Part shown: positions 1-41,700 of the stretch, in pieces
Position numbering within the stretch: position 1 is the stretch's first letter
Layout: each line of letters opens with the position of its first letter
Assembly (NCBI GenBank): GCA_023473795.1
Contig: JAMCYS010000044.1
Coordinates: 8,737 to 50,436 of the forward strand
Reading direction: 5' to 3'
DNA length: 41,700 bases
Source of the DNA: Chloroflexota bacterium
Lineage (GTDB): Bacteria > Chloroflexota > UBA6077 > FW602-bin22 > JAMCYS01
Notes under the pieces: model-generated
The model's database searches: none
What the model saw: only the letters and a program-made list of their open reading frames with translations
Told to the model about the DNA's origin: nothing
Made by a program: the position numbers and the translations under genes

Positions 1-1
1 C

Positions 2-337
2 TTTCGCGCCGGCATCCAGTCCATCTCCAAAGGGCAGATGGAGGCGGCGCGCTCGCTGGGGCTCAATTACTTCCAGGCTATGTCCTACGTCATCGTGCCC
101 CAGGCGGTGCGTTTCGCACTGCCGCCGCTGGGCAACGAATTCATCGCTTTGCTGAAGGACTCCTCGCTCGTCGCCATCATCGGCATCAGCGATTTGATGC
201 GCGTGGGTCGCGAGATCAACGGCCGCACCCTGCGCTCGATCGAAGTCTTCGGCTACGTTTCCATCATCTATCTTCTGATGACGATGCCCCTCTCGCAGGG
301 AGTCGCCTGGCTGGAGCGGCACTTCAAGCGCCCCTAG
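2..337 (+). CDS. Amino-acid ABC transporter permease, C-terminal part (cut by window start)
   Basis: The reading frame is open from the first bases, so the gene begins upstream of the window. The visible part is the C-terminal half of a His/Glu/Gln/Arg-type inner-membrane permease. It has the cytoplasmic EAA loop (GQMEAARSLGLNYFQAMSYVIVP, split by family convention as EAA-x3-G) that docks on the ATPase, then a run matching PPLGNEFIALLKDSSLVAIIG, which is typical of the GlnP/HisM/ArtQ family. The last membrane span lies near residues 85-100 of the fragment and the protein ends with a short basic tail. The substrate-binding and ATPase genes are not in view, so the specific amino acid cannot be named. 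The family call is secure; the substrate is not. Confidence 0.9.
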   Translation, partial: FRAGIQSISKGQMEAARSLGLNYFQAMSYVIVPQAVRFALPPLGNEFIALLKDSSLVAIIGISDLMRVGREINGRTLRSIEVFGYVSIIYLLMTMPLSQGVAWLERHFKRP

Positions 338-512
338 TTTCCCCACGCCCGCACCTGGCCAGATGACCAGGCTCAATCCCCGTCCCCCGTCCAGGTGAAG
401 TCTAACCATTTGCCCAGACCTAGCCGGCTTCCTTCGGCGCATAATTGTCAGTGAGGGGCATAGCACGGTCCGGCCAGGCAGTGGCCGAGGAGCGGCCCCG
501 CGGAGATCTCTA

Positions 513-815
513 GTGTGGCGCATCGGCCGTATCTTTCGCCTGGAGGCAGGCCTGCGACTCGGCTCGGCCGTGCGGGTAGGCGAGCGCGAGTTGGAGCCTA
601 TCGCCTTCCGTCTGGCAGCTCAGTGGCGGGCCCCTAGGGCCGCCATCGCTGGCGGCTACACCTGGCTCTACCCCGTGGCCGTCCGAGTCAGGGAGGGCCA
701 GACCGCCAGCACGCTCCTCATCCCCGACATAACTAGATTGACTCTCCTTGCCTGCGCTATCCTTACAGTTCTGTTTAGGCGGCAGGATGCCATCGTCAGA
801 GGAGGACGACAATGA
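513..815 (+). CDS. Small hypothetical membrane-anchored protein coupled to GerW
   Basis: Unrecognised 100-residue protein with a GTG start. The N-terminal 70 residues are basic and without clear motifs. Near residues 77-87 a short hydrophobic stretch (LTLLACAILTVLF) is followed by arginines, which suggests one C-terminal membrane anchor. Its stop overlaps the start of the GerW gene in an ATGA arrangement, the main argument that it is translated. In Bacillus the YtfJ/GerW gene also follows a membrane-associated gene (ytfI, DUF2953). The position is analogous, but I see no convincing DUF2953 sequence here. The upstream 175 bases (338-512) contain no obvious promoter. Function unknown. Confidence 0.5.
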   Translation: MWRIGRIFRLEAGLRLGSAVRVGERELEPIAFRLAAQWRAPRAAIAGGYTWLYPVAVRVREGQTASTLLIPDITRLTLLACAILTVLFRRQDAIVRGGRQ

Positions 816-1258
816 GCGAACAGCCCAGCGACAGCAATCCTAGCTACGAGGCGACGGCCGAGAAGTACGTGGAGACTATTGCGAGCGCGATGAACGTGGA
901 TAAGGCGTTTGGCCCAGCGCGCGTGATAGGCGAATTCACCGTCATCCCCGTGGCCGAGGTGGCCGGCGGCCTGGGGGGCGGTTTCGGCACCGGCCGCGAT
1001 CAGACCGGGGCCGCGGGCGGCGGCAGTGGTGGGGGCGGCGGCGTGGCCGTGCGACCCATCGCCGCCCTGGTAGTGGGCCCCGAAGGCGTGCGCGTGCAAC
1101 CTGTTTTCGATCTGACACGGATAGGGCTGGCCGCCTTGACGACGGTCGCCTTTGGCCTGGCCTGGACGCTGCGACTCCGCCAGGGGCTGGCGGTAGCTGA
1201 GAAAGCGCGGACCGATCCGGGCAAGGCTCTGAAGGGTATTCGCCGGGCCTTGCGCTAG
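812..1258 (+). CDS. gerW: GerW/YtfJ family protein
   Basis: 148 residues matching the GerW (sporulation protein YtfJ) family. It starts with a helical segment containing ATAEKYVETIASAMNVDKAFGPARVIGEFTVIPVAEV, read here as the conserved 'P...G..T.IPV..V' core (motif positions about 14-50). A glycine-rich stretch with runs of Gly lies at about 51-73, then the VRPIAALVVGPEGVRVQPV strand region, and the protein ends in a hydrophobic helix near 103-120 and a basic tail. In Bacillus the protein is needed for normal spore germination, but homologues are common in bacteria that do not form spores, so the role here is unknown. The gene is translationally coupled to the small membrane protein before it. 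A family match is likely; no function should be inferred from the name. Confidence 0.85.
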   Translation: MSEQPSDSNPSYEATAEKYVETIASAMNVDKAFGPARVIGEFTVIPVAEVAGGLGGGFGTGRDQTGAAGGGSGGGGGVAVRPIAALVVGPEGVRVQPVFDLTRIGLAALTTVAFGLAWTLRLRQGLAVAEKARTDPGKALKGIRRALR

Positions 1259-1291
1259 GCCGAGCCAACAATGGGGGAGGTGGGCGAGACT

Positions 1292-1783
1292 ATGGAGACA
1301 GGGACAGAGAGGCGCCTGCACCGCAGCCAGCGCGATAAGATGATCGCCGGCGTCTGCGGGGGCCTGGGCGACTTCTTCGAGATAGATCCGGTGATCTTCC
1401 GGGTAGCGTTCGTGCTGCTGGCTTTCTTCGGCGGCAGCGGCCTGGTCATCTATCTGGTGCTTGCCTTGCTGATGCCGCCCGAGGGCAGGGAAGCCGCTCC
1501 GGCGGGTGCCGTGCTGCATGAGAACGCCAATGACTTGGCCGAGTCGGCGCGCCAGTTCGGCTCCGACCTGGGAGGTTACAGTTCGGCCCACGTCACTCCC
1601 GCGGAACAGACGCGCCGGGCCCGCAACCGGCAAGTGGGCGGTCTGATCCTGGTGGGGTTGGGAGTGCTCTTTCTGTTGACGAACTTGAATCTGTTCTGGT
1701 GGCTCAACTGGGACCGCTTGTGGCCGGCGATTCTGATCGTCCTCGGCGCGGCTATCCTTATTGGCCAGTCGAGGAGGCAATAG
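1292..1783 (+). CDS. PspC domain + LiaF-type transmembrane protein
   Basis: Membrane protein of about 163 residues with two modules. Residues about 5-60 form a PspC domain (RLHRSQRDKMIAGVCGGLGDFFEIDP, then a hydrophobic hairpin and YLVLALLMPPE). Residues about 115-160 form a two-helix LiaF/DUF5668-type segment (GGLILVGLGVLFLLTNL...LWPAILIVLGAAILI). PspC proteins sense or transmit cell-envelope stress; LiaF-type segments occur in the LiaFSR system. I chose the ATG at 1292 because GGAGGTG at 1276-1282 sits 9 bases upstream. The in-frame ATG at 1271 has no Shine-Dalgarno sequence and would add 7 residues. The stop is directly abutted by the next gene, so the two are probably co-translated and may act together in the membrane. 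Confidence 0.85.
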   Translation: METGTERRLHRSQRDKMIAGVCGGLGDFFEIDPVIFRVAFVLLAFFGGSGLVIYLVLALLMPPEGREAAPAGAVLHENANDLAESARQFGSDLGGYSSAHVTPAEQTRRARNRQVGGLILVGLGVLFLLTNLNLFWWLNWDRLWPAILIVLGAAILIGQSRRQ

Positions 1784-2758
1784 ATGGACCAGCAACCGAC
1801 AGAATACCAGCGGCCACGCCGACGCGGCCCTTCGATCGTCGGCCCGCTCATCCTGATCGTTCTAGGAGTGGTCTTCCTATTGAACACGCTGGAGGTGCTG
1901 CCCTGGAACGTGTGGGAGTCGCTGTGGCGACTGTGGCCGCTAGTGCTGGTTCTGATCGGGCTGGAGCTGCTGCTGGGCCGGGGCAACCCCTGGCTCAGCG
2001 GTTTGATCGCCGTTTTCGTCATCGGCGCCGCCGCTGTCTTGATTCTGCTTACCGGCGTGCTCGGCATCGCCTACACAGCTACTGGACCTATTAGCATCAA
2101 TGGCCAGGCGAAGCCGGTGGTCCTGCAAACCAGCGAGATTGGCGTGCCGCTGGAGGGGGCTCGCCAGGCCAGCGTCACCATCAAGTTCGGTGCCGGTCGC
2201 CTCGACGTGGGCGCGCTGCCCGGGGACACGGGCAACCTGGTCGAGGGCAGTCTGACTGGCGCCGTCGGCCGGGGAAAGGTGTCGCCAATCGTTTCACGCC
2301 AGGGCGACCGCGCGGACGTGACCATTCAGGGGCCCGAGGGCGGGGTGGTAGTCATCCCGACGACCAGTGGCGGCAACCTGCAGCTGAGGCTCAACTCCGG
2401 GCTGCCACTTGATCTGCGGCTGCAGGGTGGCGCGACCACGGCCGACCTGGACCTCCGGCAGTTGCAGGTGCGCAATCTCCACGTGGAGCTGGGCGCCAGC
2501 ACGATCCGGGTGCAGCTGCCCGAGACCGCCGGCACCACTCAGGCGCAGTTCAAGAGCGGCATGGCGACGTTGAATATCGAGGTGCCCTCGAAGGTCGCGG
2601 CGCGGATCACTTCGCGGGGTGGCCTCTCCAGCTTCAAGATCGACGAGCGGCGCTTTCCCAAACAGGGCAATTACTACGTCTCGCCCGGCTACGATACCGC
2701 CCAGAACAAGGTCGAGATCGACATCGACGCCGGCCTGGCGAGCGTGACCGTGCAGTAG
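1784..2758 (+). CDS. LiaF-type membrane protein with toast-rack (DUF2154-like) domain
   Basis: 324 residues. An N-terminal basic stretch (RRRGPSIVGPL) leads into membrane helices at about 18-37 and 45-62 carrying the LiaF/DUF5668 signature (LILIVLGVVFLLNTLEVLPWNVWESLWRLWPLVLVLIGLELLLGR, motif span 21-65). A third helix lies near 68-92. The remaining 220 residues are rich in beta-strand patterns (ASVTIKFGAGRLDVGAL, VRNLHVELGASTIRVQLPE, AQFKSGMATLNIEVP) typical of the extracytoplasmic toast-rack fold. Its start codon follows the preceding PspC gene's stop with no gap. The pair resembles envelope-stress sensors without an adjacent two-component system. A strong convergent terminator follows the stop. 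Confidence 0.8.
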   Translation: MDQQPTEYQRPRRRGPSIVGPLILIVLGVVFLLNTLEVLPWNVWESLWRLWPLVLVLIGLELLLGRGNPWLSGLIAVFVIGAAAVLILLTGVLGIAYTATGPISINGQAKPVVLQTSEIGVPLEGARQASVTIKFGAGRLDVGALPGDTGNLVEGSLTGAVGRGKVSPIVSRQGDRADVTIQGPEGGVVVIPTTSGGNLQLRLNSGLPLDLRLQGGATTADLDLRQLQVRNLHVELGASTIRVQLPETAGTTQAQFKSGMATLNIEVPSKVAARITSRGGLSSFKIDERRFPKQGNYYVSPGYDTAQNKVEIDIDAGLASVTVQ

Positions 2759-2787
2759 CGAACAGTCTGGCCACTTTCCCTACCCAG

Positions 2788-2817
2788 CGAGCCCCCGGAC
2801 CAGCCTCCGGGGGCTCG
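2788..2817. terminator. Bidirectional terminator between convergent genes
   Basis: Perfect 12-bp inverted repeat, CGAGCCCCCGGA (2788-2799) and TCCGGGGGCTCG (2806-2817), with a 6-base loop. It lies between the LiaF-type gene (+) and the EamA transporter (-), which converge here. The T tract is poor, so its efficiency is uncertain. Confidence 0.75.
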
Positions 2818-2821
2818 TCTG

Positions 2822-3739
2822 CTAGCTAGGCCAAAGCTCGGAAACGAACGTCCCTGCCAGAATCAACCCCGCCCCGGCAAGGCCGCGACTGGAGAGGGTC
2901 TCGCCCAGCCAGAGGAAGGCGAAGAGGGCCGCGAAAACCGGCTCCATGGTGAAGATGATGGCCGTGTGCGTGGGAGAGGTGAGCCGCTGGGCCAGGGTTT
3001 GGATGAAGAAGACGAGGCCGGTGGCTATCGCCCCCAGGAAGACCACGTTGGCCCAGACGGCGGCCGAGGCGGCGAGGGCGGGCCGGTCCAAAAGCAAGGC
3101 CAGGGGCCAGGTGGCCAGCGCCACGAAACCGACCTGAATCACCGCGAGGGCGACCGCGTCGAGTCGCGGGGCGTACTTGCCGACTACGGTGATGTGCAGG
3201 GCGAAGCAGAGGGCGCACAGCAGCACGAGCAAGTCCCCCTGGCTGAGGCCCAGGTCGGCCTTGAGCGTCAGCAGGCCCATGCCGGCGGCAGCCAGGCCGA
3301 CGCCCAGCAACGCGCCCGGGCCGGGCCGGTGCCGCAACAGGGCGAAGGCGAAAAAGGGCACCAGGACGGTGGAAAGGCCGGTGATGAAGGCGGCGATGGA
3401 GGCTCCCGTCGTCCGCAGGCCGAACGTCTGGGTGACGAAGCCGCCCCAGAGGAAAAGGCCAATCAGCGCGCCGGCCGCGTACTCTTGCCGGGTGGCTCGC
3501 AGCAGGCGTTTGGGAAAGAGCAGCGCCAGGACGACGAAACCGATGCTGAAGCGCAGGGCGATGAAGGTGAGCGGCGGCAGCACCTCCGTGGCCTGTTTGA
3601 CCAGCACGAAGGTGGTGCCCCAGATGGCTGTGACCAGCAGGAGCGAGAGGTCGGCGCCTAGCTGGCGGGAGTGCCAAAGGCGCGTCGAGGCCGTCGCGCC
3701 CGGGCCCGCCGTCTGCTCGGCTTCTTGACTCATCCGCAT
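2822..3739 (-). CDS. EamA/DMT-superfamily transporter
   Basis: 305-residue inner-membrane protein with about ten hydrophobic helices arranged as two EamA repeats. The first repeat begins at LLLVTAIWGTTFVLVKQA (about 35-52) and the second near LLVLLCALCFALHITVVGKYA. The end of the second repeat has the typical TMEPVFAALFAFLWLGETLSSRGLAGAGLILAG pattern (motif split over about 265-300). Family members export or import small metabolites such as amino acids or nucleosides; the substrate cannot be told from sequence. Two ATGs compete: 3739, and 3733 two codons inside. The second has the better spacing from the G-rich run at 3741-3746. A perfect TATAAT at 3797-3792 could be its -10 box. Confidence 0.9.
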   Translation of the reverse strand: MRMSQEAEQTAGPGATASTRLWHSRQLGADLSLLLVTAIWGTTFVLVKQATEVLPPLTFIALRFSIGFVVLALLFPKRLLRATRQEYAAGALIGLFLWGGFVTQTFGLRTTGASIAAFITGLSTVLVPFFAFALLRHRPGPGALLGVGLAAAGMGLLTLKADLGLSQGDLLVLLCALCFALHITVVGKYAPRLDAVALAVIQVGFVALATWPLALLLDRPALAASAAVWANVVFLGAIATGLVFFIQTLAQRLTSPTHTAIIFTMEPVFAALFAFLWLGETLSSRGLAGAGLILAGTFVSELWPS

Positions 3740-3759
3740 ACCCCCCGGCCAGCAATGGA

Positions 3760-3784
3760 CCGGCCGGGGTGATTCCCCGGCCGG
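3760..3784. repeat. GC-rich hairpin in EamA leader
   Basis: Perfect 10-bp inverted repeat CCGGCCGGGG / CCCCGGCCGG with a 5-base loop. It lies in the probable 5' leader of the EamA gene and downstream of the DUF3786 operon terminator, on the minus strand. It has no T tract, so it is either a structured leader element or a secondary terminator. Confidence 0.55.
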
Positions 3785-3803
3785 CTGACCAATTATACAA
3801 CAA

Positions 3804-3824
3804 CGCCGGGCCGCAGGCCCGGCG
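3804..3824 (-). terminator. Intrinsic terminator of the holB-DUF3786 operon
   Basis: On the minus strand a perfect 9-bp stem (CGCCGGGCC / GGCCCGGCG, 3-base loop) is followed by TTGTTGTATAATT. It starts only 9 bases after the DUF3786 stop. The stem plus T-rich tail is a conventional Rho-independent terminator that closes the eight-gene minus-strand operon. Confidence 0.8.
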
Positions 3825-3832
3825 AGTCCCCG

Positions 3833-4474
3833 CTAGCCTTTAGCTCGCAGCAGCAGCCCCCCCAGCATGCCGCCGACGGCGGTGAGGTCCTCTGTGGGCA
3901 GGTAATGGCCGGCCGCGGCGTCGAAGAGGATCTGGGCGGCGGCGGGCATCTCCTCGTCGCCCAACCAGAGCAAAACCGCCAGGGCCAGACGGGGCAGCGG
4001 CCGGAAGGAGAAGCTGGCATCGCCGAAGCGTAGGACGTGGCCATCCAGCGACCTGGCGACCCGCACGAAGGCTTCTTTGTCCTGGCCGAAGACCCGCGCC
4101 AGTTCGCGCGGTGCGCGGCCCTCGAAGGCAGCCTCGTACAGGCGCCCGCCGGGCATGTAGCGGAAAGCTACCCACTCGCCGGCCAGGGGCGAACCGTCGG
4201 CCTGGAGCAAGTGGTGAAGGAGCAGTATCTGCGTTACCAGAGAGGGTTTCTTCTCGACGCCCACCTCGGCGATAGTCAGATCAGGGAACGAAACCTGGTA
4301 GCGGCGGCCGAAGAGGGTAATCGTCGCCACGCCAGCGCCCTCGCCCTTGGCCGCGAAGTCGACGCCTGCCAGCGTGGCGGCCCGCGCCGGGTCCAGGGAC
4401 CGCGCCTCGCGGCAGGCCTTGTCGTAAGATGCCTGGTAGGTTTCGCGGGGCGGCGGCAGAAACCTTGTGTCCAT
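3833..4474 (-). CDS. DUF3786 domain protein
   Basis: 213-residue soluble protein that spans the DUF3786 family over nearly its whole length. Diagnostic parts are LVTQILLLHHLLQADGSPLAGEW (motif in two halves, about 78-100), a PGGRLYEAAFEGR loop, LRFGDASFSFRPLPRLALAV and the C-terminal LWLGDEEMPAAAQILFDA...HYLPTEDL segment. The domain's function is not known; it occurs in anaerobes including acetogens and methanogens. I chose ATG 4474, with GAGGGG 7 bases upstream, over a TTG at 4489 that overlaps the previous stop. It is the last gene of the operon and is followed by a terminator. Confidence 0.85.
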   Translation of the reverse strand: MDTRFLPPPRETYQASYDKACREARSLDPARAATLAGVDFAAKGEGAGVATITLFGRRYQVSFPDLTIAEVGVEKKPSLVTQILLLHHLLQADGSPLAGEWVAFRYMPGGRLYEAAFEGRAPRELARVFGQDKEAFVRVARSLDGHVLRFGDASFSFRPLPRLALAVLLWLGDEEMPAAAQILFDAAAGHYLPTEDLTAVGGMLGGLLLRAKG

Positions 4475-4485
4475 CTCTCTGCCCC

Positions 4486-5010
4486 TCAACGCACCCGGCT
4501 GATGCCGGCTACAACGGCGATGACTACGAAAAGCATCAGCCAGATGTCGCGGCCGGCGGCCTCCGCCACCAAGCCAAGCCGGTCGCTGCCGGCCGCCAGC
4601 AGCGACAGCAACGCCAAGCCGTACTTACCCAGGATCGCGCCCACGACGATACAGAAGCCGGCGGCGAGCTGCAAATTGGGGCCGCGCTTGCGGTTGGCAG
4701 TCCATCTTATCACCTCGCCAATGCCCAGCCCGTAGAGAGGCGAGAGCCAGAGCGAGAACGCCCCGACGACGCCGAAGAAGAGGATGCCGCCCAGCACGGC
4801 TGCCACCAGGCCCACGAGCGTCACCCAAGCGAGGCGCGCGACGCTGACCTCATAGATCGGCAGGCGCCGGATGTTGGCGCACTCGCGGCAGCGCAGCCCC
4901 ACCGGCGTTTGCACCAGGCAGTCTATGCAGAAGGGCCGCTCGCACTTGCCGCAACGCAGCAGCGTCGTCCGGTCGGGGTGAATGGTGCAGTGCAGTTCTT
5001 CGGAGCTCAC
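4486..5010 (-). CDS. B-box zinc-finger membrane protein
   Basis: 174 residues. The N-terminal domain has a B-box-like cross-brace set of metal ligands: C8, H11, C20, C23, C28, C31, C41 and C44 (HPDRTTLLRCGKCERPFC...LRCREC). Three to four membrane helices follow, at about 60-82, 88-105, 115-135 and 150-170. The fold predicts a cytoplasmic zinc domain tethered to the membrane; such proteins are common in Chloroflexota and Actinobacteria, and their role is unknown. The start is GTG at 5010, with GGGAGG just upstream. It overlaps the Nudix stop by 4 bases (GTGA), which indicates translational coupling. Confidence 0.8.
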   Translation of the reverse strand: MSSEELHCTIHPDRTTLLRCGKCERPFCIDCLVQTPVGLRCRECANIRRLPIYEVSVARLAWVTLVGLVAAVLGGILFFGVVGAFSLWLSPLYGLGIGEVIRWTANRKRGPNLQLAAGFCIVVGAILGKYGLALLSLLAAGSDRLGLVAEAAGRDIWLMLFVVIAVVAGISRVR

Positions 5011-5558
5011 TGGGCCTCCCGTAGGCGTGCCTCGGCCAGCTGCAGTGCCGACACGGAGGCTGTATCTATCACCAACTCATTGCGGCGCAGCCGCGCCAGC
5101 ACGGTCGCGAAGTCTAGCAGCAGCACTTCGATGTCCTCCGCCGGATCCAAGTCCTGCTCGCCCGCCCTGGTCAGCCCCTGGCACAGGAACAGGTGCATGC
5201 GGTGCCGCTGGGTAGCAGGAGAGGCGAAAAGCGAACCGAGCGGCTGCCAGCGCTCGGCCACGTAACCGGTCTCCTCACGCAGCTCGCGGGCGGCCGTCTG
5301 GGCTGGGGCCTCCCCGGGGGCGATGTAGCCCGCGGGGCACTCCGTAACCACCTGCCCACAGCCATGCTTGTACTGGCGCACGAGCACGACCTGGCGGTCG
5401 GCAGTCAGCGGTACCACCATAGCGAAGTCGCTGCGCTCCACCACGTAGTAGCTATCCACGATAGCCCCGTGGCCCGTGCGACAGCGGTCCTCGCGCACCT
5501 TCAGCCAGCGGTTCTCCAGGACGTAGCGCGAGCTGAGAACGGTCCAGTTCGCAGGCAA
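5007..5558 (-). CDS. Nudix hydrolase (ADP-ribose pyrophosphatase-like)
   Basis: 183 residues from a TTG start. The complete Nudix box lies at about 77-99 (G77-x5-E83-x7-R91-E92-L-R-E95-E96-T-G98), which binds the catalytic Mg2+. The N-terminal beta domain (SSRYVLENRWLKVREDR) and the strand pair VPLTADRQVVLVRQYKHG match the ADP-ribose/NDP-sugar pyrophosphatase branch (NudF-like). These enzymes split ADP-ribose into AMP and ribose-5-phosphate. Residue-level substrate selection cannot be settled by eye. TTG 5558 is chosen because AGAGG lies 5 bases upstream and the length then fits the family; the longer open frame runs into the DUF4446 gene and is not credible. Confidence 0.88.
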   Translation of the reverse strand: MPANWTVLSSRYVLENRWLKVREDRCRTGHGAIVDSYYVVERSDFAMVVPLTADRQVVLVRQYKHGCGQVVTECPAGYIAPGEAPAQTAARELREETGYVAERWQPLGSLFASPATQRHRMHLFLCQGLTRAGEQDLDPAEDIEVLLLDFATVLARLRRNELVIDTASVSALQLAEARLREAQ

Positions 5559-5631
5559 TGTAACCTCTGGGCGCCCGCAGGCGCGCCGCCCTTCCCGCGG
5601 GGGGAGCGGCCGGGGTTTGAGTGTCGTCGCT

Positions 5632-6132
5632 CTAGCGCAAGAGCGAGGCGTTGATAATGGCCTGGTCCTCTTCGGCCGTAAGGGTGTACTTGGACTTGCC
5701 ACCCTTCACCGGCTTGGCGTAGACACGGCTCTCGTTGCGCCCGAAGATGGAATTGAGGACCACGCCATCTCCCTGGTCGTCCAGCAAGGCCAGTGCGAAG
5801 CTCTGGTCGCCGCCGGTGTCGCCAAAGGGATTGTAACGGATAATGCCCACCCGGCGCAGGGTCAGCTTCATATCCCCCCGCAGGCCCGCACAGGCCTCCG
5901 CCAGGCCGTCGACGCGCGCGCCCAAGTGCTGCACCTCGTCCGCATGCCGGTCCAGGGCCGCAACCAGCGAGAGGTCGTCGACGCCCTTGGTGAGACCCGT
6001 GTAGCGGCGTGAGAGCAGGCCCAGGCGGCGGCGAGCGTCGGCCAACCAGTAGAACGCGAGGAGAAGAAGCAGCAGGAGAAGTAGCCAAGCGAAGAGCGCA
6101 TACTGCGCGAAGGCGTTCTGTAAATCGGACAA
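5632..6132 (-). CDS. DUF4446 family membrane protein
   Basis: 166 residues. One strong N-terminal membrane helix (AWLLLLLLLLLAFYWLA, about 15-31) is followed by a helical, probably coiled-coil stretch (about 35-90). The conserved C-terminal domain reads LRRVGIIRYNPFGDTGGDQSFALALLD, then DGVVLNSIFGRNESRVYAKPV, which is the DUF4446 signature. The function is unknown; the family is mostly found in Firmicutes and related groups, often near chromosome-maintenance genes such as the parB region. The start is a TTG only 3 bases after the PfkB stop, so it is clearly in the same operon. Confidence 0.85.
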   Translation of the reverse strand: MSDLQNAFAQYALFAWLLLLLLLLLAFYWLADARRRLGLLSRRYTGLTKGVDDLSLVAALDRHADEVQHLGARVDGLAEACAGLRGDMKLTLRRVGIIRYNPFGDTGGDQSFALALLDDQGDGVVLNSIFGRNESRVYAKPVKGGKSKYTLTAEEDQAIINASLLR

Positions 6133-6135
6133 TTT

Positions 6136-7071
6136 CTAGATCACCATCCGTTGGTACAGTGTTTCTTGGGTGAGGTCCTGGCAAACCGTGTCACGACAGG
6201 ACAGAGTCAGCGTGGCCGCGGAAACGCCGAGGCGCAGGGCCTCGTCCACGGGGAAGTCGTTGACGTAACCATAGATGACCGCCGCGGTCAGCGCGTCGCC
6301 GGCGCCGGTGGTGTCCACGACCTCAATCTGAATGGCAGGGATGAAGCCGTGGCCCTCGCCGCTGGCGTAGACCAGTCCCTGGGAGCCCAGGGTGATGATG
6401 GCGATTCTAACCCCCGCCGCCAGCAACTGCTGGGCGCCGAGCGTCGCCTCAGGAATGCCGGTGATGGGGCAGCCGCAGAGCACGCTCGCCTCGTCGGCGT
6501 TGCCGATCACGATGTGGAAATCGTGCAGGTAGCGCTTGACCTTGCGCGCCAGCGCCGTGGCAACGGTGGCCATGCAGACCGGCACGTTGTGCCTCTTAGC
6601 CAGAGCCAGCACGGTGCCAATCGTGTTGGTGGAGAGGTTGGCGTCCACAACCACCATCTTGGCCTTCTCGATCAGAGACCGGTGAGCGTAGACGTAGGGA
6701 GGGTTCAGAAACTCCAGGCAGGACATCTCGTCGATAGAGACCGAGAGATGACCGTGCTGGTCGAGCACGGCCAGGTAGACGGCGGAGCGGGCGCCCGAGG
6801 CAACCCGCACGTTCTCGATGCTCACGCCGGCCGCCGACGTCTCCTCGAGGATTGTGCGCGCGTAGGAGTCGGCGCCGACGACGGATAGCAGGGCGGTTGT
6901 TACCCCTAAGCGAGCGAGATTCTCCGCGATGTTGCGACCGGCACCGCCGCAGGCGACCCTCACCAATCCCTGATTGGAGGTGCCCAGGGCTAGGGGCACG
7001 CTCGAGCGACCCTTGATGTCGACGCACGCGGCGCCAATCACCAGGACCTCGGGGTCAACTCTGCCTGGCAT
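6136..7071 (-). CDS. PfkB-family kinase, pseudouridine-kinase-like
   Basis: 311 residues with both PfkB signatures: the N-terminal GGAGRNIAENLARLG (about 41-55) and the C-terminal anion-hole/catalytic motif VDTTGAGDALTAA (about 254-266), whose Asp acts as the base. The N-terminal signature, with RNIAENLARLG, is the form usual in pseudouridine kinases (PsuK). That enzyme makes pseudouridine 5'-phosphate from pseudouridine and ATP. Other PfkB kinases (ribokinase, adenosine kinase) remain possible, and no psuG glycosidase is next to it. The gene starts 6 bases after the ricT stop. Confidence 0.82.
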   Translation of the reverse strand: MPGRVDPEVLVIGAACVDIKGRSSVPLALGTSNQGLVRVACGGAGRNIAENLARLGVTTALLSVVGADSYARTILEETSAAGVSIENVRVASGARSAVYLAVLDQHGHLSVSIDEMSCLEFLNPPYVYAHRSLIEKAKMVVVDANLSTNTIGTVLALAKRHNVPVCMATVATALARKVKRYLHDFHIVIGNADEASVLCGCPITGIPEATLGAQQLLAAGVRIAIITLGSQGLVYASGEGHGFIPAIQIEVVDTTGAGDALTAAVIYGYVNDFPVDEALRLGVSAATLTLSCRDTVCQDLTQETLYQRMVI

Positions 7072-7077
7072 CGGGTG

Positions 7078-7929
7078 CTATCTCCGTTTCCGCGACGGGC
7101 GGTGCTGCTGGCAGCCCTCACAGGGCTCGCCCTCCTGGCGCTGGGCCTCCGCCGCCGGCACCTGCACGACGCTGCCGTTGGCCAATTCGACCGAGACAGA
7201 ATCGGCCAGCACGTTGACCCCGACGACGTAACCGTCGCCCTGGGGCGTGCTGACTCTATCGTTGACCTGCGGAAGCTGGCGCTTCTGGGCGCAGTAGAAC
7301 TCGTTCTCGTAGCCCAGGCAGCAGAGCAGGCGGCCGCAGAGCCCCGAGATCTTCATCGGGTTCAGCGGTAGGTCCTGCTCCTTCGCCATTTTGATGGACA
7401 CCGTGTTGAAGTCGCTAAGGAAGGCCGCGCAGCAGAGCGGCCGGCCGCAGCGGCCCAAGCCCCCGATCACTTTCGCCTGGTCGCGCACGCCGATCTGGCG
7501 CAATTCGATGCGCGTGCGGAAGGTGCTTGCCAGGTCCTTCACCAGCTCGCGAAAATCGACCCGGCCCTCGGCGGTGAAGTAGAAGGTGAGCCTACTGCCG
7601 TCGAAGTTGTACTCCGCTCCCACTAGTTTCATCGGCAGATTGTGAGCGGCGACGCGCTGCTGGCACTTAGTGAAAGCCGCCTCTTCCCGTTCCCGGTAGA
7701 TCTCTAGCTGCTTCAGATCCTGGGGCTCGGCCTTGCGAACCACGGGCTTGAGCGGCTCCGCCAACTCGTTCTCCAGCACTTGGTGGCTGGCGATGACGAC
7801 CCGGCCCACCTCGAGCCCCCGCACCGTCTCCACGACGACTTGTTCGTTGACCTCCAGCGGCAAGCCCGCGGGTTCGAAGTAGTAGACCTTGCCGGCCGGC
7901 TTGAAGCGGACACCGATGACCTCAGGCAT
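7078..7929 (-). CDS. ricT: RicT/YaaT PSP1-domain iron-sulfur protein
   Basis: 283 residues. The PSP1 domain spans roughly 5-180 and contains two conserved Cys clusters, GRCGRPLCCAAFL and SGLCGRLLCCLGYE, which carry Fe-S ligands in the Bacillus RicAFT (Y) complex. That complex promotes RNase Y-dependent mRNA maturation and affects sporulation and biofilm phosphorelay. An SH3-like segment (VNDRVSTPQGDGYVVGVNVL) follows, and the C-terminus is Cys/Arg-rich (CEGCQQHRPSRKRR). As in Bacillus it sits directly downstream of holB, here 12 bases away. No ricA or ricF homologue is visible in the window. Confidence 0.93.
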   Translation of the reverse strand: MPEVIGVRFKPAGKVYYFEPAGLPLEVNEQVVVETVRGLEVGRVVIASHQVLENELAEPLKPVVRKAEPQDLKQLEIYREREEAAFTKCQQRVAAHNLPMKLVGAEYNFDGSRLTFYFTAEGRVDFRELVKDLASTFRTRIELRQIGVRDQAKVIGGLGRCGRPLCCAAFLSDFNTVSIKMAKEQDLPLNPMKISGLCGRLLCCLGYENEFYCAQKRQLPQVNDRVSTPQGDGYVVGVNVLADSVSVELANGSVVQVPAAEAQRQEGEPCEGCQQHRPSRKRR

Positions 7930-7941
7930 ACACCATCCGTC

Positions 7942-9006
7942 CTAGAGAGGCCCGACCGCGGGGCTGGCCAGCAGCAGTGCCTCGAAAGCCAGGCGGGGAT
8001 TGACGTTCTGCGCCAGTTGAACGCGGGCTGTCTCGATACGGGCCAGATAAGAGCGAACGCGCGACGGCGAACAGCCCGCGGCCTGGGCGCGCAGCTCTGC
8101 CATTCGGTCGAGGTTGCCCACCAGATCCGCCGCCTCCGCCTGCACCAGCAGCACGTCGCGCCACCACATCACCCACAATTCCAGAGCCATTTCGACGCTC
8201 TGCCGTTGCTTAGAGAAATCCGCTGCCAGCTGCCCGGCCAGTGCCACGCGCTCCCCCGTGCCACCCGAGCCGCCCCGAAGCAAACGTTTCAGCAGCGTCT
8301 GGCGCTCCCCCAGCAGGGAGTCGTCGGCCGCGGCGCTGATGGCCCAGCCCGCCCGGCCGCCGGAGAGGCGCGCCAGCAACTCGGCCTTCTCCGGCTCAAG
8401 CCCCTGCTGCCGCAGGTGGGTAACGATGGCGGCCGTCGGTACTGGCTGTAGGCGGATCTCCTGGCAGCGGGAGACGACGGTCGGCAGCAGCATATTAGCA
8501 TCGGCCGCGGTCAGAATCAACACGACCTGCCGTGGCGGTTCCTCCAGGAGCTTGAGAATGCTGTTGGCGGCGTCGGCGGAGAGGGTCTCTGCGTTGAGGA
8601 CGGTGTAGACTTTATATCGAGCCTCGTAGGGTGACAGTGCGGCCTCGCGGATGACCTCGCGGATGGCGTCTATACCCAGGTTCTTCTTGTTCTTGCTGCC
8701 CCGTTTGCCCTCTCGCTCCTCATGGGCGTCCTGCCCGCCGCCGTCTTCGCTCCCGTTCTCGGCGGGCCGCAGTTGCAGCACGCGCACGTCGGGATGGTTG
8801 CCGGTGTCGACGAGGCGGCAACTGCGGCACTGCCGACAAGGCGGCTCTGGGTTAGCGCAGTTGAGAGCCTGGGCCAAGCGATAAGCCAAGGTCGTCTTGC
8901 CAACGCTGGCGGGGCCGGTGAGAAGGTAGGCGTGGGCGAGATGACCGCGCCGCAGGCTAAGGCTAAGGCGTTGGGTCGCTTGTTCGTGGCCGACGAGGTC
9001 CCACAT
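7942..9006 (-). CDS. holB: DNA polymerase III subunit delta'
   Basis: 354-residue clamp-loader AAA+ subunit. Visible landmarks are the HAYLLTGPASVGKTTLA Walker-A region (31-39), a four-cysteine zinc module (C50, C57, C60, C63), the sensor region EEPPRQVVLILTAADANMLLPTVVSRCQ containing the SRC motif, and a helical C-terminal collar domain. It works with delta and tau/gamma to load the beta clamp. A charged low-complexity insertion (about 83-109, rich in Glu, Gly and Lys) between the zinc module and the ATPase core is longer than usual. The neighbour ricT supports the assignment. Confidence 0.92.
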   Translation of the reverse strand: MWDLVGHEQATQRLSLSLRRGHLAHAYLLTGPASVGKTTLAYRLAQALNCANPEPPCRQCRSCRLVDTGNHPDVRVLQLRPAENGSEDGGGQDAHEEREGKRGSKNKKNLGIDAIREVIREAALSPYEARYKVYTVLNAETLSADAANSILKLLEEPPRQVVLILTAADANMLLPTVVSRCQEIRLQPVPTAAIVTHLRQQGLEPEKAELLARLSGGRAGWAISAAADDSLLGERQTLLKRLLRGGSGGTGERVALAGQLAADFSKQRQSVEMALELWVMWWRDVLLVQAEAADLVGNLDRMAELRAQAAGCSPSRVRSYLARIETARVQLAQNVNPRLAFEALLLASPAVGPL

Positions 9007-9028
9007 CAGGGGCCGTATCCTGGGCTAG

Positions 9029-9172
9029 CTACTGAGGCGGCAGAGTGATCTGGTCGATTTCGATCAGTTCCTCGCTCTGCTGGCGGGACGCCTCCCGCTG
9101 CTTCAGCCAGTAATCGGCGCCCGCGTAGCCTGCCGCCAGGCCGAAGGCAAGGCCCAACAGAAAGCGGAACAT
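9029..9172 (-). CDS. 47-residue single-pass membrane protein, first gene of the holB operon
   Basis: Start ATG 9172, with GGAGG 6-7 bases upstream. The protein opens MFRFLLGLAFGLAAGYAGADYW, a single glycine-zipper-like membrane helix, and then has a short acidic cytoplasmic or external tail (QREASRQQSEELIEIDQ). No family is recognised. It is the first gene after the promoter at 9261-9232 and is 22 bases ahead of holB. An in-frame ATG at 9211 would add an Arg-rich stretch with no ribosome-binding site and is not preferred. Confidence 0.6.
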   Translation of the reverse strand: MFRFLLGLAFGLAAGYAGADYWLKQREASRQQSEELIEIDQITLPPQ

Positions 9173-9231
9173 CGTCTTCCTCCGTACTCTGCCGCGCCTG
9201 GTCCGCATCATCCGGCCGGCGGGATGGAGGC

Positions 9232-9261
9232 ATTATAAGCCGTCCCTGCCCGTCTAGGCAA
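9232..9261 (-). promoter_or_regulatory. Promoter of the holB operon
   Basis: On the minus strand TTGCCT (9261-9256), an 18-base spacer, and a perfect TATAAT (9237-9232). The predicted start site near 9225 gives a leader of about 50 bases before the 47-residue ORF. Confidence 0.7.
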
Positions 9262-9415
9262 ATCGTGACCTGGCCTGGTCTTGAAGCCTGGAGGTGACTA
9301 CTCGGGCGACGGCTGGCATACCGCGTTGGCCCACATTGAGTCTGCCTGCCTTAGCCGGACCACTTGTGTCGACACTGGAGCTCGCCGAATTGGCCCCACC
9401 GGGCCATCGACGCCG

Positions 9416-9444
9416 TTGTTCGCCTGGCGTGGCGGCGGTACAAT
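9416..9444 (+). promoter_or_regulatory. Promoter of endonuclease V gene
   Basis: TTGTTC (9416-9421), a 17-base spacer, and TACAAT (9439-9444). Transcription would start near 9451, about 30 bases before the GTG start at 9483, whose AGGAGAGG lies between them. The -35 box is weak; the -10 matches at five of six positions. Confidence 0.5.
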
Positions 9445-9482
9445 TTCGGTCTGGCAGTATCCGAGTACAGGAGAGGTCCGGA

Positions 9483-10136
9483 GTGAAGTACCGTGAACTG
9501 CACCCCTGGCGCGTCTCGGCGGGCGAGGCCGTCCGGATTCAAGAGCAGCTGTGCGGTCAGGTGCGCACCGAAGGGGAACCGGCGAACGTGCGTCTGGTGC
9601 TGGGCGTGGACATGGGCCTGCGCGGCCAGATGATGCGGGCGGCGGCCGTGGCGCTCGACTATCCCGACCTGCGGGTGGTGGCGCAGAGCCTGGTCGAACG
9701 CCCGCTTGAGTTCCCCTACGTGCCGGGTCTGCTGTCCTTTCGCGAGGCGCCGGCCATACTGGAGGCGCTGGCCGGGCTTGACGTCGAGCCCGATCTGGTC
9801 TTCGTCGACGGGCAGGGCATCGCCCACCCCCGCCGCCTGGGCATCGCGGCGCACCTGGGCCTGCTATTGGAGCGGCCAACCATTGGCGTGGCCAAGAGCA
9901 TCCTGACCGGCCGGCACGCCGAACTGAGCCCGGCGGTCGGCGACCGCGCGCCGCTAGTTTTGGGCGACGAGGTTCTGGGCTATGCCCTGCGCACGCGGGC
10001 GGGCGTAAAGCCGGTCTACGTCTCGGTGGGAAATCTTATCTCACCCGACGCCGCCGTGGAGTGGACGCTGCGTTGCTGCCGGGGCTACCGCCTACCGGAA
10101 CCAACGCGCCGCGCCCATCAGGCAGCCAGCGGCTAG
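9483..10136 (+). CDS. nfi: Endonuclease V
   Basis: 217 residues, the normal length for bacterial EndoV, which nicks DNA one base 3' of deoxyinosine. Conserved blocks are GVDMGLRG near 35 (metal-binding Asp), FPYVPGLLSFREAPAILEAL near 80-99 (catalytic Glu in FRE), LVFVDGQGIAHPRRLGIAAHLG near 105-125 (second Asp), PTIGVAKS (Lys), and the C-terminal GYRLPEPTRRAHQAAS. The GTG at 9483 is chosen for its AGGAGAGG and for family length; the longer open frame upstream runs through the promoter. Its own promoter is at 9416-9444, and it is divergent from the holB operon. Confidence 0.93.
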   Translation: MKYRELHPWRVSAGEAVRIQEQLCGQVRTEGEPANVRLVLGVDMGLRGQMMRAAAVALDYPDLRVVAQSLVERPLEFPYVPGLLSFREAPAILEALAGLDVEPDLVFVDGQGIAHPRRLGIAAHLGLLLERPTIGVAKSILTGRHAELSPAVGDRAPLVLGDEVLGYALRTRAGVKPVYVSVGNLISPDAAVEWTLRCCRGYRLPEPTRRAHQAASG

Positions 10137-10190
10137 ACCAGGGTCTCGCTCCCAGCGCGCCTGCCGCGGGGCGAACCCTGCTCCCGGCTA

Positions 10191-10502
10191 CTACTTGCCG
10201 CGGGCAGGGAAGTTGGCCAGCACTTCTGGCGAAAGCAGCTCGTTTATCCAATCCTCGCAGCGATGGGCGCAGACGCTCTCCAGAGCGCCCGTGTGCACGT
10301 CCTCACCCCAGCGCACGGCGGAGCAGTAACCCTCCTCGATTTCGCCGGGGCAGCAGTTGTCGTGGTAATATTGGATTGCCTGCAGGAGGAAACGAAGATC
10401 GCGCCGTGTTACTTTGACGTCGGCGGTGGGTTGCTCGCCCTCCACTTCGTCGGGATACAGGTGCTTCTCGATCAGTTCTTGTTGCTTCTGGCTAAACGGC
10501 AT
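10191..10502 (-). CDS. Cys-rich small hypothetical protein
   Basis: 103 residues with no recognised family. The N-terminal half is helical and charged (SQKQQELIEKHLYPDEVEGE). The C-terminal half has five cysteines, C50, C51, C60, C78 and C82, with H47, H70 and H80 nearby (HDNCCPGEIEEGYC...ESVCAHRCEDW). The arrangement suggests a metal or cluster site, but this is inference. A GGGGGTGA run precedes the ATG, and a perfect TATAAT lies at 10533-10528 on the same strand, so transcription would start only about 20 bases upstream. It is a monocistronic gene between two plus-strand genes. Confidence 0.65.
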   Translation of the reverse strand: MPFSQKQQELIEKHLYPDEVEGEQPTADVKVTRRDLRFLLQAIQYYHDNCCPGEIEEGYCSAVRWGEDVHTGALESVCAHRCEDWINELLSPEVLANFPARGK

Positions 10503-10564
10503 CTCGCTCTCTCACCCCCTAGTCGGGATTATAGCACAGAGATTCCGTCCGATTCGGAGGTTGT

Positions 10565-11281
10565 ATGACTGTGGCCGAACCTGTCTATGGTAAAGTGATG
10601 GTGATAGTGGCCCACCCGGATGACGCCGAGTTCGGCGTGGCCGGCACGGCGGGCAAATGGAGCCGCGTTGGCACACAATTCGTTTACGTTATCTGCACCG
10701 ACGGCAGCAAGGGCACCGACGACCCTGAGCTGACGCCCGATATTCTGGTGCCCCTGCGGCAGAAGGAGCAGCGCGCGGCCGCAGCCGTCCTCGGCGTCCA
10801 CGAGGTCGTCTTTCTCGGCCACGAAGACGGGACGCTGTACCCCACGCTGGAGCTGCGGCGCGACATCTCGCGGCAGATCCGGATTCATCAACCGGACGTC
10901 GTCTTCTGCCCCGACCCGACCACCCGCTACTCGCGCGGCGAGTACATCAACCACCCCGACCACCGTGCCGCGGGCGAGGCGGCGCTAAACGCCGTCTTCC
11001 CCGATGCCCGTAACCGCTGGATGTATCCCGAGCTGCTGGCCGAAGGCCTGCCGCCTTTCGCCGTCCGCGAAGTCTACCTGATGCAATCTCTGGCGCCCAC
11101 GGTCTGGGTGGACATCGGCGATACCATCGACTTGAAGCTGCGGGCGCTGGCGGAGCACAAGAGCCAGGTCGACGCCACGCAGCCGGGGGCGGCCGATATG
11201 GTGCGCGGCTGGGCACGCCTCAACGCCGAGGGCCAGAGCATGACCTACGCGGAGGTCTTCAAGCGCATCGTGCTGCGCTAG
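10565..11281 (+). CDS. PIG-L family (LmbE-like) deacetylase
   Basis: 238 residues. The N-terminal metal motif is VAHPDDAEFG (H17, D19, D20), followed by CTDGSKGTDD, the LGHEDGTLYPTLELRRDISRQIR region and the second zinc ligand block NHPDHRAAGEAALNAVFP. PIG-L enzymes are zinc-dependent deacetylases acting on N-acetylglucosamine conjugates such as those of bacillithiol or mycothiol biosynthesis, or on antibiotic or lipid glycosides. The bacillithiol role (BshB) is possible but no bshA or bshC is visible. The start follows GGAGG at 10556-10560. It is monocistronic and convergent with valS; the 64-base gap holds only a weak CCCC/GGGG-type inverted repeat. Confidence 0.88.
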   Translation: MTVAEPVYGKVMVIVAHPDDAEFGVAGTAGKWSRVGTQFVYVICTDGSKGTDDPELTPDILVPLRQKEQRAAAAVLGVHEVVFLGHEDGTLYPTLELRRDISRQIRIHQPDVVFCPDPTTRYSRGEYINHPDHRAAGEAALNAVFPDARNRWMYPELLAEGLPPFAVREVYLMQSLAPTVWVDIGDTIDLKLRALAEHKSQVDATQPGAADMVRGWARLNAEGQSMTYAEVFKRIVLR

Positions 11282-11345
11282 AGCGGCGGCGCGAACGTCA
11301 CGAGAGGTGCCCCACCCCTTCCCCGCATGCGAGGAGGGAAAGGAC

Positions 11346-14084
11346 CTACCCCCTTACTAGCGTGGCCAGGCGCTCGCACAGGCGAGCGGCGCGTTCCTCG
11401 GCCGCGCCCAACCGCTCGCGCTCCTTTGCCACCACTGTGGCCGGCGCCTTGCTGGTGAACGACTCGTTGGCCAGCCGGCCGCGCAGCGAGGCCATTTGGC
11501 CTTCCAGGGTCTCGATCTCAGCCCGCAGCCGGCCGCGCTCCTGTTCGAGATCGACCAGACCTGCCAGAGGCAGGTAGGTCTCCACCGGACCCACGATCAC
11601 CGCCACGGCCTGCTCGGGTTTGGCGGGCAGTTCCTGCTCCAGGCGCAGGGGCCGCGCCCGGGCCAGAGTCTCCAGCGCGGCCCGGCGCTCGTGCAGCACG
11701 TCGTAGAACGGGCCAGCCTGGACGATCGCCTCCACCCAGCGCCCGGCCTCCACGCCATACTCCATCCGCGCGTTGCGAATGCCGCGCACCGTGCCGATCA
11801 GGGTCTCGGTCGCCGCCTCCGCCTCCTCGTCTTCGGGCCCGGCGCTCGGCCAGGGCTGGACGATGAGTGCCGGCGGCCCGGACTCTCCCGCGGCGGTCGT
11901 GGCCAGCTGTCTGACGCCCGCGGGCCGCACGGCCAGTCCGCCGGCCTTCACCATCAGATGCTGCCAAATCTCCTCGGTGACGAAAGGCATGAAGGGATGC
12001 AGCAGGCGCAGGCCGCGCTCGAACACGTCCACCAGCACCGGCAGCGGCGAGGGCTCGCCCGGCCGGGGCTGGCGCAGCCGGATCTTGGCCAGTTCGATGT
12101 ACCAGTCGCAGAACTCGCCCCAGAGGAAGTCGTAGACCAGGCGGCCGGCCTCACCGAACTGGAAGTCGGCGAAGAGGCGATCCACCTCCTTCACCAGGCG
12201 GTTGGCGCGGCTGAGAATCCAGCGGTCCTCCAGGCCAAGCGTCTCCGAGGCGCCGATGGGTGCCAGCGGCGCCTCGCTCTTGCTCATCTCGCCGAGGATG
12301 AAGCGCGCCGCGTTCCAGATCTTGTTGGCGAAGTTGCGCCCGCCTTCCAGTTTCTCCTGCGAGAGGCGCATGTCGTTGCCCGGGGTAGTGCCGGTGGCCA
12401 GGGTGAAGCGCAGCGCGTCGGTGCCGTAGCGGGCCATCACCTCCAGTGGGTTGATCACGTTGCCCTTCATCTTGCTCATCTTCTCGCCGTTCTCATCGCG
12501 GATGAGCCCGTGCAGGTACACGGTGTGGAAGGGTATCTCACCCGTGTTCTCCAGGCCCAGCATTATCATGCGGGCCACCCAGAAGAACAGAATGTCGTAG
12601 CCGGTCTCCATCACGGAGGTCGGGTAGAAGTACTTGAGGTCCTCCGTGTCCTCCGGCCAGCCCAGGGTCGAGTGCGGCCAGAGCCCCGAGCTGAACCAGG
12701 TATCCAGCACGTCGGGGTCCTGGATGAGATTCGTGCTGCCGCACTGGGGGCACTCGCTGGGGTCCTCCATAGGGTCCGCGAGCGGGGGCACGACGATCTC
12801 CTCGCAGTCCTGGCAGTACCATACCGGGATGCGATGGCCCCACCACAGCTGGCGGCTGACGCACCAGTCGCGGATGTTGTCCATCCAGTTGAGGTAGACT
12901 TTGGCGAAACGGTCGGGCACGATGCGGATGCGCCCGTCGGTCACGGCCTCGCTGGCCGGTCTGGCCAGGGGCTTGATGTCCACGTACCATTGCTTGGAGA
13001 CGAGCGGCTCGACCACCGTCTTGCAGCGGTCGCAGTGGCCTACCGAATGGTCGTAGGGCTCCGTGCGCACCAGCGGCCCCTCGCGCTCCAGCTCCGCAAC
13101 CAGGTTCCGGCGGGCCACGTAGCGGTCCTGCCCGGCGTAGGGGCCGGCGTTCTCGTTTAGCGTGGCGTCGAGGTTCATGATGTTGACCGTGGGCAGGTTG
13201 TGCCGCTGCCCGATCTCGAAGTCGGTGGGGTCGTGGCCGGGGGTCACTTTCGCCGCGCCGGTGCCGAAGGCGATATCCACCGCCGGGTCGGCGATGATCG
13301 GAATAATGCGGCCGATCACCGGCAGTTGGGCGTGCTTGCCCACCAGGCCCGTGTAGCGCTCGTCGTGCGGGTTCACGGCCACGGCGGTATCGCCCAGGAT
13401 GGTCTCCGGGCGTGTGGTGGCCACGGTGATGTAGGTTTGACCAGCGCCGTCGGCGTCGACAATCGGGTAGCGCACGTGCCAGAGGTGGCCGTGCACTTCT
13501 TGGTGGTCCACCTCCAGGTCGGAGAGGACGGTGGCGCAGCGCGGGCACCAGTTGACGATGCGTTCGCCCCGATAGAGCAGCCCCTTGTGGTAGAGGCGCA
13601 CGAAGGTCGTGCGCACGGCCCGGCTCGGCCCGGGGTCGAGCGTAAAGCGCTCCCGCGACCAGTCGGCGGAAGCGCCGAGCCGGCGGTGCTGGTCCGCGAT
13701 ATTGCGGGCATATTTCTTGGTCCACTCCCACATGCGGCCCAGGAACGCCTCGCGCCCAATACCCAGCCGCGAGACGCCCTCCGAGGCCAGCAATCGCTCC
13801 ACCACCACCTGGGCGGCGATGCCGCTGTGGTCCTCGCCGGGCAGCCACAGCGTAGGCTCGCCGCGCATGCGGTGCCAGCGGATCATCAGATCTTCCAGCG
13901 CCGCGGTGAGGGCGTGGCCAAGGTGCAGGTCGCCCGTGACGTTGGGCGGCGGCATTATTATGGTGAATGGCTGCTTGGTCCAGTCGATCACGGGCCTGAA
14001 GAAACCATTCTCGTCCCAGAACTGGTAGAGGCGGTCCTCCACCTCCTGGGGGGAGAAGGCCTTGGCCATCTCGGGCGTTGCCAT
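11346..14084 (-). CDS. valS: Valine--tRNA ligase
   Basis: 912 residues. Class I synthetase with HLGH (54-57, after MPPPNVTGD), the inserted CP1 editing domain, a zinc-like set (CQDCEE...CPQCGS) in the 420-450 region, the KMSKM version of KMSKS near residue 535 (GEKMSKMKGN), an anticodon-binding helical domain, and the C-terminal coiled coil typical of ValRS (LEQERGRLRAEIETLEGQ). It charges tRNA-Val and edits mischarged Thr. The start at 14084 is fixed by GGGAGG 6 bases upstream; the longer open frame would begin inside the T-box terminator. Expression should be controlled by the T-box leader immediately upstream. Confidence 0.96.
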   Translation of the reverse strand: MATPEMAKAFSPQEVEDRLYQFWDENGFFRPVIDWTKQPFTIIMPPPNVTGDLHLGHALTAALEDLMIRWHRMRGEPTLWLPGEDHSGIAAQVVVERLLASEGVSRLGIGREAFLGRMWEWTKKYARNIADQHRRLGASADWSRERFTLDPGPSRAVRTTFVRLYHKGLLYRGERIVNWCPRCATVLSDLEVDHQEVHGHLWHVRYPIVDADGAGQTYITVATTRPETILGDTAVAVNPHDERYTGLVGKHAQLPVIGRIIPIIADPAVDIAFGTGAAKVTPGHDPTDFEIGQRHNLPTVNIMNLDATLNENAGPYAGQDRYVARRNLVAELEREGPLVRTEPYDHSVGHCDRCKTVVEPLVSKQWYVDIKPLARPASEAVTDGRIRIVPDRFAKVYLNWMDNIRDWCVSRQLWWGHRIPVWYCQDCEEIVVPPLADPMEDPSECPQCGSTNLIQDPDVLDTWFSSGLWPHSTLGWPEDTEDLKYFYPTSVMETGYDILFFWVARMIMLGLENTGEIPFHTVYLHGLIRDENGEKMSKMKGNVINPLEVMARYGTDALRFTLATGTTPGNDMRLSQEKLEGGRNFANKIWNAARFILGEMSKSEAPLAPIGASETLGLEDRWILSRANRLVKEVDRLFADFQFGEAGRLVYDFLWGEFCDWYIELAKIRLRQPRPGEPSPLPVLVDVFERGLRLLHPFMPFVTEEIWQHLMVKAGGLAVRPAGVRQLATTAAGESGPPALIVQPWPSAGPEDEEAEAATETLIGTVRGIRNARMEYGVEAGRWVEAIVQAGPFYDVLHERRAALETLARARPLRLEQELPAKPEQAVAVIVGPVETYLPLAGLVDLEQERGRLRAEIETLEGQMASLRGRLANESFTSKAPATVVAKERERLGAAEERAARLCERLATLVRG

Positions 14085-14100
14085 AGCGAACCTCCCAACA

Positions 14101-14132
14101 AAAGCCCCTCTCGCCACAAGGACGAAAGGGGC
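14101..14132 (-). terminator. T-box attenuator terminator
   Basis: GCCCCTTTCGTC (14132-14121) pairs with GGCGAGAGGGGC (14115-14104) in a 12-bp stem with G-U pairs, a 5-base loop and a TTTT tail. Its 5' arm begins immediately after the T-box sequence, as expected for a mutually exclusive terminator/antiterminator. Confidence 0.88.
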
Positions 14133-14344
14133 CTTTCGTGGTACCACCTTGATTCAGTCGCGCGCCAGGGGCGCAGCGACCCTCGGGGCGGCTGTAACGG
14201 GCCGTGCCCGGAAGACCCTACTCAGTTCGGGCCCCCGACTCCCGAGCGACTTTCGGCGACTCGCACCGCGGAAGGCTCACACCCGCTGGCCTTCCTTCTC
14301 TGCCGGCCGTGCCTCGCCTACTCCTCTCGTTCAGCGTCTTAGTG
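14101..14344 (-). promoter_or_regulatory. T-box leader controlling valS
   Basis: The minus-strand leader contains the canonical T-box sequence AAGGTGGTACCACG (14150-14137), whose TGGT pairs with the uncharged tRNA acceptor end. Upstream are a Stem I region with GAGAGGAGTAG (K-turn-like), the AGAGAAGG loop element, a GAAAGTCGC segment in which GTC (14250-14248) is a plausible valine specifier codon, and a CCGTTAC element (Stem III region). An intrinsic terminator follows. When tRNA-Val is uncharged, the antiterminator forms and valS is transcribed. The specifier register is an inference from position; the T-box itself is clear. Confidence 0.92.
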
Positions 14345-14350
14345 GTGCCA

Positions 14351-14379
14351 ATCGTAGCAGATAGCGTGCCCGCAATCAA
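14351..14379 (-). promoter_or_regulatory. Promoter of the T-box/valS transcript
   Basis: TTGATT (14379-14374), a 17-base spacer, and TACGAT (14356-14351). The start site would be near 14344, just before Stem I of the T-box. Confidence 0.65.
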
Positions 14380-14405
14380 GAGTAGGCCAGCAGACGTTTG
14401 CCCGG

Positions 14406-14423
14406 GCCAAGCCGCGGCTTGGC
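14406..14423. repeat. Perfect 18-bp palindrome upstream of sigma-54-like site
   Basis: GCCAAGCCG / CGGCTTGGC with no loop, so it is better suited to protein binding than to an RNA hairpin. It is 11 bases upstream of the -24 motif at 14435 and 27 bases from the valS -35 box. It could serve as an operator for either direction; no regulator is identified. Confidence 0.5.
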
Positions 14424-14434
14424 GGGCTCGGACG

Positions 14435-14450
14435 TGGCACGGGGCGTGCG
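14435..14450 (+). promoter_or_regulatory. Sigma-54-like -24/-12 motif before UBP gene
   Basis: TGGCACG (14435-14441), GGGC spacer, GTGCG (14446-14450). The invariant GG and GC dinucleotides are in register; the -12 box has G instead of T at its first position. Transcription would start near 14461, about 60 bases before the UBP-finger ATG. Confidence 0.4.
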
Positions 14451-14521
14451 GTGAGTCGGCTTGACCGTCGCCGCGCCGGCTGCGGCCGGCAATCGGAGCA
14501 CAGCGGGAGGAGCGGCAAGGT

Positions 14522-14809
14522 ATGGCCGACAGGGTCTGCACGCACTTAGACCAAATTCGGGATGTGACGCCCAGCGCTCAGGGTTGTGAGGACTGCCTCA
14601 AGACGGGGGACAGCTGGATGCACCTGCGCATCTGCCTCACCTGCGGCCACGTGGGCTGCTGTGATGAGTCCAAGAACAAACACGCCCGCAAGCACTATCA
14701 CGCCACTGGCCATCCCGTCATCCAGTCCTTCGAGCCGGGGGAGGACTGGCTCTGGTGTTTCGCCGACCAGGTGCCGCTGAAGCCGCCCGCTCATCCGCGC
14801 AAGCGCTAG
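14522..14809 (+). CDS. UBP-type zinc finger protein
   Basis: 95 residues, essentially a single ZnF-UBP domain. Probable zinc ligands are C6, H8, C22, C25, C38, C41, C46, H54, H58 and H64 (CTHL...GCEDC...LRICLTCGHVGCC...KHARKHYHATGHP). In eukaryotes this domain binds the ubiquitin C-terminus. Bacterial stand-alone copies are common, and their partner is unknown. A GGGAGGAG precedes the ATG. Its neighbours (valS leader upstream, holin-like gene downstream) give no functional hint. Confidence 0.88.
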   Translation: MADRVCTHLDQIRDVTPSAQGCEDCLKTGDSWMHLRICLTCGHVGCCDESKNKHARKHYHATGHPVIQSFEPGEDWLWCFADQVPLKPPAHPRKR

Positions 14810-14881
14810 GTTAGGGTCGGATATCCCGAGTCATCTTATTGCCCCACCGCAGGCACGTTAGCCGGCCGGAGGAGCGGGGCT

Positions 14882-14897
14882 TGGCACGGGCGTTGCA
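14882..14897 (+). promoter_or_regulatory. Sigma-54-type promoter, exact consensus
   Basis: TGGCACG (14882-14888), spacer GGCG, TTGCA (14893-14897): an exact match to the TGGCACG-N4-TTGCW consensus. The predicted start near 14909 is about 90 bases upstream of the holin-like gene. No bacterial enhancer-binding protein or rpoN gene is in the window. Confidence 0.6.
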
Positions 14898-15000
14898 CTC
14901 CAGGCAGGCTCGGCGCGCCCGAGTATGGGCCGGCGCAGCGGCGCCTTGGCGGCGGCGCGTCGGAAGAGCATGATCAAACTACAGGAGGGGGGAACCGGTA

Positions 15001-15402
15001 GTGCAAGCGGAAACGATACGCCGCCTCAGCACAGGGGAACTGATCGCCCGCCTGGTGGATAACGTCTCAGGCATTTTCGACCACGAGATCGCGCTGGCCA
15101 AAGAGGAAGCCCGGCAGGATGCCCGCCAAGCCATCGTCGGCGGTGCTGCCCTGGCCATCGGCGGGATCTTACTGTACACGGTAGTGCCTGCGGTTATCAC
15201 CGCCATCGTTCTAGCGATCTGGCCCACGCTCAATCCGGTCTGGATTGCGCTCATCGTGGCCGCGTTCTTCTTGGTGGTCGGCGCCATAGTGGCGATCTAT
15301 GGCTGGATGAACGTGAAGATGCAACCGCTGGAGCAGACACGCGATACTCTTAAGGAGGATGTAGAATGGGCCAAACGCCAGACAACATCGCCGAAGAGAT
15401 AG
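15001..15402 (+). CDS. Phage-holin-family / DUF1469-like membrane protein
   Basis: 133 residues starting at GTG with AGGAGGGGGG 10 bases upstream. An amphipathic N-terminal helix contains TGELIARLVDNVSGIFDHEIALAKEEAR (motif region 11-39), followed by two membrane helices (about 47-72 and 79-103) and a charged tail. This is the pattern of the 'phage holin family' (YqjE/DUF1469/Actinobacteriophage holin III) found as ordinary chromosomal genes; it does not imply a prophage. The role may be envelope-related. Its end overlaps the DUF3618 gene by 37 bases, so the two are co-expressed. Confidence 0.8.
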   Translation: MQAETIRRLSTGELIARLVDNVSGIFDHEIALAKEEARQDARQAIVGGAALAIGGILLYTVVPAVITAIVLAIWPTLNPVWIALIVAAFFLVVGAIVAIYGWMNVKMQPLEQTRDTLKEDVEWAKRQTTSPKR

Positions 15403-15965
15403 CCGACCTGCGGCAGGAGACATCGGTGATCGTGGACGAGCTGCGCCACCGAGCTAACCTGGGCTACGTGGCCCGGGGCGTGGGCGGCAGGGTCGGCGAG
15501 CGGGCCGAGACAATGGCCAGCGACCTCAGTCGCCGCGCCGAGATGCTGGCGGGGGAGGTCGGCGACTCTTTGCCGGAGCCGGTGCGACGCAACTCGTCGA
15601 TCTTCGGCGGGGCGCTCTTGGGCGTGCTGGCGGCGCTCGGCCTCTTCACTTTCACCAGTATCCGGGAGGCCCGAGAGTCGAGTCTGTCCGACAAGATCGG
15701 CGATAGGCTATTCGATTCTGCCGATCTTGCCCGCGAGCAGGCCGCGCGGCTAAGCAAGAACGTGCGCGGCGCCATGCGGCAAGCGCAAACCACGCGCGGC
15801 GTGCGCGTGAGCGTAGCGAAGGAGAACGACGGGATGCTGAAGCGACTACTCTGGATAGGCCTGGTCAGCGTGATGGGCGCCCTGGGAGCCATGCTGTTCC
15901 AGCGGATGACCGCGGCAGCCTGGCGCCGAACTATGCACGAGGAGCCGCCCAAGAAGTCAGTTTGA
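15366..15965 (+). CDS. DUF3618 domain protein
   Basis: 199 residues. The N-terminus has the DUF3618 helix pattern (IAEEIADLRQETSVIVDELRHRANLG). A coiled helical region follows, with a membrane helix at about 77-97 (SIFGGALLGVLAALGLFTFT) and a second at about 160-182 (LLWIGLVSVMGALGAMLFQRM). In many bacteria DUF3618 genes follow a holin-like DUF1469 gene and a YqjD-like gene; the module is thought to anchor proteins at the membrane, but its function is undefined. AAGGAGGATG inside the previous gene supplies the ribosome-binding site. A terminator follows. Confidence 0.82.
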   Translation: MGQTPDNIAEEIADLRQETSVIVDELRHRANLGYVARGVGGRVGERAETMASDLSRRAEMLAGEVGDSLPEPVRRNSSIFGGALLGVLAALGLFTFTSIREARESSLSDKIGDRLFDSADLAREQAARLSKNVRGAMRQAQTTRGVRVSVAKENDGMLKRLLWIGLVSVMGALGAMLFQRMTAAAWRRTMHEEPPKKSV

Positions 15966-15985
15966 GCTGTCCTTGCCAGACATCA

Positions 15986-16010
15986 ACCGCCCGGCGTGCT
16001 GCCGGGCGGT
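15986..16010 (+). terminator. Terminator after DUF3618
   Basis: Perfect 10-bp stem ACCGCCCGGC / GCCGGGCGGT with a 5-base loop, followed by CTTTCTT. It lies 20 bases after the DUF3618 stop. Confidence 0.85.
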
Positions 16011-16063
16011 CTTTCTTGGGTCCATGGCCAGGCCCCCCGAGTCCTGCCCGACACGGGCGCATC

Positions 16064-16183
16064 TTTGGAGTGCGCAGGCTTGCCCCCCCTGTCGGGGACA
16101 AAGCCTGCGCTTTCGCGGGCGGCGGCTCGCCGCCGCCCCATCAGACTGTTCTCGAAAGCGGCGGCAAGCCGCCTCACTCCAAA
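16064..16183. repeat. Composite intergenic repeat, copy 1
   Basis: The 372-base gap 15966-16337 holds the terminator above, this element, and a -10 box. The element is bounded by a 9-bp inverted repeat TTTGGAGTG (16064-16072) / CACTCCAAA (16175-16183). Inside are a 10-bp stem GCGCAGGCTT / AAGCCTGCGC (16072-16110), a GGGCGGCGG / CCGCCGCCC hairpin and a GCGGCGGCAAGCCGC hairpin. The same motifs recur at 29612-29719, so it is a dispersed, structured repeat. Confidence 0.7.
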
Positions 16184-16337
16184 ACGAGGCGCCGCCGGTC
16201 GCCGCCACAAGGAATGCCCATCTTCACCAGTAATTCTGGCCCGCGCTGGTCAGTACCAATGTCCTCCTCATTACTCCTGTCACATCCAGCTCCGCGGCGG
16301 TGTTCTATAATCGCTAACGGAACCTGGAGGAGAAGAC

Positions 16338-16916
16338 TTGGAGGCGTCGCTATTGCTCACCCCGTCTGATGCCCTGCTACTCGAGGGCCTGGCAAAGGGC
16401 GATGAAGCCTCGTTCGACGCGCTCTTCCTGCGTTACTATCCGCGGGTCTACGGTGTCGCCTTTCGCTTCCTGGGCGACCGCGATGAGGCCGAGGACGTGG
16501 CGCAGGAGGTCTTCCTCAAGCTGCACGGGCGGCACTTCAGGCCGAGGGAGCAGCAGCTGGCAGGCTGGCTGTATCGGGTAGGCCTCAACCTCTGCCGCAA
16601 CCGGGAGCGAGGCAGCTCGCGCCGGCAGCGGCGAGAGGAGACGGCGACGACGGAGGCCAGACTGCTCGGCCAGGACCTGGAGCCAGACCCAGCCGGGGAG
16701 GCGGTCCGCGCCGAGGAACGGGCCCTGGTGCGCCGGGCTCTGGCCGAGTTGCCCGAGCGCTCGCGGCATATCCTGCTGCTGCGCCAATCTGGCCTTTCCT
16801 ACGCCGAGGTTGCCGCGGTAATGGGGATTGCACCCGGTTCCGTGGGCACGCTCCTGGCGAGGGCCGAGGAGCGGTTTCGCGAGCGCTACCTGGCGCTGAG
16901 TCGCGAGGAGGACTGA
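16338..16916 (+). CDS. ECF-family RNA polymerase sigma factor
   Basis: 192 residues from a TTG start with GGAGGAG 6 bases upstream. The sigma-2 domain lies at about 22-90 (ALFLRYYPRVYGVAFRFLGDRDEAEDVAQEVFLKL, -10 recognition), then an Arg-rich linker, and sigma-4 at about 130-190 (LPERSRHILLLRQSGLSYAEVAAVMGIAPGSVGTLLARAEERF, helix-turn-helix for the -35 element). It is followed after 2 bases by its putative zinc anti-sigma gene, the classic ECF pair. A perfect TATAAT (16306-16311) lies upstream without a recognisable housekeeping -35. Confidence 0.93.
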   Translation: MEASLLLTPSDALLLEGLAKGDEASFDALFLRYYPRVYGVAFRFLGDRDEAEDVAQEVFLKLHGRHFRPREQQLAGWLYRVGLNLCRNRERGSSRRQRREETATTEARLLGQDLEPDPAGEAVRAEERALVRRALAELPERSRHILLLRQSGLSYAEVAAVMGIAPGSVGTLLARAEERFRERYLALSREED

Positions 16917-16918
16917 AC

Positions 16919-18079
16919 ATGGAGTGTTTGGACGCGGGGAGTCTGCGCGCCTACCTGGACGAGGAACTGGCGCCTGGCCAAAGGGCGGCAGCGGCCGCCC
17001 ACCTGGATCAGTGCCCCGCGTGCCGGCAGGAGCTGGCGCAGCTGGCGGCTCAGCGGGAGGCGGCGGGCACGGCGCTGGCCGCGCTTGCCCCAGGCGAGGG
17101 CGAGGCGTCCCCGCCGGTCGTCGCCTTGCGGGCCTGGCGCCAGCGCCGGGCCGCGCGCACTGGGCTTTGGCAGAGAATGCAGGGAGGTGTTACCGCGATG
17201 AGCGAGGGTTCTTGGTGGCGCAGCTGGCGGTCCGCCGCGGCGGCGCTGGCTCTGGTGGTGATCGTCGCCGGTGTGGTTTTGACGCCGGCCGGCACGGTGC
17301 TGGGCGATTGGCTCTCCGTCTTCCGGGCGGAGAAGTTTGCCCCGGTGACAATCGATCCATCCAAGATGGACACGGCGAACGCGCCCAAGCTCGACCCGTC
17401 CCAGATGGGCGAGTTCAAGGTCAAGGTGGAGCCGCAGCACAAGCAGGTGGCGGACCTGGGCGCCGCGCAGGGGACGGTTGATTTCAAGTTGCGCAGCCTC
17501 AAATCCGTGCCCGCGGGGCTGGCCGCCCAGCCGGGAGTTTTCACGAATACGACCGGCGACTTGACCTACGTGTTCGACCTGGCCAAGACGAAGGCGGCGT
17601 TGGCGGCGCAGGGCATCAACGTGCAGTTGCCGGCCGACCTCGACGGCGCCACCGTGCGCGTCTACGTGCCGGCGTCGGTGCAGCTGCTGTACAAGGGCGG
17701 TAGCGGCAGCGAGAGCGGCCTGTTCTTCTACCAGGGGCGCAGCCCCACGCTGGAGCTGCCGGGGGCGCTGGATACGCCGCAGATGCGCGACCTGTTCTTC
17801 CAGCTCTCCGGACTGCCGCCCGAGCTGATCGACCAGCTGAAGGCGATGAGCCAGTCGAATACGACCGTGCCGGTGCCGGTGTTGAAGGGTGACTCCTCGC
17901 GGACGGTCACGGTGGACGGCACGCAGGGGCTGCTGGTGGACCACAAGCCGACCATGGCCGGCGACAACGCCCCGGCCGGGAGTTACCTGGTTTGGCAGAA
18001 GGACGGCGTGGTCTACCTGCTCGGCGGCACGGTCTCCGCGTCCGACCTGCAGGCCGCTGCCAACGCCCTGCAGCCGTAA
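16919..18079 (+). CDS. Zinc anti-sigma factor with extracytoplasmic domain
   Basis: 386 residues. The N-terminal ZAS domain has H28-x3-C32-x2-C35 (HLDQCPAC), the signature that binds the sigma factor. After a linker, one membrane helix lies at about 105-124 (SAAAALALVVIVAGVVLTPAG). The 260-residue outer part contains repeated hydrophobic strands and a C-terminal segment (SYLVWQKDGVVYLLGGTVSASDLQAAANAL) that resembles DUF4367-like sensor tails. This implies that the signal is outside the membrane. The gene begins 2 bases after the sigma stop. What it senses is unknown. Confidence 0.85.
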   Translation: MECLDAGSLRAYLDEELAPGQRAAAAAHLDQCPACRQELAQLAAQREAAGTALAALAPGEGEASPPVVALRAWRQRRAARTGLWQRMQGGVTAMSEGSWWRSWRSAAAALALVVIVAGVVLTPAGTVLGDWLSVFRAEKFAPVTIDPSKMDTANAPKLDPSQMGEFKVKVEPQHKQVADLGAAQGTVDFKLRSLKSVPAGLAAQPGVFTNTTGDLTYVFDLAKTKAALAAQGINVQLPADLDGATVRVYVPASVQLLYKGGSGSESGLFFYQGRSPTLELPGALDTPQMRDLFFQLSGLPPELIDQLKAMSQSNTTVPVPVLKGDSSRTVTVDGTQGLLVDHKPTMAGDNAPAGSYLVWQKDGVVYLLGGTVSASDLQAAANALQP

Positions 18080-18101
18080 GCCGCGGCTAGTCTCCCCACG
18101 T

Positions 18102-18145
18102 GGTAGCGAGAAGGCGAGGGTTCCTGCCCTCGCCTTCTCGCTACC
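18102..18145. repeat. 19-bp perfect inverted repeat after anti-sigma gene
   Basis: Arms 18102-18120 and 18127-18145 are exact reverse complements with loop TTCCTG. The element begins 22 bases after the anti-sigma stop. There is no T tract on either side, so it is an atypical terminator, perhaps an mRNA 3'-end stabiliser or a repeat-family member. Confidence 0.7.
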
Positions 18146-18375
18146 GGGACGGCGCGCTGTGCGAAGGCGAGGAACGGAGAGCGGACTGACCCCCTAGCCG
18201 GGGGCAGCTTGGTCCGCACTGCGAACGGCACAGCCCCCACGTTTGTAGTGAGGGCTTTAGCCCTTTCCGGCTTCGGCCGAGGCCCCCGCGCTTCGGGTCC
18301 GAAGCCCGAGGCTACGCCCCCTGCCGGAGCGCGGCGCGCTGGCGCCACTTTCAACCGGGCCTCGCTCTTGGTCCC
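18146..18375. repeat. Hairpin-rich convergent intergenic region
   Basis: No gene is visible here. It contains three nested inverted repeats: GCTGTGC/GCACAGC (18156-18162 / 18228-18234), GCGGAC/GTCCGC (18181-18186 / 18212-18217) and CCCCC/GGGGG (18190-18194 / 18200-18204). They are followed by AGGGCTTTAGCCCT and CTTCGGGTCCGAAG hairpins. The region separates the anti-sigma gene from the SpoIID gene, which converge. It could be dispersed repeats or a small structured RNA. Confidence 0.5.
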
Positions 18376-20202
18376 CTACTTCACCACGTAAGGCAGGTGT
18401 GTCTTGTAGATGTGGTCCGTGGAGATCAGGCGCTGCCAGGCGCAGTAAGGGCCTTCGCCGGCGGAGTTGCGCCCGCGCACGTGCCACTGGTACGCGCCGA
18501 CGGGCAGGTTGCCCACCGCCCAAGACGCGCTGCTGGACCAGTCTCTCGTCAACGTGCTACTGGGGCCGGAAAGCTCCGCATAGTACTCCGCCGCGACCCC
18601 TTGCCAGGTCAGGGTGACGACGGCCGAGGACAAGACCAGGGCGCCGTTGGCGGGGCTCAGCGGCGTCGGTGCTGGCAGCGTGAGGTCGATGCCGGTGTAG
18701 TAGTGTCTCAGGATGTCGGCGTAGCCAAGGCCACGGGCGGCCATGCCCTCGGCCCCGCGCTGGCACATGCCTACACCGTGACCGTAGCCGCCGGCGTACG
18801 CGGTGACGGAGACTAGCAGTCCCGTGGTTGGGTTGTGCTCGAGAATCATATTGCTGCTGCGCTGCACGGTCGCCCCGACGTCGTTTCGCAGCACTTTGCG
18901 CACGTTGTAATCGCCGTTGATTTCCCAGCAGCTACCGGCTGTGTTGACAAACCTCAGAGTCTTGATCTTGCCGGAAACGCCTCTCGCCATTACGCGCAAC
19001 TCTTGCAGCGTGCCAAACTGATTGGGATCAAATGGTGGCGACGGGTTCGCAGTTGGCAGGTAGGCTCTAATTAGGGCCTCCAGCTGGGCACGCGTCCACG
19101 TCACAGTCCAGCGATAGTTGGAGTTTGCTGCGGTCCGGCTTCCGTCGCAAAACGACGGCACCTGGGTGGCGGTGGCCTTCCAGAAGACGGTGGCTAGGTT
19201 GCCGTCTGATAGATCAGGATAGCTGCCATCGTCGTAGCAGCGCACGCCGTGCAAGTAAGGGACCTGGCTGCCCGTGTAAACGTTCGCATTGTCTTCGGTG
19301 TGCCCGCCGCAGGTGGAAGAGTACATCGCGCTGATAACGCTACCCGCATACGTCGCCACCACCCCGCGAGTGTCGTTTACCGCCTGCCTGGTGCTATCCC
19401 ACTCCTTCGGGTAACCGTAGTAGATCTGGCAGCTGGTCGAATCACAGAGGCTGACGGCGGCGCCGTCCCACCTGCTGGCCGCGTAGCAGCGCGCCGCTAC
19501 CGCCTGCGCCTTTAGCGCCTCTAACGGATAGCCCGACGGCATCTCCCCGGGCACGACACCGTAGAGGTACTTCTCCAATGGGTCGGCGAACCAGTTGGGG
19601 TCGAGGACGTTCGTGACCTTGACCTTGCCCGCCGTGCTGGAGACTGCGACCTCCAGATAGCCCCGGTAAGTGGCGGCGTAGCCGTAATGGCTGGCATTGG
19701 TGACCTGAACGTGCTGGCTATCGTGTTGGGTGGGATCAAGCGGCTGCACCAGCACAGGGCCGGTGTAGGTGCTACCCAGAACGACGTTGTCCCGGAGCAC
19801 CCGCAGCTTGCCCGAGTTATTGGTATTGGTGATGCTGTAGCCCGCGCCGGCCGCCGCATTACTAGCGATAACTGCGTTGGTCGCTTTATCCACGAGGTCG
19901 AACGTGCCATCGGCCGTGACCCAGGCGTCGTCGTGGTCCTGGCTGGCGAAATCGGTCGTGCTGATGGTGACGCGGGTCAGCAGGTTGGAGATGTTGCCCA
20001 GGTCGACCACCGCCAGGGCACGTACGGTCTCTAGATCGGCGAGGTTGCTCTCCACCACGATGGGGCCGCCGCAAGCCGCCGAGCAGGCGGTGTCGATCGC
20101 CGGTGGGGGTGTCTGGGCCGACGCCGTCTGCAGGGCGCGCACAGTGCCGGCCAGGGCCAGGCCGGCCCCGACCAGGAAGGCTCGCCGCGTCAGCCGCCGC
20201 AT
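18376..20202 (-). CDS. Secreted SpoIID/LytB-domain protein
   Basis: 608 residues from ATG 20202 (GGGAGGGG upstream). The N-terminus is a Tat-type signal (RRLTRRAFLVGAGLALAG) ending near the AQ at 29-30. A beta-rich region precedes the SpoIID core (YLEVAVSS, EKYLYGVVPGEMPSGYPLEALKAQAVAARCYA), and the closing motif GYGHGVGMCQRGAEGMAARG lies near 470-490. SpoIID proteins are lytic transglycosylases or amidase enhancers acting on denuded peptidoglycan. A C-terminal Fn3-like segment ends in HLPYVVK, a type of terminal tail frequent in Chloroflexota secreted proteins. A longer open frame upstream overlaps the SRP promoter and is rejected. Confidence 0.88.
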   Translation of the reverse strand: MRRLTRRAFLVGAGLALAGTVRALQTASAQTPPPAIDTACSAACGGPIVVESNLADLETVRALAVVDLGNISNLLTRVTISTTDFASQDHDDAWVTADGTFDLVDKATNAVIASNAAAGAGYSITNTNNSGKLRVLRDNVVLGSTYTGPVLVQPLDPTQHDSQHVQVTNASHYGYAATYRGYLEVAVSSTAGKVKVTNVLDPNWFADPLEKYLYGVVPGEMPSGYPLEALKAQAVAARCYAASRWDGAAVSLCDSTSCQIYYGYPKEWDSTRQAVNDTRGVVATYAGSVISAMYSSTCGGHTEDNANVYTGSQVPYLHGVRCYDDGSYPDLSDGNLATVFWKATATQVPSFCDGSRTAANSNYRWTVTWTRAQLEALIRAYLPTANPSPPFDPNQFGTLQELRVMARGVSGKIKTLRFVNTAGSCWEINGDYNVRKVLRNDVGATVQRSSNMILEHNPTTGLLVSVTAYAGGYGHGVGMCQRGAEGMAARGLGYADILRHYYTGIDLTLPAPTPLSPANGALVLSSAVVTLTWQGVAAEYYAELSGPSSTLTRDWSSSASWAVGNLPVGAYQWHVRGRNSAGEGPYCAWQRLISTDHIYKTHLPYVVK

Positions 20203-20268
20203 CTTCCCCTCCCGATCATCCCTTCCCCAAACGCACGCAGCGGCGCTTGCCCGGGGTGCACGTGGCCA

Positions 20269-20298
20269 AGGATACGGTTCGCAAACTAAGGCTGTCAA
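20269..20298 (-). promoter_or_regulatory. Promoter of the SpoIID gene
   Basis: TTGACA (20298-20293), an 18-base spacer, and TATCCT (20274-20269) on the minus strand. The leader to the ATG at 20202 would be about 60 bases. Confidence 0.65.
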
Positions 20299-20375
20299 TA
20301 GCCCTAATTCTCTAGACAGTAGACCCCTGTCACGGTCCTGGACCTTCCCCCCAGAGACCAAGAGACCAAGCGGGC

Positions 20376-20405
20376 TTGACAAAATCGTGCCCCATCGTTT
20401 AGACT
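20376..20405 (+). promoter_or_regulatory. Promoter of the SRP RNA
   Basis: Perfect TTGACA (20376-20381), an 18-base spacer, and TAGACT (20400-20405). The predicted start at 20411-20413 coincides with the first paired base of the SRP RNA, which supports both calls. Confidence 0.8.
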
Positions 20406-20412
20406 GATCCTT

Positions 20413-20682
20413 GGCCGTGCTAGATGGGGAGCTAGCGGTGCCCTGTAACCCGCAAACCGCTATAGCGGGGTTGAATTCCCGCCGGAGGCGGTTCGTCCAA
20501 CGGGACTGCTAGTACCGAGTGGTGTTGAGGATTGGGTCCTGCGCGGCAGAAGTCCATGAACCCCGCCAGGTTCGGAAGAAAGCAACGGTAAATGGAGCCT
20601 TCTGGGTGCCGCAGGGTCGCCTGGTCGGAGCCAACCGGGCTGGCAAGCTGGGTGGGCGGCTGTCGATGGTGGGTGCGCGGCC
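20413..20682 (+). ncRNA. ffs: Signal recognition particle RNA, large bacterial (scRNA) type
   Basis: About 270 bases, close to the 271 of Bacillus scRNA. The ends pair: GGCCGTGC (20413-20420) with GCGCGGCC (20675-20682). The 5' Alu-type domain has GCTAGATGGGGAGCTAGCGG and GTGCCCTGTAACCCGC, then CGCTATAGCGGGGTTGAATT. The helix-8 Ffh-binding region has GAACCCCGCCAGGTTCGGAA followed by GAAAGCAACGG, with a CGGAAG tetraloop, and GGGTGCCGCAGGGTCGCC closes it. The RNA binds Ffh and FtsY to target membrane proteins. Compared with the usual GGAAGGAAGCAGC loop, one base differs (GGAAGAAAGCAAC). Confidence 0.95.
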
Positions 20683-20762
20683 ATTAATTGTGCCCTGCTA
20701 GGGAGTAAGCGCCTACCCTACCTGCCAACCCCCGAATAACTCTACTAGGAGGTGGGCGATAA

Positions 20763-22502
20763 TTGTCAGAGGCGCCATCGGAACCACTGGGTGACGCCAC
20801 GGGCCGACACCCCGAGCCAAACGGCTGGCTCACCCTACTTCAGAATCGCGTCGTCCTCATCGGGGTCGCCGCGCTAGTTTTCGTAGCCTGCACGGCCGCT
20901 TTCTTCCTCACTCGTAAGACCATTACCGTCGTCGACGGATCCCGCCAAATGACGGTGGAAACCCACGCTACGACAGTTCAGTCCGCTTTGCGCGGGGCAC
21001 AGATGACACTCGACCCTGCCGATCTGGTGTTCCCTGGCTTGCAGACTCCCCTAGCGAATGGCTTGCGCGTCACCATCGAACGCGCGCGACCCGTCTACCT
21101 GGCCGCGGATGGGCAGGATCTGACTATTCGCACTCAAGCCAGCACCGTGGGCGAGACCCTGGCCCAGGCCGGCATCGCCCTGGCGCCCGAGGACCTAGTC
21201 CTGGCGCACGGCGAGCGCCTGGGTCTCGACACCTCGCTGGGCTACCTTGCCAGCCCGGTCCGCCTAGCCAGCGTCGGAGCCGCCGCCTTGGCCCGCGCCG
21301 TGCCCTCCACGCGCGGAGGGCGCCCCCAGGCGGTCGAGGGCGCGCCGGCGTCGGTCGAACTGACGGTGAAGCGGGCCGTGCCCATCACCGTGCACGACGG
21401 TGGGCTGCCAGTTGCCGTCAACACGGCTGCCGACACGGTCGGCGAGGCGCTGCGTGGCGCCGGCATCAACGTCTACCTGGCCGACGTGGTGCGGCCGGCG
21501 GTGGAGACGCCGGTCACGGCCAACATGCACGTCTACATCGAGCGTTCTAAGTCGGTGACTATAGCGTCCGACGACACGGACATCGCCCCGCAGGGCAGTT
21601 TCGTCACCCGCACTCGCCGTGACTCGTTCGCTCAGTTGCTGGCGGACGAGGGCATCGCGCTGAACGGCCGCGAATCTTTCACCCCGGCCCTCGACAGCGT
21701 CATCGCCCACGGCTCTATGATCTCCATTCGTCGGTACCGGCCTTTCCAGGTGGAGGTGGACGGCGGAGTGGTAGCCGGCAAGACGAAGCAAGCCACGGTG
21801 CGGGAGGCGCTGGCCGACGTCAAGGTCAACTTGGGGCCGCTCGACAAGATCAACCCCGGCCTGGACGCCCAGCCGCAGGACGACATGGTCATCAAGGTCA
21901 CGCGCGTGAAAGAGGTCACCGTGGAGGAGGACGAGGCGATCCCCTTCGAGAGCTTCGTGCGACCCAGCGCGGAGATCGAGCTCGACCACACCGGCTATCA
22001 GGAGGGCGAGTCGGGCGTACTGCGCCATCAGTACAACGTGACCTATGAGAATGGCCTGCCGGTGAGCAAGGTGGAGACTAAGCAGTGGGTGGCGAAAGAG
22101 CCGGTGCCGGAGATCTCGTTCTACGGGACCAAGATCGTGCTGCGCGACCTGGACACGCCCAACGGGGTGGTTAAGTACTGGCGTAAGATAGAGGTTCTGG
22201 CGACCTACTACCACAACAGCACCTGCGGCAAGAGCCCCGACGATCCCTACTACGGCATCACCCGCGCTGGCACCCAGACCCACAAGGGCGTCATCGCCGT
22301 CGATCCCAACGTTATTCCGCTCTGGGCTAAGGTGTACGTGCCCGGCCTGGGCGTGGCTTCGGCCGAAGACACGGGCGGCGGCATCAAGGGCAGGCACATC
22401 GACGTCTACATGCCGGAAGGTGACAGCAGCTGGGGGGTGCGCTACGTGACCGTATACCTGCTCACCCCGGTTCCCAATTCGTACCCAGCGCGCCTGCCCT
22501 AG
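20763..22502 (+). CDS. YabE-like protein: DUF348 repeats, G5 domain, 3D domain
   Basis: 579 residues from a TTG with AGGAGGTG 9 bases upstream. One membrane helix lies at about 31-50 (VVLIGVAALVFVACTAAFFL). Ubiquitin-like DUF348 repeats follow (TVVDGSRQMTVETHATTVQSAL, PITVHDGGLPVAVNTAADTVGEAL, FQVEVDGGVVAGKTKQATVREAL), then a G5 region (about 375-440). The C-terminal 3D domain (about 475-575) has the DTGGGIKGRHIDVYM motif with its three Asp residues, as in cell-wall lytic Rpf/Sps/YabE proteins. It is placed just before rsmA, as yabE is in Bacillus. It is probably a surface peptidoglycan hydrolase. Confidence 0.88.
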   Translation: MSEAPSEPLGDATGRHPEPNGWLTLLQNRVVLIGVAALVFVACTAAFFLTRKTITVVDGSRQMTVETHATTVQSALRGAQMTLDPADLVFPGLQTPLANGLRVTIERARPVYLAADGQDLTIRTQASTVGETLAQAGIALAPEDLVLAHGERLGLDTSLGYLASPVRLASVGAAALARAVPSTRGGRPQAVEGAPASVELTVKRAVPITVHDGGLPVAVNTAADTVGEALRGAGINVYLADVVRPAVETPVTANMHVYIERSKSVTIASDDTDIAPQGSFVTRTRRDSFAQLLADEGIALNGRESFTPALDSVIAHGSMISIRRYRPFQVEVDGGVVAGKTKQATVREALADVKVNLGPLDKINPGLDAQPQDDMVIKVTRVKEVTVEEDEAIPFESFVRPSAEIELDHTGYQEGESGVLRHQYNVTYENGLPVSKVETKQWVAKEPVPEISFYGTKIVLRDLDTPNGVVKYWRKIEVLATYYHNSTCGKSPDDPYYGITRAGTQTHKGVIAVDPNVIPLWAKVYVPGLGVASAEDTGGGIKGRHIDVYMPEGDSSWGVRYVTVYLLTPVPNSYPARLP

Positions 22503-22525
22503 CAGCCAACTTGGTCAAGCCCCTG

Positions 22526-22547
22526 GGGCCGGCGGCAGCGCCGGCCC
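22526..22547 (+). terminator. Terminator after yabE-like gene
   Basis: Perfect 9-bp stem GGGCCGGCG / CGCCGGCCC with loop GCAG, followed by TTTCATTTT. It lies 24 bases downstream of the stop. Confidence 0.85.
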
Positions 22548-22594
22548 TTTCATTTTGGTAGACTGAAAGTAGAATAGATGCCCGGGAGGAAAGG

Positions 22595-23566
22595 GTGAAC
22601 GAGAGCGAGAACGGCCACCGGTCTGGCCCAGAGGCCTGGGACACGGTCGACTTCGACGGCCAGCCCGCGGCCCGGGAGAGCGATATCCGGCGGGCCCCGC
22701 CGTCGGTGCGCCAGCTGCTGCGCCGCTATGGCTTCAAGCCGCGCAAGAAGTTGGGCCAGAACTTCCTCGTGGAAGAGGATATCCTCGACCGCATCGCCGA
22801 CGTGGCCGACCTGGTGCCCGGCGACCAGGTGTTGGAGGTTGGTCCGGGCCTGGGCACGCTCACGATGCGCCTGGCCCAGCGGGCCGGCCACGTCTTGGCC
22901 GTGGAGCTCGACTCCGACCTGGCCCGCATCGTCGGCGAGACGACCGCCGACTATCCCAACGTCACGGTCGCAAACGAGGACATCCTGCACTTTGCCGTTT
23001 GCGCCCACTTCGGCCCGCGCGCCTTCAAGTTGGTGGGCAACCTGCCGTACTATGTCACCTCGCCCATTCTGCGTTACTTTCTGGAGAACCCTTGCCCGCC
23101 GTCTCTGCTGGTGTTGATGCTGCAGCGCGAGGTGGCGGAGCGCATTCTCGCCGGGCCGGGCGAAATGAGCTTACTGGCGGTGAGCGTGCAGCTTTATGCC
23201 GAACCGCGCCTGGTGCAGCTCGTGGACGCCGGCGCCTTCTTCCCGCCGCCCAAGGTCGACTCGGCCGTGGTTCGCCTCGACCTGCTGCCCCGGCCGGCCG
23301 TGGACGTGAATAGCGAGCGTTTCTTCTCCGTCGTCGCGGCGGGCTTCTCCCAGCCGCGTAAGCAGCTGCATAACACCCTCTCGCAGCGCTTCTGGATGCA
23401 ACCCGGCCAGGCCAGCGAGCTGCTGCACGTGGTGGGCATCGACCCCAAGCGCCGGGCACAGACGCTCAGCCTGGAGGAGTGGGCCGAGCTCACTCGTGTG
23501 TTCGAGCGCGCCGGCGTGCTCAAGACGGGCGAGGCCGGCGGGGGAGGCGAACCATCCGCCGGGTAA
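22595..23566 (+). CDS. rsmA: 16S rRNA adenine-1518/1519 dimethyltransferase
   Basis: 323 residues from GTG 22595 (GGGAGGAAAGG upstream). An N-terminal extension of about 45 residues precedes the family start (GFKPRKKLGQNFLVEEDILDRI). The SAM-binding motif is VLEVGPGLGTLT, the acidic residue is in VLAVELDSDLA, and the catalytic motif is NLPYYVTSPIL. The C-terminal part has FFPPPKVDSAVVRLD and FSQPRKQLHNTLS. The enzyme (KsgA) dimethylates two adenines in helix 45 during late 30S assembly. Its 3' end overlaps the presumed start region of ispE. Confidence 0.96.
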   Translation: MNESENGHRSGPEAWDTVDFDGQPAARESDIRRAPPSVRQLLRRYGFKPRKKLGQNFLVEEDILDRIADVADLVPGDQVLEVGPGLGTLTMRLAQRAGHVLAVELDSDLARIVGETTADYPNVTVANEDILHFAVCAHFGPRAFKLVGNLPYYVTSPILRYFLENPCPPSLLVLMLQREVAERILAGPGEMSLLAVSVQLYAEPRLVQLVDAGAFFPPPKVDSAVVRLDLLPRPAVDVNSERFFSVVAAGFSQPRKQLHNTLSQRFWMQPGQASELLHVVGIDPKRRAQTLSLEEWAELTRVFERAGVLKTGEAGGGGEPSAG

Positions 23567-24447
23567 CCTGCCGAGCCTACGCCAAAGTGAACCTTGGCCT
23601 CGAGGTCGTCGGTCGCCGTCCAGACGGCTCCCACGACCTCGTCTCCCTCTTCCAGACCATCGACCTGCACGACGAGCTGCGCCTGGAGCCCGCCGGCGAG
23701 CTCGCACTCGTCTGCACCGACCCCGGGCTGGCCGGGCCCGACAACCTGGTTTGGCGAGCGGCACGGCTGCTGCGCGAGCGGGCCGGTGGCCGGGATGGAG
23801 CCAGGCTGGAGCTGCACAAGGGCATTCCGGTCGCCGCCGGCCTGGGAGGCGGCAGCGCCGACGCGGCGGCGGCGTTGCTGGCGTGCGACCGGCTCTGGCA
23901 GACCAGCCTGTCGCCTGGCGACCTGGCCGATCTGGCGGCGACGCTGGGCGCCGACGTGCCCTTCTTTCTGGGGGGCGGCACCGCGCTCGTGGAGGGCCGG
24001 GGCGAAATAGTGAGCCCCCTGCCGCCTGCCCCTACGCGCTGGTTGTTGCTGCTTTGTCCGCCACTACATCTAGAACGCAAGACGGCCAGCCTCTACGCCC
24101 GCCTCACGCCCGCCCTCTACGACTCGGGCGCCGCCACCAGGTCGGCCGCCGCCGCGGTGGGGCGGGGCCTGTTTCCAGCCGAGACGCTGCTGCGCAACAC
24201 CTTCGCCCAGGTTGCCGACGCCGCCTTCGTCGACTTGGCGGCCTACCGCGAGCGCCTGGCGGGCGCCGTCGCCGGCCGGCCGGTGCACCTCTCAGGCTCC
24301 GGGCCGGCTCTGTTCGTCGTCTACGAGCGGCGAGAGGAGGCGGAAGGCGCTCTTGCCGCCCTGCGTTCTGAAGGGCTTGCCGTCTACCTGACCGCCACCG
24401 GTCCCTGGCGCGGCCAGCCGGCGGTGGAGTTCGCTGCCGAGGAGTGA
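23554..24447 (+). CDS. ispE: 4-diphosphocytidyl-2-C-methyl-D-erythritol kinase
   Basis: About 297 residues. GHMP kinase of the MEP isoprenoid pathway; it phosphorylates the 2-hydroxyl of CDP-methylerythritol. Key parts are AYAKVNLGLEVVGRRPDGSHDL at the N-terminus, the ATP loop IPVAAGLGGGSADAAAALL, and HLSGSGPALFVVY near the end. No ATG, GTG or TTG lies at the expected place. ATC at 23554 has GGGGGAGG 6 bases upstream and gives the usual length; GTG 23479 would add 25 Arg-rich residues that are just the rsmA reading frame shifted. The start is therefore uncertain, the identity is not. It overlaps rsmA by 13 bases. Confidence 0.9.
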   Translation: MRRVTCRAYAKVNLGLEVVGRRPDGSHDLVSLFQTIDLHDELRLEPAGELALVCTDPGLAGPDNLVWRAARLLRERAGGRDGARLELHKGIPVAAGLGGGSADAAAALLACDRLWQTSLSPGDLADLAATLGADVPFFLGGGTALVEGRGEIVSPLPPAPTRWLLLLCPPLHLERKTASLYARLTPALYDSGAATRSAAAAVGRGLFPAETLLRNTFAQVADAAFVDLAAYRERLAGAVAGRPVHLSGSGPALFVVYERREEAEGALAALRSEGLAVYLTATGPWRGQPAVEFAAEE

Positions 24448-24450
24448 TCT

Positions 24451-24648
24451 ATGAAGCGCTTGTATCGCTCGCGTAATGATCGTATGATCGCCGGTGTTGC
24501 CGGCGGCATTGCGGAGTACTTCGGCATCGATCCCGTCATCGTGCGCGTGGTCTGGGTGATTCTGCTCCTGCCGGGCGGCCTGCCCGGGTTGATCCCGTAC
24601 CTGATCTGTTGGGCGGTGATCCCGCAGGCGCCCCGGGAGACCTACTAA
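24451..24648 (+). CDS. Minimal PspC-domain protein
   Basis: 65 residues that are one PspC domain: KRLYRSRNDRMIAGVAGGIAEYFGIDP, then a hydrophobic hairpin (VIVRVVWVILLLPGGLPGLIPYLICWAVIP). It starts 3 bases after the ispE stop, so it is in the same operon. It resembles the PspC module of the larger protein at 1292-1783. It is probably a membrane-integrity factor; its function here is unknown. Confidence 0.85.
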   Translation: MKRLYRSRNDRMIAGVAGGIAEYFGIDPVIVRVVWVILLLPGGLPGLIPYLICWAVIPQAPRETY

Positions 24649-24671
24649 AGCGAGAGGAAGTGGAGGCTGAA

Positions 24672-25979
24672 ATGAGCGACACTCTGGCTTCTCTGCGAGA
24701 GTACATTGGCGGACTGCCCCTAGTCGATACCCATGAGCACGTGGTGCCGGAGGCTGACCGGCTGGCCGTGCCCCAGGACCTGTTCTCCTGGTTTCCCCAC
24801 TACGCTTCGTCCGACCTGGTCTCGGCCGGCATGCCCATCCCGGTGCTGGAAGAAGTGCGCAATCCGGCGGTGCCGCTGGAGGAGCGCTGGCGCAAGTTCG
24901 CCCCCTACTGGGAGGCGACCCGCAACACCGCCTACTGCCGGGCGCTGCTCATCGCCGCCCGCGATTTGCACGGCGTGGAAGACATCACCGCCGACACCTG
25001 GCGCACGCTAAGCGACAAGATCGCCGCTTCCGCGCGGCCGGGCTGGTACCACCACGTGCTGCGCGAGCGGGCCAATATCGCGGTCTCGCTCAACGACACC
25101 GACTACATTGCCCGGGAGCGGAGCGACTTCGCGCTCTTCGCCCCCGTGCGCCGGATGGACGACGTCGTCGGCATCCGCTCGCGGGCCGAGCTCAAGCAGT
25201 TGGAGCGTGACTACGATACCACAGTGCACAGTCTGGACGATCTGGTCCGTCTAGTCGGGCGTATCGTCGAGCGAGCGGTGGCCGATGGCTACGTGGCCCT
25301 CAAGAACGCCATGGCCTACCGCCGGCCCATCAACTACGAGCTCGTCAGCCGCCACGAGGCGGAGCAGATCTTCAACCGACTCCCCAACTACCTCGACGAG
25401 TTACGGGCTCGCGTTTACCCGGGCGTCGGACTCGGCTGGGCTGAGGCCAAACCGCTGCAGGACTACCTGGTGCACCAGTTCATTCGCGCCGGCATCGACA
25501 ACCACCTGCCCATCCAGATTCATACCGGCCTGCAGGAGGGCGACGGCAACCTCCTGGTCCACTCCAACCCGCTTTACCTGGCCAACCTGCTCTGCGAGTA
25601 TCCCGAGGCCCGCTTCGACATCTTCCACGCCGGCTACCCCTGGACCTCCGAGGTGGCCACGCTGGGCAAGAACTTCCAAAACACCTACGTCGACCTCTGC
25701 TGGGTGCACGTCATCTCGCCGGCCGTGTCGGCGCGGGTGCTGGACGAGTGGCTGGAGACGGTGCCGGCCAACAAGATTCTGGCCTTCGGCGGCGACTACC
25801 GCTTCGTGGAGGGCGCCTACGCCCATGCGGTGATGGCCCGCGAGGTCGTGGCCAAGGTGCTGGCGGCCAAGGTGGACGAGGGCTACTTCTCCGCGGCCGA
25901 GGCCCCTGCTCTGGCGAATCGCCTGCTGCACGACAACGCCTGGGATCTCTTCAAGCTGGCGGAGCGGAAACGCTCCTAG
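24672..25979 (+). CDS. Amidohydrolase family 2 protein (metal-dependent)
   Basis: 435 residues from ATG 24672 (GGAGG 6 bases upstream). TIM-barrel amidohydrolase with the N-terminal metal motif VDTHEHV (H21, H23), a strand ending QIHTGLQEGDGN (His), DIFHAGYPW (His) and LAFGGDYRF (Asp). The closest general resemblance is to the uronate isomerase/FluG-N-terminal type of Amidohydro_2 proteins. Whether it hydrolyses, decarboxylates or isomerises cannot be said. It begins about 20 bases after the mini-PspC gene and may be co-transcribed. Confidence 0.82.
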   Translation: MSDTLASLREYIGGLPLVDTHEHVVPEADRLAVPQDLFSWFPHYASSDLVSAGMPIPVLEEVRNPAVPLEERWRKFAPYWEATRNTAYCRALLIAARDLHGVEDITADTWRTLSDKIAASARPGWYHHVLRERANIAVSLNDTDYIARERSDFALFAPVRRMDDVVGIRSRAELKQLERDYDTTVHSLDDLVRLVGRIVERAVADGYVALKNAMAYRRPINYELVSRHEAEQIFNRLPNYLDELRARVYPGVGLGWAEAKPLQDYLVHQFIRAGIDNHLPIQIHTGLQEGDGNLLVHSNPLYLANLLCEYPEARFDIFHAGYPWTSEVATLGKNFQNTYVDLCWVHVISPAVSARVLDEWLETVPANKILAFGGDYRFVEGAYAHAVMAREVVAKVLAAKVDEGYFSAAEAPALANRLLHDNAWDLFKLAERKRS

Positions 25980-26005
25980 ACCTGCCCGGCCTCTTGGTCT
26001 ATAAT
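25977..26005 (+). promoter_or_regulatory. Promoter after amidohydrolase gene
   Basis: TAGACC (25977-25982), a 17-base spacer, and perfect TATAAT (26000-26005). It would start a transcript near 26012 that covers the membrane protein, methyltransferase, DUF2229 and activase genes. Confidence 0.6.
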
Positions 26006-26039
26006 TGGGCGGTATGTCTGACTACCGGCGGCGATTCTC

Positions 26040-26405
26040 GTGCGCTTTCTCTGGCTAGTCCGGCTGCTCGCGGCAGCCGCGGGCGGCTGGACTGCCGTTG
26101 TCTGGTTGCTGACCACGGCAGACCCCCAGGATGCCCGGGCTCGCCTGGCCCTGGTGCTGGCGTTGTTGTGCGGTCTCTACGGCCTGGTCGGCCTGCTGGC
26201 GACCGCTCTGGCCAGCGTCTGGCCTGTCCTTAGAGGGGCGCGCTCCGCCCGTGTCTATGGCGAGCGCCAGGGCGTGCTCTGGGCCGTCCTGATCGTCACC
26301 TTCGTGATGCTGCGTCTGAGCGGCGAGCTCTCGGCGGCCAGCACCGTGGCCGCGCTGGCCGCTTTCGGCTATGCCCAGTGGTCCGCGCTGGGCCGCACGG
26401 TATGA
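26040..26405 (+). CDS. Small integral membrane protein
   Basis: 121 residues, GTG start, no recognised family. Four hydrophobic segments at about 3-25, 35-60, 80-93 and 97-115 predict a small polytopic protein; there are no charged or conserved motifs. Its stop overlaps the methyltransferase start (ATGA), which shows coupling. The ribosome-binding site is weak. It is the first gene of the run that ends in the activase. Confidence 0.6.
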   Translation: MRFLWLVRLLAAAAGGWTAVVWLLTTADPQDARARLALVLALLCGLYGLVGLLATALASVWPVLRGARSARVYGERQGVLWAVLIVTFVMLRLSGELSAASTVAALAAFGYAQWSALGRTV

Positions 26406-27175
26406 GCGAACCAGATTACGCTACCCTGGCCCGCTACTACGACCTGGAACACGGCGCCTTCCAGGATGACTTCGCCCTCTATCTCGGCTTCGCCGCCCGC
26501 ACCGGCTCGCCGTTGTTGGAGTTCGGTTGCGGCACGGGCCGGCTGCTGCTGGCCCTGGCGGAGGCAGGCTACGATATCACCGGCGTGGACGTTTCGCCGG
26601 CCATGCTCGACCTGGCCCGTGCCAAGTTGGCGGGGAGGCCACAGCTGCCGGGCAAAGTCAGCCTGGTGCAGGCCGACGCCCGGGACGTCGTCCTGCCGGA
26701 TCGCTTCGCCCTCGCCTTCTGGGCCCTCAACTCGTTCATGCACCTGGCGAATCAGGCGGACCAGCTGCGGGCTCTGGAGCGGGCTCACGCCCTGTTGCGT
26801 GGCGGCGGGCTGCTGATCCTGGACCTTTTCCTGCCGGAGCCGCAGCTGCTCGCCGAGGCTGATGGGCGCCTGCTGCACGACGCGACCTGGCCCGAGGGGC
26901 CCGATGGCCGGCCGGTGGTCAGACTTTCCAGCCGGCGGCTCGACCTGGCCCAGCAGGTAATCGACGTGACCTATTTCTACGATGAGCTCTTGCCGGATGG
27001 GCGGAGCCGTCGCTACGTCGCTCCTTTCTCGATGCGCTACCTGTACCGCTTCGAGGCTGAACTGCTGCTGGCGCGGGCCGGCTTTGCCGTCGAGGGTCTG
27101 TACGGCTCCTACGAGTTGGACGACTTCGACTCCGGGAGCGAGCGTCTGATCTTCGTGGCTAGAAAGGGGACTTGA
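26402..27175 (+). CDS. Class I SAM-dependent methyltransferase
   Basis: 257 residues. Rossmann methyltransferase with motif I LLEFGCGTGRLLLALAEAG (about 41-59), motif II TGVDVSPAMLDLARAKL and a QADARDV acidic strand. The C-terminal half has FSMRYLYRFEAELLLARAGFAVEGLYGSYELDDF, a pattern common in methyltransferase family 11/25 proteins of unknown substrate. It starts in a 4-base overlap with the membrane gene and ends immediately before the DUF2229 gene (TGA directly followed by ATG). Confidence 0.85.
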   Translation: MSEPDYATLARYYDLEHGAFQDDFALYLGFAARTGSPLLEFGCGTGRLLLALAEAGYDITGVDVSPAMLDLARAKLAGRPQLPGKVSLVQADARDVVLPDRFALAFWALNSFMHLANQADQLRALERAHALLRGGGLLILDLFLPEPQLLAEADGRLLHDATWPEGPDGRPVVRLSSRRLDLAQQVIDVTYFYDELLPDGRSRRYVAPFSMRYLYRFEAELLLARAGFAVEGLYGSYELDDFDSGSERLIFVARKGT

Positions 27176-28213
27176 ATGCCCGTCGTCGGCATTCCGCGCG
27201 CGCTGCTCTACTACCAGTACTACCCCATGTGGCGCACCTTCTTCGAGGCGCTGGGCGCCGGGGTGGTCGTCTCCCCGCCCACCACCAAGGGCCTCCTGGC
27301 GAGCGGCTCCGCCAAGCTGGTCTCCGAAACCTGCCTGCCCACCAAGACTTACTGCGGCCACGTCCTGGCCCTGCACGGCCACGCCGACCTGGTCTTCGTG
27401 CCGGCCATCCGCAGCCTGGAGGAGCAGGTCTACAACTGCTCCAAATTCCTTGGCCTGCCGGACCTGGTGCAGGCCACGCTAAGCGAGCGGCCGGAGGTCT
27501 TGACCATAGATATCGACGTGAACCTGGGCCGCGGCTCGGTATTGCACCAGCTCACCAAACTAGGCACTCGCTTCAGCAAGAACCCGCTGCGCCTCAAACG
27601 CGCCTGCGACGCCGCCCTGGCCGCGGACACCGCCTACAAGCAACTGATGCTGCGCGAGCGGCTGACGCCCCCGGAGGCCATCGCCCGCACCTACCCCGAC
27701 GTGCCGCCGGAGCTGGAGATCGACAGCTCGCGCTTCAAGTACGATCTGCGCACGCCGCTGACGGTGGCCGTGGTCGGGCATCCCTACAACATCTACGATG
27801 GCTACATCACTCACAATCTCCTCCGGCGACTGCGCGCCTGGGGCCTCACAGTGGTCACGGCGGAGATGGCGAGCGAAGAGGGCCTGGATGCCGGCACGCT
27901 GGCCCTGGCCGGCCACCACTACTGGACCTACGAGGACGAGGTGATCGGCGCCGCCGGCCACTACATGAACGGCGGCGTGGACGGCGTGATCGGCGTCGTC
28001 TCCTTCGCCTGCGGGCCGGACTCGGTAATGCTCTCGCAGATTCAGCGCGCGGCCAAGCTGCCGGGGGCCAGGCCCTGGCTGGGCATCACCATCGACGAGC
28101 ACACGGGCGAGGCGGGCCTGGTAACGCGCCTGGAAGCTTTTGTGGACATGCTGGCTCGACGCAAGCGCGGCTTGGGTCGCGCCGCGGCGGCCATGCGGCA
28201 AGGGGACAACTAA
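27176..28213 (+). CDS. DUF2229 protein, acyl-CoA dehydratase activase-associated
   Basis: 345 residues matching DUF2229, the HgdB-like component linked to BadF/HgdC activases. Signatures are VGIPRALLYYQYYPMWRTFF, SPPTTKGLL, ETCLPTKTYCGH and YNCSKFLGLPD. Cysteines C53, C60, C88 and C279 are placed as candidate Fe-S ligands. In many organisms this domain is fused behind an activase in a protein of about 1400 residues; here it is a separate gene placed before the activase. Its biochemical role is not established; a reductase or dehydratase-like activity is inference. AAGGGGA precedes the ATG. Confidence 0.85.
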   Translation: MPVVGIPRALLYYQYYPMWRTFFEALGAGVVVSPPTTKGLLASGSAKLVSETCLPTKTYCGHVLALHGHADLVFVPAIRSLEEQVYNCSKFLGLPDLVQATLSERPEVLTIDIDVNLGRGSVLHQLTKLGTRFSKNPLRLKRACDAALAADTAYKQLMLRERLTPPEAIARTYPDVPPELEIDSSRFKYDLRTPLTVAVVGHPYNIYDGYITHNLLRRLRAWGLTVVTAEMASEEGLDAGTLALAGHHYWTYEDEVIGAAGHYMNGGVDGVIGVVSFACGPDSVMLSQIQRAAKLPGARPWLGITIDEHTGEAGLVTRLEAFVDMLARRKRGLGRAAAAMRQGDN

Positions 28214-28214
28214 G

Positions 28215-29165
28215 ATGCGCTACTCCCTTGGTATAGACGTGGGGTCGGTGACGACCAAGATCGCGCTGCTGGACGAAGCGCGGGAGCTGGTAACCAGCGC
28301 CTACGCGCGCACGCAAGGCCGGCCGCTGCAGGTGGTGCAGGAGAACCTGCGGCGGATCGCCGCCGAGATGCCGCAGGCCAATGTCGTCGGCGTCGGCACC
28401 ACCGGCAGCGCCCGCTACCTGGCGGGGGTCATCGTCGGCGCCGATGTGATCAAGAATGAGATCACCGCCCACGCGGTGGCGGCCTCGCACTACGTGCCCG
28501 AGGCGCAGACCATCATCGAGATCGGCGGCCAGGACTCCAAGATCATTATCCTGCGCGACGGCATCGTCACCGACTTCGCCATGAATACCGTCTGCGCCGC
28601 CGGCACCGGCTCCTTCCTCGACCAGCAGGCGGCCCGCCTCAGCATGAAGATCGACGAGTTTGGCCCGCGGGCGCTCCACTCCCAGACGCCCGTGCGCATT
28701 GCCGGCCGCTGCACCGTGTTCGCGGAGTCGGACATGATCCACAAGCAGCAGATGGGCCACCAGGTGGAGGACATTCTGTATGGCCTCTGCCAGGCTCTGG
28801 CGCGCAACTACCTGAACAACCTGGGCCTGGGCAAAGAGGTGCTGCCGCCCATCGTCTTCCAGGGTGGTGTGGCCGCCAACAGGGGCATGGTGCGTGCCTT
28901 CGAGGAAGAACTGAAGATGCCGATCATCGTGGCCCCGCACAACCACATCATGGGCGCCATCGGCGCCGCCCTGCTGGCCCACGAGCACGCCGAAGTAACC
29001 GGCGAGCCGACGAAGTTCAAGGGCTTCGGCGTGAGCGAGCAGGAGTACCTGACCTCGTCGTTCGAGTGCAAGGGCTGCTCGAACCTCTGCGAGATCGTGC
29101 AGATCAAGATGCAGCGCGAAGTGCTCGCCCGCTGGGGCGGCCGCTGCGGCAAGTGGGATATGTAG
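28215..29165 (+). CDS. Acyl-CoA dehydratase activase (BadF/BadG/BcrA/BcrD ATPase family)
   Basis: 316 residues. ASKHA-fold ATPase: phosphate-1 loop LGIDVGSVTTKIALLD (5-20), IEIGGQDSKII, and the [4Fe-4S]-bridging cysteines C127 (NTVCAAGTGSF) and C166 (GRCTVFAESDMI). Such proteins use ATP hydrolysis to push one low-potential electron into a partner dehydratase or reductase, as HgdC does. The C-terminal tail adds C285, C288, C292 and C311 (CKGCSNLC...GGRCGKW), the linker that in fused proteins precedes DUF2229. It starts one base after the DUF2229 stop. No HgdA/HgdB dehydratase pair is nearby. Confidence 0.92.
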   Translation: MRYSLGIDVGSVTTKIALLDEARELVTSAYARTQGRPLQVVQENLRRIAAEMPQANVVGVGTTGSARYLAGVIVGADVIKNEITAHAVAASHYVPEAQTIIEIGGQDSKIIILRDGIVTDFAMNTVCAAGTGSFLDQQAARLSMKIDEFGPRALHSQTPVRIAGRCTVFAESDMIHKQQMGHQVEDILYGLCQALARNYLNNLGLGKEVLPPIVFQGGVAANRGMVRAFEEELKMPIIVAPHNHIMGAIGAALLAHEHAEVTGEPTKFKGFGVSEQEYLTSSFECKGCSNLCEIVQIKMQREVLARWGGRCGKWDM

Positions 29166-29168
29166 GGT

Positions 29169-29552
29169 TTACTGGATATGCAATAGCGGCACGGCCTCGC
29201 GCCAGAGGCGATCGAGGGCGTAGTAGTTCCGCTCCTCCTGCCCGAAGATGTGCAGCACCACGTCGCCGTAATCCAGCAAGACCCAGCCGGAGTCGCCCGC
29301 GCCCTCCACGTGGAAGGGACGAGTACTCTCCTTCTCCAGAACGTCCTGCACCTCCTCGGAGAGGGCCCGGATGTGGCGCTCGCTGGTGCCGCTGCAAAAG
29401 ACGAAATAATCCGCCACGTAGGCGGCGGGTCGCATGTCTAGAAGTAAGATATCCTCGGCCTTGCGGTCGGCCAAGAGGTCGGCTATCTCTCGCGCCAGTT
29501 GCGCCGAATCTCGCTCCAGCTCACTCCCTCCAAGGACAGGCTCTGCCTGCAT
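29169..29552 (-). CDS. rsfS: Ribosome silencing factor
   Basis: 127 residues covering the whole RsfS/Iojap family: AREIADLLADRKAEDILLLDM, AYVADYFVFCSGTSERHIRALSEEV, and DSGWVLLDYGDVVLHIFGQEERNYYALDRLW. RsfS binds ribosomal protein uL14 and blocks subunit joining under nutrient limitation. It is monocistronic here; the usual nadD neighbour is not present. Its stop is 3 bases from the convergent activase stop, with no terminator between. The ATG lacks a clear Shine-Dalgarno sequence. Confidence 0.93.
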   Translation of the reverse strand: MQAEPVLGGSELERDSAQLAREIADLLADRKAEDILLLDMRPAAYVADYFVFCSGTSERHIRALSEEVQDVLEKESTRPFHVEGAGDSGWVLLDYGDVVLHIFGQEERNYYALDRLWREAVPLLHIQ

Positions 29553-29611
29553 TATGCCATCGTCGGCGCCCCGGGCGCAAGTCTCGCCCGAGAGCCCTCG
29601 CCGGCTGGGTG

Positions 29612-29719
29612 TTGGAGTGCGCGGGCTTGCCCGCGCTTTGGCAAGCGGCGGCTAGGAGCCGCACTCCAAAGGGGTGTCGGAGCCTGCGCTGTCGAACGCG
29701 GCGGCTAGGCGCCGCACTC
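29612..29719. repeat. Composite intergenic repeat, copy 2 (with partial third copy)
   Basis: TTGGAGTGC (29612-29620) and GCACTCCAA (29661-29669) bound a unit containing the hairpin GCGCGGGC-TT-GCCCGCGC (29620-29637) and GCGGCGGCTAGGAGCCGC. A second half-unit runs to about 29719, with GCGGCGGCTAGGCGCCGC followed by ACTCCA. It shares boundary and internal motifs with 16064-16183. Confidence 0.7.
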
Positions 29720-29742
29720 CACGGCTGAAGCCCTGCGTGCGG

Positions 29743-30120
29743 CTAGCTACCAACTAGGCCGCGGGGGGGGGTAGCGGGCAGGGTGAAGGAGAACCTGCTG
29801 CCTTTGCCGACTTCGCTCTCGCACCAGATCCTGCCGCCGTGCGCCTCCACGATGAAGCGCGCGATGTACAGGCCCAGGCCCAGACCCTCCGCCTTCCCGT
29901 CGCCGCGGACTCGATAGTAGCGGTCGAAGATGTGCGCCTGCACGTCCTCGGCAATGCCAGAACCCCGGTCCTCGACGGTGACCAGGGCGTCGTCACCCTC
30001 GCGCTCCACGCGCACGTCCACGGGTGTCTCGGCCGTGGAGTACTTGAACGCGTTGCTCAGCAGATTGACCACCACTCGCTCCAGCCGATCCACGTCGGCC
30101 AAGACGGTGACCGTCCCCTC
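29743..30120 (-). pseudogene. Histidine kinase C-terminal remnant (HATPase only)
   Basis: The open part is a HATPase_c domain with an N box ([21 protein letters not shown]), G1 ([22 protein letters not shown]) and G2 ([33 protein letters not shown]). The phospho-acceptor His (H box), dimerisation helices and any sensor domain are missing: the sequence before the N box is the end of a CheR domain. A TTG at 30102 could start a 119-residue product with ATP-binding but no phosphorylation site. It is best read as the tail of a collapsed CheB-CheR-PAS-kinase gene. Confidence 0.75.
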
Positions 30121-30525
30121 GGGGTGAAGAGGTTGGCGTGGGTCAGCAGCATCTCAGACCGCCCCAGGAAGAGGAAGCTGCCCGCGTTGAGCGCGAAGTG
30201 CAGCCGTTGCAGGATTCTGGTCTGGGCCTCGGCGTTGAAGTACATTAGGGTGTTGCGGCAGACCAGAAGGTCAATGCGGGAGATGGGCGGATCCTGTACC
30301 AGGTCGTGGCGGCCGAAGATAATCGAGCGTCGCAGCTCCTTGCGAAAGCTGAGCCTCTAGATAGTCCTGGTATTTGCTGAAGGTGCGGATGCCCACCTCC
30401 TGAACGCGTTTGCTCACCCGGCGCAGGAGGCTGGCCCGCTTGTAGCCCGTGAAGTCGAAGCCGCGAGTGCGCTTGATGTGCTCCAGGAGGTTATCGAAGT
30501 CCCGGTTCTCGTTTGTCTCGTTCAT
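30121..30525 (-). pseudogene. CheR methyltransferase remnant with internal deletion
   Basis: It starts with ATG 30525 in a 4-base overlap with cheB. Residues 1-58 are a normal CheR N-domain (FDNLLEHIKRTRGFDFTGYKR...FSKYQDYLEA). At about 30352-30347 the frame changes and the sequence jumps to the CheR C-terminus ([55 protein letters not shown]). About 150 residues containing the SAM-binding motif are gone, so it cannot be an active methyltransferase. A second junction at about 30120 leads into the kinase remnant. Confidence 0.82.
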
Positions 30526-31256
30526 TCACCGTCCCCCGCGTTAACCAGAGAGAGCAGCGCCGGGGCGATCTCGGCCAGCGGCAGGGTGAAGTCCACGCTC
30601 CCCGTGGCGATGGCTGCCCCCGGCATGCCGAAGAACTCGGCGCTCGCCTCATCCTGAGCAATCACCATGCCGCCCGTTTTCTTGATCGCCTGCACGCCCA
30701 TGGTGCCGTCGCTGCCCGTGCCCGTGAGCACCACGGCGATGGCCCGGTCGCCGTAGGAGGCCGCCAGCGACTCAAAGAGCAGGTCGGCCGAAGGGCGCAC
30801 GAAATGGACCAGTTCCGAGGAGGAAAGGGAGACCGTACCGTCGCGGTTGATGAGCAGGTGCTTGTTGGGTGGGGCGACCAGGACCGTGCCCGGCTGCAGG
30901 TGGTCCCCTTCCTCGGCCTCTCTGACGGACAGGCTGGTATGGCGGGTAAGGATTTCGGCCATCAGACTGCGGTGGCGGGGGTCGACGTGCTGCACCAGGA
31001 CGATAGCCGCCGGGAAAGTTGCGGGCAGAGCGGCCAGAACCTCGATCAAGGCCTTCAGTCCGCCCGCCGAAGAGGCGAAGGCCACGACGTCGAACGCCGT
31101 GCCCGGGAAGCTGGCAGCCGAGATCGGGTTCCGTCCCAAAACCACGCCTCTCTGGTAGCTATCTGGTAGGGTGAGCTTGCCCCCGATTATTGGTGCAACC
31201 GCCGAGGAGGTGAACATGGACAGGCGGTTGTCTTTGTGGTAGTGTCTGTGCGCCAC
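30522..31256 (-). CDS. CheB-type protein-glutamate methylesterase domain protein
   Basis: Up to 244 residues. The CheB catalytic domain begins at FDVVAFASSAGGL (Ser nucleophile), continues with VLVQHVDPRHRSLMAEIL (His) and ends with VLTGTGSDGTMGVQAIKKTGG (Asp), so the triad is complete. There is no receiver domain. The form of the His loop is the one found in CheB-CheR-PAS hybrid proteins, in agreement with the CheR remnant downstream. The start is uncertain: GTG 31256 lacks a ribosome-binding site; TTG 31139, with GAGAGG 7 bases upstream, would trim it to about 205 residues. With CheR broken, it may be a relic on its way out. Confidence 0.85.
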   Translation of the reverse strand: MAHRHYHKDNRLSMFTSSAVAPIIGGKLTLPDSYQRGVVLGRNPISAASFPGTAFDVVAFASSAGGLKALIEVLAALPATFPAAIVLVQHVDPRHRSLMAEILTRHTSLSVREAEEGDHLQPGTVLVAPPNKHLLINRDGTVSLSSSELVHFVRPSADLLFESLAASYGDRAIAVVLTGTGSDGTMGVQAIKKTGGMVIAQDEASAEFFGMPGAAIATGSVDFTLPLAEIAPALLSLVNAGDGE

Positions 31257-31324
31257 TCTGAAGGTGAGTGTCGGCTCGCGTCGTCAACAACAGCGATGCT
31301 TAAAGTGAGGTGGAGGATCAACCA

Positions 31325-32998
31325 GTGGGTGACAGCTCGCGACCACGCCAGGTTACGCGTCGACAGCTCTTGTCCCTAGCTAGTGCTTCCGTGGGCATCC
31401 TTGGACTCGCTGCCTGCTCGCCAGCCGCGCCGGCGGCCACCCCAGTGCCGACGAAGGCCGCGGAGGCGCCCAAACCGGCGGTCACCAGCGCCCCCGCCGC
31501 GACGGCCGCGCCAGTGGCTACCCAGGCCCCCGCGGCGGTGCCAGCCGCCACGCAGGCAGCCGCCAAGAAGGGCGGCACCTTCCGCTTCGCCCACACGGGC
31601 GACGCGCCTGACCTCGACCCGCACAAACTGACCTTCCAGAAGTTCTGCATTATCCCCCAGGTCTACGACACGCTGGTGCTGCTCGACGAGAACCGCAAAG
31701 CCCAGCCAATGCTTGCCGAGTCGTGGCAGTACGCGCCCGATGGCTCGTACGTCGACTTCAAGCTGCGCAAGGGAGTCAAGTTCCACAGCGGCAAAGAGAT
31801 GACGGCCGAAGATACCGTCTACAACATCGAGCGTATTCAGGATCCGACGACCGGCGGCGCTCAGCTGACGACTATCCTGAAGAACGTCAAGGCACAAGCG
31901 ACCGACCCCTACACCATGCGCATCACCCTGCCTGCGCCGACGCCCGCCCTGTTGGATGCCTTCCATCAGATGTATATCTTGGAGAAGGGCGCCAAGCTCG
32001 CCGACGTGGCCAACAAGGGCAATGGCACCGGCCCGTTCAAGTTGCTGGAGTGGCGGCCGAACGACATCGCCCGCTTCGCGCGCAACGAGGCCTACTGGAA
32101 GCCCGGCAAGCCCAGCGTCGATGCCCTGGAGATCAGGGTTATACCGGATGCCGGGGCCATGCTCGTGAACCTGGAGGCGGGCGCCCTCGATGGCGCCGAG
32201 GCCATTCCCAACCAGGATCACCAGCGCCTGCGGCAGAACAACCAGATCAAACTCATCATCAGCCAATATCCGGCGACGACCTACGACACGCTCATCAACG
32301 TCAACACGCCCCCGTTTACTGACAAGAGGGTGCGCCAGGCGTTCTCCTACGCCGCCAACCGTAAGCGCTTCGTCGACAACATCCTCTTCGGCGTGGGCCT
32401 GCCCAAGAGCATCCCCTGGCCGTCAATTTCGATGGCCTACGATGCCGATCAGGACAAGCGCTACACCACGTTCGACCTGAACAAGGCCAAATCGCTACTG
32501 GCTGAGGCGGGGCTGGCAAATGGCTTCGACTGCCAGATGATCACCACCACCGCGGGCTGGCCGGAACTGGCTAAGTTTGCCCAGATGTACCAGGCCGACC
32601 TGGCGCAGATCGGCGTCCGCGTCAAACTAGAGGACATGGACAGCACCCGCTGGAACGACACGCTGGTTAACGCCAAGTTCCCGCAGTTGATCACGCACGC
32701 TTTCGGCTACGCCCAGAAGGACCCCAGCCTGCTCTTCGCGGCCTATCCCTTCCAGCCAACCACCGGCGTCACGGGCTACCGCAGCGACAAGTACACTCAG
32801 CTCGTGGCCCAGGCGGGCACCGAAACCGATGCGGATAAGCGCAAGGCCCTCTACAAGCAGATAACCGAACTGATGCTGGACGAGCAGTGGGCCATGGTGC
32901 TCACGCCGGCTTTCCGCAGTTGGGCCTTCCGCTCTAACGTTACCGGCTTCAAGGCCACCCTGGACGACATGGAGATGTTCGAGGACATCGCTCTGTAG
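31325..32998 (+). CDS. ABC transporter substrate-binding lipoprotein, peptide/nickel family
   Basis: About 557 residues. GTG 31325 is chosen because GGTGGAGG is 8 bases upstream; an in-frame GTG at 31310 would add 5 residues. The twin-arginine signal (TRRQLLSLASASVGILGLAAC) has a lipobox Cys, and a linker of about 55 residues rich in Ala, Pro and Thr follows. The SBP_bac_5 domain starts at GGTFRFAHTGDAPDLDPHK and includes WQYAPDGSYVDFKLRKGVKFHSGKEMTAEDTVYN, the DppA/OppA family block. It binds peptides or similar ligands outside the membrane. No permease or ATPase genes are adjacent, so it is an orphan or uses a remote transporter. Confidence 0.9.
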   Translation: MGDSSRPRQVTRRQLLSLASASVGILGLAACSPAAPAATPVPTKAAEAPKPAVTSAPAATAAPVATQAPAAVPAATQAAAKKGGTFRFAHTGDAPDLDPHKLTFQKFCIIPQVYDTLVLLDENRKAQPMLAESWQYAPDGSYVDFKLRKGVKFHSGKEMTAEDTVYNIERIQDPTTGGAQLTTILKNVKAQATDPYTMRITLPAPTPALLDAFHQMYILEKGAKLADVANKGNGTGPFKLLEWRPNDIARFARNEAYWKPGKPSVDALEIRVIPDAGAMLVNLEAGALDGAEAIPNQDHQRLRQNNQIKLIISQYPATTYDTLINVNTPPFTDKRVRQAFSYAANRKRFVDNILFGVGLPKSIPWPSISMAYDADQDKRYTTFDLNKAKSLLAEAGLANGFDCQMITTTAGWPELAKFAQMYQADLAQIGVRVKLEDMDSTRWNDTLVNAKFPQLITHAFGYAQKDPSLLFAAYPFQPTTGVTGYRSDKYTQLVAQAGTETDADKRKALYKQITELMLDEQWAMVLTPAFRSWAFRSNVTGFKATLDDMEMFEDIAL

Positions 32999-33033
32999 GC
33001 GCGAGTCCCAGCAATCGGGGACGGAAAGAAGAA

Positions 33034-33060
33034 GGGGCGGGGCCACGCTGGCCCCGCCCC
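33034..33060. terminator. Convergent terminator hairpin
   Basis: Perfect 12-bp inverted repeat GGGGCGGGGCCA / TGGCCCCGCCCC with loop CGC. It lies between the solute-binding gene (+) and porB (-). There is no T tract; a GC-rich bidirectional stop is likely. Confidence 0.7.
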
Positions 33061-33079
33061 GCTCTCGCTGCGTTCGTGA

Positions 33080-34015
33080 CTACTGGCTGATGGAGATCAG
33101 TTTCTGCAGCCGCTCCCAGCGGTCGTCAACGTCCTTCTGCCAGGCCGCCAGGAGCTCCTCCTGGCCAGGCTTCATGATGTGGCTGAAGCGGCCCTGGATC
33201 TTCAGGTAGTCGGTTACCGGCCGCCTCTCCCGCGGCGTATGCGTCATCTTGTAATTGCCGTTCACCACTTCGAACAGCGGCCAGGTCGCGGTCTCGACCG
33301 CCACCTTGCCCAGCTCCAGCGTCTGCGAGGTGTCGAAGCGCCAGCCGCGCCAGCAGGGCGCCAGCACGTTGATGAACGAAGGACCGTCGGTCTCCAGCGC
33401 CTTCTGCACCTTGGTCATGAAATCGCGCCAGTAGCCCACCGCCGACTGCGCCACGTAGGGCATGCCGTGCGCGACCATTATCTGGGTCAGGTCCTTGCGC
33501 GTCTGCTGCTTGCCGGATTTAGCCTCGCCAGCGTGGGAGGTGGTCGTCCAGGCGCCCAGCGGCGTCGCGCCGGAGCGCTGGATGCCGGTGTTCATGTAGG
33601 CGTTGTTGTCGTAGCAGATGTAGAGCACCCGGTGGCCGCGCTCGGCCATACCGGAGAGCGCCTGGAAGCCGATGTCGTAGGTGCCGCCGTCGCCGCCGAT
33701 GGCGATGAAGCGGAAGTCGTCACCGATGGCCCCACGCCGCTTGAGCGCCTTGTAGGCCGACTCGACGCCGGAGGCGATAGCCGCCGCGTTCTCGAAGGCG
33801 TTGTGGTACCAAGACACCTTCCAGGACGAGTACGGGTAAACGACCGTCGAGATCTCCACACAGCAGGTGGCGTTGGCGATGGCCAGGTTGTAGTCCTTGG
33901 CCGCCAGCATGAGCTGGCGGAGCATGATGGCTGGGCCGCAGCCAGTGCAGAGGCGATGGCCCGACGCGATCCGCTCCTCGGACTTGGCCAGCTCCTTCAG
34001 GTTGATTGGCGCCAT
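33080..34015 (-). CDS. porB: 2-oxoacid:ferredoxin oxidoreductase, beta subunit (TPP-binding)
   Basis: 311 residues, ATG after AGGAGG. Fe-S cysteines are in HRLCTGCGPAIM (C23, C26) and NATCCVEIST, with another in VLAPCWRGW. The TPP-binding motif GGDGGTYDIGFQALSG is followed by ICYDNNAYMNTGIQRSGATP. Together with the alpha, gamma and delta genes it forms an anaerobic POR-type enzyme that converts a 2-oxoacid and CoA to acyl-CoA, CO2 and reduced ferredoxin. Pyruvate is the most likely substrate, but 2-oxoisovalerate cannot be excluded. It is the last gene of the operon. Confidence 0.93.
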   Translation of the reverse strand: MAPINLKELAKSEERIASGHRLCTGCGPAIMLRQLMLAAKDYNLAIANATCCVEISTVVYPYSSWKVSWYHNAFENAAAIASGVESAYKALKRRGAIGDDFRFIAIGGDGGTYDIGFQALSGMAERGHRVLYICYDNNAYMNTGIQRSGATPLGAWTTTSHAGEAKSGKQQTRKDLTQIMVAHGMPYVAQSAVGYWRDFMTKVQKALETDGPSFINVLAPCWRGWRFDTSQTLELGKVAVETATWPLFEVVNGNYKMTHTPRERRPVTDYLKIQGRFSHIMKPGQEELLAAWQKDVDDRWERLQKLISISQ

Positions 34016-34047
34016 TTATCTAGTTCCTCCTAAGTTCCTTCAGAGCC

Positions 34048-35250
34048 CTAGCCGTCACGCAGGCCAAGGTAGGTGAGAACCGGCCCGACCTCGCCGGTGC
34101 TGACGACGTTCTGTAGCCTCTCATAGACCGAGGCTACCTGCTCCATGGGCAGGTCGCGCCCGCCGAGGCCGAATACGTAGTTGACCAGCTTCGGCCGCGC
34201 TTCCTCGCCGTACATAGCCGAGGCGACCTCGCTGAAGATAGGCGCCGCGACCGCGCCCGGCGACGAGGCCCGGTCCATGACCGCCACCGCCCGCACTCCG
34301 CGCAACGCTTGCACGACCTCGTCCTTGGGGAACGGGCGGAAGCTGCGAATGCGCAACACGCCAGCCTTGACGCCCTGGTCGCGCAGCACGTCCACTACGG
34401 TGCGGGTGGTCCCGGCGGCGCTGCTCATCACCACGATGGCCACTTCGGCGTCGTCCATCAGGTAGGGCTCCACCAGGCCGTACTGGCGGCCGGTGAGCGC
34501 GCCATACTCGTCGGCGACTTCCTTGATGACCGACTTGGCGCCTTCGAGGGCGCGGATCATCGAGACTTTGTGCTCGAAGAAGACCGGCGGCAGTGCCAGC
34601 GCGCCGATGCTGATCGGGTTGTCCTTGTCCAGGAGGTTGATCACGGGCCGCATCGGGCCGATGAACTGCTTGACCTCCTCGTCAGGCAGCATCTCGACCC
34701 ACTCCATGTCGTGGCTGACCATGAAGCCGTCGAGGCAGACCATCACCGGCAGCATCACACGCTGGTCCTCGGCGACGCGCACCGCCTGGATCGTGGTGTC
34801 GTACACTTCCTGCGCGTCCCGACAGTACAGCTGAATCCAGGAGGCGTCGCGCGAGCCCATCGAGTCGCTGTGGTCGCCGTGGATGTTGATCGGAGCCGAG
34901 ATGGTGCGGTTGACCATCGGCATGATGATCGGCAGCCGGTTGCCGGAAGCGATGTACAGCATCTCGTGCATCAGGGCTAGACCCTGCGAGGCGGTGCAGG
35001 TCATAACGCGCGCGCCAGCGGCGGAGGCGCCGCAGCAGGCGGAGAGCGCGCTGTGCTCGCTCTCCACGGCCACCAGCTCGGTGTTGACCTTGCCATCGGC
35101 CACGTACTCGGCGAATCGTTCCACGATCTCCGTCTGCGGGGTGATCGGATAGGCGGCTACCACGTCGGGATCGATCTGGCGCATCGCGTCGGCGGCGGCG
35201 CCGTCACCGGTGACGCCGACGACCGTGCCCTTGACTTGCTCCTTAACCAT
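34048..35250 (-). CDS. porA: 2-oxoacid:ferredoxin oxidoreductase, alpha subunit
   Basis: 400 residues. Pyrimidine-binding domain with AAYPITPQTEIVERFAEYVADG near 33-54 and the ESEHSALSACCGASAAGARVMTCTASQGLALMHE block, then the NRTISAPINIHGDHSDSMGSRD loop typical of archaeal/anaerobe PorA. The C-terminal domain carries IRSFRPFPKDEVVQALRGVRAVAVMDR. It pairs with PorB to form the active site. It lies 32 bases upstream of porB and 40 bases after porD. GAGGAG precedes the ATG. Confidence 0.94.
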   Translation of the reverse strand: MVKEQVKGTVVGVTGDGAAADAMRQIDPDVVAAYPITPQTEIVERFAEYVADGKVNTELVAVESEHSALSACCGASAAGARVMTCTASQGLALMHEMLYIASGNRLPIIMPMVNRTISAPINIHGDHSDSMGSRDASWIQLYCRDAQEVYDTTIQAVRVAEDQRVMLPVMVCLDGFMVSHDMEWVEMLPDEEVKQFIGPMRPVINLLDKDNPISIGALALPPVFFEHKVSMIRALEGAKSVIKEVADEYGALTGRQYGLVEPYLMDDAEVAIVVMSSAAGTTRTVVDVLRDQGVKAGVLRIRSFRPFPKDEVVQALRGVRAVAVMDRASSPGAVAAPIFSEVASAMYGEEARPKLVNYVFGLGGRDLPMEQVASVYERLQNVVSTGEVGPVLTYLGLRDG

Positions 35251-35290
35251 CTATCGCTTACTCCTCTTCACTGCTCTACTTGGGCGATCA

Positions 35291-35611
35291 CTAGTACTCG
35301 CCGCCCTGCTCCATGGACATCGCCTTGGTCGGCTTGGTGGGGCAAACGTAGGCGCAGATGCCACAGCCCTTGCAGTGCATTTCGTCGATGCCCGTCACCT
35401 TGCCCTCGGCTACCGCGATGGAGCCATCCGGGCAGTTGATCCAGCAGAGAAGGCAGTTGGTGCAGATATCCGCCTTGAAGATCGGCCGCTGGGTGCGCCA
35501 GCTGCCGGTACGATACTGGGCCGAATTGCCGACGTTGGAGAGGATGCCGCCCAGGGGCACTTCGCTCACGCAAGGTAGTTCGCTAAGGTTCTCTATGCGA
35601 CGGATCTTCAT
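35291..35611 (-). CDS. porD: 2-oxoacid:ferredoxin oxidoreductase, delta subunit (2[4Fe-4S] ferredoxin)
   Basis: 106 residues from ATG 35611 (GAGGAGG upstream). Two CxxCxxCxxxCP clusters, CTNCLLCWINCP and CKGCGICAYVCP, each bind a [4Fe-4S] centre and pass electrons to free ferredoxin. The N-terminal 40 residues (SEVPLGGILSNVGNSAQYRTGSWR) are the usual PorD lead. The start overlaps the porC stop by 4 bases (ATGA). An upstream in-frame extension would run through porC in another frame and is rejected. Confidence 0.94.
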   Translation of the reverse strand: MKIRRIENLSELPCVSEVPLGGILSNVGNSAQYRTGSWRTQRPIFKADICTNCLLCWINCPDGSIAVAEGKVTGIDEMHCKGCGICAYVCPTKPTKAMSMEQGGEY

Positions 35612-36204
35612 TCCGAGACAACCTCCTCGTAGGCGCGCTCGAGGGCGCGAATGTTGCCCTCCACGATCGAAGCCTTGAACCTGTTGCCAAACGTCGCCCG
35701 CAGCTCCTCGCGGACGTTGTCGAACTGCAGCAGGCCGGTCGCGCGCACGAGCGCGCCCACCATAGCCGTATTGGTGATCGGCCGGCCCACGCACTCGCGG
35801 GCGATCGTGTCGGCGTCGACCGTGAAGACTTTGATAGCCTTGCCCTCGGCCTTGGCCTGCTGGCGGACCACCGCCGGGCTATCCGACGAGTTAACCACCA
35901 GCGTACCGCCGTCCTTGAGGCCGGCTACCACGTCCACTGCTTTCAGCAGCGTCGGATCGAGCACCACGACGGCGTCCGGCGTTTGCACCTGGCTATGTAG
36001 GTAGATCTTCTCCGGGCTAATGCGGGTAAAGGCCTGGATCGGCGCGCCCATGCGCTCGGTGCCGAACTCAGGGAACGCCTGGAAGTGCTTCTGCTCGCGC
36101 ACCCCGGCGGCGGAGAGGAACCGCGACGCGGTTACCGCGCCCTGCCCGCCGCGCGCGTGCCAGCGGACCTCGTACATTGCTTGCTTCGTCTTCAAAAGTA
36201 ACAC
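35608..36204 (-). CDS. porC: 2-oxoacid:ferredoxin oxidoreductase, gamma subunit
   Basis: About 198 residues. The family start MYEVRWHARGGQGAVTASRFLSAAG is residues 10-34. FPEFGTERMGAPIQAFTRIS and the PITNTAMVGALVRATG region follow. The gamma subunit completes the POR complex. It is the first gene of the porC-D-A-B operon. Start choice is open: GTG 36204 follows TTGGAGGAAG closely, TTG 36195 has a longer spacing, and the ATG at 36177 that matches most homologues has no ribosome-binding site. A TACAAT lies just before the Shine-Dalgarno sequence. Confidence 0.92.
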   Translation of the reverse strand: MLLLKTKQAMYEVRWHARGGQGAVTASRFLSAAGVREQKHFQAFPEFGTERMGAPIQAFTRISPEKIYLHSQVQTPDAVVVLDPTLLKAVDVVAGLKDGGTLVVNSSDSPAVVRQQAKAEGKAIKVFTVDADTIARECVGRPITNTAMVGALVRATGLLQFDNVREELRATFGNRFKASIVEGNIRALERAYEEVVSE

Positions 36205-36569
36205 CTTCCTCCAATTGTAGAGATCGGTCTTAGCCCCGCGGGCGACCGACGGGAACTGAAACGGCTTGCGTGGTCCAGGCCTTGTCTCGTAGGGGCGACC
36301 CTTGGGTCCACCTGTTCCAACTAGTTCACGCCGCCGGCACGGTGGTTAGGCCGGTCGGAGCGCCCGAATGACCGCTACGTCCAGAGAGACGCCACCGCGC
36401 CAGCAAGTAGTTGGACCAGATGCCGTTGGGTCGCCCGCCTTCGCTGCTGCGCGGACATGGCCCCCTTCGCTGCGCTACGGGGACATGGCCCGCGGGCGAG
36501 GCTTGCCTCGCCCCTACGGATGCCAACCAATTCTGACCATGTTCAACGGAATCTGCTGTCGGTGCCCCT
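36205..36569. repeat. Intergenic region with short repeats and a hairpin
   Basis: No gene is visible. It holds two direct copies of an element ending GGACATGGCCC (about 36456-36470 and 36480-36491) preceded by CTGCGC, a perfect 9-bp hairpin GGGCGAGGC-TT-GCCTCGCCC (36494-36513), and a separate GTAGGGGCGACCC-type fragment near 36290-36305. These look like dispersed intergenic repeats of the kind common in large GC-rich genomes. They lie between two minus-strand units, porC and the formyltransferase-like gene. No terminator with a T tract was found. Confidence 0.5.
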
Positions 36570-37484
36570 CTACTGGCCGAACCTGTCGCCGACCTTGAGG
36601 CCGACAGCCTGCACGAACTCGGGCGCCTTGACCTTGGGCGAGCCAGCAGGCTGGACTCGCTTGACGATCACCGCGCCACCAGACGCGGCCACGGAGAAGC
36701 TGCCCGGGCCTATCTCGACCACCGTGCCGGGCTCGCCCGTCTCGCCGGCACGCGCCTCGCTGTCGAACACCTTGACTCTCTTGCTCAGCAAAGTAGTGTA
36801 GGCGCCGGGCGAGGGGTTGTTACCCCGGATGACCCGGTAGACGTAGAGGTAGGGCTGTGACCAGTCGATGGCCATCGGCTGGTCGCGGAGGCCCTCATAG
36901 GTGGCCCGCGACTCGTCCTGAACGAGCTTGGGCGCCTTGCCTTCGCGCACCAGCCGCACAGATTCGGCCAGCGCCTCGACACCTAGGGGGAAAAGTTGGT
37001 TGAAGTAGAGCGAGCCGACCGTGTCGTCGGGTGCGACCGCCACTTCCTTTTGCATCAGGGTGGGACCCGTGTCGATGCCTTTGTCGGGCCAGAAGATGGT
37101 GAGTCCGGTCTTGGCGTCGCCCTGCAAGATCGCCCAGTTGATGGCGCTGCCGCCGCGGTGGCGAGGCAGCAGCGAGGGATGGTACTGAATGCTGCCCAGC
37201 GTGGGCGCGTCCAGTATCCGCTGCGGGATGATATCCGTGACGAAGGCCAGGACGTTCAGGTCGGGCCGCAGCTGCAGGAAGAGATCGTACACCTCGGGGC
37301 TACGCATCTTGCTGGGTTGGTAGACGGGGACGCCGAAGGACTCGGCCCGCTCGCGCAGCGGATTCCCCTTGGCTCCCGGGGGATCGGGGGGACAGAAGAC
37401 GGCGACGACTTCTTCTTGGTTCTCGACTAGTCTCTGCAGGACCGCCTCACCGAATGCCGCTTGGCCGATGAGCACGATTCGCAC
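36570..37484 (-). CDS. Formyltransferase family protein, 10-formyl-THF hydrolase-like
   Basis: 304 residues from GTG 37484 (AAGAGGTG 5 bases upstream). Rossmann-like formyl transferase N-domain: VRIVLIGQAAFGEAVLQRL at the start, the catalytic HPSLLPRHRGGSAINWAI with its His, and FWPDKGIDTGP with the essential Asp. A C-terminal domain (about 205-300) is like that of Fmt. The run IRGNNPSPGAYT and the INWAI form match the hydrolase domain of ALDH1L1-type 10-formyltetrahydrofolate dehydrogenases at least as well as Fmt. It may formylate Met-tRNA, hydrolyse 10-formyl-THF or act on another amine. No def or priA neighbour supports an Fmt role. Confidence 0.82.
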   Translation of the reverse strand: MRIVLIGQAAFGEAVLQRLVENQEEVVAVFCPPDPPGAKGNPLRERAESFGVPVYQPSKMRSPEVYDLFLQLRPDLNVLAFVTDIIPQRILDAPTLGSIQYHPSLLPRHRGGSAINWAILQGDAKTGLTIFWPDKGIDTGPTLMQKEVAVAPDDTVGSLYFNQLFPLGVEALAESVRLVREGKAPKLVQDESRATYEGLRDQPMAIDWSQPYLYVYRVIRGNNPSPGAYTTLLSKRVKVFDSEARAGETGEPGTVVEIGPGSFSVAASGGAVIVKRVQPAGSPKVKAPEFVQAVGLKVGDRFGQ

Positions 37485-37835
37485 GCTGACACCTCTTCGT
37501 CGTATTTCCGCACCGGCGCGGGCTCCAGCCGTGCCTCCTCGCGACGCCCGTTTCTGCGACCAACCACGCCCGGCAGTAGCGGACGCCCGCACTGCCCTGA
37601 CCATCGGTCCGCCGCCGACCTGCCGTCGGCTCTGGCGAGAGGACTTGCCCCGCCGAACGGCGGGAGAAGGCGCGCAGCGGGCGCCGTGCGTGCAGGGCCC
37701 TATCGTCGACGCACTGTCGCCATGCCTTGCCTGGAAGGGCAGAAAGCCGGCGGTTTGTCGGCCGCCGGAGGCAACATCACACGCCGAGCCAGCCATACCT
37801 CCTGCCGGCTCAGAGCACGGATATTATACTATAGT
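37485..37835. other. Long leader/intergenic region of the formyltransferase-like gene
   Basis: About 350 bases with no gene I can support. Read on the minus strand, a TATAAT (37828-37823) lies without a good -35. Next is a hairpin whose loop displays AGGAGGTATG (GAGCCGGC / GCTGGCTC arms), then CCGCCG/CGGCGG-type stems near 37650-37660. An in-frame ATG at 37796 leads to the formyltransferase without a stop, but the translation is Arg/Gly/Ala-rich and looks non-coding. It could be a structured 5' leader; no known riboswitch consensus was recognised. Confidence 0.4.
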
Positions 37836-37856
37836 GTGTCAAGGTAGAATTGACAC
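37836..37856. promoter_or_regulatory. Candidate palindromic operator over the glc promoter
   Basis: GTGTCAA, 7 bases, TTGACAC: a perfect 7-bp dyad. The right arm contains the whole -35 box (TTGACA, 37850-37855) of the promoter driving the isomerase-glcD-glcE genes, so a bound dimeric repressor would block RNA polymerase. No regulator gene is adjacent. Confidence 0.55.
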
Positions 37857-37878
37857 GAGGGGGTCACCTTGTTAGACT
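37850..37878 (+). promoter_or_regulatory. Promoter of the isomerase-glcD-glcE operon
   Basis: Perfect TTGACA (37850-37855), a 17-base spacer, and TAGACT (37873-37878), the same -10 hexamer as the SRP RNA promoter. The start site is near 37885, leaving a leader of about 77 bases. Confidence 0.75.
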
Positions 37879-37961
37879 GCCGACGGTTTGGACGAGCAGC
37901 GAACGCGACGTCGCGCCCTTTCGTTGCCGCGACGTCGGCGAATTGAGAGGAGGGCTGCTGA

Positions 37962-38858
37962 ATGAACGGTTCCCTGCACAGCTACATGAAGGTTGGCGTC
38001 GTCAGCTTCATGGCCTACCCCGCCCCGATTCCCGCGTTGAGTTCCCTTACCAGCCTGGCCCAAGACTCGTACTTCACCGCGATGGAGATCACCCACATCC
38101 CCAAGCCGGAGGAGCGCGCTCAGGTGGCGTCCGTGCTCGCCGCTTCCGGGCTTACCCTGGGCTACGGTGCCCAGCCCGTACTCCTGGGCGGCAAGCTGGA
38201 CCTGAACAGTCTGGACGAGGCCTCCCGCCGCGCCGCCGTGGACCGCATGCGCGGCTGCCTGGACGAGGCGCAGGCCCTGGGTTGCACGCGCCTCGGCCTG
38301 CTGAGCGGCCCTGACCCTGGAGCGGAGCGCCGCGAGGCGGCCCTGGCCGCGCTGGTCGAGTCCTTGGGCGAATTGTGTGACTACGCCGGGCAGAAAGGCC
38401 TGGACATAGCCCTGGAGGTGTTTGACCGCACGATCGACAAGAAGGCTCTCGTCGGCGCCACGGCTGATGGAGCGTCTGTGGCCAAGCAGCTACGCCAGCG
38501 CTATCCGAACTTCGGTCTGATGATGGACCTCAGCCACCTGCCGTTGCAGTTCGAGAGCGCCGAGGAGGCTCTGCGCACGGCGAGCGAGTACCTCATCCAC
38601 GCGCACATCGGCAACTGCATCCTGCAGCAGGGCCACCCCGCCTACGGCGACAGCCACCCTCGCTTCGGCCATCCCGCCGGCCTGAACGACGTGGCCGAGG
38701 TGCGCGAGTACTTGCGTGTCCTGCTGGACATCGGTTACATCGGGCAGGGCAGTGAGAACATCGTGGCCTTCGAGGTGAAGCCGTTGCCGGGCGAGACGCC
38801 GGAGATTGTGCTGGCCAATGCCAAGCGCACTCTACAGCGTGCCTGGGCAGGTTTATAG
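37962..38858 (+). CDS. Sugar phosphate isomerase/epimerase family (AP-endonuclease-2 TIM barrel)
   Basis: 298 residues, ATG after GAGGAGGG. TIM-barrel pattern of the xylose isomerase-like family: MKVGVVSFMAYP at strand 1, AMEITHIPKPEER, LGCTRLGLLSGPD, LDIALEVFDRTIDKKALVG (metal-binding Glu), FGLMMDLSHLPLQ (Asp, His), LIHAHIGNCIL (His) and NIVAFEVKPLPGET (Glu). The four acidic/His metal ligands typical of the fold are present. The substrate is unknown; being first in an operon with glycolate-oxidase-type genes suggests a hydroxyacid or sugar-acid pathway. It is 13 bases before glcD. Confidence 0.82.
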   Translation: MNGSLHSYMKVGVVSFMAYPAPIPALSSLTSLAQDSYFTAMEITHIPKPEERAQVASVLAASGLTLGYGAQPVLLGGKLDLNSLDEASRRAAVDRMRGCLDEAQALGCTRLGLLSGPDPGAERREAALAALVESLGELCDYAGQKGLDIALEVFDRTIDKKALVGATADGASVAKQLRQRYPNFGLMMDLSHLPLQFESAEEALRTASEYLIHAHIGNCILQQGHPAYGDSHPRFGHPAGLNDVAEVREYLRVLLDIGYIGQGSENIVAFEVKPLPGETPEIVLANAKRTLQRAWAGL

Positions 38859-38871
38859 GGTGGGATAGCCA

Positions 38872-40269
38872 ATGCGACCGGCCTTGTTGCAGCAGCTCAA
38901 ACAAATCGTCGGGCCTGAGGACGTCCTCACCAGCGATCGCGACCTTATGGCCTACGAGTACGACGCCACAGTCGAGAAGTTCCTGCCCGAGGCGGTCGTG
39001 TTCGCCAGCTCCACTCAAGAGGTAGCGGCCGTGCTGCGGCTGACCTACCAGAACAAGGTGCCGGTAGTGCCGCGAGGCGCCGGCACCAACCTCTCCGGCG
39101 GCACCCTGCCCGTCAAGGGCGGCATCGTGCTGGAGCTGAGCCGGATGACGCGCGTGCTGACGATCGACACGGCCAATCAGCGGGCCGTGGTCGAGCCGGG
39201 GGTCATCAATCTCGACCTGCAGAACCTCCTGGCTCCCCTGGGCTTCACCTACGCCCCGGACCCGGCCAGCCAGAAAGTCTCCACGATGGGCGGCAACGTC
39301 GGCGAGGACTCCGGGGGCCCGCACTGCCTCAAGTACGGCGTTACCAGCAATCACATCGTCGGCTTGGAGGTGGTGCTGCCCAACGGCGAGGTCATCCACA
39401 CCGGCGGTGCCGTCGAGGACAGCCCGGGCTACGACCTAACCGGCCTGCTGGTCGGTTCCGAGGGGACCCTGGGCGTGGTTACCAAGATCACGGTGCGCAT
39501 CATTCGCCTGCCGGAGACGATCAAGACGCTGTTGGGCGTCTACGACCGTCTGGAGGACGTGGGGCAGACGGTGTCCGACATCATCGCCGCCGGCATCATC
39601 CCGGCCACCCTGGAGTTGCTGGACCGGCCGGTGATCAACGCCGTCGAGGATAGCGTCCAGGCGGGCTACCCGCGCGACGCCGCGGCGGTGCTGCTGATCG
39701 AGGTCGACGGCGTCGGCGACGGCCTGGAGCGCCAGGCGGACCTGATCGTCGAACTGTGCCAGAAGAACAAGGTGCGCGAGGTTCGCGTGGCCAAGTCGGC
39801 GGCCGAACGGGACGCCCTCTGGGCGGGCCGCCGCGGCGCCTTCGGCGCGGTCGCCCGCGTGCGCCCCAGCTACCTGGTGCAGGACGGCACCGTGCCTCGG
39901 ACCGAGCTGGCGGCCATCCTACGCAAGGTTCTGGAGATCTCTGCCGCCCACAACGTCACCGTGGGCAACGTCGCCCATGCGGGCGACGGCAACCTCCACC
40001 CGCTGTTCATGTACGATCCCAAGGACAAGGACGAGGCGCGCCGAGTGCACGAGGCCGGCGCCGAGATCCTCAAGGCCTGCGTGGATGTGCAGGGCACGCT
40101 TTCGGGCGAGCACGGCATCGGCCTGGAGAAGCAGAAGATGATGCCCTGGCGCTTCGGCCCCACAGAGATGGATGTGATGGCCAAGGTGAAACAGGTATGG
40201 GACCCTGCCGACCTGCTCAACCCCGGCAAGATCCTGCCGCCCGAGTACCAGACGGCAAAGGCAGGGTGA
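38872..40269 (+). CDS. glcD: FAD-linked oxidase, GlcD-type (glycolate/lactate oxidase subunit)
   Basis: 465 residues. PCMH FAD domain (about 40-215): VPVVPRGAGTNLSGGTLPVKGG, TMGGNVGEDSGGPHCLKYG and GGAVEDSPGYDLTGLLVGSEGTLGVVT. The C-terminal FAD-oxidase cap has VGNVAHAGDGNLHPLFMYDP (catalytic His region) and GTLSGEHGIGLEKQ. It oxidises a 2-hydroxyacid such as glycolate or D-lactate to the 2-oxoacid, passing electrons on, in E. coli via GlcE and GlcF. It sits between the isomerase and glcE, 3 bases before the latter. The exact substrate is not determined. Confidence 0.92.
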   Translation: MRPALLQQLKQIVGPEDVLTSDRDLMAYEYDATVEKFLPEAVVFASSTQEVAAVLRLTYQNKVPVVPRGAGTNLSGGTLPVKGGIVLELSRMTRVLTIDTANQRAVVEPGVINLDLQNLLAPLGFTYAPDPASQKVSTMGGNVGEDSGGPHCLKYGVTSNHIVGLEVVLPNGEVIHTGGAVEDSPGYDLTGLLVGSEGTLGVVTKITVRIIRLPETIKTLLGVYDRLEDVGQTVSDIIAAGIIPATLELLDRPVINAVEDSVQAGYPRDAAAVLLIEVDGVGDGLERQADLIVELCQKNKVREVRVAKSAAERDALWAGRRGAFGAVARVRPSYLVQDGTVPRTELAAILRKVLEISAAHNVTVGNVAHAGDGNLHPLFMYDPKDKDEARRVHEAGAEILKACVDVQGTLSGEHGIGLEKQKMMPWRFGPTEMDVMAKVKQVWDPADLLNPGKILPPEYQTAKAG

Positions 40270-40272
40270 GCG

Positions 40273-41619
40273 ATGAGCGAAGCCGTGGGACACGAGGGCG
40301 TGGCCGATTGGCTCGTCGGGCTGCGCGGTAGCCTGGGCGAGGCGCAGGTGGCGGACGCACCCGAGGCGCAGGTGGCGCACGCTCTTGACGGCCACACGCC
40401 CAGGGCGGTGGTTACGCCGCAGTCGGTCGAGCAACTGGCCGAGGTCCTGCGCCTGGCCGGGGCGAACCGGCTGGCAGTGACCCCCTGGGGCGGCGGCACC
40501 AAGCAGGGCCTGGGCAGGCCCCTGACGCGGCTCGACCTGGTGCTCAAGACTGGGGGGCTGGCCAGGATCCTCGAGCTGGACGAGGGCAACCTCACGGCCG
40601 AAGTGGAGGCCGGCATGTCCCTGGGCGCGCTGCAGGCCGAGCTGGCCCAGCGCCGGCTCTTCTTTGCCCTCGACCCGCTGGAGGGCGAGCAGGCTACCCT
40701 GGGCGGCATCATCGCCACCAACGCCAGCGGCCCCAAGCGGCTCTACTATCGCACGGCGCGCGACCACGTGCTCGGCATGAGGGTCGCCCTGCCGGACGGG
40801 CGGCTGCTGCGCACGGGCGGCAAGACGGTGAAGGACGTCGCCGGCTATAACCTCACCAAGCCGCTGATCGGCAGCTGGGGCACGGCCGGCGTCGTCGTCA
40901 GCGCCACTATTCGCCTGCAGCCGGCGCCCGAGGACAGCGCCACCGTGGTGGCCGCTTTCCCGGCCGTCGCCCCGGCGGCGGCGCTGGCGCTGAAGGTGCG
41001 GGGCACCTTCCTGCTGCCCACGGCGATGGAGCTGGTGAGCCAGGGGGCCTGGCAGGTAGCAGGTGGCGGCAGCCTCGCGGGCAACGGGGCGACGCTGGCC
41101 TTCCTCCTGGAAGGCGCCCGCGAGGCGGTGGCCCGCCACGAACGCGATCTCACCGCCCTAGCCCAGGGGGCAGGCGCCGTGATGGTCGCCACGCTGCGGG
41201 GAGACGACATAGCGGCGGCCTGGCGGCAGCGCCAGCGGGTGGCCGGCGCCCTGCAGGCGGCCTTTGCGGGCCTGGCCCGCGCCAAGGTCGGCGTGCCGCT
41301 GTCGGCCCTGGGGACCATCCTGGCCGCGGCCGAAAGCGAGGGTGCCAAACGTGGTCTGGGCCTGGCCTTTGCCGCTCACGCCGGCAACGGTCTGGCGCAG
41401 GTCTACTTCGTCGGCGGCGAGGACGTAATGCGGGATGCCCTACTGAGCCTGCGCCAGGCGGCCACCAACCTCGGTGGCTACCTGTTGCTGGAGACGGCGT
41501 CGCTCTCTCTCAAGCAGAAGGTCGAGGTCCTGCCGGCGCGCGACGATTACGACATGATGCGGCAACTCAAGGCCAGCCTGAACCCGGGCGACTCGCTCAA
41601 CCCGGGCAAGCTGGTCTAG
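40273..41619 (+). CDS. glcE: FAD-binding oxidase, GlcE-type subunit
   Basis: 448 residues. FAD-binding PCMH domain: VTPWGGGTKQGLGRPLTRLDLVLKT, ALDPLEGEQATLGGIIATNASGPKRLYYRTARDHVLGMRVALPDGRLLRTGGKTVKDVAGYNLTKPLIGSWGTAGVVV, read here as separate blocks at about 72-95 and 135-215. That set is typical of GlcE. It is the partner of GlcD; the Fe-S subunit GlcF, expected next, is not in the window. Near residues 23-37 a 24-base tandem duplication gives EAQVADAP-EAQVAHAL. The gene ends 81 bases before the window edge. Confidence 0.9.
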   Translation: MSEAVGHEGVADWLVGLRGSLGEAQVADAPEAQVAHALDGHTPRAVVTPQSVEQLAEVLRLAGANRLAVTPWGGGTKQGLGRPLTRLDLVLKTGGLARILELDEGNLTAEVEAGMSLGALQAELAQRRLFFALDPLEGEQATLGGIIATNASGPKRLYYRTARDHVLGMRVALPDGRLLRTGGKTVKDVAGYNLTKPLIGSWGTAGVVVSATIRLQPAPEDSATVVAAFPAVAPAAALALKVRGTFLLPTAMELVSQGAWQVAGGGSLAGNGATLAFLLEGAREAVARHERDLTALAQGAGAVMVATLRGDDIAAAWRQRQRVAGALQAAFAGLARAKVGVPLSALGTILAAAESEGAKRGLGLAFAAHAGNGLAQVYFVGGEDVMRDALLSLRQAATNLGGYLLLETASLSLKQKVEVLPARDDYDMMRQLKASLNPGDSLNPGKLV

Positions 41620-41660
41620 CGATGCGGCAGCCGTGGATCTCCGGTCCGCGGGCCAGCCTG

Positions 41661-41693
41661 CTCCCCCTCCCTTTGGGAGGGCTGGGGTGAGGG
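41661..41693. repeat. Palindromic intergenic element after glcE
   Basis: CCCTCCC-TTT-GGGAGGG (41665-41681) followed by GCTGGGGTGAGGG. This resembles the CCCTCTCCC...GGGGTGAGGG dispersed repeat common in GC-rich genomes; only one copy is in the window. It may also act as a terminator for the glc operon. Confidence 0.45.
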
Positions 41694-41700
41694 TTTCTAG

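Follow-up and report, generated by a model that had tools for sequence, protein, structure and literature searches.

The locus examined here raises the question of whether an exact match to the sigma-54 consensus, placed ahead of a short membrane-protein operon in a member of the Chloroflexota, is a working promoter and, if so, to what kind of response it belongs. Within the window (the whole 41,700-nucleotide stretch of DNA that was analyzed), TGGCACGGGCGTTGCA is found at positions 14882 to 14897 of the plus strand and reads TGGCACG-GGCG-TTGCA, with 0 mismatches to TGGCACG-N4-TTGCA. The GG (14883 and 14884) and the GC (14895 and 14896) are separated by ten bases, and the TGGCACG-N4-TTGCW context is complete. 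A distance of 103 bp separates the end of the motif from the GTG at 15001 that opens a DUF1469 gene, and the strand is correct. As sigma-54-dependent transcription begins approximately 12 nt after the GC of the -12 element, a start near 14908 would give a leader of approximately 93 nt, as calculated from the motif position. An earlier note, made from the sequence alone, had described an exact -24/-12 consensus approximately 90 bases upstream on the same strand, and both statements hold. Overall, we place a probability of about 0.82 on the reading that 14882 to 14897 is a working sigma-54 promoter of this short operon and that the operon is one of approximately ten units resembling a stress or membrane-quality response.

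The first gene of the operon matched PF07332 at 1.3e-27 (96.5 bits against a cut-off of 28.4), while the second reached 18.9 bits against PF12277 (DUF3618), under the cut-off of 24.9, and can thus be called only DUF3618-like; the pair named in the earlier note was therefore confirmed for DUF1469 and not for DUF3618. A weak DUF4235 match (15.0 bits, under the cut-off of 27) lies in the C-terminal part of the second gene. The two genes overlap by 37 bp, from which translational coupling is likely. Four terminator-like hairpins were found in the 2 kb around the operon, compared with a shuffle mean of 1.1. The upstream neighbor is a small zf-UBP zinc-finger gene on the same strand (14522 to 14809), and a two-mismatch sigma-54-like site, TGGCACGGGGCGTGCG at 14435 to 14450 (+), lies approximately 70 bp 5' of it. 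Directly downstream of the operon are genes for an extracytoplasmic function (ECF) sigma factor (16338 to 16916, +) and a zf-HC2 anti-sigma-like protein (16919 to 18079, +). The features of the operon are collected in Table 1, together with the genes behind exact sites elsewhere in the genome and the small-RNA candidates discussed below.

Table 1. Features of the operon in the window, first genes behind exact sites in this genome (G000), and candidate small RNAs
Feature	Location	Strand	Remarks
Predicted sigma-54 (-24/-12) promoter	14882..14897	+	Exact motif, enrichment, near-exact site before G008 relative
Predicted transcription start	14907..14909	+	Approximately 12 nt past GC; inferred position
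Shine-Dalgarno-like AGGAGGGG	14983..14990	+	Ahead of GTG start
DUF1469 / Phage_holin_3_6 (Holin-X, YqjE-like) membrane protein, 133 aa, GTG start	15001..15402	+	PF07332
DUF3618-like membrane protein, 199 aa	15366..15965	+	PF12277 below cut-off
Intrinsic-terminator-like hairpin (11 pairs), then CTTTCTT	15986..16010	+	End of two-gene operon
CbiM			Exact site 115 bp upstream; CbiQ-like companion by eye
DUF1469			Exact site 103 bp upstream of start
HtpX/M48			Exact site 69 bp upstream; placed at conserved or likely start
FtsH/M41			Exact site 51 bp upstream of start
dCache-HAMP histidine kinase (sensor kinase)			Exact site 100 bp upstream
KGG-repeat stress peptide			Exact site 51 bp upstream of start
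RpoD-like sigma factor	L107:250-1341	-	Exact site 60 bp upstream; below RpoD cut-offs shown
Citrate synthase			Exact site 54 bp upstream of start
SufC	L109		Exact site 338 bp upstream; short ORF at 36 and hairpin between
Small zinc-ribbon protein			Exact site 45 bp upstream; placed at conserved or likely start
Small-RNA candidate	L092:4986-5136	-	G000
Small-RNA candidate	L153:501-846	+	G009
Small-RNA candidate	L144:501-680	+	G008
Small-RNA candidate, weaker	L120:501-595	+	G007

An exact TGGCACGN4TTGCW is expected 0.014 times per window under a first-order model of the window. At up to two mismatches the window holds three matches, the other two (14435 to 14450 and 35359 to 35374, both +) having 2 mismatches each, and this total is not above that of shuffles (mean, 4.09). 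Across the 4.44-Mb genome, 10 exact sites were found against 0 for the reversed-pattern control and approximately 1.5 expected from the same model (Poisson P of approximately 3e-6, or 9e-4 with the expectation doubled), making occurrence by chance unlikely. With one mismatch allowed, the count rises to 81 against 45 in the control search, and called genes contain 33 of the 71 sites that have one mismatch; the wider regulon list is therefore noisy, and one-mismatch sites are only partly usable as regulon members. Among the genomes of the class, the 18 that carry rpoN hold 136 exact sites against 19 controls and the 11 that lack it hold 16 against 11 (Mann-Whitney P of 6e-4 for the site excess), with 6 of these 16 in a single genome, the 86%-complete G017, where an activator is present. 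Relatives of the same order (G001 to G004, G007, G008, G009, and G012) include G008 with 29 exact sites, G009 with 25, G007 with 11, and G012 with 6, as well as the rpoN-positive G001 to G004 with a small excess (12 sites versus 5 controls); four rpoN-negative genomes of the order have 0, 0, 0, and 1. The scan of upstream regions proposed in the earlier note thus returned a genome-wide set of exact sites that is enriched in rpoN-positive relatives.

The earlier note had also tied its proposal to the presence of rpoN, and on this count the proposal stands. The genome carries one rpoN, on contig C149, with PF00309, PF04963, and PF04552 all present, a TIGR02395 score of 326.9 bits (over the cut-off of 277.35), and the RpoN box ARRTVAKYRE. 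The search for enhancer-binding proteins likewise found one strong PF00158 match, on contig C43 (2.9e-71), the remaining five being at 4.7e-6 or weaker. This activator combines a receiver domain (PF00072), an AAA+ domain (PF00158), and a Fis-type helix-turn-helix (HTH; PF02954) and is thus of the NtrC type, with a loop that reads GSFTGA where the canonical form is GAFTGA. In the 18 activator loci that could be read (from L012 and L186 to L203; the G019 locus gave no ORF and is outside the 18), the loop is GSFTGA in 9, GSFTSA in 7, GAFTSA in 1, and GAFTGA in 1, the last in a G007 fragment. The C-terminal HTH of the activator differs from family to family, which would fit a drift in DNA recognition.

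Across the 29 genomes of the class, rpoN is present in 18 and a strong activator in 18, with both in 17, rpoN only in G022, activator only in G017, and neither in 10 (Fisher P of 6e-6). Exactly one activator match at 1e-20 was found in 17 of the 18 activator genomes; the two partial matches of G007 differ in sequence, so that this genome probably has two activators. Of the 17 genomes that carry the two genes, 10 have them less than 5 kb apart; in this genome they are on different contigs. Acquisition of rpoN through contamination of the assembly is not supported, as the tetranucleotide correlations of the rpoN and activator contigs with the window are 0.981 and 0.989, respectively, a weak test given that the values for pieces of G019 and G021 are 0.962 and 0.948. 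In the activator tree the protein groups with those of same-order genomes at 99/99, and the rpoN tree leaves the position of G000 unresolved. From a phylum sample of 400 genomes, the rpoN DNA-binding domain was matched in 130 (126 over cut-off), bearing out the earlier remark that sigma-54 is not universal in Chloroflexota; its presence in only some Chloroflexi is also noted by Francke et al. 2011 (PMC3162934).

All 10 exact sites of the genome precede a plausible start on the right strand, nine at 45 to 115 bp and that of sufC at 338 bp, and for nine of the 10 the first gene scores above the cut-off of a family. The gene caller was rough, and the sites of HtpX and the zinc ribbon, which fell inside over-long ORFs, were re-placed by inspection. 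The RpoD-like sigma factor raises the possibility of a sigma cascade, and the long leader of sufC, with its short ORF and terminator-like hairpin, could be an attenuator or another small RNA. From ten hand-chosen genes among the 71 with one-mismatch sites that were put to Pfam, it was found that some of these sites precede two more KGG peptides, a DUF2795 protein, an SPW protein, a BrkB/YihY protein, and an M50 protease.

To place this set among its relatives, ORFs downstream of exact sites were compared in five genomes (G000, G007, G008, G009, and G012); the latter four hold 71 exact sites, from which the 29 clearer downstream ORFs were put to Pfam, 8 of them giving no match at an E value of 0.001. 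Behind an exact site, FtsH was found at 51 bp in G000, at about 58 bp in G008 (where the gene reads as two ORFs), and at 436 bp in G009. The zinc ribbon follows such a site in G000, G008, G009, and G012, its start lying 45 to 54 bp away, and KGG does so in G000 and G009. Neither FtsH nor KGG is among the exact-site genes of G007 (11 sites) or G012 (6 sites), and among the five genomes HtpX was seen behind an exact site only in this one. Site genes common to G008 and G009 include GH15 enzymes, a 2-hydroxyacid dehydrogenase, and zinc-finger/BON-like operons (by eye), among others, and those of the two genomes also include a penicillin-binding protein and CofD. In G009, exact sites precede genes for HtrA-like, DJ-1/PfpI, rubrerythrin, HU, and trehalose-phosphate synthase proteins, and one operon has an ORF that is Hsp20-like by eye. 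A regulon is supported in near relatives, with gaps. Comparison with these genomes suggests that the promoter belongs to a set through which one sigma-54/activator pair turns on genes for membrane proteases and stress proteins, along with related ones, and from the gene content a general or envelope stress role is plausible.

Metabolic genes also lie behind the sites, and citrate synthase and CbiM, which are not obviously stress genes, count against a stress regulon. It is possible, although we consider it doubtful, that the set instead serves the cell exterior and central metabolism (metal uptake, transport, and carbon storage) and is switched by nutrients, with the proteases as passengers. 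CbiM with its CbiQ-like companion (by eye), citrate synthase, the sensor kinase, and the enzymes, penicillin-binding protein, and CofD of G008 and G009 would fit such a set, and Francke et al. 2011 (PMC3162934) argue that sigma-54 governs the cell exterior. However, FtsH, HtpX, and KGG, together with the HtrA-like, DJ-1/PfpI, rubrerythrin, HU, and trehalose-phosphate synthase genes of G009, are of stress type, and the two views overlap.

Conservation of the promoter itself was followed through DUF1469. The closest relative, from G008 (same order, another family), is 42 to 46% identical and has a one-mismatch site, TGGCACAGGTTTTGCA, 39 bp upstream; the chance of such a site is approximately 0.004 per 250 bp, a value from only 3 control matches in 86 kb. 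The sigma-54 promoter that the earlier note had proposed ahead of the DUF1469 operon is well supported by comparison. G009, in which DUF1469 was not found, keeps the two genes that follow it in the G008 operon, and an exact site precedes the first of these, a phosphoribosyltransferase gene. The class contains 15 DUF1469 matches besides that of this genome, of which 13 loci, including G008, were tested. The 12 other loci (11 in rpoN-positive genomes) have no convincing site and at best one with two mismatches, the best being those of G016 at -74 and G004 at -345; among the eight loci from named genomes, seven lack a convincing site and the eighth is G008. These more distant homologs share 26 to 37% identity, and as they are without convincing sites, sigma-54 control of DUF1469 seems limited to near relatives. 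In G019, from another family, an exact site (L095:2052-2067, +) lies approximately 1.06 kb 5' of DUF1469 and an ORF that is DUF3618-like by eye; it was left out of the count, as the intervening stretch is partly N.

It is unlikely, in our estimation, that the promoter is real but secondary, with the main expression of the operon coming from the neighboring ECF sigma factor or from an undetected housekeeping promoter. The ECF sigma/anti-sigma-like pair does follow directly on the same strand, and similar Actinoplanes operons were raised by overexpressing another sigma factor (PMC11205660), but a strong hairpin separates the DUF1469 operon from the ECF operon, and neighborhood alone is weak evidence. 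Less probable still is a chance or relict motif without promoter activity, the operon being transcribed by another sigma factor, since, even though one or two of the ten exact sites could be accidental when approximately 1.5 are expected per genome and the more distant DUF1469 homologs lack convincing sites, strand and spacing are correct, the G008 gene keeps a near-exact site in another family at only 42 to 46% protein identity, and no sigma-70-like promoter was found by a simple scan of 14400 to 16400, which is weak evidence as shuffles expect only 0.4.

The motif, rpoN, the activator, the enrichment, and the recurrence before related genes are computed, and for the start site, the activation step, and the stress signal we infer the following. 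Under the preferred reading of a sigma-54 promoter serving a stress-type set, RpoN-RNA polymerase would bind the -24/-12 element and wait in a closed complex, which the only strong NtrC-type activator of the genome, when phosphorylated and acting through its receiver domain, would remodel. Transcription would then start near 14908, run through the DUF1469 and DUF3618-like genes, and stop at the hairpin near 16010. The operon would be switched as one of approximately ten units, with those of FtsH, HtpX, the KGG peptide, the RpoD-like sigma factor, SufC, CbiM, citrate synthase, the sensor kinase, and the zinc ribbon, a set that would resemble responses run with sigma-S, AlgU, or sigma-H in other bacteria. 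The membrane proteins of the operon probably adjust the inner membrane when growth is slow or the envelope is under stress.

A binding site for the activator was sought in the regions upstream of the 75 exact sites of G000, G007, G008, and G009. No palindromic dyad stood out, and a scan for 6- to 8-mers found CCTGGC in 34 of the regions, against maxima of 25 to 30 in ten shuffles, which hints faintly at an activator site or reflects codon bias. The lack of a convincing enhancer in these 75 regions may indicate a weak motif or activation from solution. The activator gene of G009 has an exact site 400 bp upstream, and that of G000 has a one-mismatch site 326 bp upstream of the start given by the longest ORF. 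Site and gene are separated in both genomes by a small-RNA-like element.

In G000, G009, and G008, this element comes after a sigma-54 site and consists of a 28- to 29-nt stretch, CCTCATCCCCACTTTT(T)CCTCCTTTAGCA, and then a hairpin whose TTCCAGCCG tip is invariant while both sides of its stem vary. The stretch is C/U-rich and carries CCTCCTTT, CCTCC being the anti-Shine-Dalgarno core. It is almost wholly single-stranded in the three predicted folds that contain the hairpin and partly paired in a fourth, that of the G008 stretch cut before the hairpin; a clear T tract is present only in the G008 copy. A covariance model built from the three loci and run on 178 sequence sources recovered these training loci and a shorter element in G007 (E value of 0.04), starting six bases past an exact site. 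As a plain hairpin of the window (2761 to 2826) scores better (E value of 0.007), the G007 element rests on position, not score. An Rfam search of eight activator loci gave one chance-level match and nothing convincing. We regard the conserved element, with its anti-Shine-Dalgarno stretch, as a candidate small RNA driven by sigma-54.

Nitrogen, motility, and the cell exterior are the usual associations of sigma-54, and a genome often has several activators for it. The Psp response of Escherichia coli, in which PspF and sigma-54 control inner-membrane protection, is a likeness to the system proposed here, but PspF is without a receiver domain, unlike the activator of this genome; the genes seen after the ten exact sites include none of pspA type. 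Searches of the literature, with subscription journals mostly outside their reach, found no report of sigma-54 regulons in Chloroflexi and none of DUF1469/DUF3618 under sigma-54, matching the earlier note, whose author knew of no description of such control.

The closest parallels to the DUF1469 operon use other sigma factors. In E. coli, yqjC/D/E are under sigma-S (PMC10746276); YqjE of the yqjCDEK operon is of DUF1469 type, and a sigma-S promoter lies approximately 100 nt before yqjD, but the sigma factor is not sigma-54 and the partner is YqjD (DUF883), not DUF3618 (PMC10746276). Pseudomonas aeruginosa PA3040-3042 is an envelope-stress and stationary-phase operon with a YqjE-like gene, whereas its sigma factor is AlgU and its partner genes are others (PMC11302039). 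Actinoplanes has the same Holin-X/DUF3618 pair twice, once beside DUF4235 and BrkB/YihY, but in operons raised, possibly indirectly, in a sigma-H overexpression strain (PMC11205660). In Borrelia, the putative activator Rrp2, for which enhancer-independent activation is reported, is made up of receiver, ATPase, and HTH parts (PMC1976401), and RpoN feeds another sigma factor, RpoS (PMC1976401, PMC4014564, PMC3037356); the Rrp2-RpoN-RpoS pathway, however, serves host adaptation and not this gene set. The promoter therefore belongs to a known class; what is new is that one activator, this gene set, and this phylum come together.

We rate a little below even, and offer tentatively, the wider proposal that throughout the class one RpoN and, in nearly every rpoN genome, one response-regulator activator act as the general and envelope stress switch. 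Without fixed enhancer sites, the pair would control the DUF1469 operon and a second-tier sigma factor as well as membrane proteases, stress peptides, and a small RNA with an anti-Shine-Dalgarno stretch. If true, this switch would fill the role that sigma-S, sigma-B, or sigma-H has elsewhere, and a stress module comprising the DUF1469 pair, FtsH, HtpX, and KGG could move between unrelated sigma systems. Since sister families lack both rpoN and the site excess, the group also offers a natural experiment on regulon loss.
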